DNA from: Spirosoma sp.
GTDB taxonomy: Bacteria > Bacteroidota > Bacteroidia > Cytophagales > Spirosomataceae
Length of the DNA: 47,911 nucleotides
NCBI GenBank assembly: GCA_014377625.1
Contig: JACMPG010000109.1
Location: 1 to 47,911, forward strand
Direction: 5' to 3'
Each line of letters starts with the position of its first letter. Position 1 is the stretch's first letter. Under the pieces are notes generated by a model. It ran no database searches and was not told the origin of the DNA. It worked only from the letters and a program-made list of their open reading frames with translations. Positions 1 through 47,911 of this stretch are shown here, one piece after another. The position numbers were made by a program, and so were the translations under genes.

Positions 1-217
1 ATTGGTCGGTGTAATAATGGATGACCGACGGGCGATGCGCGTTCTCTTCAACGACCCAGAAACCACCGGCAAAGGGCGGGGCTGGCTGGCGAAGACGGCT
101 CTGAATCTGGCGGGCGTGGATACTACTCCAGGTCCCGGTGGCGGGCGGTACCGGATCGGAAATCTGCCCGAAGACAGTTCCGACCGATACCGCAAACACA
201 AGCAGGTGCGTTTGCAT
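1..217 (-). CDS. partial small secreted hypothetical protein (3' end outside window)
   Basis: Minus-strand reading from CAT at 215-217 is open to the window edge: MQTHLLVFAVSVGTVFGQISDPVPPATGTWSSIHARQIQSRLRQPAPPFAGGFWVVEENAHRPSVIHYYTDQ; signal-peptide-like N-terminus. More plausible than the + strand ORF 2..223. Confidence 0.5.
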   Translation of the reverse strand, partial: MQTHLLVFAVSVGTVFGQISDPVPPATGTWSSIHARQIQSRLRQPAPPFAGGFWVVEENAHRPSVIHYYTDQ

Positions 218-336
218 GATTAAGGAAAGTATGGTGTGGAGAGAAGAACCAAACCGGATTGCGCCGGGCTGGTATTGCTTAGTCGCAGAAGAGTCCGGTT
301 AGGGAAACAACTGAAAAACTTCTTTTGGCAAGCCTG

Positions 337-846
337 CTACTTCGGGTAATTGAGATGCTGTTTCACCTTCCGGATCTGGCGCAGGTGTCGGTCCATATAA
401 CTCCACTGGTAGATGTAAATCTGGTGCATGTTACGCGGAAATTTCGAGCCGGTTCGTTCGTAATATATCCGCATATCGGTTTGGGTGGTGTCAGCAAAAC
501 CGATGGCGAGGTCGCGCTTTGCCAGAAAGAACGTCAGGTTGTTTTTACCGCTGAGTAAACCCGTTGGCCGCGCAAAGTCGGGGGCAGTATACGGTTTATC
601 TTCTATGATAAACTCACGGTAGTACTTATCTGGATCGGCAGTTGTGGCGGTTATAAGGTCGGGGTAGGGTGCGTTTCGGATGCCTTCGCCAATTTCGCGG
701 GCAACCGCAATCTCCCCGTTCCCAGATGCTCAACCACCTCGGTAATACTCCGGCGTTCGGGCGACTCGCGGAAGTACCACTGCGCATTGGTTAGGTTTTC
801 AACCTCGCGGGTCAGATCGTTGCAGGTCCGGCGCAGGTTATCGTCG
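337..846 (-). pseudogene. DinB-family protein remnant, frameshifted and N-terminally truncated
   Basis: Minus strand gives ...EVENLTNAQWYFRESPERRSITEVVEHLG | (frame change near 719-722) | NGEIAVAREIGEGIRNAPYPDLITATTADPDKYYREFIIEDKPYTAPDFARPTGLLSGKNNLTFFLAKRDLAIGFADTTQTDMRIYYERTGSKFPRNMHQIYIYQWSYMDRHLRQIRKVKQHLNYPK*, a DinB-like helix-bundle pattern split over two frames. Confidence 0.65.
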
Positions 847-1030
847 TCAAAAATGGTCCGCATCAGCACCGCCGGAAACTCACGGTGCAAACTCGTTACC
901 GCCTGAATACCATCACGACCGGGCAGGTCAATATCCATCAGAATCACATCGGGCTGAAGCTCGTACGTCTGGTCATTGGCCCGCAGAAAATTGCCGAAGG
1001 CGCCCACCAGTTCACAGCTGACCGCCCACA
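847..1030 (-). pseudogene. internal fragment of a response-regulator receiver domain
   Basis: ORF 651..1097(-) contains CELVGAFGNFLRANDQTYELQPDVILMDIDLPGRDGIQAVTSLHREFPAVLMRTIFDDD, receiver core with phospho-Asp motif; lacks its N-terminus and the rest of the receiver/HTH and runs directly into the DinB remnant. Confidence 0.6.
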
Positions 1031-1112
1031 GCTGAACGGGCAACACGCAAAGGTAAGCAGAACAGAATCTGGCGTCTATCCCATAAAAGGGGGACAAGCG
1101 GGACCCGGGAGG

Positions 1113-1904
1113 CTACTTACTCAGCCGCGCCGTGAGCAGCCACCTATACGTGTCGATGGGAATGGGCAGGCCGTTGGGCTGGATCTGGAGGTACATCAGG
1201 TGCAGATGCGTGGGTGAGCGGCTTTTGTAGGCGTTCAGGCCCGAACGCCCCATCTCCGCAATTTTGTCGCCCGCCTGCACCCATTGCCCCGGCACTACCA
1301 TCACTTCGTTGTTGTGGGCGTAATAAAACAAGCCGTTGAGCGTAGGGTCATAAATCCAGATCCAGTTACCACCCCGGTACTCCGACCCCACCAGCCAGTC
1401 GGTCTCTACGCCCAGCACCAGCCCGTTGCTCATCGACAGTACATCGACGGGTTCACGGGTACGGTCATCCAGCACATCCTGATTGCGGTCGCGAACAAAA
1501 ATATCCTGCGCCGGGTGGCTACCCTTAACTTTGAAATCGAACAAATCGAAGCCCGCGTTTCGGTAGCCCTCTCCGTGGGTACCGCCAATGGCCGAGGGGC
1601 TATAGCCCCGGATGGGAAAGGCAAAGTACCGCCCCGTCCGGCGCAGGCTGTCGCGCTGGAGTGAGTCGGGCCAGCGGCTGTCGTTGCTTTTAAACCGTTG
1701 TTGTAAACCCAGCATGACGGTACTGAAGGCCCGTCGGGCCGAGTCGGGAGTGAGACTACGCTCCCGAATGTTAACGTAAATGGTCTGGAATTGCTGGCAA
1801 TAACTATAGACCGTTGGCTGAGCTATATGGCTGTATACCGTCTGCGAGGATGCGGCATTCAGACTTCCTATCAACACTGCCCCCAAAATACCGGCTACCC
1901 GCAT
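1113..1904 (-). CDS. M23 family metallopeptidase (LytM-like), secreted
   Basis: Peptidase_M23-like core GLFYYAHNNEVMVVPGQWVQAGDKIAEMGRSGLNAYKSRSPTHLHLMYLQ; signal peptide from internal Met MRVAGILGAVLIGSLNAASSQ (ORF extends to 2000). Confidence 0.8.
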   Translation of the reverse strand: MRVAGILGAVLIGSLNAASSQTVYSHIAQPTVYSYCQQFQTIYVNIRERSLTPDSARRAFSTVMLGLQQRFKSNDSRWPDSLQRDSLRRTGRYFAFPIRGYSPSAIGGTHGEGYRNAGFDLFDFKVKGSHPAQDIFVRDRNQDVLDDRTREPVDVLSMSNGLVLGVETDWLVGSEYRGGNWIWIYDPTLNGLFYYAHNNEVMVVPGQWVQAGDKIAEMGRSGLNAYKSRSPTHLHLMYLQIQPNGLPIPIDTYRWLLTARLSK

Positions 1905-2001
1905 GAGTACTACCACCTTACTGTTCACTCTTTTATCCGCATTATATAAAGCGGCTAAAATTACGCAGAAAACGGCACGTAACGCGAAACGAAACCTCAC
2001 A

Positions 2002-2685
2002 CTACGGGCAAACGATTTTGTAGAACGTATAGCTAACCGTAATAGCCGTGTAAGTATAGCTGTCTTTTAGGGCGGGGTTACTCTGGGCAACTTTGCTGGT
2101 AGTTGCGCCGAAGGTAACGTCGCCAAGGCCGTCCAGGTAATCGTTGTTGGTAAAGCGCGTGCCAAACTCCGCGCCGATGCTCCAGGGGCGCTTGATCTCA
2201 TATTTTACGCCCACACCCAGCGGAAAATTCAGGTATCCCCGCGCCCGCACTACCGAGTTGCGCACACTGAACAGGCCCATGCCCGCAAACACGTAGGGCG
2301 TCCAGTTTTTGACCGTAGGCAGGTTTTTGTAGTTCAGGAAATTATATTGCAGATCAACGGTGGCTTCGCTGATGCGGCTATTGAACGAATAATCGCGGGC
2401 CAGTTGCAGGGGGTCACGACTGGCGCGGTCCTCGCCCCGGATGCCACCAATGGCCAGACCCACCCGGGTCGAAAACGAACGGGTGGCATTATACCGGAAG
2501 AATATATTGGCCGCCGGACTGTAAAAACGCGGGTTTAGTGCGGGCAGTACGTCGCCTTTGTAGAGCATACCACCCAGCCCACCCCCAACCTCAATCTTCT
2601 GAGCCTGACAGGTACTGGTAGCAATCCCCGTACTAAAAAAAAGCCCGGCCACAATCAGCCGGGCTATCTGTATGCTTCGTACCAT
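2002..2685 (-). CDS. DUF6089/PorG-like outer-membrane beta-barrel protein
   Basis: Signal peptide MVRSIQIARLIVAGLFFSTGIATSTCQAQ, repeated amphipathic strands, ends ...YTFYKIVCP; next to NAD kinase and CBS genes as commonly seen for DUF6089 genes. Confidence 0.6.
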   Translation of the reverse strand: MVRSIQIARLIVAGLFFSTGIATSTCQAQKIEVGGGLGGMLYKGDVLPALNPRFYSPAANIFFRYNATRSFSTRVGLAIGGIRGEDRASRDPLQLARDYSFNSRISEATVDLQYNFLNYKNLPTVKNWTPYVFAGMGLFSVRNSVVRARGYLNFPLGVGVKYEIKRPWSIGAEFGTRFTNNDYLDGLGDVTFGATTSKVAQSNPALKDSYTYTAITVSYTFYKIVCP

Positions 2686-2711
2686 AAAACTAAGCGGTTT
2701 CCCTGTTGGCC

Positions 2712-3692
2712 TTACCGAATTGGCGGACACTTGATCTTGCTGGGAATAATATACTGGATCGAAAACTGGGTGAGCAGGTATCCATCCTGTAGCGTACCCT
2801 TCTGCCCGCGCACCTCGGTCTGGAACACATCTGGATTACTGGTAAACAACTGCTGCGCTACCGTGTAGCGATCCACGTTAACCCGGGCCGCGTCACGCTC
2901 AAACCGGCGGTCCGACATGATTGTCCCCAGGCCCTGCACGGCTTCGGGACTGGGGTAGTTGCCACCTACGTCGTCGAGGTAGTCGGTAAAGGTGTAGCGA
3001 AAGCCCAGTTCGCCCCCAATGGTGAAGTTGTCGTTGAGCCGGTAACGCATCCCAAACCCTACCGGAATGGCCATTGTCACGAGCGAGTACGGTTTATCGT
3101 AGCCGGGTTGACCCTGCCCTTCGGTACGCAGCGGCTGGAGTTTCACCCACTTCCGGGCTTCGTATTCGCCGTTGTTGTTATTGGTTGCGGTGGGGGTGCG
3201 GGCTTCGGGACTGTGGGCCAGCAGGGCCAGGCCACCAAAGATATACGGCGTTAGTTTGGCACGCCGGTCGGGTGTGCGGCCATCGGCAACTAAGTTATAG
3301 ATACCCGTCACGGCAAACTCTTTAAGATCGTTTCTAAAATGCAGGTTACGGGCATACTGTGCAGCAAACAGGCTGGAATTTCCCTTGCTGAAGGTGTAAT
3401 CGTCGCCCGATATTCTGGCCCACGTAAAGGTAGCGCGGGCGGCAAAGTTGGGCGTAAACTGGCGCGAATAGCCGATACCAACGTTCCAGCGGGGCATGAT
3501 AAAGGTAGACTTGATAACCTTTCGGTAGCCTGCCAGTTCGCCGTAGTAATGCGAAGAACCCGCCATGAATGATACCGACGAATAAGGTGCAAACCGAGTA
3601 TTGGGCCGGCGTTGGGCCAGTCCCGGCGTCAGTTGCCCCACCAGTAGAAACAGGGCTGTCAGGCCAGTCAGTACATACTGATAATTTTTCAT
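2712..3692 (-). CDS. DUF6089/PorG-like outer-membrane beta-barrel protein (tandem paralog)
   Basis: MKNYQYVLTGLTALFLLVGQLTPGLAQRRPNTRFAPYSSVSFMAGSSHYYGELAGYRK...; C-terminal KIKCPPIR parallels KIVCP of the neighbour. Confidence 0.65.
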   Translation of the reverse strand: MKNYQYVLTGLTALFLLVGQLTPGLAQRRPNTRFAPYSSVSFMAGSSHYYGELAGYRKVIKSTFIMPRWNVGIGYSRQFTPNFAARATFTWARISGDDYTFSKGNSSLFAAQYARNLHFRNDLKEFAVTGIYNLVADGRTPDRRAKLTPYIFGGLALLAHSPEARTPTATNNNNGEYEARKWVKLQPLRTEGQGQPGYDKPYSLVTMAIPVGFGMRYRLNDNFTIGGELGFRYTFTDYLDDVGGNYPSPEAVQGLGTIMSDRRFERDAARVNVDRYTVAQQLFTSNPDVFQTEVRGQKGTLQDGYLLTQFSIQYIIPSKIKCPPIR

Positions 3693-3825
3693 AAAGCGTA
3701 AAATCAAGTGAATCAACCGGGATTTAGCGGTGAGGCTAACCCTTTTCCAAACGGAAGCAACGGGTGCTTTATTGGCAGACTTATCAAAAAACATGCCATA
3801 GCCCACGTATGAATCCTCTCTTGAT

Positions 3826-4707
3826 CTACACCCGATTTCGAATATCCCAGCCCCAGTTAAGCTTAGTGCGTAGCGTATTGAGAAAGCCACCTTCACTAAG
3901 TTTTACCAGACGGGCTTTGAAGGATTCTTTTTGCAGGCTAATGCGTACAGATGTCTCGACGGTGAACGAGCGGGAATCGAGGGCGGCCAGAAAATTGCCA
4001 CTACGGCTCTCTACCTCAAACGCCAGCTGGCAGGTGTCCATTACCACCATAGGGCGCACGTTGAGGTTGTGCGGACTGATGGGCGTGATAATAAAATTGT
4101 TGGTTTGGGGTAGCAACACCGGTCCGCCACAACTGAGCGAATAGCCCGTGGAGCCAGAAGGCGTGCAAACAATCAGCCCGTCGGCCCAGTAGGAGTTCAG
4201 AAACTCGCCATCGAGGTAGGCATGCACCGTAATCATTGACGACGTCTGGGTGCGGGTAATGGTGAAGTCATTTAGCCCAAACGGCAGATGTCCGAAAATA
4301 TCCTGACTGGGCCGGACGCTGACCAGGGTACGCTCGTCGAGGGTGAACTGCTCGCTATACAGCGCATCAATCATGAGCCGGATGGTGTTGGGAGCCACGG
4401 TAGCCAGAAAACCGAGCCGCCCAATATTGATCCCCACAATGGGAATTTGCCGGTCGCCCACGTGCGTCACGGCATCGAGCAGGGTACCGTCGCCACCGAG
4501 GCTGAAGATAAAGTCGGCTTCGGTTACGCCTTCTGCAACCGAATACGTCTCGGTGCTATAATGCACTACGTCGGCAGCATCCAGAAACTCGCGGTATTCC
4601 TGCGAAAGAATCACCTCGGCCTGCCGTTTGGCCAGCTCATCGAACATTGACTGAATGTACGGTCGGGCCTGTTCGGGGAAATTTCGCCCGTGAATGGCAA
4701 TTTTCAT
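3826..4707 (-). CDS. nadK: NAD kinase
   Basis: MKIAIHGRNF..., GGDGTLLDAV motif, GINIGRLGFLA, NDFTITR, DGLIVCTPSGSTGYSLSCGGP; start moved to 4707 from ORF start 4776. Confidence 0.92.
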   Translation of the reverse strand: MKIAIHGRNFPEQARPYIQSMFDELAKRQAEVILSQEYREFLDAADVVHYSTETYSVAEGVTEADFIFSLGGDGTLLDAVTHVGDRQIPIVGINIGRLGFLATVAPNTIRLMIDALYSEQFTLDERTLVSVRPSQDIFGHLPFGLNDFTITRTQTSSMITVHAYLDGEFLNSYWADGLIVCTPSGSTGYSLSCGGPVLLPQTNNFIITPISPHNLNVRPMVVMDTCQLAFEVESRSGNFLAALDSRSFTVETSVRISLQKESFKARLVKLSEGGFLNTLRTKLNWGWDIRNRV

Positions 4708-4735
4708 AAAGAAGGGGTAAAAGGAGTAGGTAGTA

Positions 4736-4818
4736 GGAGGGATAAAGGGTAAAAAGGGTAGGGAGTAAGTTTGCATTAGCCACCTACTCCCTACCCCTTT
4801 TACCCTTTATCCCTCTCA
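4736..4818. repeat. long imperfect inverted repeat between nadK and the CBS gene
   Basis: gagggataaagggtaaaaagggtagggagtaag ... cacctactccctaccccttttaccctttatccctctc: ~33-bp arms, short loop. Confidence 0.75.
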
Positions 4819-5487
4819 TTACGTATTCAGGTAGCGAAGGAGGGAATCGAGCCGGTCCTGGTCGATGCTTTCGACGGGGGTGTTGGCAAAGGCGGCTTCG
4901 ATCTGGTAGCCGAAGCGTTCGAGCGTCGAGATCACCGCCGTAATATTGCGCCGGTTCAGCTTGAGCGTCAGCCGCGAGCGGTCGGGCATTCCATAAGACG
5001 CGCTGGAAAAATAGCTGCTGATAATCTTGACGTTGTTGGACTCAACCAGCCGACTGATTTCGGTGAGTGAGTAGTCGCGCTCGTTGAGGTTCAGGATCAG
5101 AATGGCTCCGGCCTCCTGCACACCAAGTTCCTGGGCAAACTGCCGGATGAGTTCGCTGGCCGACACCGTACCGATGAACTCACGACCTTCGTTCAGCACC
5201 GCCACTACGTCCATTCGGTGCTGAATTATCAGACTCAGGATTTCGTACAGGTGCTGATTTTCAAAAACATAGACCTGCTCAAACAGCCGCATAACATTAC
5301 TCAGCGGCTGCGTGTCGTCCGGTATGTCCATGAGCAATTCTTCGGTCACTACGCCCCGGTATTCGCCCTGATCGGTCAGGACGAGCTGGCCAATGTGGTG
5401 CTCCTGCATCCAGTCTAAGGCCTGCCCCACCGAGTCGGAGGATTTCAGGGCCGGAATCATGGGGTCGATAAGTTCGGTTGCCAGCAT
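4819..5487 (-). CDS. CBS-domain protein
   Basis: Two CBS-like units (MLATELIDPMIPALKSSDSVGQALDWMQEHHIGQLVLTDQGEYRGVVTEELL... and RMDVVAVLNEGREFIGTVSASELI) followed by an ACT-like tail. Confidence 0.85.
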   Translation of the reverse strand: MLATELIDPMIPALKSSDSVGQALDWMQEHHIGQLVLTDQGEYRGVVTEELLMDIPDDTQPLSNVMRLFEQVYVFENQHLYEILSLIIQHRMDVVAVLNEGREFIGTVSASELIRQFAQELGVQEAGAILILNLNERDYSLTEISRLVESNNVKIISSYFSSASYGMPDRSRLTLKLNRRNITAVISTLERFGYQIEAAFANTPVESIDQDRLDSLLRYLNT

Positions 5488-5563
5488 ATAGATAGTAATG
5501 TCTCTGAAGCGTGTACGACAGAAAACTACGGATTATTAATCAGAGTTTCAAAAACAGCAGGTA

Positions 5564-5591
5564 GTAGTAGCCCGGACGTCCGGGCTACTAC
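5564..5591. repeat. perfect 28-bp palindrome
   Basis: GTAGTAGCCCGGACGTCCGGGCTACTAC; each half is the reverse complement of the other. Confidence 0.85.
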
Positions 5592-5604
5592 CACATCATT
5601 CGGG

Positions 5605-6390
5605 TTACGCTACCGCCAACTGCTCACTACCAACCGGGTGGCGGGCCAGCCAGTTATCGAGGAGTTCGTTGAACCGGGCGGGGCATTCCATCATGGGCGC
5701 GTGACAGCAATGATCGATAAAGTGCAGCTCGGAATTTTTGATAAGCCGGTTAAACTCGTGACCCACGTTAGCGGGCGTAATGGTATCGTTCAGTCCCCAG
5801 ACCAGCAGCGTAGGTACATTGATTTTATGCAGGTCCTTCCCTACATTATTTCGCTGCGCCGACTTGGCAATACCCACTATACTCATGCACTTGGGAATAC
5901 TGCTCGTGATTTCGAACACCTCGTCGATGAGTTCTTTGGAAGCCACTTTGGGGTCGTAGAACGTGTAGGCTACGCGTTCGGCAATGTAGTCGTAACTGCC
6001 GCGCTTGGGAAACGAACCACCCATACCGTTCTCAAACAGTCCCGAACTGCCCGTCAGCACCAGCCGACACACCTGCTCGGGATTGCGAAAGGTGTACAGA
6101 ATGGCCAGGTGACCACCCAGTGAGTTGCCCAGCAGGGTCAGCTCGTGCAGGTTTTTCTGGGCCACAAACCGCTCCACATAGGCCAGTAATCCATCCAGAC
6201 TGGCTTCGCGAAGGGGCATTTCATAAATGGGCAGCATGGGGATAATGACCCGGTAACGACCCGAGAAGGTCTGAATCACATCATCCCAGTTACTGAGCGC
6301 GCCAAACAGACCATGTAGCAGCAGCAGCACCTCGCCCTGCCCCTCTTCCACATAATGGAAACCTGCTTCTTCTTTAATCGTGTAGGTCAT
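5605..6390 (-). CDS. alpha/beta hydrolase
   Basis: LLLLHGLFGALSNWDD, LLGNSLGGHLA nucleophile elbow, catalytic His region DHCCHAPMMECP. Confidence 0.9.
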   Translation of the reverse strand: MTYTIKEEAGFHYVEEGQGEVLLLLHGLFGALSNWDDVIQTFSGRYRVIIPMLPIYEMPLREASLDGLLAYVERFVAQKNLHELTLLGNSLGGHLAILYTFRNPEQVCRLVLTGSSGLFENGMGGSFPKRGSYDYIAERVAYTFYDPKVASKELIDEVFEITSSIPKCMSIVGIAKSAQRNNVGKDLHKINVPTLLVWGLNDTITPANVGHEFNRLIKNSELHFIDHCCHAPMMECPARFNELLDNWLARHPVGSEQLAVA

Positions 6391-6646
6391 ACGTCCTGCT
6401 TAAATCAATGGGTGGCTTATTTACGTTGGAATGTCAACACCCGTTTCTGCAAAAATACTAATTTCTCAAAAAAAGAGAAAATAACGATAACCCACCTACT
6501 GACAATCAATTATTTAACATTCGGCCAACTGCCTTTAATACTATTTCTCAAACCCCACTTAGCCGGTAATTGGTTCTGTTTCTGCCAGTTGGCGGGCAGA
6601 ACCCGTATTTTTAGAGGCACAAACGTTCGTGTCTGAGTTGTTTAGT

Positions 6647-7918
6647 ATGTCTTCCAATCCTTCCGTTCTGATTATAGGAGCCGGCATTGCCGGTCTGAGT
6701 TGCGCCGTTTATCTCAAGCAGGCGGGCATCAATGCCCACGTTCTCGACGCTGCCGACAGCGTGGGCGGGCGCGTCCGTACCGATGTAGTGGACGGTTTCC
6801 GGCTCGACCGGGGGTTTCAGATCCTGCTCACGGCCTACCCCGAAGCCCGGCGGCTACTCAACTATGACGCGCTTGATCTGCGCCCCTTCCGGTCCGGCGC
6901 ACTCATCCGCCACAATGAACCCGGCAGTTCAACCGCCTGGCTGAAACTACTCAACCCGCTGCACGAGCCGCTGTCGGTGTTCCGAACCCTAACTTCGCCG
7001 GTGGGTTCGCTGGCCGACAAGTTCCGTATTCTTGACCTCGTATTCCAGACACAACGTAAAAGCATCAGCAAAATCTTTGCGCAGACGCCCATTACAACGA
7101 TGGCCCTGCTGCACGATATGGGCTTTTCGGAAATGATGATTACGCGATTTTTCCGGCCTTTTTTCGGGGGCGTTTTCCTGGAAGATGCGCTGAATACGTC
7201 GAGTAATTTCTTTGAGTTTTGTTTTCGGATGTTCGTAGAGGGCGATGCCACTGTACCGGCACGGGGCATTGGGGGCATTGCCGATCAACTGGCCGCCCGA
7301 CTTTCGCCAGAGCAAATCAGGCTCAACACACTGGTCCGGCAAATCGACGGGACAACCGTCCGGCTCGATTCGGGCGAGACGCTGACCGCCCCCGTAGTGG
7401 TCATGGCGGTCGATGCCGCGCAGGCCGCCCGGCTCACCAACCGCCCCGCCCCGGCCCCCACGGCGTTTAACCACACCACCTGCACGTATTTTGCCGCTCC
7501 GCAGAGTCCTAACGCCGAAAAACTGCTGATACTAAACCCCCGGCGCAGTGCGGCCACTCATAACATGTGCGTCATCAGCGACGTAGCTCCCGATTACGCC
7601 CCCGCCGGTCAGTCGCTGATTTCGGTCAGTACGCAGGGCATGGACACCATTGACGAAGCCGCCCTGACCGCCCGCATCCGGCGCGAACTAACCGACTGGT
7701 TTGGCACCAACGGACCGGCAGGCTCGCCAGCGCAGTGGCGGCACCTGCGCACGTATCACCTGCCCCAGGCCCTACCCGCCTACCCACCCACGAGCCTTCA
7801 GCGAGAGTCGCTGCGCCTGACCGATACCCTCTACCAGTGTGGCGATCAAACCGCTTATCCATCGCTGAACGCAGCGTTGCAGACAGGACGGGAGGTGGCG
7901 GAAGCTATAATTTGGTAG
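6647..7918 (+). CDS. FAD-dependent oxidoreductase / amine-oxidase-like
   Basis: VLIIGAGIAGLSCAVYLKQAGINAHVLDAADSVGGRVRTD dinucleotide-binding motif; C-terminal YQCGDQTAYPSLNAALQTGREVAEAI. Confidence 0.9.
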   Translation: MSSNPSVLIIGAGIAGLSCAVYLKQAGINAHVLDAADSVGGRVRTDVVDGFRLDRGFQILLTAYPEARRLLNYDALDLRPFRSGALIRHNEPGSSTAWLKLLNPLHEPLSVFRTLTSPVGSLADKFRILDLVFQTQRKSISKIFAQTPITTMALLHDMGFSEMMITRFFRPFFGGVFLEDALNTSSNFFEFCFRMFVEGDATVPARGIGGIADQLAARLSPEQIRLNTLVRQIDGTTVRLDSGETLTAPVVVMAVDAAQAARLTNRPAPAPTAFNHTTCTYFAAPQSPNAEKLLILNPRRSAATHNMCVISDVAPDYAPAGQSLISVSTQGMDTIDEAALTARIRRELTDWFGTNGPAGSPAQWRHLRTYHLPQALPAYPPTSLQRESLRLTDTLYQCGDQTAYPSLNAALQTGREVAEAIIW

Positions 7919-7929
7919 GCTTGTACGAC

Positions 7930-9069
7930 CTACTCCCTAAAAAACACCACCAACCCGTCTTTTCCCGCTACGATGATGTCTTTGCGGCCCGTTTTGCGGA
8001 GATCAGCGATGACGAAATAGATACCGGTTCCTTTGCCCGCACCTGCCGAACCGTAGGCGATGGGATGTTTTGTAAACTGACGGCTGGTAGCGTCCCACGT
8101 AAAATAATACAACCCAACCGAGTCGTTGGAACCGGGATCATTGCCGTTGTGCGCACGGAAGCGTTTGCCCGTAATGAGTTCGGGTTTACCATCGCCAGTG
8201 ATGTCGGTCCATTCGAGGGTATGATACTGCGAGTTTTTGTCGTCGATCCCGTGTTTCGTCCAGCCGCGCTGTCCGGATTGTGAGCGGGTCTGTTCGTACC
8301 AGTGCAGGCCGTAGCTGTGGCCCTGTCCCACAATCAGGTCGGTCAGACCATCGGCATTTACATCAGCCACGATAACCGGTATGCTGGCCGTGCCGAGCGA
8401 AAACTCGGGATGCAGCGTCCAGTCGCCGGCGGTGCGGTTAACAGGCGCTTCAAGCCAGCCATCGCTTACGATAAGGTCGCCCCGCCCATCGCCATTGACA
8501 TCGCCAAAGCCCAGCCCATGCCCCTGCGTGGGGGCTACGCTGACGCGCTCAAACACACCGGGTGTTTTGAGTTTGAGGTAGCCAAGCGGTTTGTTGGGCG
8601 TGTTGGGTACAATATCGGGCGTACCATCGGCGTCAACATCCCAGGCGCGGGCCGTTTCTACATTGCCCACCGTCATAATCTCGTGTACGATCCACGGCTT
8701 GTTGGTCAGCACAGCGGGCTTGCCAGGGTTTTCGAGCCATCGTATCGACTTGCCAAACCATCCACCCGTCACAAAGTCTATGTTGCCATCCGCATTGACA
8801 TCCATCGGAATCGTGGAAAAATCGTCGTAATATTCATCGTGCCGGGGCTGGTTGCTGATCAGGTGTCGACGCCTGAATAACGGCCCTTCGTACCAGAAGT
8901 CGCCGGATACCAGATCGAGCGTATCATTATTATCGACGTCGAATACGCCCACCGACTCGAAGCTTTCAGAGGCCACAAAGTAGCGGCTAAACCGAAGTTC
9001 CGGTTCGGGTGGAGCGCAACTGATGCCGGTTAACAGGCTGACGGCGCAGAAGAGGAGGAGTTGTTTCAT
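7930..9069 (-). CDS. FG-GAP/VCBS repeat lipoprotein
   Basis: Lipoprotein-like signal LLLFCAVSLLTGISCAPP; repeats DVDNNDTLDLVSGD, DVNADGNIDFVTGG, DVDADGTPDIVPN, DVNGDGRGDLIVSD, DVNADGLTDLIVGQ, DITGDGKPELITG. Confidence 0.88.
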   Translation of the reverse strand: MKQLLLFCAVSLLTGISCAPPEPELRFSRYFVASESFESVGVFDVDNNDTLDLVSGDFWYEGPLFRRRHLISNQPRHDEYYDDFSTIPMDVNADGNIDFVTGGWFGKSIRWLENPGKPAVLTNKPWIVHEIMTVGNVETARAWDVDADGTPDIVPNTPNKPLGYLKLKTPGVFERVSVAPTQGHGLGFGDVNGDGRGDLIVSDGWLEAPVNRTAGDWTLHPEFSLGTASIPVIVADVNADGLTDLIVGQGHSYGLHWYEQTRSQSGQRGWTKHGIDDKNSQYHTLEWTDITGDGKPELITGKRFRAHNGNDPGSNDSVGLYYFTWDATSRQFTKHPIAYGSAGAGKGTGIYFVIADLRKTGRKDIIVAGKDGLVVFFRE

Positions 9070-9117
9070 GGATGTTTGACGTTACAGGTTGTAATTTAGG
9101 ATTTTTACGAATCTACT

Positions 9118-9270
9118 ATGCCTGTCTGCTTTTTTCTGCTCACTATCGCGCTGCTTAGTTGCCAGCCTGCTCCCCCGTTTCGGTATGCCGGGCCAAAAAT
9201 TGAAGGTATTAATCTGGTAGCTCCTCCCGAGCTGATAAGCGCGTTTGGGATGACAAGTCGCCCTGCTTAA
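9118..9270 (+). pseudogene. truncated 5' copy of the GH113-like gene at 12911
   Basis: 9118-9230 matches 12911-13023 at 109 of 113 positions (my count), then diverges into a premature stop at 9268-9270. Confidence 0.85.
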
Positions 9271-9356
9271 ACCTACCAGTTTCAGCTTACATCCCCTTTT
9301 AAAGGGCTGATTACCAGCCTAAAAATCTCATAATTCACGTGATTTTACGTTTTTAG
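9261..9356 (+). repeat. diverged direct repeat matching 12806-12902
   Basis: ccctgcttaaacctaccagtttcagc...ctgattaccagcctaaaaatctcata... vs ccctgcttaaacctaccgttttcggc...ctgattaccagcctaaaatctcata... Confidence 0.7.
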
Positions 9357-9826
9357 AGGAAAAAGTTGAACAAATTGTAGGTGAGCCAGCTTGTTGTCTG
9401 CGTAATGTCATGTTCATTCAAATGCGGCTTTTAAAAGATTATCGCCGTATTATTGGGCCCACATTACGTAATCTGGTGCGATTTCAATATTGCCATTTCA
9501 CACCCTGTTCCATTAACTAACACCCATTGCAGTACATAATATCCGGATAGCAGGTATCTGGGCAACCGGATTCCTACGGAGATGCACTACGTCTCCACAC
9601 GATGATTAGTTTGAACCGGTCTCTGTGCTGTAGCATATACTGGCACATCCTGATAGCTTATATCAATTGTACCATGCGCAATTGGTGGCAGTTTGTTATT
9701 GATACGGGGCTGCTACAGACAGGCAGCCATCCACGCTCTGTTCTACGAAGTGGCCTATAAGCCAACACAAGTGCATCACACTTTTATTTCCACATTTAGT
9801 CAGTTTATTTTAATCCTCCAATAGTT

Positions 9827-11590
9827 ATGAAAAAACTTATTTTTGGTGGTATAGCCCTTATAGGGTTTGCAACCACTTCCTACGCCCAGAACGTATCGAC
9901 CGTTAACCAGAACGGAACCAGCCAAACGGCCGTTGCGGCTCAGACTGGTAACGGGCAGGTTTCCACCATCAGTCAGGTGCAGTCGGGCACAGCAACTAAC
10001 TTTGGCAACTTTGGGGCTACCAGCCAAACCGGTGCTACATCCAACACGGCTACCGTGAACCAGAACAACGGCTCCAACGGCAACCGGGCCTATGCTACGC
10101 AGTTGGGTGGGAACGGCAACAAAGCCACCATCAACCAGAGCGACAACAGCGGGGGTGGCGCAATAGCCGCCAGCGTAGGTGCCGCCGGGGGCAATGGCAA
10201 CTTTGCGGGTACCTACCAGAAAGGCGATGGCAACACGGCAGGTGTCAACCAGAACAACGACAGCCAGCGCAACACGGGCGAAGTTCGTCAGAATGGTATG
10301 ATGAACATGGGTACAGTAAATCAGTCCAATACCTCGAAAGATAATACGGGCAAGATTTATCAGGGTTTTGCTGACGACAACGTTCTGCAACCCCTCACAG
10401 GCGTAAACAGCAGTACAGCTACCATCAATCAGGGTAAAACAAGCCCTGGCGATATGAATTTTACGCCGGGTGTAGCGGCTGAGTCGGTTAGTAATACGGC
10501 AACCGTTACCCAGACAGCCGACAACAACAAGGCACTCATTGGTCAGGGGGCAACGATTTCGGACGAAAACGGAACATCAACTGGCCGGTCGGCTGGAAGT
10601 ATGGCTACCATTGTGCAATCAGCTGCCGGAAACACCGCCGAAATTGAGCAGGGTGCTCAGTCGGGCGAATCGAGAGCGAGTAAGGCAACAATTACCCAGA
10701 CGGGCACAGGCAATTTCGGCACTATCTTACAGGGCGTGCTGAACTTTGGTCTGGACAAAAGTGGCGAAGCAACCATAACGCAGGCAGGTACGAACGGAAG
10801 CGTAGCCTTTATACAAGTTGGTATATTAGGCGTTGCAACCAGCAATACGGCCACTATTACCCAGACGGCAGCTTCCAACAATACAGATGCTTACATCTTT
10901 CAGGCGTTTGGCGGTAATTCTACCTCAACCAACGATAAGGCAGGTATTACCCAGGGTGGTTCAGGCGATAACTTCGCCCAGATTGTTCAGGGTTCAGCCC
11001 CCAGTGTAGGTACGGCCAGTTCGAGCGGCAACTCAGCCACCATTACGCAGGGTGATGGCACCAGCAACAGCGAAGCCATTATCAATCAGGGCCGTGATGA
11101 TCTTGGTTCGGCCATCAACAACAAGGCTACAATCAACCAAGTGAGTGGTAATCTAAACAATGCCCTCATCAGCCAGGGACGTGCCGTAGCCATTACCAAT
11201 GGCGCAGGTAACTCCATCATGACCGGCGTTGCCTCAACGGGAAGCAGTGCTACCGTGACCCAGACTGGTAACACAAATACGGGCAACCTCTATCAGGCCA
11301 ATGGCGCAGGTACGGGTGGCAACATAGCTACGCTGATGCAAACCGGCAACATGAACACCGCCAAATTGTATCAGGAGGGCACTACTTTGAAGGCTACCAT
11401 CACCCAAATGGGTGATATGAATATCCTCGACGGCGGTGTAGTTGGCTCAGTAGCGACGCAAATGGGCAGCAATAACACGGCTACCGTGATGCAGACCTCA
11501 GCACCAGGTGGTCCCGGTAATGTGGGTCATCTGATGCAGTCGGGTTCGGGCAACAACGCCATGATTACCCAAAGTACGATAATACCTTAG
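9827..11590 (+). CDS. curlin-repeat (CsgA-like) secreted amyloid protein, 587 aa
   Basis: Signal peptide MKKLIFGGIALIGFATTSYAQ followed by many NxATIxQxG / NxAxIxQG units (e.g. SNTATVNQNNGSNGNRAYATQ, KATITQTGTGNFGTILQG). Confidence 0.88.
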   Translation: MKKLIFGGIALIGFATTSYAQNVSTVNQNGTSQTAVAAQTGNGQVSTISQVQSGTATNFGNFGATSQTGATSNTATVNQNNGSNGNRAYATQLGGNGNKATINQSDNSGGGAIAASVGAAGGNGNFAGTYQKGDGNTAGVNQNNDSQRNTGEVRQNGMMNMGTVNQSNTSKDNTGKIYQGFADDNVLQPLTGVNSSTATINQGKTSPGDMNFTPGVAAESVSNTATVTQTADNNKALIGQGATISDENGTSTGRSAGSMATIVQSAAGNTAEIEQGAQSGESRASKATITQTGTGNFGTILQGVLNFGLDKSGEATITQAGTNGSVAFIQVGILGVATSNTATITQTAASNNTDAYIFQAFGGNSTSTNDKAGITQGGSGDNFAQIVQGSAPSVGTASSSGNSATITQGDGTSNSEAIINQGRDDLGSAINNKATINQVSGNLNNALISQGRAVAITNGAGNSIMTGVASTGSSATVTQTGNTNTGNLYQANGAGTGGNIATLMQTGNMNTAKLYQEGTTLKATITQMGDMNILDGGVVGSVATQMGSNNTATVMQTSAPGGPGNVGHLMQSGSGNNAMITQSTIIP

Positions 11591-11764
11591 CTTGACTTTA
11601 GCCTTTTGGGAATGCCCTAAATTGGCTTGTTTGGGCGAAAATGCAGGGTTTCTGAATTTTTGAATGTCTGGTTTTTCAACCTGACGTTCAAAAATAAACG
11701 ACCTAAAAGCCCAATACCCCCTGCAAACGGCAGTACTTATACTTCAAAAGGCTAAAGTCAAGCT
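11588..11764. repeat. MITE-like or structured element with 19-bp inverted termini and nested stems
   Basis: agcttgactttagcctttt (11588-11606) vs aaaaggctaaagtcaagct (11746-11764), exact inverted repeat; internal tttttgaatgtc/gacgttcaaaaa and gcaggg/ccctgc. Confidence 0.75.
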
Positions 11765-11783
11765 TAGTGCATTATCAATACAT

Positions 11784-11823
11784 AAAGCCGGGGTGTCTGA
11801 CAGATGCCCCGGCTTTGTTTTTT
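11784..11823 (+). terminator. Rho-independent terminator
   Basis: AAAGCCGGGG tgtctgacagatg CCCCGGCTTT then gtttttttt. Confidence 0.85.
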
Positions 11824-11908
11824 TCCTACCGTTTGATAACCATTGCTGTACTAATTCCGCGTTTATTCGTTGTTCCATCGCGTACCACGCTTTACTTCTA
11901 AGACTATC

Positions 11909-12325
11909 ATGAAACGATTCTTCTTTTTTGGTTCGGCTTTGCTGGCAGCCGCCACTGTACAGGCACAAAATAGGGCTACTGTCACGCAATCTGGCACACC
12001 GCACGAGGTGACGGTAGTGCAGGAAGGCAAGGGTAATACTTCTGTTATTAGTCAAGGCAGTTCGTCAGGCAACCGGGCCGTTATTACTCAATCGGGTGGG
12101 GGCAACGTGGCCACCATTACCCAGGGCGGAGGTCCGGGCAAAGAGCCGGGGCAGTCGGTAAGTGTGTCGCAGTCGGGCGATTCAGAAACGGTTATCAACC
12201 AGAACGACGGCACTAACTCCATCAGCATCTATCAGGGACCGGCCAAAGCTGAAACCACCAGGGATACCCCAGCCGACAATACTAAAAAACGCGGTTCGCG
12301 CCGGAAGCCCAAATCAGGCCAGTAG
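11909..12325 (+). CDS. small curlin-repeat protein with basic C-terminal tail
   Basis: MKRFFFFGSALLAAATVQAQNRATVTQSGTPHEVTVVQEGKGNTSVISQGSSSGNRAVITQSGGGNVATITQGG... ends DNTKKRGSRRKPKSGQ; internal Met used, as it begins a good signal peptide. Confidence 0.82.
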   Translation: MKRFFFFGSALLAAATVQAQNRATVTQSGTPHEVTVVQEGKGNTSVISQGSSSGNRAVITQSGGGNVATITQGGGPGKEPGQSVSVSQSGDSETVINQNDGTNSISIYQGPAKAETTRDTPADNTKKRGSRRKPKSGQ

Positions 12326-12910
12326 GCAATTGATTGAACGTACTGGCAAAGCCGGGTGGTAACCTAATGATTTTTTAGGCTTACAGAACCTGAACGTAAG
12401 TTTCTTAGAAATTAGGGAGACTCGCTAAAATAGAGGCTACCGGCTGGTAAATATATGGGTTATCATTGAGCGAGAAATATAAGGTAAAGGCAGAATATCA
12501 TGGTCAATTAATCTACCCATTGGAAACAGCCTAATCTGTGCTTAAGCGGTATTTGCCTCTGACCGTAAGGTACTTATTCCAATATACAGGGTAATGAAAC
12601 AGGTACATACATCATAATTTTATATGGATAGGGCTGCTGACAATAATCCATAATCTCAGCGACACAGCCTTTTAGCCTACGATACCAATGGGCACGTTCG
12701 GGATAACAAGCCGCCAGTAGTGTGGAATGGATGTAGTAAATTCCGGTGCAAAAACTCTGCCGGCAGCAGTAAGCCAGATACAACACAAGGGCAACTAATG
12801 TACGGCCCTGCTTAAACCTACCGTTTTCGGCTCATATATTCTCTTAAAATACTGATTACCAGCCTAAAATCTCATAGCATACGTTAATTTAGGCTTTTTA
12901 CGAACCTACT

Positions 12911-13930
12911 ATGCCTGTCTGCTTTTTTCTGCTCGTTATCGCGCTGCTTAGTTGCCAGCCTGCCCCCCCGTTTCGGTATGCCGGGCCAAAAATTGAAGGT
13001 GTTAATCTGGTAGCTCCTCCCGAACGGCCCGATTCGGCAGCACTGACTCCGGTGCGCCAGATGGGTGCCGACTGGGTGGCCGTTGTACCGTACGGCTTCA
13101 ACCGGAAAGGCGACAACCGCTTTTATTTCAGCGAAAACCTACCCAAAGAAGGGCGAAAATATGGGCAGTGGTGGGGCGAAACCCCGGCGGGCGTAGCAGA
13201 AACCATAAAGATGGCCCAACGAAAAGGGCTGAAAACTATGCTCAAACCCCACGTCTGGATGCAGGGCGGCTCCCACCTCGACCTTGAATTTCAGACCGAA
13301 GCCGACTGGCAGACGTTCGAGCATGATTACAGCCAGTACGTCCTGCATTTTGCCCGTCTGGCCGACTCCCTGCACGTGGATCTGTTTTGCATTACCACCG
13401 AACTGGACCGCTTTGCCGTGGCCCGGCCTGATTACTGGCGTAAACTTATTGGACAGGTACGACAGGTGTATCGGGGTAAGCTAACCTACGCAGCCAACTG
13501 GGATCGCTACGCCAGCATCCCGTTCTGGGACCAGCTGGATTACATTGGGGTGGATGGGTATTTTCCGCTTTCGGACGCCCGCAACCCGTCGGTGTCGCAG
13601 ATAGTCCGGGGCTGGAAACCACATTTAGACGCCCTGCAAAAACTGAGCAGCCAGCAACAAAAGCCGATTCTGTTCACCGAATTCGGATATCGAGCCTGCG
13701 ATCATACCGCCCGCCGACCGTGGGAGTCCGACACCGACTGTACCGACAACCCCATTGCTCAGGCCCGCGCCTGCGAAGCGTTGCTGACTGCCGTATGGCC
13801 CCAGCCCTGGTTTGCGGGTGGTTTTGCCTGGAAGTGGTTCATGAACACCAGCCCCCGCCACCGCGAACGCGATCAGTACAGCCCCCAATCCCGCCCCGCC
13901 GGTGAGGTCTTAGGCAAGGCGTGGCGGTAA
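12911..13930 (+). CDS. glycoside hydrolase family 113-like (TIM-barrel) lipoprotein
   Basis: Lipobox-like LLSCQPAPP; KIEGVNLVAPPERPDS, WVAVVPYGF, LKTMLKPHVWM, LFCITTELDRF, DYIGVDGYFPL, PILFTEFGYRA. Confidence 0.75.
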   Translation: MPVCFFLLVIALLSCQPAPPFRYAGPKIEGVNLVAPPERPDSAALTPVRQMGADWVAVVPYGFNRKGDNRFYFSENLPKEGRKYGQWWGETPAGVAETIKMAQRKGLKTMLKPHVWMQGGSHLDLEFQTEADWQTFEHDYSQYVLHFARLADSLHVDLFCITTELDRFAVARPDYWRKLIGQVRQVYRGKLTYAANWDRYASIPFWDQLDYIGVDGYFPLSDARNPSVSQIVRGWKPHLDALQKLSSQQQKPILFTEFGYRACDHTARRPWESDTDCTDNPIAQARACEALLTAVWPQPWFAGGFAWKWFMNTSPRHRERDQYSPQSRPAGEVLGKAWR

Positions 13931-14101
13931 TCGGCCCATTCCTGCCTCGTGCGTGGGAATATCTTCCTATACTAAAGGGCAAATGACTTTGTAATTGACT
14001 GTACTAAACGAGTAGGGAGAGATAACCTATCAATAGAGGATAGGGAAACCGGATGGACGTTTGTATCGTTTATAAATTAACCAATTGAACCAAAAAACAC
14101 G

Positions 14102-14758
14102 ATGAAGACGATATATGGATACGTGCTGAGCCTGCTGCTGACGGCGGGTTGCGCACTGGGTCAGGACCGGAGTTTTGCCGAATTACCCAAACCTAAAGCG
14201 GGCGAGGCCGTAGCCACGTTTGCGGGCGGTTGTTTCTGGGCTATGGAAGAGGGTATGAGCCAGCTAAAAGGCGTTCGCGAAGTGATTTCGGGCTATGCCG
14301 GGGGCGATGTCAAAAACCCGACCTATGAGCAGGTAGGCACCGACCGCACCGGCCACGCCGAATCGGTACAGGTTTACTACGACCCGAAAGTGATTAGCTA
14401 CAACCAGTTGCTGGAGGCTTTCTTTGCCGGGCATGACCCCACCCAACTCAACCGGCAGGGACCGGATGTAGGCCGCGACTACCGCTCGGTGGCCTTTTAC
14501 CGCACCCCCGCCGAGAAAGCCGCTATTCTGGCCACCATCAATGAGGTGAACAAGTCGGGCCATTACAACGGCAAGGTCGTGACGGAGGTTACGCCCATCG
14601 AGGTGTTCTACCCCGCCGAGAAGTACCACCAGAACTACTTTTCGCTGCATCCCGACCAGCCCTATATTCAGGGCGTATCACTGCCGAAGGTAATGAAACT
14701 GCGTAAGGCAATGGCCGGGTATCTCAAGAACGAGACGACGCTGAGCATGAATAAGTAA
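14102..14758 (+). CDS. msrA: peptide-methionine (S)-S-oxide reductase
   Basis: TFAGGCFWAMEEGMSQLKGVREVISGYAGGDVKNPTYEQVGTDRTGHAESVQVYYDP: canonical MsrA motifs. Confidence 0.95.
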   Translation: MKTIYGYVLSLLLTAGCALGQDRSFAELPKPKAGEAVATFAGGCFWAMEEGMSQLKGVREVISGYAGGDVKNPTYEQVGTDRTGHAESVQVYYDPKVISYNQLLEAFFAGHDPTQLNRQGPDVGRDYRSVAFYRTPAEKAAILATINEVNKSGHYNGKVVTEVTPIEVFYPAEKYHQNYFSLHPDQPYIQGVSLPKVMKLRKAMAGYLKNETTLSMNK

Positions 14759-14816
14759 GTAAGTCATCGACAACAAATTGACAGGATAGCCGGACGTTAC
14801 CGGCTATTTTTGTACC

Positions 14817-16025
14817 ATGAATACAGGTATTGCTACTAAATCCGGCTACCGAAATCGGTTTGCTCAGAACCTCAGGACGTTTTTCCTGACCCCGCAGGCA
14901 CTGGCCGTGGGGCTGGTATTCTCGTCCGACAGTCTGCTGTTCGGCAGTTGGGTGTCGCACATCCCGTTTGTGAAGCAGAAGCTGGGACTGTCGGAGGCTG
15001 AGCTGGGGCTGGTGCTGTTCGCGCTGCCCGCCGGTTTGTTGGTCATGAACCCGCTGTCGGGCCGAATCATTGCGCGGCTGGGCGAAGCGGGGGCGTGTTT
15101 CTGGTCGGCGGTGGGGCTGGCCCTGTCCATGTGCATCCCCATCAACGCGCCCAGCACGGCATGGGTAGTGGTGGGTTTATTTCTGGCCGGGCTGGCGGGT
15201 GCGCTCATCAACGTGGCCATGAACACAGCGGCTACCAACCTGGAGCGGGCGCAGGGCATCGTGATCATGTCGTCGTGTCATGGCATGTGGAGTTTGGGCG
15301 GGTTACTGGGGTCAGGCATTGCCGGGGCGATCATTGCGCTGCACGTACCACCCGCCACCCACGTGATGGCGATGGCCGGGGTAGTGCTGATCCTGACGTT
15401 TCTGATTCGCCCGTTGCTGGCAACCATTCCGTCGAGCAGCCGGTCGGCCGCGGGTGAGAAAACTGGCTCGTCGTTTGTGATGCCCAACCGTAACCTGCTG
15501 CTGATGATTCTCATTGGTCTGGCCCTGGCCATGGGCGAGGGGGCGGCTTTCGACTGGAGCGCGGTGTACCTGCGCGAAAGCCTGGGGGCGAGGGCGCAGG
15601 TAGCCGCTTTGGGCTTTGCCGCGTTCTCGCTGACGATGACCGCCTTCCGGTTCACCGGCGACGCCATTATCCCCAAAATAGGCGGCAAACGCTGGCTCCA
15701 GATTGGGGGCGTGGTAGCCGCGCTGGGGTTGGTGGTGGCCATTGTGCTGCCCTACCCCATCACGGGCTTAATGGGCTTTGCTATTCTGGGGGCGGGCTGT
15801 TCGCTGGGGGCGCCGGTGCTGTATGCGGCTGCGCTGCGGGTACCGGGTATTCCACCCGCTGCCGGGCTGGCCACGTTTGCCACGTTTAGTTTCATCGGCT
15901 TTCTGGTGGGACCTCCCATTGTCGGGTTCATTGCCGAGGGGTTTGGCCTGTACGTAGGGCTTGGCTTTGTGGCCGGGGTGCTGCTGATTTCGGCAGGCCT
16001 GGCACGGGTGGTGAATTTGTTTTAG
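14817..16025 (+). CDS. MFS transporter
   Basis: About 12 hydrophobic helices; SWVSHIPFVKQKLGLSEAELGLVLFALPAGLLVMNPLSGRIIARLGE. Confidence 0.85.
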   Translation: MNTGIATKSGYRNRFAQNLRTFFLTPQALAVGLVFSSDSLLFGSWVSHIPFVKQKLGLSEAELGLVLFALPAGLLVMNPLSGRIIARLGEAGACFWSAVGLALSMCIPINAPSTAWVVVGLFLAGLAGALINVAMNTAATNLERAQGIVIMSSCHGMWSLGGLLGSGIAGAIIALHVPPATHVMAMAGVVLILTFLIRPLLATIPSSSRSAAGEKTGSSFVMPNRNLLLMILIGLALAMGEGAAFDWSAVYLRESLGARAQVAALGFAAFSLTMTAFRFTGDAIIPKIGGKRWLQIGGVVAALGLVVAIVLPYPITGLMGFAILGAGCSLGAPVLYAAALRVPGIPPAAGLATFATFSFIGFLVGPPIVGFIAEGFGLYVGLGFVAGVLLISAGLARVVNLF

Positions 16026-16027
16026 AA

Positions 16028-16122
16028 AATTTTAACACAGAGAGAGGGAGGATTTCACAGAGAAAACAGAGAATTTGCGTCACTCTACTCCGTTAACTTT
16101 GTGACAATCTCTGTCTCTCTGC
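16028..16122. repeat. imperfect inverted repeat of ACACAGAG type
   Basis: aacacagagagagggaggatttcacagagaaaacagag ... ctttgtgacaatctctgtctctct; same word family as 27613-27710. Confidence 0.6.
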
Positions 16123-16155
16123 CGCGCCGGCGTACCGGTTAAAACCATTGCTCCA

Positions 16156-16926
16156 ATGCCCCGGTACACCTTACCTCTCTTTCTGTTCTCCTTCCTCCTA
16201 CTCACCAACACCTCGTGGGCGCAGGGGCGGTACGTGATTGGGACAGTCGTTGACCAGACCACGCAGAAGCCGGTCGATAAGGTGACGATCATCAATAAAC
16301 GCACGCAACAACGGGGCCGCACCAACCCCGCGGGGCGTTTTTTCCTGACCGTACAAACCGGCGACTCCCTAATCCTAACCAGTCAGCTCCATAACCGCAC
16401 CGGCATTCGCTACGACGGCTCCGACAACCCGATACTCGTGGCAAAGGCGCTGCCTCCCATGCCTTACCGCGTCATTGACCTTGCCGAGGTGACCGTGACG
16501 GCCAAGCGATACGAAGAGGTAAAACGCGAAATTCAGCAAATTCTGGACGAGCCAACGGCTTCCAAAAAAGTGACGGGCGCGCAGGCGTTTGACCGGGCTG
16601 CCGATGGTGCGGGCGTAACGCTGTTGTACGAACTGTTCGGTAAACGCCCAAAATCAGACCGGAAGGCGTATTATATTATGCAACAGGACCGACGGCACGC
16701 GCTGGCGCTGGAACGCTTCCGGCTGCTGGTCGATCAGGCTACCGATCTCAAAAACGCCGATATTGACCACTTCTACGATTTCTGCGACCTGGACGATGAA
16801 TTTCTGCTTAAAGCTGACGACTACACCCTCATCAACACCGTTCAGCAACTGCGCAACCGCTTCCGGCAGGGCTACACCAAACCCAGCGGTATCATGCCTG
16901 ACCCGGAGCCGCTGAAGGAGCCGTAG
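16156..16926 (+). CDS. carboxypeptidase-regulatory-like (CarboxypepD_reg) secreted protein
   Basis: Signal peptide then GRYVIGTVVDQTTQKPVDKVTIINKRTQQRGRTNPAGRFFLTVQTGDSLILTS. Confidence 0.75.
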   Translation: MPRYTLPLFLFSFLLLTNTSWAQGRYVIGTVVDQTTQKPVDKVTIINKRTQQRGRTNPAGRFFLTVQTGDSLILTSQLHNRTGIRYDGSDNPILVAKALPPMPYRVIDLAEVTVTAKRYEEVKREIQQILDEPTASKKVTGAQAFDRAADGAGVTLLYELFGKRPKSDRKAYYIMQQDRRHALALERFRLLVDQATDLKNADIDHFYDFCDLDDEFLLKADDYTLINTVQQLRNRFRQGYTKPSGIMPDPEPLKEP

Positions 16927-17422
16927 CTTCGGTAAGCACCACAACAGCGTCGCCCACCCGGATTATACCGCCCTGTACCACCCGTGCCGTCATGCCGCCG
17001 TGGCCCCGCAGGGTATTGTAGCCGCCCGGCCCCAGTGCGATTTCCATTTTGGAGCAGGGATGGCATTGACCCGTAATTTCCAGGATCACCGGCCCGTGTT
17101 CGGGATCGCCAATCTGAACGGTTTGATCTTTGAGTGCCAGCAGGTTCAGGCCCGATAGTACGATGTTCCGGCGCAGCAAAGCCGGGTCAAGTTCGGCGCG
17201 ACCCGTCAGAACGGCTACGGCGGGCAGGTGTTCGGCCTGGATCAGCGTTACGTGCCGGTTACCGCTTTGCCCGCTGTAATGATCGCCCAGCAGGCCCGCA
17301 TCTGCCGACGCTTCTACGCTGTCAACCACCAGAACCGGGCCACGCCGTTCGGGGCGGATGCCGAGCCACTCCACCCGACCGGACCGGGGGAATACCGGGA
17401 AAAGGTCTTTAATATTCTGCAT
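16892..17422 (-). CDS. MOSC domain-containing protein
   Basis: VEWLGIRPERRGPVLVVDSVEASADAGLLGDHYSG...VTLIQAEHLPAV...RRNIVLSGLNLLALKDQTVQIGD...GQCHPCSKMEIALG. Confidence 0.88.
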   Translation of the reverse strand: MQNIKDLFPVFPRSGRVEWLGIRPERRGPVLVVDSVEASADAGLLGDHYSGQSGNRHVTLIQAEHLPAVAVLTGRAELDPALLRRNIVLSGLNLLALKDQTVQIGDPEHGPVILEITGQCHPCSKMEIALGPGGYNTLRGHGGMTARVVQGGIIRVGDAVVVLTEATAPSAAPGQA

Positions 17423-17449
17423 CTGTAATGCGGATTAGTATCCTCGCTA

Positions 17450-18397
17450 CTAAACGTTGTAGCCTACATAGCGGTTCTCAACCGTTCCATCATCAAACAG
17501 ATCGACGATGGCATATCCGGCGGGGGTGTGATGATATTTACCAAACCACCAGGCTCCGCTCACGGCTCCGTTGCAGTAGTAGGTAACGCCGTTATAATCG
17601 ACACGGTCGGTAAGGTGAATATGACCGCTCAGGGCTGCTTTTACATTAGCATATTGACTGAAAAGGTTCATCAGCCGGACCGTATCACTATGCATCCAGC
17701 GCGACGGTACGTTCCAGTTGTCGCCATCGAAGCGTTTGCCGTCGAAGAAAACACAGGCGGCCAGAATCGGCACGTGCGACACGATGAGAACAGGCGTTTG
17801 GGTGGAGGTATTTTTCAGATCGGTTTCAAGCCAGTCGTACTGTTCCTCATCTACGTGGGCGGTGTACCAGCTTCCGTCCGTCTTTGGTTGCACACTGTCA
17901 AGCACTACGATGTGCCAGCCGTTTTTATCGAGACTGTAGTAGCGTTTTGGTAATTGCAGTTCATCCATCGCCCACTGTTTACCCCCGTCGAACGCTTCTT
18001 TTGTTTCGGCTTTACACCAGATGTCATGGTTGCCAATACAGTTCAAAACAGGAAAGGCGTTTTCGCTGCTTAAAACATCGTTATACAGTTTCCATTGCCG
18101 CTTCACACTATCATTACTGCGACCGTGTGCTTCCATAATGGCGTCGCCCCCGTTCAGGATCAAGTCTGGTTTATCAGGCAGACTTTGTACGTGGTGCAAA
18201 CAGCGGGCAAAGCCTTTTGCGGCTCCCACAACAGGCTGCACGTGAACGTCGGTGAGGTGAGCAATGCGCAAGGCCCGGCGTTTGGTAAATGGGGCTGGCT
18301 GCGCAGTAATGAGGTGGGGAGTGGACAGGGTGGCTAAGCCAGCCCCAGCATAGCGTATAAGATCGCGACGGTTCATACCTGCCGGTTGGTTTTCCAA
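17450..18397 (-). CDS. metallophosphoesterase
   Basis: AHLTDVHVQ, LNGGDAIMEA, CIGNHDIWC, LSGHIHLTD; possible start at MNRRDLIRYAGAGL (18376). Confidence 0.88.
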   Translation of the reverse strand: MENQPAGMNRRDLIRYAGAGLATLSTPHLITAQPAPFTKRRALRIAHLTDVHVQPVVGAAKGFARCLHHVQSLPDKPDLILNGGDAIMEAHGRSNDSVKRQWKLYNDVLSSENAFPVLNCIGNHDIWCKAETKEAFDGGKQWAMDELQLPKRYYSLDKNGWHIVVLDSVQPKTDGSWYTAHVDEEQYDWLETDLKNTSTQTPVLIVSHVPILAACVFFDGKRFDGDNWNVPSRWMHSDTVRLMNLFSQYANVKAALSGHIHLTDRVDYNGVTYYCNGAVSGAWWFGKYHHTPAGYAIVDLFDDGTVENRYVGYNV

Positions 18398-18506
18398 AGG
18401 TAGGTTTCTGTCCCGGCCCGGGTGTTACAGATGTTTTATGGTTATGTTATGTTTAAAATCCTTCAGAAGCTTTTTGAGTTAGCGATTTGAGCCTGAAAGC
18501 AGTTTT

Positions 18507-19592
18507 TCAATATCTCCGTAGCAACGCCAGCATCTTCTCATCTAACTTCATGCCTTTGTAATCTTTGTAGGATACGTCGGTGCGGTAGCTGTTGAGGATG
18601 CCAAACGCCCCCCGAAAATTCCAGAGCGACCAGCCCCAGCCCGCTGCCTGCCAGAGTTTTAGCTGGTCTTCCATCCAGCGCAGCGCCACATCGTGCGGGG
18701 TTTTGTTATAGCAGCCCCACTCGCCCACGTGTACGCCAACGCCCTGTTTTTCGAGCTTCTGCCAGGGCGCGATGGCTATGTTTTGCAGCGTTTGTGCGTT
18801 CCAGGTCACCCCCATCCAGTTGGCGGGCCAGGTGGGCGGGGACGAGTCTTTCGGCAGTTGTACCCACTCCGCTTTGTAATGGCTCACGTTCATGGGCAAA
18901 TAGCCCCGCGTACTCTGCCCCAGCTTCAGGCTGGCCAGCGCAACCACTGGTTTGGTACCGTATTGCAGCCCGTCGGCAATAATGAGCCGGTCAGGATCAA
19001 CGGAACGAATACCCTCGACCAGGGCCGTGATGACGCGGACGTAGGCCGCTTCGTCTGTGTTGGGTTCGTTAATGAGGTCGAACGAGACCTCGCGGTTGGG
19101 GCGGCCTTTGTAGCGTTGGGCCAGGTGTTTCCACTGAAAAACGGCGGCTTCCAGGGCGCGGTCGTCGGTCCAGAGATTGAGCGGTTCGGCGGGTGGGTTC
19201 ACGCAATAGCCCGGAATGCGGTGCAGGTTCAGGTTTACGTGCAGGTTGTATCGCTTCCCGAATTCCACCGCCCGATCGACCTCGCGCAGCACGGTTTCGT
19301 CCAGTTCGGTCCAGCGGGCCGGGTCGGCGGGGGTCCAGCAACGGTACGACATCGGCAGCCGTACGAAGTTGAACCCCCAATTGGCAATCAGCTCAAAATC
19401 CTGCTCCTTATATGGCCCGGCGGGTTCGGGTCCGCTGGTACCGGCTACAAATTTTTCGAGCAGGTTAAAACCCCGCCAGCGCGGCAGTTTCGCGGGCGTA
19501 GGGTCCGGCAGTTCACTGGCTTGCGGCAGCGTCAGGCTCAACTGGCTTACGGCTGCCACAACGGAAGTCTGGAGAAACGTTCGACGATGCAT
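18507..19592 (-). CDS. glycoside hydrolase family 5-like (cellulase fold)
   Basis: RGFNLLEKFV, NWGFNFVRLPMSYR, VNLNLHRIPGYC, SFDLINEPNTDE, VHVGEWGCYNKTPH, WGWSLWNFRGAFGI. Confidence 0.85.
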   Translation of the reverse strand: MHRRTFLQTSVVAAVSQLSLTLPQASELPDPTPAKLPRWRGFNLLEKFVAGTSGPEPAGPYKEQDFELIANWGFNFVRLPMSYRCWTPADPARWTELDETVLREVDRAVEFGKRYNLHVNLNLHRIPGYCVNPPAEPLNLWTDDRALEAAVFQWKHLAQRYKGRPNREVSFDLINEPNTDEAAYVRVITALVEGIRSVDPDRLIIADGLQYGTKPVVALASLKLGQSTRGYLPMNVSHYKAEWVQLPKDSSPPTWPANWMGVTWNAQTLQNIAIAPWQKLEKQGVGVHVGEWGCYNKTPHDVALRWMEDQLKLWQAAGWGWSLWNFRGAFGILNSYRTDVSYKDYKGMKLDEKMLALLRRY

Positions 19593-19670
19593 AAAACAGG
19601 GTTTACTTTATTGACCTGAAATATCCCGATCCTGCGTCAGAACCGCACCTGACCCGGTTGAATTATTCCC

Positions 19671-19700
19671 GCTATGGCCGTAGTCAGTTACGACCATAGC
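19671..19700 (-). terminator. hairpin downstream of the Dabb gene
   Basis: GCTATGG c CGTA gtcagt TACG a CCATAGC; no strong U tract on the minus strand. Confidence 0.5.
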
Positions 19701-19708
19701 AGTTTAAA

Positions 19709-20104
19709 TCAGCGTTTTGGACCAACGGCATCATAGATAATGACCTTCTCCCACAGCGACGCGTAATCGTTCCGGAAATCGTCGTGAATCGGGTGTTTCT
19801 GATAACTCTCCTCATCGGCTGGACTATCGAAAAAGCACAACCAGGAAAAGGCGTAGTCGCGATCGATAACAGCGCGGTTTGTGGCGGCTGGTGTGCCAAT
19901 GTGCACCAGTTTAATGGTAGGCACTTTGGCCAGCATGTTCAGTCCTTCCAGCAGTTTGGCCCGGTCGGTTTCATTATCAGGATTCTTGAGGTAAAACAGC
20001 ACGTGGTGAACAAACATATTTTTGGGGGCTGCATTGGGGAAGCCGGCACCAATGCCGGCGGCCACACTATGTTTAACAAATGATCTTCTTGACTGATTAC
20101 GCAT
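19709..20104 (-). CDS. Dabb (stress-responsive alpha/beta barrel) family protein
   Basis: FVHHVLFYLKNPDNETDRAKLLEGLNMLAKVPTIKLVHIGTPA...YAFSWLCFFDSPADEESYQKHPIHDDF. Confidence 0.85.
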   Translation of the reverse strand: MRNQSRRSFVKHSVAAGIGAGFPNAAPKNMFVHHVLFYLKNPDNETDRAKLLEGLNMLAKVPTIKLVHIGTPAATNRAVIDRDYAFSWLCFFDSPADEESYQKHPIHDDFRNDYASLWEKVIIYDAVGPKR

Positions 20105-20162
20105 GGGGTTATCTGGTTTGTTGTGTTTCAGAGTTGTGGCCGATGACCATGCACGTTCTGGT

Positions 20163-22832
20163 TTATGCTAAAATCTCCCGTCCCTGCGCCAGAGCCGCAT
20201 CCAACCCGCTGGCATCGGAGCCGCCCGCTGTGGCAAAAAACGGCTGACCTCCGCCCCCGCCTTTAATATTCCTGGCGAGTTCTTTCACAATCTGCCCGGC
20301 GTTCATCTTTTTGCCTTCGATCAAAGAATCGGGTAGCATGACGGCGAGTTGTGGTTTTCCATTGATGTCGGCCCCCAGTACCAGCGCGAGGTTATCAATT
20401 TTGGCTTTCAAATCGTAAGCCAGTTGCTTCAGGGCGTCGGCATTCGGTACGTTAACGCGCTCGACAATGCGTGAATACCCCGGTCCGGCGTCCCCGTTTA
20501 CCGATTCTACTTTTTCCAGCAACTGGTTTTTGATTTGCTGCACCTTCTCGTTTTGCAGGGCGTCAATCTGTTTCTGTAACGCACTGCGCTCGTCCAGCAG
20601 CGTCTGTACCGCTTTCACAACGTCTTTGGGCGACTTGAGCAGTTCTTTTAGTTCGCTGACAACGGCCATTTGCTCATTGACGAGCTGCCCCGCGCCAGCC
20701 GCCGTAACGGCTTCGATACGCCGGACGCCGGTCGAGACGGAGCCTTCGCTCGTGAACTTGAACAGCCCGATGTGGCCCGTACTGGGCAGGTGCGTACCAC
20801 CACAAAGCTCAACGGAATAGCCGGGATCGAACGTGATGACCCGCACAAAATCGCCGTACTTCTCGCCGAACAGAGCCGTCGCACCCATCCCTTTCGCCTG
20901 CTCGATGGGTACATTACGCTGCTCGTCGAGCCGGATATCTTCGCGGATTTTCGTGTTTACGATGCGTTCCACCTTGGCAAGCTGGGCATCGTCAACTTTG
21001 CTGAAGTGCGAAAAATCGAACCGCAGCGAATCGGGCCCGACATAGGAGCCTTTTTGCGCTACGTGCGTACCCAGCACCTCGCGCAGAGCCGCGTGAAGCA
21101 GGTGCGTAGCGGTGTGGTTACTGGCAATCTCCATCCGCCGTCTGCCATCGACCTGGGCGTTGACCATCGTAGCCGATTCCAGAGCCTCGTCCAGATCGGC
21201 ACCGTCGGCAATCAGCACGGAGAGGTCGTTTTCTTTCTTCGTATCGACAATCCGAATCGTCTGCTGTCCGTCGGGACCAGTCAAAACCAGTTGACCTGTA
21301 TCGCCAACCTGCCCGCCCGATTCAGCATAGAACGGCGTTTCGGCCAGTACAATCTGGTACTGCCGGCCCTGCTTGTTCTGCACAGTACGGTATTTCAGGA
21401 TGCTGGTCTGTGTTTCGGTCTCGTCATACCCCACAAACCGCGACCCCGCATTGGCGTCGTTCAGCTCGATCCAGTCGCCCGCCGAAGCCTGGGCATCTTT
21501 GCGCGACCGCGTTTTCTGTTCTTGCAAGGCTTTCTGAAAACCAGCTTCATCAATACTCAGACCCTTCTCGCGGGCGATGAGCGCGGTCAGGTCAGCGGGG
21601 AAACCGAAGGTGTCATTCAGCTCAAACACCGTCTCGCCGGGAATTTCAGATTGACTATTCGCCTGTAACTCGTTGATAATCTGATCGACGCGCACTAGTC
21701 CCGTGCCGAGGGTTCGCAGGAAGGCGATTTCCTCTTCACGGATGACCGTTGCCACAAAATCACGCTGGGCGTTGAGATCAGGGAAGACCTCGGCAAACTG
21801 GATGGCCAGCGTTGGCACGAGTTTGGTCATGAACGGCTCGGTCAGGTTCAGGTACGAATACCCGTACCGGATGGCCCGGCGCAGAATCCGCCGAATCACG
21901 TACCCCGCTTTGGCGTTGCCCGGCATGAGTCCGTCAGAAATAGCAAACGCAACGGCCCGGATATGGTCGGCAATGACGCGCATCGCCACGTCTTGCTTAC
22001 TCATTGTGCCGCCGTAGGTCAGGCCCGAAAGTTCTTCGATGACCTGAATCGTACCGGTAAACACGTCCGTATCGTAGTTCGATTTCTTACCCTGAATAGC
22101 CATGCACAGCCGCTCAAAACCCATGCCCGTATCGACGTGCCGGGCGGGTAGTTCGTCCAGCGACCCATCGGCCCTGCGGTTGAACTGCATGAATACGAGG
22201 TTCCAGATTTCAACCACCTGCGGATGGTCGGCGTTGACGAGGTCTTTGCCGGGGGTTTCGGCTACTTCGTCCGGGCTGCGCAAATCGACGTGGATTTCGG
22301 AACAGGGTCCGCACGGCCCCGTCTCGCCCATTTCCCAGAAGTTGTCTTTCTTGTTGCCGTAGATAATCCGGTCTTCGCCCACGATAGGCTTCCAGAGGTC
22401 GAACGCTTCCTGATCAAACGCCACGCCGTCGGTTTCGTCGCCCCCAAACACCGATACGTAAAGCCGGTCTTTGGGCAGTTTATACACCTCCGTCAGCAGT
22501 TCCCACGCCCATTCTATGGCTTCTTTTTTGAAGTAATCGCCGAACGACCAGTTGCCCAGCATCTCGAACATGGTATGGTGATACGTATCGAACCCCACGT
22601 CTTCAAGGTCGTTGTGCTTACCCGACACGCGCAGGCATTTCTGGGTGTCGGCCACGCGCCGGGCGGGGGGGGTGCCATTGCCGAGGAAAAAGTCTTTGAA
22701 CTGCGCCATGCCCGAATTATTGAACATGAGCGTGGGATCATTTTTGGCCACCAGCGGAGCCGACTGAACAATCAGGTGTTGTTTATCCTGGAAGAATTGC
22801 AAAAAGTGGCGACGTATTTCGGAAGAAGTCAT
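20163..22832 (-). CDS. alaS: alanine--tRNA ligase
   Basis: MTSSEIRRHFLQFFQDKQHLIVQSAPLVAKNDPTLMFNNSGMAQFKDFFLG; HTATHLLHAALREVLGTHVAQKGSYV; ELCGGTHLPSTGHIGLFK; C-terminal GGGGGQPFFATAGG. Confidence 0.98.
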   Translation of the reverse strand: MTSSEIRRHFLQFFQDKQHLIVQSAPLVAKNDPTLMFNNSGMAQFKDFFLGNGTPPARRVADTQKCLRVSGKHNDLEDVGFDTYHHTMFEMLGNWSFGDYFKKEAIEWAWELLTEVYKLPKDRLYVSVFGGDETDGVAFDQEAFDLWKPIVGEDRIIYGNKKDNFWEMGETGPCGPCSEIHVDLRSPDEVAETPGKDLVNADHPQVVEIWNLVFMQFNRRADGSLDELPARHVDTGMGFERLCMAIQGKKSNYDTDVFTGTIQVIEELSGLTYGGTMSKQDVAMRVIADHIRAVAFAISDGLMPGNAKAGYVIRRILRRAIRYGYSYLNLTEPFMTKLVPTLAIQFAEVFPDLNAQRDFVATVIREEEIAFLRTLGTGLVRVDQIINELQANSQSEIPGETVFELNDTFGFPADLTALIAREKGLSIDEAGFQKALQEQKTRSRKDAQASAGDWIELNDANAGSRFVGYDETETQTSILKYRTVQNKQGRQYQIVLAETPFYAESGGQVGDTGQLVLTGPDGQQTIRIVDTKKENDLSVLIADGADLDEALESATMVNAQVDGRRRMEIASNHTATHLLHAALREVLGTHVAQKGSYVGPDSLRFDFSHFSKVDDAQLAKVERIVNTKIREDIRLDEQRNVPIEQAKGMGATALFGEKYGDFVRVITFDPGYSVELCGGTHLPSTGHIGLFKFTSEGSVSTGVRRIEAVTAAGAGQLVNEQMAVVSELKELLKSPKDVVKAVQTLLDERSALQKQIDALQNEKVQQIKNQLLEKVESVNGDAGPGYSRIVERVNVPNADALKQLAYDLKAKIDNLALVLGADINGKPQLAVMLPDSLIEGKKMNAGQIVKELARNIKGGGGGQPFFATAGGSDASGLDAALAQGREILA

Positions 22833-22953
22833 TGTAGCAGTTATCAGTAAGCAGTTACCAGTTATCAGTGAAATGGTACACTACATCAACAAATTAATGG
22901 GCAAAATTACGCGAAAACTTGCGTTTGTACAGGCGGGGCCGGAAGTTTGCCAG

Positions 22954-23280
22954 ATGGAGCCGGGCGAGAAACTGTATTATAGCATTACTGAGGTGGCCAC
23001 CCTGTTTGGCATCAATACCTCGAAGGTGCGCTTCTACGAAAGCAAGTTCGAGAGCCTGCAACCCAAAAAAAACGGGGCCAGCAAACGCCAATATACCCGC
23101 GCCGACATTGACCACCTGCGCGAGATCCTGGATCTGACTCAGAACCAGGGCTACACCCTGCCCGGTGCCCGCGAATACCTGAACACCCGCGCCAACCGCC
23201 AGCGCGAAAACGCCCGCTACATCGCCAAACTCCAGCACATTAAGGCATTTCTGGAGCAAATCCGCGACGGGCTGGAGTGA
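22954..23280 (+). CDS. MerR-family transcriptional regulator
   Basis: YYSITEVATLFGINTSKVRFYESKFESLQPKKNGASKRQYTRADIDHLREI; ORF opens at 22873. Confidence 0.85.
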   Translation: MEPGEKLYYSITEVATLFGINTSKVRFYESKFESLQPKKNGASKRQYTRADIDHLREILDLTQNQGYTLPGAREYLNTRANRQRENARYIAKLQHIKAFLEQIRDGLE

Positions 23281-23281
23281 G

Positions 23282-23316
23282 AAACCTAAAAGGTCTCCAA
23301 AATACCTTTTAGGTTT
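23282..23316. terminator. bidirectional terminator-like hairpin between convergent genes
   Basis: AAACCTAAAAGGT ctccaaaat ACCTTTTAGGTTT, perfect 13-bp stem. Confidence 0.8.
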
Positions 23317-23329
23317 TGCGCAGTACGTT

Positions 23330-24688
23330 TCAGCCGAACCGGAGCGTGAAGGTGCTGCCCTGTCCCACCACCGATTCAACCACGATCTGCCCGCCATGCT
23401 GCTGCATAATCTGCCGCGACAGGCTTAATCCAATACCTGAGCCCGTGCTTTTTGTGGTGAAGAAGGGAATAAAAATCTTGTCGATTGCTGCCGGGTCGAT
23501 GCCGGGGCCGTTGTCGGTGATGCGGATTACGGGGTAGCCAGACCGGGTGTCGGCGTCGAGCCAGATGGCGGGGTCGGGCCAGTGGCTGAAACTCTCCACG
23601 GCGTTGCGCAGCAGGTTGAGTAACACCATCTCGATCTGATCGGCGTCGGCCTGAATACGCAGGTTGGCGGGCAGGGGGCGCAGCGTAATACGGGGTGCGT
23701 CTTTAGCGGGTAGATTGGCCCGCACGAGTTGCAGCACCCGATTCAGGATTGGCTCCACGGCTACGTCGGTCAGGCGGGGCGGGGGCAGCGTGGTAAAATG
23801 ACGGTAAGCATCCACAAACTTCATGACGCCCTGGCCCCGCCTGCTGATGGTGGTCAGGGCCAGCCGTAAATCGGCGAGGGCGTCGGTAACGGGCGCGGGC
23901 GTGGTATCGGGCGGCAGGCCGGGGGCCAGATCGGTTTCGATAATCTGCTCCATCGTGCCGGTCAACGAAACGATGGGCGTGATAGAATTCATGATTTCGT
24001 GACGCAGTACGCGGGTCAGGTTCTGCCAGGCTTCGAGTTCTTTGCGGGCCAGTTCGGGCCGGATGTTCTGGAGCGACACCAGCGTAACGAGCCGCCCCCG
24101 CAACCGCACCGACGTTCGGCGCATAGACAGCTCGGCGGCATCGTCGTCGGTCTGATACACAAACGTACTGCCAGCACTGACCGATTGAAGCCATTGCACC
24201 AGTTTGGGATGGTCGGCTTCCAAATCGGAGAGTTGCCGAAGCCGGTATGTACCCAGCAGCCGCAGGGTGGTTGGGTTTACGAGTTCTACCCGCCCCTGCG
24301 CATCGAAAGACAGCAACCCAACGGTCACGTGCTGCACAATGGTGTTGAGGTAGTGGAGGTTGGTTTCGGTTTCGGCGCGGGCCTGCCGAAACGCATCCAG
24401 CACGGCGTTGAACTGCTCATTTACAGTCCGAAAACCCGGCCCCAGCCCCTGATCGGCGCGGAACGTAGTGGTAAAATCAGCGTAGCGCACGGCTTCCAGA
24501 AAGCGGCCAAACTTCCGGTTCAGGCCGGTTACGTATCGGTACAGATTCACCACAATCCAGACCTGAACCAGTCCCGCTAGCCCGGCCGCCAGTGGCCAGC
24601 CCGGCACCATATACAGCCAGACTGCCAGCCAGGTGCTACCTACCAGACCGCCCATGCGCCAGCCGATTCCAAGCAGAAAGCGGTTCAT
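23330..24688 (-). CDS. NtrY-like sensor histidine kinase
   Basis: N-terminal TM helices, RVLRHEIMNSITPIVSLTGTM H-box, NLLRNAVESF N-box, ITDNGPGIDPAAIDKIFIPFFTTKSTGSGIGLSLSRQIMQQHGG. Confidence 0.93.
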   Translation of the reverse strand: MNRFLLGIGWRMGGLVGSTWLAVWLYMVPGWPLAAGLAGLVQVWIVVNLYRYVTGLNRKFGRFLEAVRYADFTTTFRADQGLGPGFRTVNEQFNAVLDAFRQARAETETNLHYLNTIVQHVTVGLLSFDAQGRVELVNPTTLRLLGTYRLRQLSDLEADHPKLVQWLQSVSAGSTFVYQTDDDAAELSMRRTSVRLRGRLVTLVSLQNIRPELARKELEAWQNLTRVLRHEIMNSITPIVSLTGTMEQIIETDLAPGLPPDTTPAPVTDALADLRLALTTISRRGQGVMKFVDAYRHFTTLPPPRLTDVAVEPILNRVLQLVRANLPAKDAPRITLRPLPANLRIQADADQIEMVLLNLLRNAVESFSHWPDPAIWLDADTRSGYPVIRITDNGPGIDPAAIDKIFIPFFTTKSTGSGIGLSLSRQIMQQHGGQIVVESVVGQGSTFTLRFG

Positions 24689-26094
24689 AGTCCGTATTTT
24701 TCTAACCGCCGGTACAGGGCCTGCCGCGACAGTCCCAGCGTGCGGGCTACGTCACTGATGTTGCCGCTGAACTGCTGCATGGCCTGTTCAATGAGTCGTC
24801 GTTCCATTTCTTCCAGCGGTTGGGGGTTGTTGGCTGCGTCGTTTCCAGCCATAGATCCGCCCGACTGATCGGGGCCGGGTTGCCAGTTTGTACCCGTCAG
24901 GGAACCCTGGCTCTGATGCAGAATTACGGCGCGTTCAATGGTGTGACGCAGTTCGCGCACGTTACCCGGCCAGCTGTACTGACGCAGTTGCCGGGCAAAC
25001 GCAGGGTCGATAGCCGTTACCTGACGGTTGTATTGCCGGCTGAATCCCTTCAGAAAACTTTCTGCCAGCGGCAAAATATCGTCGGGGCGGTGGCGCAGGG
25101 CGGGCAGTCTGATTTCGATGGTATTGATGCGGTACAGCAAATCGCGCCGAAACGGAGTCGCACCGGCGAGTGTCGCACCAGCGAGCGTCGCACCGTACAG
25201 ATCGGCGTTGGTGGCGCAGAGCAGCCGCACATCGATGGGCCGCGCCTTGCCCGACCCTACACGCGTAACCTGCCGCTGTTCCAGCACCGTAAGCAGCCGA
25301 GCCTGCTGCATGGGGCCGATATTGCCAATTTCATCCAGAAAAATAGTGCCGCCCTGCGCTTCCTCGAACCGCCCCGCCCGGTCTTCGCGGGCATCGGTAA
25401 ACGCACCCCGCACGTAGCCGAAGAGTTCGCTCTCAAACAGCGACTCGGTCAATGCGCCCACATCGACGTTGACAAAGGCCCCACCCGCCCGGCCCGACAG
25501 CCGGTGAATCTCGCGGGCTACCAAGTCCTTTCCCGTACCGTTTTCGCCCAGAATCAGGACATTGGCTTCGGTATCGGCCACGCGCCGGATGGTATCCAGC
25601 ACGGGCTGCATGGCGGGCGATGACATCAGGGCGGGCGTACCGGTCTCCCTTCGACTGGCCGTAACAGCCGCCCGGCTCAGGATCGAAAGTGGTTGCTGTG
25701 CCTGACTTTTTTCGAGGGCGTGCTGAAGCGTGGTTGCGAGTTTGTCATTCTCCCAGGGCTTCAGCACAAAATCGGCAGCTCCGGCTTTGATGGCCCGAAC
25801 GGCCATTTCTACGTCGCCGTAGGCCGTAAACAGTACCACAACCGCAGCGGGGTTGATGGCCAGAATCCGGTCGAGCCAGGCGAAGCCTTCTTTGCCCGCG
25901 CTGACATCGGGCGACGGCTGTGCATCGGCAAAGTTCATGTCGAGCAGGACTACGTCGTAGGTTGTCTGACTCAGCAGAAACGGAATACGGGCGGGGTTCT
26001 TCTCCAGATCGACGGTAGTAAACTGCCGTTTCAGCAGCAGCCGGGCCGCCAGCAACACATCGGGATCGTCGTCAACAATAAGTAAATTGGCCAT
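24685..26094 (-). CDS. NtrC-family sigma54-dependent response regulator
   Basis: Receiver LLIVDDDPDVLLAAR...VVLLDMNF; GENGTGKDLVAREIH; ELFGYVRGAFTDAREDRAGRFEEAQGGTIFLDEIG; Fis-type C-terminus. Start at MANLLIVDDD. Confidence 0.94.
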   Translation of the reverse strand: MANLLIVDDDPDVLLAARLLLKRQFTTVDLEKNPARIPFLLSQTTYDVVLLDMNFADAQPSPDVSAGKEGFAWLDRILAINPAAVVVLFTAYGDVEMAVRAIKAGAADFVLKPWENDKLATTLQHALEKSQAQQPLSILSRAAVTASRRETGTPALMSSPAMQPVLDTIRRVADTEANVLILGENGTGKDLVAREIHRLSGRAGGAFVNVDVGALTESLFESELFGYVRGAFTDAREDRAGRFEEAQGGTIFLDEIGNIGPMQQARLLTVLEQRQVTRVGSGKARPIDVRLLCATNADLYGATLAGATLAGATPFRRDLLYRINTIEIRLPALRHRPDDILPLAESFLKGFSRQYNRQVTAIDPAFARQLRQYSWPGNVRELRHTIERAVILHQSQGSLTGTNWQPGPDQSGGSMAGNDAANNPQPLEEMERRLIEQAMQQFSGNISDVARTLGLSRQALYRRLEKYGL

Positions 26095-26161
26095 AGCAGA
26101 AGGGGCAAAAAAAGAATCGGTCAGCGAATGATAACGGCGAAGATACACCACCTGTCCAGGT

Positions 26162-26199
26162 TGTCCGGTTTCGGACAGTGGAGCGTCCGGCAACGGACA
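26162..26199. promoter_or_regulatory. tandem palindromic operators (candidate NtrC-type enhancer sites)
   Basis: TGTCCG-gttt-CGGACA (26162-26177) and cGTCCG-gcaa-CGGACa (26184-26199), starts 22 bp apart. Confidence 0.7.
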
Positions 26200-26252
26200 G
26201 TTTTTACGCTCTATTTCCGAACTAGCCTCTGACAGTCAGTTAGTTATTAATT

Positions 26253-26268
26253 TGGCACAGCATTGGCA
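26253..26268 (+). promoter_or_regulatory. candidate sigma54 (-24/-12) promoter
   Basis: TGGCAC-AGCAT-TGGCA: perfect TGGCAC -24 box, GG-to-GC spacing as in the TGGCACN5TTGCA consensus, one mismatch in the -12 box; ~90 bp upstream of the HlyD start. Confidence 0.65.
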
Positions 26269-26357
26269 CAAACAGATTCGTGAATATATATTGATCAACA
26301 CCATTCGTAAACTCAACCTTTTGCTCACCCGAACGCCGGACCGTCACAACGAACACT

Positions 26358-27605
26358 ATGGATCGCGCCTTACCCAAACGCTTCTGGACCCAACAACGTA
26401 TGCTGCTCATTGGCGGAGGTACGTTGATTCTGGCCTTATTGGTTTACACCCTCTTCTTTGCCGACCGTCGCTCCAAACTCAACGTGGAGCGAGAAAAAAT
26501 CACGGTCTCCGCCGTCAAAACCGGACCATTCGATGATTTCATTGCCGTAACGGGCGTGGTGCAGCCACTCAAGACCATCCGGCTCGATGCGATCGAAGGT
26601 GGTTATGTTACGCAGAAACTCGTAGAAGGCGGGGCTAAAGTAGCGCAGGGACAAGTACTGCTGAAACTCGAAAACCAAAGCCTGAAACTCAGTTTCCTGC
26701 AATCCGAAACCGAAGCCAACCGGCTCGTCAACGACCTGCAAAACACCCGTCAGCGGCTGCAAATCGAGAAATTCACCCTCCGCAAAACCCTCGCCGACCT
26801 CGACGCGCAAATTGAGCAAGCCAAAGATGCCTACGACCGGCAGTCGAAGATGTTCACGGAGAAAGTAGCTTCGGAAGATGAGTACCTGAAAGCTAAACGC
26901 ACCTACGAACGCCTGCAAAAACAGCGCAGTATCGAAATCGAATCGCAGAAATACCAGGATGAGAACGCCCGGATGCAGATTAAGCAGCTCGAAGGTACGC
27001 TGGCCCGCACACAGCGCAACGTAACGCTCTGGCAGCAAACGCTGGATAATCTGGTCGTAAAAGCTCCAGTTTCCGGGCAGCTTTCCAGCATCGACGTAGA
27101 GGTAGGCAGCAACATTAACCGGGGACAGAACATTGGGCAAATTGACGATTTGAACGGTTTCAAAATGCGCGTCGGGGTCGATGAACACTACATCAGCCGG
27201 GTGTTTGCAGGGCTGAACGGCTCGTTCGAGTTTGGCGGTAAAACCTACCCCCTCACCATCAGCCGGGTCTATCCCGAAGTAAGAAGTGGCCGGTTCGAGG
27301 TCGATATGGTATTCCCCAAGGGTGCGCCGACGGGTATCAAGCGCGGGCAGTCGTCGCCGATACAATTGGAACTGGGCAAGGCGGCACAGGCCACGCTGAT
27401 CCCCGTTGGCGGTTTCTTCTCCGACACGGGCGGCAACTGGGTGTATGTGGTGGATAAAACCGGCAAACGCGCTACGAAACGCCAAATCACGCTGGGCCGA
27501 AAAAACCCGGAATACTACGAGGTCCTGGAAGGGCTACAACCCGACGAACAAGTGATTACGTCGAGTTATGAGAACTTTGGCGATAATGAAGTTTTGGAAT
27601 TTTAA
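26358..27605 (+). CDS. HlyD/MacA-type periplasmic adaptor (membrane fusion protein)
   Basis: N-terminal TM helix, GVVQPLKTIRLDAIEGGYVTQKLVEGGAKVAQGQVLLKLEN, coiled coil, VKAPVSGQLSSIDVEVGSNINRGQNIGQI. Confidence 0.92.
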   Translation: MDRALPKRFWTQQRMLLIGGGTLILALLVYTLFFADRRSKLNVEREKITVSAVKTGPFDDFIAVTGVVQPLKTIRLDAIEGGYVTQKLVEGGAKVAQGQVLLKLENQSLKLSFLQSETEANRLVNDLQNTRQRLQIEKFTLRKTLADLDAQIEQAKDAYDRQSKMFTEKVASEDEYLKAKRTYERLQKQRSIEIESQKYQDENARMQIKQLEGTLARTQRNVTLWQQTLDNLVVKAPVSGQLSSIDVEVGSNINRGQNIGQIDDLNGFKMRVGVDEHYISRVFAGLNGSFEFGGKTYPLTISRVYPEVRSGRFEVDMVFPKGAPTGIKRGQSSPIQLELGKAAQATLIPVGGFFSDTGGNWVYVVDKTGKRATKRQITLGRKNPEYYEVLEGLQPDEQVITSSYENFGDNEVLEF

Positions 27606-27612
27606 GAGTTAC

Positions 27613-27710
27613 GCCACAGAGTTACGCAAAGACGCACGGAGATACACAGAGTTCTCTTTTAACTTATTTTTCTCTGTGAAACTCTGTACTTCTCCGTGAA
27701 ACTCTGTGGC
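27613..27710. repeat. imperfect inverted repeat of CACAGAG type
   Basis: gccacagagttacgcaaagacgcacggagatacacagag ... ctctgtgaaactctgtacttctccgtgaaactctgtggc. Confidence 0.8.
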
Positions 27711-27725
27711 TAAAAAAAAGCAACC

Positions 27726-28403
27726 ATGATACAAACCATCAACCTACAGAAACTCTTCGCCACCGAAGAAGTAGAAACCACCGCCCTGAACGGGATTAAT
27801 GTGGAAATCAAAGACGGCGAATTCGTTGCCATCATGGGCCCATCCGGCTGCGGTAAGTCAACGCTGCTCAACATCCTGGGCTTGCTCGACAACCCCAGTG
27901 AGGGCGAGTACAACTTTTACGGTACGCCCGTAGCGAAGATGACCGAACGGCAACGGGCCGGTCTGCGCAAAGGCAGCATCGGCTTCGTATTTCAGAGCTT
28001 TAACCTGATTGACGAACTGACGGTCTATGAAAATGTGGAGCTGCCGCTGCTGTACCTCAAAACACCCACCGGGGAGCGCAAAGAGCGCGTAGAAGCCTCG
28101 CTGGAGCGGATGGGCATCATGCACCGGCGTAATCACTTTCCGCAGCAGCTATCGGGCGGGCAGCAGCAGCGCGTGGCCATTGCACGGGCCGTAGTGGCCA
28201 AACCCAGGATGATTCTGGCCGACGAACCGACAGGTAATCTCGACTCGAAAAACGGGGAAGAAGTGATGAAAGTCCTGAGCGAACTGAACGACGAAGGCAC
28301 CACGATCATCATGGTCACGCACTCGCCCTACGACGCCGGTTTCGCCCACCGCATTGTGAACCTGTTCGATGGCAAAGTGGTAACGGAGAATTTTCACGTC
28401 TGA
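27726..28403 (+). CDS. MacB/LolD-type ABC transporter ATP-binding protein
   Basis: Walker [34 protein letters not shown] signature, [12 protein letters not shown] Walker B. Confidence 0.95.
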
Positions 28404-28416
28404 TTACGTAGCCGAA

Positions 28417-28516
28417 GTACAGACGCGATCCTTCGCATCTCACATACGTAAGCAATTTGCGCCGACAACTATTCACAGAAATCATCCGGTCAGGAGACGC
28501 GAGGGATCGCGTCTGT
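28417..28516. repeat. pair of inverted REP-like hairpins
   Basis: gaagtacagacgcgatccttcgcatctcac and gagacgcgagggatcgcgtctgtacttc are imperfect reverse complements; each is itself a stem-loop (AGACGCGA-ggga-TCGCGTCT). Confidence 0.75.
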
Positions 28517-28540
28517 ACTTCACCAAAATCGCTGTATCTC

Positions 28541-30922
28541 ATGTTCCGCAACTACCTCAAAATCGCCGTCCGTAACCTCTGGAAGAACCGGCTGTTTACG
28601 ACTATCAATGTGTTGGGACTGGCCATTGGGCTGGCCTGCGTGGTGGTGCTGGTACTGTTTGCGCAGAAGTGTCTGACCTGGGACACCCAACACGCCAACC
28701 TCGACCGGATTTACTACGTCCAGACGAAAGGCGACGGTAAGCCGTATAACCAAACGGTGTATCCATTACTCGACCAAATGCTGCGCGACTACCCCGAAAT
28801 TGAGACGGGTACACACGAGCAGACCTGGAACTACCCCTGGATTGAATACAAGGGCAAAAGCATTCAGGAGCCTACCGACTATGTTGATTCTACGTTCTTC
28901 CGGGTCTTTACATTTCCATTCAAATACGGCAATCCAGCCACGGCTTTGCAAAACAAACGCTCGGTAGTGCTGAGCGAAAAAACGGCGCAGAACCTATTTG
29001 GCAACATCAATCCGGTGGGTAAGTATGTGACCGTCAACGATACGTTGCAGTATGCTGTTACGGGCGTTCTGGAGAAACTCCCGGCCAATTCATCGCAGCA
29101 GTTCGAGGTACTAATGCCTACCGCTAACCTACTCGATAATCCAGGGTTTCGCGAAAACGCCGACTGGTACAATACGTTTGCCACCACCTTTATTCTTCTG
29201 AAAGATGACGCTGACCCAGCCCGGCTGGAAGCTAAACTGCCGCAGTTGGTGAAGGCGCATTACAAAGACGAGGCAAAGAAATCAACGCTGTTACTGACTC
29301 CGTTCAAAAACTTTATTTACAGTGAGAATCCGTCCTTTCAGGGATTGATCTATGGCTCTGTGTTGCTGGCGGCTTTTCTGCTGTTTATCATCAGTGTCAA
29401 TCTGATAAACCTGAACACGGCTTTGGCCCTGCCCCGCGCCAAAGAAGTGGCCATGCGGCAGGTAGTGGGGGCTACACGCCGGTTAGTGCTGGAGCAATTC
29501 TGGACCGAGTCGGGTTTGGTGGTTATGGTGGCCCTACTGCTATCGGTACTATTTGCGGTGTTCTATCTGGTACCCACCTTCAACCAGCTACGGAGCGAGA
29601 ATATGCAGTTGAGTATTGACTTCGATACGGACTATCCTACCCTGCTGACCGTGCTGAGTATTGCGCTGGTGGTGGCTCTGATTGCCGGTACCTACCCGGC
29701 TCTGTACCTGATGAAACTCAAAACAACAGATGCGGTGAAGGGTAAGATTTCGGCCAGCCCCCGGCAGGGACGACTCCGGCAAAACGCCCTGATTGTGCTG
29801 CAATTTGCGCTGGCAGTAATGCTGATTCTTGGTACTATCGGGATGCGCGAGCAACTCAAATTTATGAAAGAAGCCAACCTCGGCTATGACAAAGAAAACG
29901 TACTGGTGTTCAAAACCGACCTCGCCTTTCGGAACGAAAACGCGGCTCTATCGCAGGGACGGACCATTTTCGACCAGCTCCGGGCCAATCCCAATGTGGT
30001 ATCCTTTACCAGTACCTATTATACGCCAGTAGCCTACCAGAATAACTTTAATACGTATTATCCCAACGGCAACGAAAAGCAGCAGATACACGTCCGGCAT
30101 ATGAGCGGAGCGGTCAATTACACCGAAACGCTGAAGATTCCAATGCTGGAGGGACGTAACTTTTCTGATGCTACCCCCGCCGATTCGGCCAACAACGCCG
30201 TGATTATCAACGAGTCGGCGATGCGGGCATTTGGCTGGAAAACGGCAGTAGGCAAAAAACTCCGGCAACTCAACAACCCCACTATTTACACTGTCACTGG
30301 CGTAACGAAAGACTACCACTACCGCGACCTGACAGACCGTGTAGAGCCGATGTTACAAGCCTACGGGGGCCGCGAAAGCCTGAACAGCTACCTGCTGGTT
30401 CGGGTTAGCGACCGCGCCAATGCTCCTGCCCTATTTGAAACGTTGAACCGGGAATTCAAAAAAACTCCGGCCCGGCGTTCGCTCTCCTACACCTACCTCG
30501 CCGACGACATTGCAAAGTCATACCGGTCGCTCGATAACCTCTGGCAGATGATTAGCTTCGTTACCATGATTGCTATACTGACGGCCTGTGCGGGCATTTT
30601 TGGGTTAGTCACGCTGGTAGCCCGCCAGCGCACCAAAGAGATTGGCATCCGAAAAGTGCTGGGCGCAAACATCGGCGACATTATCGTGCTGGTGGGTTCT
30701 GACTTCCTGAAATTGGTAGGATTGGCTATTCTGATTGCCCTGCCAGTAGGTTGGCTATCTGGCCAGAAAATGCTGAACTACTTCGCCTATCACACCCCAT
30801 TGCACTGGTGGGCATTCGCGCTGGCGGGTCTGGTGGCAGTGGGCATTGCCCTGCTGACCGTTTCGTTCCAAAGCATCCGGGCCGCGCTGATGAATCCGGT
30901 GAAAAGTTTACGGAGCGAATAA
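28541..30922 (+). CDS. FtsX/MacB-type ABC transporter permease
   Basis: MFRNYLKIAVRNLWKNRLFTTINVLGLAIGLA...; RQRTKEIGIRKVLGANIGDIIVLVGSDFLKLV; C-term AALMNPVKSLRSE. Confidence 0.93.
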   Translation: MFRNYLKIAVRNLWKNRLFTTINVLGLAIGLACVVVLVLFAQKCLTWDTQHANLDRIYYVQTKGDGKPYNQTVYPLLDQMLRDYPEIETGTHEQTWNYPWIEYKGKSIQEPTDYVDSTFFRVFTFPFKYGNPATALQNKRSVVLSEKTAQNLFGNINPVGKYVTVNDTLQYAVTGVLEKLPANSSQQFEVLMPTANLLDNPGFRENADWYNTFATTFILLKDDADPARLEAKLPQLVKAHYKDEAKKSTLLLTPFKNFIYSENPSFQGLIYGSVLLAAFLLFIISVNLINLNTALALPRAKEVAMRQVVGATRRLVLEQFWTESGLVVMVALLLSVLFAVFYLVPTFNQLRSENMQLSIDFDTDYPTLLTVLSIALVVALIAGTYPALYLMKLKTTDAVKGKISASPRQGRLRQNALIVLQFALAVMLILGTIGMREQLKFMKEANLGYDKENVLVFKTDLAFRNENAALSQGRTIFDQLRANPNVVSFTSTYYTPVAYQNNFNTYYPNGNEKQQIHVRHMSGAVNYTETLKIPMLEGRNFSDATPADSANNAVIINESAMRAFGWKTAVGKKLRQLNNPTIYTVTGVTKDYHYRDLTDRVEPMLQAYGGRESLNSYLLVRVSDRANAPALFETLNREFKKTPARRSLSYTYLADDIAKSYRSLDNLWQMISFVTMIAILTACAGIFGLVTLVARQRTKEIGIRKVLGANIGDIIVLVGSDFLKLVGLAILIALPVGWLSGQKMLNYFAYHTPLHWWAFALAGLVAVGIALLTVSFQSIRAALMNPVKSLRSE

Positions 30923-30935
30923 ACCCCTTACAACT

Positions 30936-33356
30936 ATGCTGACCAACTATCTTAAAATCACGCTGCGTTCACTCGTTCGTCATCGTTTATTCACGCTGAT
31001 AAACGTAGTCAGTCTTAGTGCTGGCCTTTTCGTGGCTTACACCGCTATTTGTTACATCCAATACGAAACGAGTTACGATAATTTCCACGAGAACGCCGGG
31101 TCTGTATATCGGCTGGCACGTACCTATCGCTCCCAGGATTACAGTGTTATAGGATTTCCGAACTGGAGCGAAGCAAGTGCAAGTGATCAGCAACAACAGG
31201 CCAGGTCGCTCAAAAACATGACTGGCATTCAGGAAGCATCTCAGTTTATTATAGCCAATGTGCCGGAGTTTGTGGACACGGGCGATAGACGGATTCAGGC
31301 CGAAGACCTGCTGACTACGAACACGCCAGCCGCGTTCTGCTCTATGTTTAGCTGGGCCCTGCGGCAGGGTAGTTTTCAGAATTTTGCGGATGGATGGAAC
31401 AAGATTATTCTGACCGCTTCCTCTGCCCGGAAACTATTTGGACTCGATGCTCCTGACCGGGCGGACCTGATCCAAAAGCGGGTGAAAATCGCCGGTACAG
31501 ATTATACGCTGGCCGCCATCATTGACGACGTACCGCTCAATTCGCACATAAACTTTACAATGGTTCTGAGCCAGCCCCGCATCAATTACTGGGGGAGTCG
31601 TATGTACGTGCAGTTAAAACCGGATTACGACCAGGTCACTGCAGAGAAGTCTATCAACGAAGCCATATCGCTCCTCAACCCTGCCCTTGCCCAGGACCCG
31701 CTGTACAAACGTCATTTTTTACAGCCTATTCCCAGTATTCACTTAGAGTCTAACATCCTTTACGAAACTAAACCACCTGGCAACAAAGGCTACATTATTA
31801 TGATCGGGTGCTTCGGCGTATTTGTGCTGGGCATCACCCTTTTCAATTATGCCAACCTGTCGCTGGCTCTCAAGTCCAGACAGAGCAAAGCTATTGGGGT
31901 GCGAAAGACGCTGGGAGCCACCCGGTTTTCAGTTACGCTGGGGTTAGTATCGGAAAGCATTTTGCTGTCTATCATGGTTATTCCGGTAGTCGTGCTGTTG
32001 AGCATTGTACTGATACCTTATGTCAATGCTTTTATGGGTGTACACATTGATACCCGCGTTTACGGCAACTGGCAACTGCCGCTGATTCTATTGCCGTTGG
32101 CGGTTGGGATGGGGACGTTAGCGGGTGTTTTTCCGGCTACTCTGCTGGCGGGACGCCGAGTAGTCGATTTGTTTGGCAGTACCCTGCGAAACACCCGATA
32201 CCAGCGACTTTCCGTTCGCAACTACTTGGTCATCTGTCAGTTTGTGGTACTGATCGTAATTTCTTCGGTGTCGTATTTCGTAGTTCGTCAGATTCAGTTC
32301 GTCGAACGTAAAAACCTGGGTTTTCGGCAGAAGAATGTACTCTACGCCTACTCCTCGCCCGAAAAACAAAACCTGTTTCAGGAGAAACTCCGTCAACTAC
32401 CGGGCATCGAAGCGGTGGGCAATGGCTCTTCATTTGGCATCATGCCTTATAACCAGGTTACGTACAAACTGGAGGGGGCAGAGACCGTCTATGACGATGC
32501 GCAGCAACTATACCTCGATTATGACGCGGTGAGCATTTATAACCTGACCGTTTTTCCAGGCGGGCTTACCCCAAAAAATTTGCCTAAAAACGGGGTCATA
32601 ATCAACAAAACGGCGGCTGCGAAAATTGCACGAAGCCAGCGCATCACTACGGACGAACTCATTGGGAAAACAGTCATTACCGAACCGGAATACCGGGCAG
32701 AAAATGGGCAAACAGGGTTTCCATTTGTGGTGGCAGGTATTTTCGACGACATCAACCTATTTTCGCTCCACGAGCAGATTACGCCTTATTTTATTCGATT
32801 ATCCGAGAACATCCGTTTAGACGGTCGTACCATTATTCAGTATGACCCGGCGGCTGCTCCGCACCTGCTTGCTGATGTTAAGGGGGTCTATGATAGTTTG
32901 AACGAATCGTTTCCGCTCGAAACAGCTTACTTAGACCAACAGGTAAAAAACCTATACGCGCAGGATCGTCAAACTGCCAATTTGCTACTCTGCTTGAATA
33001 CGATTGCGGTATTCCTGGCAGGATTAGGGTTGACCGGGCTTGCTGTTTTTCTGACAATGGCCCGTATCAAGGAGATTGGTATTCGCAAAGTGCTGGGCGC
33101 AACACCTCTTTCAATCATCTGGTCGTCGCTCAGAGAATACGTCTGGCTGGTGGGTTTAGCCCTTCTCATCAGCGTACCCATTGGATATTACGCAGCAACC
33201 GAATGGCTGGAAAACTTTGCCTACCATGTTGATATTCAGCCGGTTGCTTTTGCAGGAGCGGGCTTGCTTACCTTCCTGCTAACAGCGCTGATTGTCAGTA
33301 CTGTGGCTTACAGGGCCGCGCTGATGAACCCGGTGAAAAGTTTACGGAGCGAATAG
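30936..33356 (+). CDS. FtsX/MacB-type ABC transporter permease
   Basis: MLTNYLKITLRSLVRHRLFTLINVVSLSAGLF...; MARIKEIGIRKVLGATPLSIIWSS; AALMNPVKSLRSE. Confidence 0.93.
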   Translation: MLTNYLKITLRSLVRHRLFTLINVVSLSAGLFVAYTAICYIQYETSYDNFHENAGSVYRLARTYRSQDYSVIGFPNWSEASASDQQQQARSLKNMTGIQEASQFIIANVPEFVDTGDRRIQAEDLLTTNTPAAFCSMFSWALRQGSFQNFADGWNKIILTASSARKLFGLDAPDRADLIQKRVKIAGTDYTLAAIIDDVPLNSHINFTMVLSQPRINYWGSRMYVQLKPDYDQVTAEKSINEAISLLNPALAQDPLYKRHFLQPIPSIHLESNILYETKPPGNKGYIIMIGCFGVFVLGITLFNYANLSLALKSRQSKAIGVRKTLGATRFSVTLGLVSESILLSIMVIPVVVLLSIVLIPYVNAFMGVHIDTRVYGNWQLPLILLPLAVGMGTLAGVFPATLLAGRRVVDLFGSTLRNTRYQRLSVRNYLVICQFVVLIVISSVSYFVVRQIQFVERKNLGFRQKNVLYAYSSPEKQNLFQEKLRQLPGIEAVGNGSSFGIMPYNQVTYKLEGAETVYDDAQQLYLDYDAVSIYNLTVFPGGLTPKNLPKNGVIINKTAAAKIARSQRITTDELIGKTVITEPEYRAENGQTGFPFVVAGIFDDINLFSLHEQITPYFIRLSENIRLDGRTIIQYDPAAAPHLLADVKGVYDSLNESFPLETAYLDQQVKNLYAQDRQTANLLLCLNTIAVFLAGLGLTGLAVFLTMARIKEIGIRKVLGATPLSIIWSSLREYVWLVGLALLISVPIGYYAATEWLENFAYHVDIQPVAFAGAGLLTFLLTALIVSTVAYRAALMNPVKSLRSE

Positions 33357-33375
33357 AGACGCAAGTATGCGTCTC
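33356..33375. repeat. REP-like hairpin abutting a stop codon
   Basis: GAGACGCA-agta-TGCGTCTC, perfect 8-bp stem, begins at the last base of TAG. Confidence 0.75.
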
Positions 33376-33393
33376 ACCGGCGGATGATATTCT

Positions 33394-33873
33394 TTAGACA
33401 AATACCTCACTTACGGGTAGTTCGATGCCGGTAACGGAATCTGTTAATGTTTCGGTTTCGGGAAAGAACTGGTATTTACCGAAAGCAGAATAAACCGAAA
33501 TGGCCTGAAAGCTGGGCATGACTAACCAACAGGACCGAATACCCGCATCGAAGTACCGTTTGAATTTGGCAATGATTTCCGCGTCTGACTGCGAAGGCGA
33601 AACAATTTCAATGGCCGTCAGCGGCATCTCGGTCATCGACGTGATGTCTTCAAAGAAGTTTACTTCCAGCTTAGGAAAAATAGCGATGTCAGGAACGGCA
33701 TCCGGGCGTTCGGGCATGGTCAGGTTTATTTCCGACACAATCAGGTATTGCTCCCGATACTTGAGTTTGAGGGCAAAAACTAAGTTTGCCTGACTAACGG
33801 CATGATTCAGTGTAGGCATGGGTTTACCACGTTCGCGTTCGTACTCGGAAATTTCATCCAGAATGGCTTCCAT
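33394..33873 (-). CDS. Uma2-family (DUF820) restriction-endonuclease-fold protein
   Basis: VPDIAIFPKLEV, MPLTAIEIVSPSQSDAEIIAKFKRYFDAGIRSCWLVMPSFQAISVYSAFGKYQFF. Confidence 0.85.
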   Translation of the reverse strand: MEAILDEISEYERERGKPMPTLNHAVSQANLVFALKLKYREQYLIVSEINLTMPERPDAVPDIAIFPKLEVNFFEDITSMTEMPLTAIEIVSPSQSDAEIIAKFKRYFDAGIRSCWLVMPSFQAISVYSAFGKYQFFPETETLTDSVTGIELPVSEVFV

Positions 33874-33916
33874 AAGCTGACGGGTTTTTTCTTAAAGATA
33901 CCAAATTTTCAAAATC

Positions 33917-36343
33917 ATGTTCACGAACTATCTCAAAATTGCCTGGCGGACGCTCCGCAAACAACGAGGCCTGACGTTCATCAACATCGTGGGGCTGGCC
34001 ACCGGCCTGACCTGCTGTATGCTCATTATGCTCTACGTACTCGATGAGTTGAGCTACGACCGCTACAACCAGAAAGCTGACCGGATTTACCGCGTTCAAA
34101 CCGATGTTAAGTTTGGCGGTAACGATATGCACTTTGCTGTTTCGCCTGATCCCATCGGCCCGACACTTAAAAAAGACTACCCGCAGGTAGAGGAGTTCGT
34201 ACGGCTGCGTGATCGCGGGACTTGGTCGGTCAGGCGGACCGGTGAGGCAACGAATCTGCGGGAAGATAACATCACTTTCGCCGACTCCACACTCTTCGAT
34301 GTGTTTACGCTCCCGCTCGTGGCGGGCAACTCCAAACGGGCATTGGCCGAACCAAATACGGTAGTCATCAGTGAGTCGGCGGCCAAGCGGCATTTCGGCA
34401 GTCAAAACCCGATGGGACAAACGCTGGTGTTCAACAACGACAAAACATACAAAGTAAGTGGTGTGATGCGGGACATGCCCAAGAACGCCCATTTCCACAG
34501 TGATTTTTTCCTGACCATGCTCAATGACGAGTACACTTGGGGTCAATGGCTCAGCAACAATCATCATACCTACGTTCTGCTGAAACCGGGAAGCAATACG
34601 GCCTTGTTTACCCAACACTTCGACACTATCATCAGAAAGTACATTGGCCCGAAAGTACAGGAGTCTATGGGTGCGTCTATGGAGCAGTTTAGAAAGGCGG
34701 GTAACACCCTGGCATATTGGCTGATTCCACTCACTGACATCCATCTGCACTCCAAACAACAAATCGAATTATCGCCCAACGGCGATATGCAGTATGTGTA
34801 CATCTTCTCGGCAGTAGCGCTGTTCATTCTGCTCATTGCCTGTATCAATTTCATGAATCTGGCTACGGCCAGGTCGTCCAATAGGGCGCGGGAAGTGGGT
34901 GTTCGCAAGGTAATGGGGTCAAAACGGCAGCAACTCATCGGGCAGTTCATGACCGAATCGGTGCTGACCACCGTGCTGGCTATGCTCCTGGCGTTACTGC
35001 TCGTGGCCGTTGCCCTGCCGGGTTTTAACGCCATTGCCACCAAAAAACTGAGCATTATTCAACTGGTATCACCCTATTACCTGCCCTTCTTGGTAGCCCT
35101 ACCCATTGTAGTAGGCTTACTGGCAGGCATTTACCCAGCCTTCTTCCTATCGTCGTTTGAACCAATTTCGGTGTTAAAAGGCAAAATAAATGCGAGTTTC
35201 CGAAGTTCCGGGTTACGCAACGGATTAGTTGTTTTTCAATTCGCCATGTCAGTCGTGTTGATTATCGGGACCCTTATTGTCTATCGGCAGATCACGTATA
35301 TCCAAACCAAAAATGTGGGTTTCAATCGCAATCAGGTCGTGACCGTCAACGATGTGTATGCCATTGGCAAACAGGCTGAAACCTTCCGGCAGGAAGTACT
35401 GCGACTACCGGGCGTAGTGAGCGGGAGCGTATCCGGCTACCTGCCTACGCCGTCTCACCGGAGCGATACTCCTTTCTGGGCCGAGGGGCAGACCGATATA
35501 AACAAAGGTGCTGTTATGCAGAATTGGGGCGTTGATTATGACTACCTCAACACATTAGGCATGACCGTTGTACAAGGGCGGAATTTTTCGCACGACTTCG
35601 GCTCCGACTCATCGGGTATTATTCTCAACGAAGCGGCTGTGAAGGTATTGGGCTTCAAAAATCCCATTGGCCAACGCATCTTTCGGTTTAATGACGAGCA
35701 GGGCAAAAGCCGACAAGCCTTCACCGTTGTTGGCGTAGTCAAAAACTTCCATTTCGAATCGCTCCGGCGCAACATTGGGGCGTTGTCGATGATACTGTCG
35801 CCTAATTCGGGGGCGGCTTCGTTCCGAATCGGCAGCGGGAACCTACCCGTGCTGATGAAACAGATTGAAGCCAAATGGAAGCAGGTGGCCCCCGGCCAGC
35901 CGTTCAGTTATCAGTTCATGGACGATAGTTTCGACGAGATGTACCGGGCCGAGCAGCGCGTTGGCACTATTGCCCTGACGTTTGCCGGGCTGGCTATTCT
36001 CATTGCCTGCTTAGGCCTGTTTGGGCTGGCCGCTTTCATGGCCGAGCAGCGCACCAAAGAAATTGGCGTTCGCAAAGTGTTGGGAGCCAGTGTAGGCAGT
36101 ATTGTAACGCTGTTATCCAAAGACTTTCTAAAACTGGTGTTAGTGGCCATTATCATTGCTTCACCACTTGCCTGGTATGCCATGAATAACTGGTTGCAGG
36201 ACTTCGCCTACCGCATCGACATTGAGTGGTGGTATTTCGCCCTGGCGGGTTTGCTGGCGGTGAGCATCGCGCTGCTGACCGTGAGTTTCCAAAGTGTCAA
36301 AGCCGCATTAATGAATCCAATAAAGTCTCTACGTTCCGAATAA
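33917..36343 (+). CDS. FtsX/MacB-type ABC transporter permease
   Basis: MFTNYLKIAWRTLRKQRGLTFINIVGLATGLTCCMLIMLYVLDELSYDRYN...; EQRTKEIGVRKVLGASVGSIVTLLSKDFLKLV. Confidence 0.94.
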   Translation: MFTNYLKIAWRTLRKQRGLTFINIVGLATGLTCCMLIMLYVLDELSYDRYNQKADRIYRVQTDVKFGGNDMHFAVSPDPIGPTLKKDYPQVEEFVRLRDRGTWSVRRTGEATNLREDNITFADSTLFDVFTLPLVAGNSKRALAEPNTVVISESAAKRHFGSQNPMGQTLVFNNDKTYKVSGVMRDMPKNAHFHSDFFLTMLNDEYTWGQWLSNNHHTYVLLKPGSNTALFTQHFDTIIRKYIGPKVQESMGASMEQFRKAGNTLAYWLIPLTDIHLHSKQQIELSPNGDMQYVYIFSAVALFILLIACINFMNLATARSSNRAREVGVRKVMGSKRQQLIGQFMTESVLTTVLAMLLALLLVAVALPGFNAIATKKLSIIQLVSPYYLPFLVALPIVVGLLAGIYPAFFLSSFEPISVLKGKINASFRSSGLRNGLVVFQFAMSVVLIIGTLIVYRQITYIQTKNVGFNRNQVVTVNDVYAIGKQAETFRQEVLRLPGVVSGSVSGYLPTPSHRSDTPFWAEGQTDINKGAVMQNWGVDYDYLNTLGMTVVQGRNFSHDFGSDSSGIILNEAAVKVLGFKNPIGQRIFRFNDEQGKSRQAFTVVGVVKNFHFESLRRNIGALSMILSPNSGAASFRIGSGNLPVLMKQIEAKWKQVAPGQPFSYQFMDDSFDEMYRAEQRVGTIALTFAGLAILIACLGLFGLAAFMAEQRTKEIGVRKVLGASVGSIVTLLSKDFLKLVLVAIIIASPLAWYAMNNWLQDFAYRIDIEWWYFALAGLLAVSIALLTVSFQSVKAALMNPIKSLRSE

Positions 36344-36354
36344 ACCAGCAACCT

Positions 36355-36873
36355 ATGAAACTCCTGTTTATTTCTCTTCTGCTCAGCATCGGCGCGTGTG
36401 CCGTGGCGCAACAGTCCCGAACCGAAACGCTTAGCTCCAGCGTCAATGACGATGGTAAAACGTACTCGATCAAAATTGATGGCGACATGAATGGCCGAGC
36501 CGTGCATTACGACCGGACGTTTACCGTAAAAGGCATGTCATCAACCCAAAAAGACGCGCTGAGAGAGCGTATTATGGATTCGCTCCGCACGGAGAAGATT
36601 ACCGACGTTCGGCCCCGCGTTACGAAAGACCCCAACGCAACGGTGTTTGTCTGCGAAACCTGCGCGGGCCGGATGAAAATTCAGGTCGTGGGCGATGGCG
36701 TGTCGGTCATTCGGGAGGAATACCCGAAACTGGGCGAAGCGTCGATGTTCCCGCTGACGATGACGCTCAAACCCGGCGAATACCGGCTGATGTACTGGCA
36801 AAACAAGGTGATGCAGATTCAGGACACGTTCACCGTAGAAGCGGGCGAACCAACCGAGGTACGGATCAAATAA
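36355..36873 (+). CDS. secreted hypothetical protein
   Basis: MKLLFISLLLSIGACAVAQQ signal peptide; begins 12 bp after the preceding permease stop. Confidence 0.75.
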   Translation: MKLLFISLLLSIGACAVAQQSRTETLSSSVNDDGKTYSIKIDGDMNGRAVHYDRTFTVKGMSSTQKDALRERIMDSLRTEKITDVRPRVTKDPNATVFVCETCAGRMKIQVVGDGVSVIREEYPKLGEASMFPLTMTLKPGEYRLMYWQNKVMQIQDTFTVEAGEPTEVRIK

Positions 36874-36898
36874 ATCCAGCCAGCCAATCAAACCAATC

Positions 36899-39349
36899 AT
36901 GTTCCGAAACTATCTCAAAATCGCGTGGCGGAATCTGTGGAAGCACAGAACGTTTACGGCTATCAACGTGGCTGGTTTAGCTATTGGTATGGCTACTAGT
37001 CTGTTGATTCTGGAGTATGTCAGTTTTGAACGTAGCTACGACTCGTTTCACCAGCAGGCCAACGACACATACCGGATTCAGTACAATCAGGTAAACAACG
37101 AGGGTGCTGTTACGGCTAAAGCTACCACGTTCGCGTCGGTCGGGCAGGGACTACGGAATGCTTTTCCGGAAATTGCATCGGTGGTTCGGTTTCACAGGTC
37201 CAGTGCTCTGTTGAGCTATGAGAACCCGAAACAGGTCAATATGTTCCGCGAAGAGAACATACTGGCTGCCGATTCTGCTTTCCTGAAATTTTTCTCGTTT
37301 CCCCTTCTGAAGGGAAACACTAGAACTGCACTACAAAACCCGAAGTCGATTGTGATTACGCAGACGTTGGCCCGCAAGTATTTCGGAACCGAGGAACCGA
37401 TTGGTAAAACGATTAAAATGACCGGCGGCTACGGCGACTGGAACGGGAATGACTATCAGGAAATCAGTTATTATACCGTAACGGGTGTGTTGGCTGATAT
37501 TCCCGACAACTCGCATATACAGGTCAACGCCCTGGTGTCGTTTAACCTGTTCTCGCGTGGAGAAGCTGAACTATCAAATTGGGGCGACAATTTTTACACC
37601 TATGTGTCGCTTCAACCGGGTTCATCGCCCCAGGCCCTAAATGCTAAATTGCCGGTTTTTATCAAACAGCTATTGGGAGATAGTACCAACGATGGGATAC
37701 AACTCCAGCCGTTGACCAGCATCCATTTAGACGCTGCCTTATTGGGGGAATTGGGTATGAACGGGAGCCGAGTCATGGTGTCGGTGTTGCTCCTGGTCGC
37801 GCTGTTTACGTCGCTGATTGCCTGGATAAACTACGTCAATCTGCCCACTGCAAGAGCCTCCGAACGAGCGAAAGAAGTAGGCGTTCGGAAAGTTACCGGA
37901 GCCTCCGGCGGTGATCTGCTTCGGCAGTTCCTATTAGAAGCAGTTCTGTTAAACAGCTTGAGTCTGTGCCTGGCTATTGGACTGGTAGAGGTGGCTCAGC
38001 CGGGCTTTAACACTCTGATAGGCAAGCCTCTATCGCTTCATATATTGCTCAATAAGTCATGGATGCTGGTTTATGCTGGCTTTTTTATCGGCGGAATCCT
38101 CCTGTCTAGCCTTTACCCCATTTTTATCAATTTAGCCGTTCGGCCAGCCAATGTATTACGCGGGCAGGGCGTGCCGACTGGGCAGGGGCTATCACTCCGA
38201 AAAGCATTGGTCGTGTTTCAGTTTATGCTGTCTATGATTCTGATTACCGGTTCACTGGTGATGTATCGTCAGTTAACGTTTATGCAGCGCTATGACGTTG
38301 GCGTTACGCTAAACCAACTTCTGGTGCTCAATGGCCCAGCCACAACCGATTCAGCTTACCAATCCAGACTGCAACAAATCAAAGCCGGGCTGCTCAATAA
38401 CCCCGCCATTAAACGGGTTACGGCATCCAACCTCATTCCGGGCAAAACCATCGCTGGTTTATCGAAGACAGGGCTAGTCAGGCGACTGAACCAACGGGAA
38501 GAGGAATCGGCTGGCCGCTATTTTTTCTCGCAGGTCGACTACGATTTCCAGCAAACATTCGGTGCTCGTTTGGTAGCTGGCCGGTGGTTTTCGACAAACT
38601 ATGGTGCTGACGCGGTTCCCGGACAATCGGTGGTCATTAACGAAACGGCTGCCCGCTTGCTGGGTTATGCAAGTCCGGTTGAAGCTTTTGGTAAGCGGAT
38701 AAACTACCGGGTGCAGAGTACGCCAACGATCATCGGGATTTTGAAGGATTACCATCAACTTTCGCTCAGGAAAGTGATTGATCCGATCATTTTCGAGCTG
38801 GACAAAGCACCCGATGGCTACTTCACCGTCAGTCTCAGCCAGGAAAGGCTGCCTGAGACGATTGCTGCTATTCAACAAGTCTGGCAGAAGGTATTTCCTG
38901 ACAGTCCATTTTCGTATTTTTTCTTAGACGACTTTTTCAACCAGCAGTATCAGTTGGACTGGACATTCGCTAAACTATCGGGGCTTTTTGCCCTGCTGGC
39001 TATTATCGTGGCTTCATTAGGCCTGTTTGGTCTCGCTTTCCTAACCACGATTCAGCGCACCAAAGAAATCGGCGTTCGGAAAGTCCTCGGCGCGTCGGTC
39101 AGCAGTATTGTAACGCTGCTCTCTAAAGACTTTTTGAAACTGGTGGTTATTGCCATTGTCATTGCCTCGCCGATTGCGTGGTGGGCCATGAACAAGTGGC
39201 TGGCCAACTTCGCTTACCGCATCGACATGGCCTGGTGGGTGTTTGCGCTGGCGGGTTTGCTGGCGGTGGGTATTGCGCTCATCACGGTAAGTTTCCAAAG
39301 CATCCGGGCCGCACTGATGAACCCGGTGAAGAGTTTGCGGAGTGAGTAG
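36899..39349 (+). CDS. FtsX/MacB-type ABC transporter permease
   Basis: MFRNYLKIAWRNLWKHRTFTAINVAGLAIGMATSLLILEYV...; IQRTKEIGVRKVLGASVSSIVTLLSKDFLKLV. Confidence 0.94.
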   Translation: MFRNYLKIAWRNLWKHRTFTAINVAGLAIGMATSLLILEYVSFERSYDSFHQQANDTYRIQYNQVNNEGAVTAKATTFASVGQGLRNAFPEIASVVRFHRSSALLSYENPKQVNMFREENILAADSAFLKFFSFPLLKGNTRTALQNPKSIVITQTLARKYFGTEEPIGKTIKMTGGYGDWNGNDYQEISYYTVTGVLADIPDNSHIQVNALVSFNLFSRGEAELSNWGDNFYTYVSLQPGSSPQALNAKLPVFIKQLLGDSTNDGIQLQPLTSIHLDAALLGELGMNGSRVMVSVLLLVALFTSLIAWINYVNLPTARASERAKEVGVRKVTGASGGDLLRQFLLEAVLLNSLSLCLAIGLVEVAQPGFNTLIGKPLSLHILLNKSWMLVYAGFFIGGILLSSLYPIFINLAVRPANVLRGQGVPTGQGLSLRKALVVFQFMLSMILITGSLVMYRQLTFMQRYDVGVTLNQLLVLNGPATTDSAYQSRLQQIKAGLLNNPAIKRVTASNLIPGKTIAGLSKTGLVRRLNQREEESAGRYFFSQVDYDFQQTFGARLVAGRWFSTNYGADAVPGQSVVINETAARLLGYASPVEAFGKRINYRVQSTPTIIGILKDYHQLSLRKVIDPIIFELDKAPDGYFTVSLSQERLPETIAAIQQVWQKVFPDSPFSYFFLDDFFNQQYQLDWTFAKLSGLFALLAIIVASLGLFGLAFLTTIQRTKEIGVRKVLGASVSSIVTLLSKDFLKLVVIAIVIASPIAWWAMNKWLANFAYRIDMAWWVFALAGLLAVGIALITVSFQSIRAALMNPVKSLRSE

Positions 39350-39358
39350 CGTCCTGTG

Positions 39359-39416
39359 AATTAACTGCCGCGCTTTAATAACACACGACAAATGGCGTTT
39401 CAATGGGCAGTTAATT
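39359..39416. terminator. inverted repeat downstream of the permease array
   Basis: AATTAACTGCC ... GGCAGTTAATT, exact 11-bp arms, 36-nt spacer. Confidence 0.5.
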
Positions 39417-39516
39417 AGCCAAAAAAATTTGTGCGTAGCAGAAAACGGGTAGTTTTCTTAGCAACCACCGTTTTCAAAATAGTCAAAAACGCGAATTTCT
39501 CCCCCACCCTTTTTCA

Positions 39517-40797
39517 ATGATACATCAACCTAATCGTCGTGAATTTTTAAAGCAGAGCAGTGCGGCTCTCGGCTTGCTGGCTATGCCCGCCTTTATCCGC
39601 AAGGCAGCCCCGAGCGACCGTGTTCGGGTTGCACACGTGGGCCTGAACGGCATGGGAACCAACCACCTCAACTGGTTTGCCGGGCTGCCCGATGTGGAGG
39701 TAGTGGGCCTGTGCGATTTAGACCAGTCGCATTTAGATAAAGCACTGACTACGCTCCAGAAAATCCAGCCTGACACAAAAGCAAAAACCTACTCCGATTT
39801 CCGGTATCTACTGGACCGCAAAGACATTGACGTAATCACCTGCGCTACCCCCGACCACTGGCACGCGCAGGTGGCCATCATGGCGTTTCAGGCCGGAAAG
39901 GACGTATATGGCGAAAAACCGCTGTCGTACAGCGTGCGCGAAGGGCAGCAGATGCTAAAAGCCCTCAACCGATACGACCGCATTTTTCAGTTAGGTACAC
40001 AAATTCACGCGGGCGATAATTACCACCGGGTTGTTGAACTGATAAAAGCCGGGGCCATTGGTAAGGTTCATACGGTACGACTCTGGAAAACGGGTTTCCC
40101 ACCCGTACTGGGGCCAAGCAAGTACCAAACGCCCCCGCCCGGCCTAAACTGGGATATGTGGCTGGGCCCGGCCCCGGCTTCGCTCTACTCGCCCGAACGC
40201 TGCCACTTTTCGTACCGCTATTTTCTGGATTATTCGGGTGGCGTGTTTCAGGATTTCTGGAGCCATATTGCCGATGTGGTATGGTGGGCCGTCAATCCCA
40301 CCGGCCTGAAACGGGTTAATGCCAAAGGCGAAGCCCCCGAAGGCGCGGGTGATGCCCCCAAATGGATTGATATCGACTACGAGTTTGATGGGCTTACCCT
40401 GCACTGGACAAGCACGCCCCCCAACGTGCCGGGAGCCGAAAAGCGAGGTATAGGGGCTTACTTTGAAGGCGATAAAGGGACGCTCCTTTGCGACTACAAC
40501 ACCCGCGAAATCACCATCAACGGCATAATGATGACGGACGTACCTGAAATACCCATCACGTTGGAGCGCTCACCGGGCCATCAGCAGAATTTCATCAATG
40601 CCGTCAAATCGCGTAAGCAGCCAGAGTCGAACTTAGCCTATGCCCGGCAAATGACGTTACCCATGCACCTCGGCCTGATTTCGTACCGGCTTGGCCAAAC
40701 CCTGGAGTGGAACGCCAAACGGGAAAAATTCAGACACAACGCAGAGGCCAACAGCTATCTGAAACGAGCGTATCGAAAAGGCTGGGATTTGATTTAG
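39517..40797 (+). CDS. Gfo/Idh/MocA family oxidoreductase, Tat-type signal
   Basis: NRREFLKQSSAALGLLAMPAF; VRVAHVGLNGMGTNHLNWF; DVYGEKPLSYSVREGQQM. Confidence 0.92.
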   Translation: MIHQPNRREFLKQSSAALGLLAMPAFIRKAAPSDRVRVAHVGLNGMGTNHLNWFAGLPDVEVVGLCDLDQSHLDKALTTLQKIQPDTKAKTYSDFRYLLDRKDIDVITCATPDHWHAQVAIMAFQAGKDVYGEKPLSYSVREGQQMLKALNRYDRIFQLGTQIHAGDNYHRVVELIKAGAIGKVHTVRLWKTGFPPVLGPSKYQTPPPGLNWDMWLGPAPASLYSPERCHFSYRYFLDYSGGVFQDFWSHIADVVWWAVNPTGLKRVNAKGEAPEGAGDAPKWIDIDYEFDGLTLHWTSTPPNVPGAEKRGIGAYFEGDKGTLLCDYNTREITINGIMMTDVPEIPITLERSPGHQQNFINAVKSRKQPESNLAYARQMTLPMHLGLISYRLGQTLEWNAKREKFRHNAEANSYLKRAYRKGWDLI

Positions 40798-41071
40798 AAG
40801 CTGTTCATTGGGGTAGCGATTTACGTCGAAAAACGATGGATTTCAGGCTTATTCAAGGCACTTTTATGGCGGTCCGTCGATACGGCCGTAGTCGCTTCGC
40901 CGGTCCGATTGGGCCAGAAAAGTAACGCAGAACAGGGCTGAAAGACGAGTTTTCGGCCAAAGGGAGCAACTCAAGCAGCTTCTTAGTAGTATTCCGCAGG
41001 AACAAGCTTTAATTATTTTGCCTGCTGATTTTCAGTCAGAAAAATATCAATCATTCCCTCCGAACGACTAA

Positions 41072-41466
41072 ATGATGGGCATTATCCTGGAACAGGCTGA
41101 AACCGCCATGAAAGCCGCTAAAGTAAAGGCCGTAGAGATTGATACGCTCATAAACATCGCCATCGCGGACGCCGGAGCAAACGTAGTGGCGTTTGTTCGT
41201 ATGGATGGGGCACGGCCCCGATCGGCGAATGTTACCCAGAAGAAAACCAATACCGCCCGTTATCTTACTACGCCCTCGGGTGATATTGGCAAACTATCGC
41301 AGTCCGGCGGCTCACTCTACAACATCGAGCATTTTAACGGCGGTCTGATTTCGTTTCCAGGCGGTATTCCTGTCAAAATAAGAATGGTGGCACCATCGGC
41401 GTGTCGGGCAGCTCCATCGAAAATGACGATACTGTTGCGCAGGCTGATGTGGATGCCCTTAGCTGA
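41072..41466 (+). pseudogene. GlcG/HbpS-family heme-binding protein (DUF336), frameshifted
   Basis: MMGIILEQAETAMKAAKVKAVEIDTLINIAIADAGANVVAFVRMDGA...GGLISFPGGIPVK then, in another frame from 41380, KNGGTIGVSGSSIENDDTVAQADVDALS*; explained by one lost A in gtcaaaa(a)taagaat. Confidence 0.75.
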
Positions 41467-41545
41467 AACCGGTGATTAAACCGGCTGTGTATCTCTGTCG
41501 ATCCGCCGATACGGTCCAAACTTTAACCTCTAAATCCTTACCGAA

Positions 41546-42736
41546 ATGTGTCAAAATCATGGTGTTGCCTACATCAGCCCCGGCGTGGTTGAAGTGCAGG
41601 AAATCGCGTATCCGAAACTGGCAATCGGCGACCGTAAATGTGAGCATGGTGTTATCCTGCAAATTGTTTCGACTAACATTTGCGGCAGCGACCAGCATAT
41701 GGTTCGGGGGCGCACCACAGCACCCACCGGGCTGGTACTGGGTCACGAAATAACCGGTCTGGTCATTGAAGCCGGGCGCGATGTCGAGTTCATCCGGGAA
41801 GGCGACCTGGTATCCGTACCGTTTAATATTGCCTGCGGACGCTGCCGTAACTGCAAAGTGGGTCAAACCGGTATTTGCCTGAATGTAAATCCGGCCCGGC
41901 CCGGTGCCGCTTATGGCTACGTCGATATGGGCGGCTGGGTGGGCGGTCAGGCCGAATACGTAATGGTGCCCTACGCTGATTTCAACCTGCTGAAGTTTCC
42001 CGATAAAGACCAGGCCATGGCTAAAATCCGGGACCTGACGCTTCTTTCCGACATTTTCCCAACGGGCTATCACGGCGCCGTTACGGCGGGTGTTGGACCG
42101 GGTTCCATTGTTTACGTGGCCGGAGCGGGACCTGTAGGTCTGGCCTGCGCGGCCTCCTGCCACTTGCTGGGGGCGGCAGTCGTTATTGTGGGCGACATGA
42201 TTCCGGAGCGACTGGAACAGGCCAAAAGCTTCGGTTGCGAAATTGTTGACCTGCGCAAAGAAATGCCACTGGCCGATCAGATCGCCGAAATTATTGGCGT
42301 ACCGGAAGTCGATTCTGCCGTTGACTGCGTGGGTTTTGAAGCCCACGGACACGGAGCCGATGCCGGGAAAGAACAACCCGCTACGGTGCTCAACGCAGCC
42401 ATGACCGTGACGCGGGCGGGTGGAGCCATCGGTATTCCCGGCCTGTACGTTACCGGCGATCCGGGTGCCTCTACGGAGGCTGCCAAGGAAGGAAACCTGT
42501 CTATTCGTATTGGCTTAGGCTGGGCAAAGTCGCACTCGTTCTACACGGGTCAGTGTCCGGTAATGAAGTACCACCGCCCGCTGATGAATGCGATTCTGTA
42601 CGACAAAATTCAGATTGCCAAAGCCGTAAACGTGGAAGTCATCAGCCTGGATAAAGCCCCGAAAGGCTACGCCGATTTCGACAAGGGAGCCGCCAAAAAA
42701 TTCGTTATCGACCCGCACGGATTGATTATGAATTAG
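41546..42736 (+). CDS. fdhA: glutathione-independent formaldehyde dehydrogenase-like Zn-dependent alcohol dehydrogenase
   Basis: STNICGSDQHMVRGRTTAPTGLVLGHEITGLVIEAG; CGRCRNCKVGQTGICLNVNP; VDCVGFEAHGHG; GLGWAKSHSFYTGQCPVMKY. Confidence 0.9.
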   Translation: MCQNHGVAYISPGVVEVQEIAYPKLAIGDRKCEHGVILQIVSTNICGSDQHMVRGRTTAPTGLVLGHEITGLVIEAGRDVEFIREGDLVSVPFNIACGRCRNCKVGQTGICLNVNPARPGAAYGYVDMGGWVGGQAEYVMVPYADFNLLKFPDKDQAMAKIRDLTLLSDIFPTGYHGAVTAGVGPGSIVYVAGAGPVGLACAASCHLLGAAVVIVGDMIPERLEQAKSFGCEIVDLRKEMPLADQIAEIIGVPEVDSAVDCVGFEAHGHGADAGKEQPATVLNAAMTVTRAGGAIGIPGLYVTGDPGASTEAAKEGNLSIRIGLGWAKSHSFYTGQCPVMKYHRPLMNAILYDKIQIAKAVNVEVISLDKAPKGYADFDKGAAKKFVIDPHGLIMN

Positions 42737-42766
42737 CGGTCAGCTTAGTGTTGGATTTCAGATATT

Positions 42767-42802
42767 GGTACAGGGATGCTCCGCATTTCTGTACCTTTTT
42801 TT
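42767..42802 (+). terminator. Rho-independent terminator after fdhA-like gene
   Basis: GGTACAG gg ATGC tcc GCAT tt CTGTACC followed by TTTTTTT. Confidence 0.88.
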
Positions 42803-42831
42803 ACGTTCATACCATCGCCACGTAGCCTCAT

Positions 42832-42876
42832 TTAACAAGGCTTAACAAACTTTAACAGACTGGCTGTTAGCACTAT
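42832..42876 (+). promoter_or_regulatory. conserved permease-upstream element, copy 1
   Basis: Three TTAACA units at exact 10-bp spacing (42832, 42842, 42852) running into palindrome TAACAG-ACTGG-CTGTTA (42853-42869); 37 bp (42840-42876) identical to 44914-44950. Confidence 0.75.
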
Positions 42877-42912
42877 CCGTACCCTGCTGGCGTAAATTAG
42901 ATACGAATAATT

Positions 42913-43278
42913 GTGGGTCCGAATTACCTTAAAATCGCTTTGCGCACCCTGCGTTCCCAACGGAGTTATACCCTGCTGAATACCATTGGTTTATCGGTAG
43001 GTATGGCGGGTGGCCTGCTCATTTTTCTGTTCCTGCGCCACCACCTCAGCACCGACCGGCACCACACCCACTACAACCGGCCTGGTGCTGATTGCCATCG
43101 TCATTGCCAGCCCACTTGCCTGGACATGGCTGACTGACTTCGCTTACAGGATCGACATTGCCTGGTGGGTGTTTGCGGTGGCGGGTTTACTGGCGGTGGG
43201 AATTGCGTTGTTGACCGTAAGTTTTCAGACATAAAGGCCGCACTGATGAATCCGGTGAAGTCGTTGCAGAGCGAGTAG
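42913..43278 (+). pseudogene. internally deleted FtsX/MacB permease remnant
   Basis: N-terminus VGPNYLKIALRTLRSQRSYTLLNTIGLSVGMAGGLLIFLFLRHHLSTDRHHTHYNR joined near 43080, in another frame, to C-terminus LVLIAIVIASPLAWTWLTDFAYRIDIAWWVFAVAGLLAVGIALLTVSFQ; second frameshift before IKAALMNPVKSLQSE*. Confidence 0.88.
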
Positions 43279-43299
43279 AGCCGCAACATATTGCGGCTC
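43278..43299. repeat. REP-like hairpin abutting a stop codon
   Basis: GAGCCGCAA-cata-TTGCGGCTC, perfect 9-bp stem followed by accc. Confidence 0.75.
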
Positions 43300-43356
43300 A
43301 CCCACGTCAGCAATCTCCCGCTTACGAACAAAGCAGAAAGGGCAGTTTCCAGCCGC

Positions 43357-43432
43357 TTACAAAGGTTTTACAATTCCTTTACAATGTTTTACCGGGCTTT
43401 TTCGATTCCTGAAAACGAGGGCTATACTTTTG
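43357..43432 (+). promoter_or_regulatory. candidate promoter with phased TTAC direct repeats
   Basis: TTAC at 43357, 43368, 43379 and 43389 (11/11/10 bp spacing), upstream of TACTTTTG (43425-43432), which fits the Bacteroidota -7 pattern TAnnTTTG. Confidence 0.55.
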
Positions 43433-43459
43433 GTTCGTTCCTTAAAAAAAATAGAAACC

Positions 43460-43936
43460 ATGAACGCTAAACTACTTGCTCTCGTCACGCTGCTACTGGG
43501 CGTAGCGGCCACATTTGCCCAACGCACTCCGTTGAGCGTATCACTGCGAACAGGCCAAAAGCAACCCGCCACCTCCTGCTATAATCCGTCGAGATTGGAC
43601 GTCAAACCGATCAATTACGCCACTTTTTCGGTTGCCAGCCGGGGCATATTGACCGTTGTACCGAACAAGTCAGAAACGGAATGCACCGGGCCGGTTCCGT
43701 TCCGAATTTACCTGCGCCGGAACGGTCAGGTTATCCAACAGGGCCTCTCCGACACAACCCGGTCGGTGATGAGCATTGAGGTGGCTTCTGTGCTGGCCAT
43801 CGCTAAATTTGGTGATGATCTGGTAATTGAACCCACCCAGAAAAGCCATGTCTCTGCCAAACGGACAATCAGAATTAAACCAGCGTTTAACAATGATTTA
43901 TTCTCATTTTTGAGAACCCCAAAAGACGGATGCTAA
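43460..43936 (+). CDS. small secreted hypothetical protein
   Basis: MNAKLLALVTLLLGVAATFAQ signal peptide; PFRIYLRRNGQVIQQGLSDTTRSVMSIEVASVLAIAKFGDDLVIEP; 22 bp before the regulator. Confidence 0.75.
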   Translation: MNAKLLALVTLLLGVAATFAQRTPLSVSLRTGQKQPATSCYNPSRLDVKPINYATFSVASRGILTVVPNKSETECTGPVPFRIYLRRNGQVIQQGLSDTTRSVMSIEVASVLAIAKFGDDLVIEPTQKSHVSAKRTIRIKPAFNNDLFSFLRTPKDGC

Positions 43937-43958
43937 TGAACCGATACACCCCGTACGC

Positions 43959-44852
43959 ATGAAAAAGATAGTCCTCGTTCTGTCACTGTTGGTAGCCGGT
44001 TTGCTGTTTGCGCAGGTTAACAGGCTACCAGCCGCTACGGGCAGGACTGACCAACCTGACTTTACGCAGCAGGCGAATCTGGCTCTTCGGCGCACTGCCC
44101 ATCACCTCCTGCGCGAAGCCGGCGATTCTACCTCCCGGATTCCGGCGGTACAGCAAGTCCATGCCGCTACGTTCCAGATTCGGCTGGATCACGCCCTTAA
44201 CTATAAAAAGCTACCGGCCCTGTTGCAGCAATCACTGGCTCTGTATGCCCTTGACGATCCCTACGACGTAGCGGTTCTCGACTGCACAGCGGGCACGGTA
44301 CAGTTGGGCTATACCGTAACCGACCTGACTCAACGGAACGACGTGCCCTGCGTGGGTCGCGACCAGCAACCCGGGTGCTACACCATCCGGGTTTCGTTTA
44401 CCGGACGGGAGTCAAAAAAGGAGCCATTAGTACCTTGGGGCCTGTGGATAGCCGGTTTCGCATTGAGCGGTGGCGCCTACATGGTCTGGCGAAAAAGCAG
44501 CCGAACCACCCACCCTGCGCTACTAACGAAATCATTACCAGCAGCATCAGCCCCGTTAATTCAGGTAGGAAACCTGACGTTCGACGTCCTTAATCAAACG
44601 GTTGATGTTGCTGGCCAATCGCATGCCCTTACCTACCGGGAAGCCAAGCTGCTGCACCTGTTTCTTCGCCATCCGAATCAACTGCTAGCCCGCGATTTCA
44701 TCCTTAAATCAGTCTGGGAAGACGAAGGTATTATTGTGGGCCGCAGCATCGACGTCTTTGTATCCCGACTCCGTAAACACCTGCAACCCGATCCCAATCT
44801 GCATATCGTCGCCGTACATGGCGTGGGTTACCGGCTGGAAGTTCGCGTATAA
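43959..44852 (+). CDS. membrane-spanning one-component regulator: periplasmic sensor, TM helix, C-terminal OmpR/PhoB-type winged helix
   Basis: Signal/TM MKKIVLVLSLLVAGLLFAQ; second TM WGLWIAGFALSGGAYMVW; wHTH LTYREAKLLHLFLRHPNQLLARDFILKSVWEDEGIIVGRSIDVFVSRLRKHLQPDPNLHIVAVHGVGYRLEV. Confidence 0.87.
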   Translation: MKKIVLVLSLLVAGLLFAQVNRLPAATGRTDQPDFTQQANLALRRTAHHLLREAGDSTSRIPAVQQVHAATFQIRLDHALNYKKLPALLQQSLALYALDDPYDVAVLDCTAGTVQLGYTVTDLTQRNDVPCVGRDQQPGCYTIRVSFTGRESKKEPLVPWGLWIAGFALSGGAYMVWRKSSRTTHPALLTKSLPAASAPLIQVGNLTFDVLNQTVDVAGQSHALTYREAKLLHLFLRHPNQLLARDFILKSVWEDEGIIVGRSIDVFVSRLRKHLQPDPNLHIVAVHGVGYRLEVRV

Positions 44853-44882
44853 TACCGGACCTCGCTGATGAATACGGGCAAA

Positions 44883-44896
44883 TCACTACGTAGTGA
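44883..44896. repeat. 14-bp perfect palindrome
   Basis: TCACTACGTAGTGA downstream of the regulator gene. Confidence 0.55.
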
Positions 44897-44913
44897 GTGA
44901 CTACTAAAAAGGA

Positions 44914-44950
44914 GCTTAACAAACTTTAACAGACTGGCTGTTAGCACTAT
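44914..44950 (+). promoter_or_regulatory. conserved permease-upstream element, copy 2
   Basis: gcttaacaaactttaacagactggctgttagcactat identical to 42840-42876; palindrome TAACAG-ACTGG-CTGTTA at 44927-44943, 41 nt before the permease start. Confidence 0.75.
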
Positions 44951-44984
44951 TTGTACCTTGCTGCCCTACTAAAGAGATAGCAGG

Positions 44985-47396
44985 ATGCTCCAGAATTACC
45001 TGAAAATCGCCCTTCGTAACCTGGTCCGGCGACGGTTCTACGCAGTCGTTACGCTTTTCGGCCTGACGGTTGGCCTGACGTTTCTACTACTCATCGGCAA
45101 CTATATTTCGGGCGAGTTAGCCGTGAATAAATCCCTCCGCCATGCCGGGCAGCAATACCTTTTGCAGAGCCAATGGAAGGTAAAAGAGATGGGCTATGAA
45201 ATTGGCTCGCTGGCGCCAATGGGACCAACACTCAAACGTCTGTATCCCAGCCTCGTTGCCAATTATTACCGCAACTACGGCGTTGGAGCAATCGTATCCA
45301 GCGCCCACCATCATTTTAAGGAAGTTGTTCAGGTTGGTGATTCTACGCTGCTCACCATGTTTGGTTTGCCAATGGTTTATGGCAATCCACAAACCGCACT
45401 TCTGGAGCCCAATTCAATCGTTATTACGTCGACGATGGCCCGGAAGTATTTTGGGCAGACCAGCGTACTCGGTCAAAAGCTTACTATCCAGACACCGGGG
45501 GCCGGTAAACAGCTTTTTACGGTCACGGGTGTACTGGAAGATTTGCCCAACAACAGCGTTACTCAACTGTCGGGTAGTGGGCAGGCCTTTATACCCATGA
45601 GCAGTTACGGCTACTTTGCCGATAAAGAAACACTGAACGCCTGGGACAACCGCACCCTGATTACGTACCTGGAACTGCAACCGGGTATCTCAGCCGACCA
45701 GCTTACCCAACCTTTTGTACAAACGCTGACGACATATACCCCGCCGAAAATACGGTCAAATTTGCGGGCTTATCTGAGTCCACTGACCACGTATTACCTG
45801 AAGGCGAATAACGGTATGGTTGAAAAAATGCTGCTGGCCCTCTCGCTTACCGGCCTGTTTATTCTGCTGATGGCCGTCGTTAACTTTGTCAATATCACCA
45901 TCGGCACGTCGGCCACCCGGCTTCGCGAGATTGGTGTCAGAAAAGTGCTGGGTGGGCTCAGGAAACAGCTCATTGGCCAGTTTCTGACCGAAGCCCTCCT
46001 GCTGACAACAGGAGCTACTATACTGGCCTTAGGCTGCCATGAACTCGTTAGATCTTCGTTTGCCGATTTGCTGGAACAGCCTGTTTCCTCGTTCGTTGAC
46101 TGGCCACCCATGGCAGGCGTAGGGCTGTTGGGTTTTGTATTATTCATTACGTTGCTGGCGGGTTTCTACCCGGCGTTTGTGCTGTCAAACCTGCCTTCTG
46201 TCGAGTCGCTCAGGGGCAAACTGGCGGTTTCCGGGCAAAAAGGAATCGGTCTTCGCCAGTCATTGATTGTCTTCCAGTTTACAGTCGCCATTTGCGTTTT
46301 TGCGGGGGCTGTTGTGATTGGCTGTCAGGTAACTTATTTTTTCAGCAAAGATTTAGGGTACCAGAAAGCACAAATCATGACGGTATCCTCCGTACCGCGC
46401 GACTGGTCTCCGGCGGGGGTGCAGCGCATGGAAGGGATCAGGAACCAACTGGCCCGCGTTCCTGGCGTGAGCGATGTCAGTTTATCATTCGAGGTTCCAG
46501 ACGGCAGTAGTAGTGGCAGTGTCGGTATTTATGCGGCCGGTCAGGACAGTACGCGGGCTATAATTGCCAGTACCGTTACTACCGATGAGCAGTTTGCTCA
46601 AACGTACGGGCTGAAACTAAAAGCGGGTACGTTCTTCCACGCCAACAGGGGTTCTGCCTATGATTCACTGCGCGTTGTCCTGAACGAATCTACGGCGAAA
46701 GCATTGGGCTGGACTAACCCGGATAAAGCAATAGGTCATTCCGTACGGTTTCGGGGCGGCACGTTTCAGGTTAGTGATATTCTGGCCGATTTTAACTTCG
46801 GTTCGCTCCACGAAACCATAAAGCCGCTGGTGTTTATTCAGGTCAGGCAAGACCCCATTTATCGCTATTTCTCGTTCCGCATTTCGCCGGGCAAGTTAGC
46901 TGAAACCGTAGCCGCCGTTGGCAGCGAATGGGCGCGGCTGTTTCCTGATGCGCCTTTTGCGTATGCGTTCATGGACGATACGCTCCAGAAACTTTATAAA
47001 ACAGAAATTCAACTACAGAAAGCCGCGCGATTAGCCACCGTTCTGGCTCTACTTATTGTTCTCCTCGGCATTTTCGGAATGGTGACGCTGAGCGTGGCCC
47101 GGCGCACAAAGGAGGTCGGTATTCGGAAAGTGCTGGGGGCTTCGGTGCCGGGTATTGTGGGGTTGTTTCTGCGAGAATACGCCCTGATTCTACTGATTGC
47201 CAACGCCATTGCCTGGCCCGCAGCGTATTGGTTTATGACTAACTGGCTGGCAGGATACGCGTACCACATCTCCCTGACCTGGTCACCGTTTGTGCTGGTG
47301 GGGCTTGGCATAGTGATACTGACAACCGGCGTAGTTAGTATACAGGTCATGCAAGCCGCGCTGATGAATCCGGTGAGGAGCTTACGGAGCGAATAG
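44985..47396 (+). CDS. FtsX/MacB-type ABC transporter permease
   Basis: MLQNYLKIALRNLVRRRFYAVVTLFGLTVGLTFLLLIGNYISGEL...; ARRTKEVGIRKVLGASVPGIVGLFLREYALIL; AALMNPVRSLRSE. Confidence 0.93.
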   Translation: MLQNYLKIALRNLVRRRFYAVVTLFGLTVGLTFLLLIGNYISGELAVNKSLRHAGQQYLLQSQWKVKEMGYEIGSLAPMGPTLKRLYPSLVANYYRNYGVGAIVSSAHHHFKEVVQVGDSTLLTMFGLPMVYGNPQTALLEPNSIVITSTMARKYFGQTSVLGQKLTIQTPGAGKQLFTVTGVLEDLPNNSVTQLSGSGQAFIPMSSYGYFADKETLNAWDNRTLITYLELQPGISADQLTQPFVQTLTTYTPPKIRSNLRAYLSPLTTYYLKANNGMVEKMLLALSLTGLFILLMAVVNFVNITIGTSATRLREIGVRKVLGGLRKQLIGQFLTEALLLTTGATILALGCHELVRSSFADLLEQPVSSFVDWPPMAGVGLLGFVLFITLLAGFYPAFVLSNLPSVESLRGKLAVSGQKGIGLRQSLIVFQFTVAICVFAGAVVIGCQVTYFFSKDLGYQKAQIMTVSSVPRDWSPAGVQRMEGIRNQLARVPGVSDVSLSFEVPDGSSSGSVGIYAAGQDSTRAIIASTVTTDEQFAQTYGLKLKAGTFFHANRGSAYDSLRVVLNESTAKALGWTNPDKAIGHSVRFRGGTFQVSDILADFNFGSLHETIKPLVFIQVRQDPIYRYFSFRISPGKLAETVAAVGSEWARLFPDAPFAYAFMDDTLQKLYKTEIQLQKAARLATVLALLIVLLGIFGMVTLSVARRTKEVGIRKVLGASVPGIVGLFLREYALILLIANAIAWPAAYWFMTNWLAGYAYHISLTWSPFVLVGLGIVILTTGVVSIQVMQAALMNPVRSLRSE

Positions 47397-47452
47397 TATA
47401 TGGCAACATGGCCTTACGCTCCCCCCGCCAAAACCACATAACAAGGACGTAT

Positions 47453-47496
47453 TGGCTGGCAATTTCTTATTTGTATGAATGGGAAATTGCCAGCCA
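47453..47496. terminator. bidirectional hairpin between convergent genes
   Basis: TGGCTGGCAATTTC ttatttgtatgaatgg GAAATTGCCAGCCA, perfect 14-bp stem. Confidence 0.8.
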
Positions 47497-47503
47497 GTTA
47501 TTG

Positions 47504-47911
47504 CTATACGGGCTTAGCAGCCGGGCGGGCGTGTTCGGCTTTAAGTACCACCACGTCGCGAACGGTGCCACCCGCGTTGATTTTCTCTACCATCTTGTCG
47601 AGCAACGGCGTAGCCCAGTTGGGAATGTACTTGTCCGTGGTTTCTACGAATACCCTCGGAAAATCGTAGAGCGAGCGGCCCAGGCCAAATTGTACAGCAC
47701 AGCGTTTCATCGCGTCGCTGATGCCGCCCTTTACGGGTTCGATGTCGGTTCGGCTGGCTCCGTCGGTCTTTTTGACAACCGTACCACCGGCCATCGACAC
47801 CGTGATGGTACACAGAAACCCACCGTCAATTTCCTTGATTTCGTTTTGCCAGTTGGCCCAGCCAAACTGCTCGTCGAAGCGCTGCATGACGCAGCGGTTG
47901 GTGATGTAGGG
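47504..47911 (-). CDS. Rad52/22-family ssDNA-annealing protein (partial; 5' end outside window)
   Basis: PYITNRCVMQRFDEQFGWANWQNEIKEIDGGFLCTITVSM...DIEPVKGGISDAMKRCAVQFGLGRSLYDFP; frame stays open to the window edge. Confidence 0.75.
   Translation of the reverse strand, partial: PYITNRCVMQRFDEQFGWANWQNEIKEIDGGFLCTITVSMAGGTVVKKTDGASRTDIEPVKGGISDAMKRCAVQFGLGRSLYDFPRVFVETTDKYIPNWATPLLDKMVEKINAGGTVRDVVVLKAEHARPAAKPV

Follow-up and report, generated by a model that had tools for sequence, protein, structure and literature searches.

A membrane-anchored one-component regulator of Spirosoma and its candidate coupling to Cys-ended secreted partners

We describe a locus of Spirosoma sp. in which a membrane-anchored one-component regulator, called REG, and a small secreted protein, called sec, form a conserved pair, while the FtsX permease gene that follows them lies outside this core. 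We lean, if only slightly, towards the view that REG is a one-component switch that is coupled to its partner by a disulfide at C131, accepts exchangeable partners and controls its own locus, a case built on sequence comparisons. A broader proposal, on which we are hesitant and incline a little to the negative side, is a plug-in type of signalling, in which one membrane transcription factor takes sensors of unrelated fold, each docked by a C-terminal Cys on one invariant Cys.

The window, by which we mean the whole stretch of 47,911 nucleotides analysed here, is a single contig (JACMPG010000109.1) of a 5.3-Mb assembly with a completeness of ca 85%. An earlier note on this DNA had proposed three open reading frames at the locus, and their coordinates were confirmed by an ORF check (Table 1); the intergenic gaps are 22 bp between sec and REG and 132 bp between REG and the permease gene. 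Homologues of REG were found in 147 of the 223 genomes of the family Spirosomataceae, nearly always in one copy, and the locus is thus not a product of chance. The nearest ones, in S. spitsbergense (L038) and S. luteum (L039), are 82-84% identical, and a class-wide search extended the full-length homologues to many families of the class. A literature search returned no description of the REG family; its coverage of subscription journals is sparse, which makes this weak evidence of novelty.

Table 1. Features of the locus, in window coordinates (AF2, structure model).
Feature	Position	Strand	Details	Basis
Operator	43356-43393	+	CTTACA 43356-43361, TTTACA 43367-43372, TTTACA 43378-43383, TTTACC 43388-43393; direct repeats 11/11/10 bp apart	motif search
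sec, small secreted beta protein	43460-43936	+	158 aa; last-residue Cys codon 43931-43933	ORF, homologues, AF2
REG, membrane-anchored one-component regulator	43959-44852	+	297 aa	ORF, Pfam, homologues, AF2
REG signal/TM1 helix	43962-44021	+	aa 2-21	AF2; hydropathy 2.0
REG periplasmic sensor domain	44022-44432	+	aa 22-158	AF2, alignment, histidine kinase homology
REG periplasmic Cys		+	C109 44283-44285; C131 44349-44351; C140 44376-44378	alignment, AF2
REG TM2 helix	44436-44498	+	aa 160-180	AF2
REG winged helix, PhoB/RprY-type	44553-44849	+	aa 199-297; near-invariant VWEDEGIIVGRS	domain and structure matches
ADOP-like FtsX/MacB_PCD duplicated permease	44985-47396	+	neighbour, not conserved core	Pfam, NCBIfam, loci comparison

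Architecture and origin of the regulator

The AF2 model of REG (pLDDT 83.9) consists of a helix at residues 2-21, a periplasmic alpha/beta domain and a second helix at 160-180; a poorly modelled linker leads from there to a winged helix, which starts at about residue 199. Trans_reg_C (aa 219-293, E 8e-19) is the single Pfam domain, and Pfam finds neither a kinase nor a receiver domain. The inverted ToxR-like topology suggested in the earlier note, with a signal/TM helix, a second TM helix, a C-terminal winged helix and no receiver or kinase, is therefore confirmed. Foldseek matches PhoB with an E of 2e-7 and has CadC and ToxR domains among its structural matches; all of the matches listed concern the winged helix and none the sensor, and the sequence of the sensor domain gave no significant match in the PDB. 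The best NCBIfam model is that of RprY (NF051850, E 4.7e-25), which covers the DNA-binding part only and scores 88 bits against a cut-off of 370.

The origin of the sensor was approached with a profile (A3) made of the periplasmic part and TM2 only, which was used in a class-wide search. The matches fall into two size classes, one comprising the REGs themselves (open frames of ca 276-333 aa, E below 1e-28) and the other open frames of ca 414-466 aa with E from 1e-17 to 1e-7. One member of the second class, L188, was read from end to end and proved to be a histidine kinase; the response regulator that comes after it has RprY as its best model. Judged by sequence, the REG sensor domain is homologous to the sensors of Bacteroidota histidine kinases, down to E 1e-17. 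Since the sensor is shared with a kinase that stands beside an RprY-like regulator, REG looks like a kinase sensor and anchor fused to a winged helix from this type of system, and we infer that the fusion ran from the kinase system to REG.

The three periplasmic cysteines pointed out in the earlier note can be identified as C109, C131 and C140. Among 133 aligned REG homologues, C131 is kept in all 133. C109 occurs together with C140 in 112 of them, 15 have neither, and 6 have one without the other; in most REGs that have only C109, a Cys lies two positions beyond that of C140. This habit of being kept or lost together fits an internal disulfide, and the simplest reading would be a C109-C140 bond that leaves C131 as the odd one.

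Partners ending in cysteine

The N-terminus of sec is signal-peptide-like, and neither a Pfam and NCBIfam search with the sequence nor a PDB fold search with the model (best E 0.22) gave a significant match. Despite a mean column identity of 34%, the last residue is Cys in all 28 sec homologues, and the C-terminal tail has a pLDDT of only about 55 in the AF2 model. In most Spirosomataceae loci sec lies directly upstream of REG, and it is often preceded by a second small secreted protein homologous to it, sec2, which was not found in this ca 85%-complete assembly. Two Dyadobacter loci (L064 7649-7873 and L080 7648-7872) have a shrunken sec of 74 aa that comprises the signal peptide, a linker and the Cys-ended tail only. 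The conserved pairing, a terminal Cys set against an invariant Cys and a common operator (see below) all speak for the earlier idea that the secreted protein is the partner of REG.

Other loci have other partners. The Cys-ended proteins beside REG fall into at least seven groups that cannot be aligned with each other, among them a family of 180-205 aa ending in GGC (F2), a lipoprotein family of ca 190 aa (F5), BNR and Reg_prop propellers (both Pfam matches), and, named by eye, TonB_C-like proteins and one YceI-like protein. In one locus (L252) the ORF just upstream of REG, of 345 aa, is an apparent fusion of a TonB_C-like part (..VVQAGC) and an F5 part (..IERVGC), each of them Cys-ended.

In the first 104 loci, a terminal Cys is found in 53 of 102 ORFs just 5' of REG, compared to 1 of 102 at position +1 and 12 of 718 distant ORFs. 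A hold-out set of 31 further loci, fetched after this pattern had arisen, gave 13/31 at position -1, 0/30 at -2, 1/30 at +1 and 3/170 for distant ORFs, with p = 9e-10. Since the loci share ancestry, the p-values overstate independence, and with the simple ORF calling used they are to be taken as guides only. The one Cys-ended ORF at +1 in the hold-out set is a Reg_prop protein (L240), in which case the order is REG-partner. Of the Reg_prop ORFs, 7 of the 15 at -1 are Cys-ended, as opposed to 1 of the 17 elsewhere, and this one, again that of L240, also adjoins its REG. About half of the REG loci have no adjacent Cys-tailed ORF, and in several of them the neighbours are YceI-like, sec2 or GGWYCPDN-type proteins without a terminal Cys. 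Six loci (L231, L245, L246, L248, L250 and L251) have at -1 a lipoprotein in which the invariant Cys of a GGWxCPDN motif replaces the terminal one. It should also be mentioned that in 32 of 69 Cys-tailed partners, the sec of the window included, the mature part contains further cysteines, with which the terminal Cys could pair internally.

One could ask whether the terminal Cys simply reflects common descent or a gene-overlap constraint, with no role in REG signalling. In enteric co-component systems the codon of a C-terminal Cys is indeed known to overlap the start codon of the partner (PMC9214523). Here, however, there is no such overlap, 22 bp separating the two genes of the window, and many partner genes are divergent, so that the overlap origin was rejected; the partner groups, moreover, are not alignable with each other. 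We consider this explanation scarcely credible.

Another option is that C131 forms a homodimer disulfide with C131', of the kind described for ToxR and TcpP, and senses the envelope redox state in this way, the Cys-tailed proteins being regulated outputs that use their terminal Cys for some other purpose, for instance anchoring or thiol chemistry. C131 being both odd and invariant would fit, and ToxR cysteines, according to PMC6242745, form inter- as well as intramolecular bonds. The F2 proteins of two genomes (G720 and G765; loci L191 and L193) likewise speak for it, since they end in GGC and adjoin a phosphatase-like gene, and their terminal Cys is kept even though neither REG nor the operator was found in these genomes. 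The F2 family may resemble the end of Bacteroidota M56/BlaR1-like proteins. The homodimer would, on the other hand, leave unexplained why a terminal Cys occurs beside REG in at least seven unrelated groups, and why Reg_prop proteins have it mainly when they adjoin REG, and we judge it to be unlikely, if the most serious of the alternatives.

A further alternative is that the thiols of REG and of the partner jointly bind a metal ion or a thiol-reactive compound, making the pair a metal or thiol-stress sensor. Cysteines are used by many metal sensors, and a free thiol in each of the two proteins would fit a common site. A conserved His/Cys metal motif beyond these cysteines was not seen, however, and some loci, for instance L072, are minimal, REG and its partner having a single Cys each, which is too few for a typical site unless the complex is dimeric. 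This makes the joint site a rather improbable solution.

Operator and downstream permease

The consensus operator consists of three TTTACA repeats with a spacing of 11 + 10 bp, and is located upstream of the partner gene or operon, oriented towards it, across many families. Spacings of 11, 21 and 10 between TTACA pairs were seen 72, 64 and 63 times, respectively, the next commonest spacing 14 times. Using an 18-position score (a stricter pattern gave 3 instances only), 81 of 135 loci reach at least 16/18 upstream of REG, compared to 0 of 129 downstream controls. A scan of the window yields one match, before sec and with 0 mismatches, where 0.06 are expected at up to 3 mismatches, and with up to 1 mismatch it is the only match in the assembly. 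The site itself covers 43367-43393, and the CTTACA at 43356 comes in addition. The reversed pattern has no match in 12 genomes.

In relatives, operators also stand away from REG: before a relocated sec2 in G193, before a Cys-tailed F2 gene in G055 and before the gene of a trypsin-like protein in G187, which supports partners encoded in trans. F2 genes away from REG in two further genomes (G302 and G362) have an operator variant with 9+12 spacing that is also present upstream of REG-adjacent F2. Taken as a sequence pattern, the operator placement also supports autoregulation of the locus. The trypsin-like secreted protein (L265 288-1439, minus strand; L042 6792-7979) has the REG operator in one genome and lies between sec and REG in Larkinella.

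We now turn to the permease, whose ORF contains MacB_PCD and FtsX domains twice and matches TIGR03434 with 241 bits, below the curated cut-off of 622. No ATPase gene adjoins it, in line with its earlier description as ATPase-less; on the plus strand at 27726-39349, a MacB-type ABC ATPase gene is followed by four ADOP-like permease genes and is a possible source of the ATPase.

The earlier note had proposed that this permease is driven by REG in response to an envelope cue, perhaps with sec as ligand or partner. The gene starts 132 bp downstream with no terminator-like site in between, which makes co-transcription by read-through from REG possible, and the surroundings of REG in Spirosomataceae are enriched in FtsX genes (25 of the 49 loci mapped). 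This enrichment arises because the locus often sits in islands of ADOP-type permeases, dozens of which are held by the neighbouring islands. In the two closest relatives (L038 and L039) and in most other families no FtsX gene lies near REG, and the window scan found no operator before the FtsX gene, the sole copy preceding sec. The permease was accordingly discarded as a core partner, and the claim that REG drives it is not supported; the module as a whole appears very unlikely to us.

Three minor features surround these genes. A perfect palindrome, TCACTACGTAGTGA, without a T-run is present at 44883-44896 between REG and FtsX. At 42913-43279 (plus strand) lies what is left of an FtsX permease gene after the deletion of most of it, namely ca 50 N-terminal residues, a frame change and the C-terminus, ..IKAALMNPVKSLQSE. 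At 47504-47911 on the minus strand, an ORF that runs off the contig end resembles, by eye, a Rad52/single-strand annealing protein.

Proposed mechanism and relation to known systems

In the mechanism that we favour, the C131-coupled switch, REG would be a collapsed RprX/RprY-type two-component system, with sensor and anchor joined straight to the winged helix. By binding the three TTTACA direct repeats that precede the gene of its partner, it would control its own locus. In the periplasm, C109 and C140 would form the internal disulfide, and the last-residue Cys of the partner, placed on a flexible tail, would form a disulfide, reversible or permanent, with the odd and invariant C131. Tethered to REG in this way, the partner would serve as a sensor or an inhibitor that can be exchanged, and a ligand on the partner, or the making or breaking of the bond, would change the dimerisation of REG and the transcription of the partner operon. 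The C131-partner disulfide, the control of REG by the state of the partner and the binding of REG to the repeats are what we infer here. Against this mechanism speak the REG loci without an adjacent Cys-tailed ORF, the F2 tails kept in G720 and G765, and the further cysteines of many partners.

If the plug-in proposal is true, new inputs could evolve by giving any secreted protein a Cys tail and an operator, and a two-component system could collapse to a one-component switch and yet accept new inputs through terminal-disulfide docking. It would offer a natural blueprint for membrane biosensors of modular build. The analysis also yields a clear operator, a testable residue pair and candidate roles for unannotated secreted families in Bacteroidota.

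ToxR-like receptors are defined by an N-terminal cytoplasmic DNA-binding domain, one TM helix and a C-terminal periplasmic domain (PMC5936718). REG shares with them the OmpR/PhoB-type winged helix and a periplasmic sensor in one membrane protein without a receiver, but in REG the periplasmic domain comes first and the DNA-binding domain last. Like ToxR/ToxS, TcpP/TcpH and VtrA/VtrC, the REG/sec pair is phosphorylation-free and has a small partner next door and periplasmic cysteines; it differs in its kinase-related sensor, in its Cys-ended partners of many folds and in its Bacteroidota host. The pair would work like the co-component systems of ToxR/ToxS type (PMC9214523, PMC5936718) while departing from their defining domain order. 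The two-gene cassette with a periplasmic partner, as in VtrA/VtrC, is present in most Spirosomataceae loci. As to the lipocalin-like fold of that partner, sec has no PDB match better than the one quoted above, and other partners are propellers or, by eye, YceI- or TonB_C-like.

REG recalls RprX/RprY in its winged helix, for which RprY is the nearest model at a score below its cut-off, and in a sensor homologous to that of the L188 kinase beside an RprY-like regulator; it lacks, however, the kinase, the ATPase and the receiver, and its two TM helices run straight to the DNA-binding domain. CadC, too, sits in the membrane as a one-component regulator and has a PhoB-like DNA-binding domain, but at the N-terminus and together with one TM helix. 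The tail of the partners, finally, recalls SoxY of sulfur oxidation, a carrier and not a signalling partner, for which we claim no homology and whose functional Cys, although not the last residue, is carried on a flexible Gly-rich C-terminal tail.
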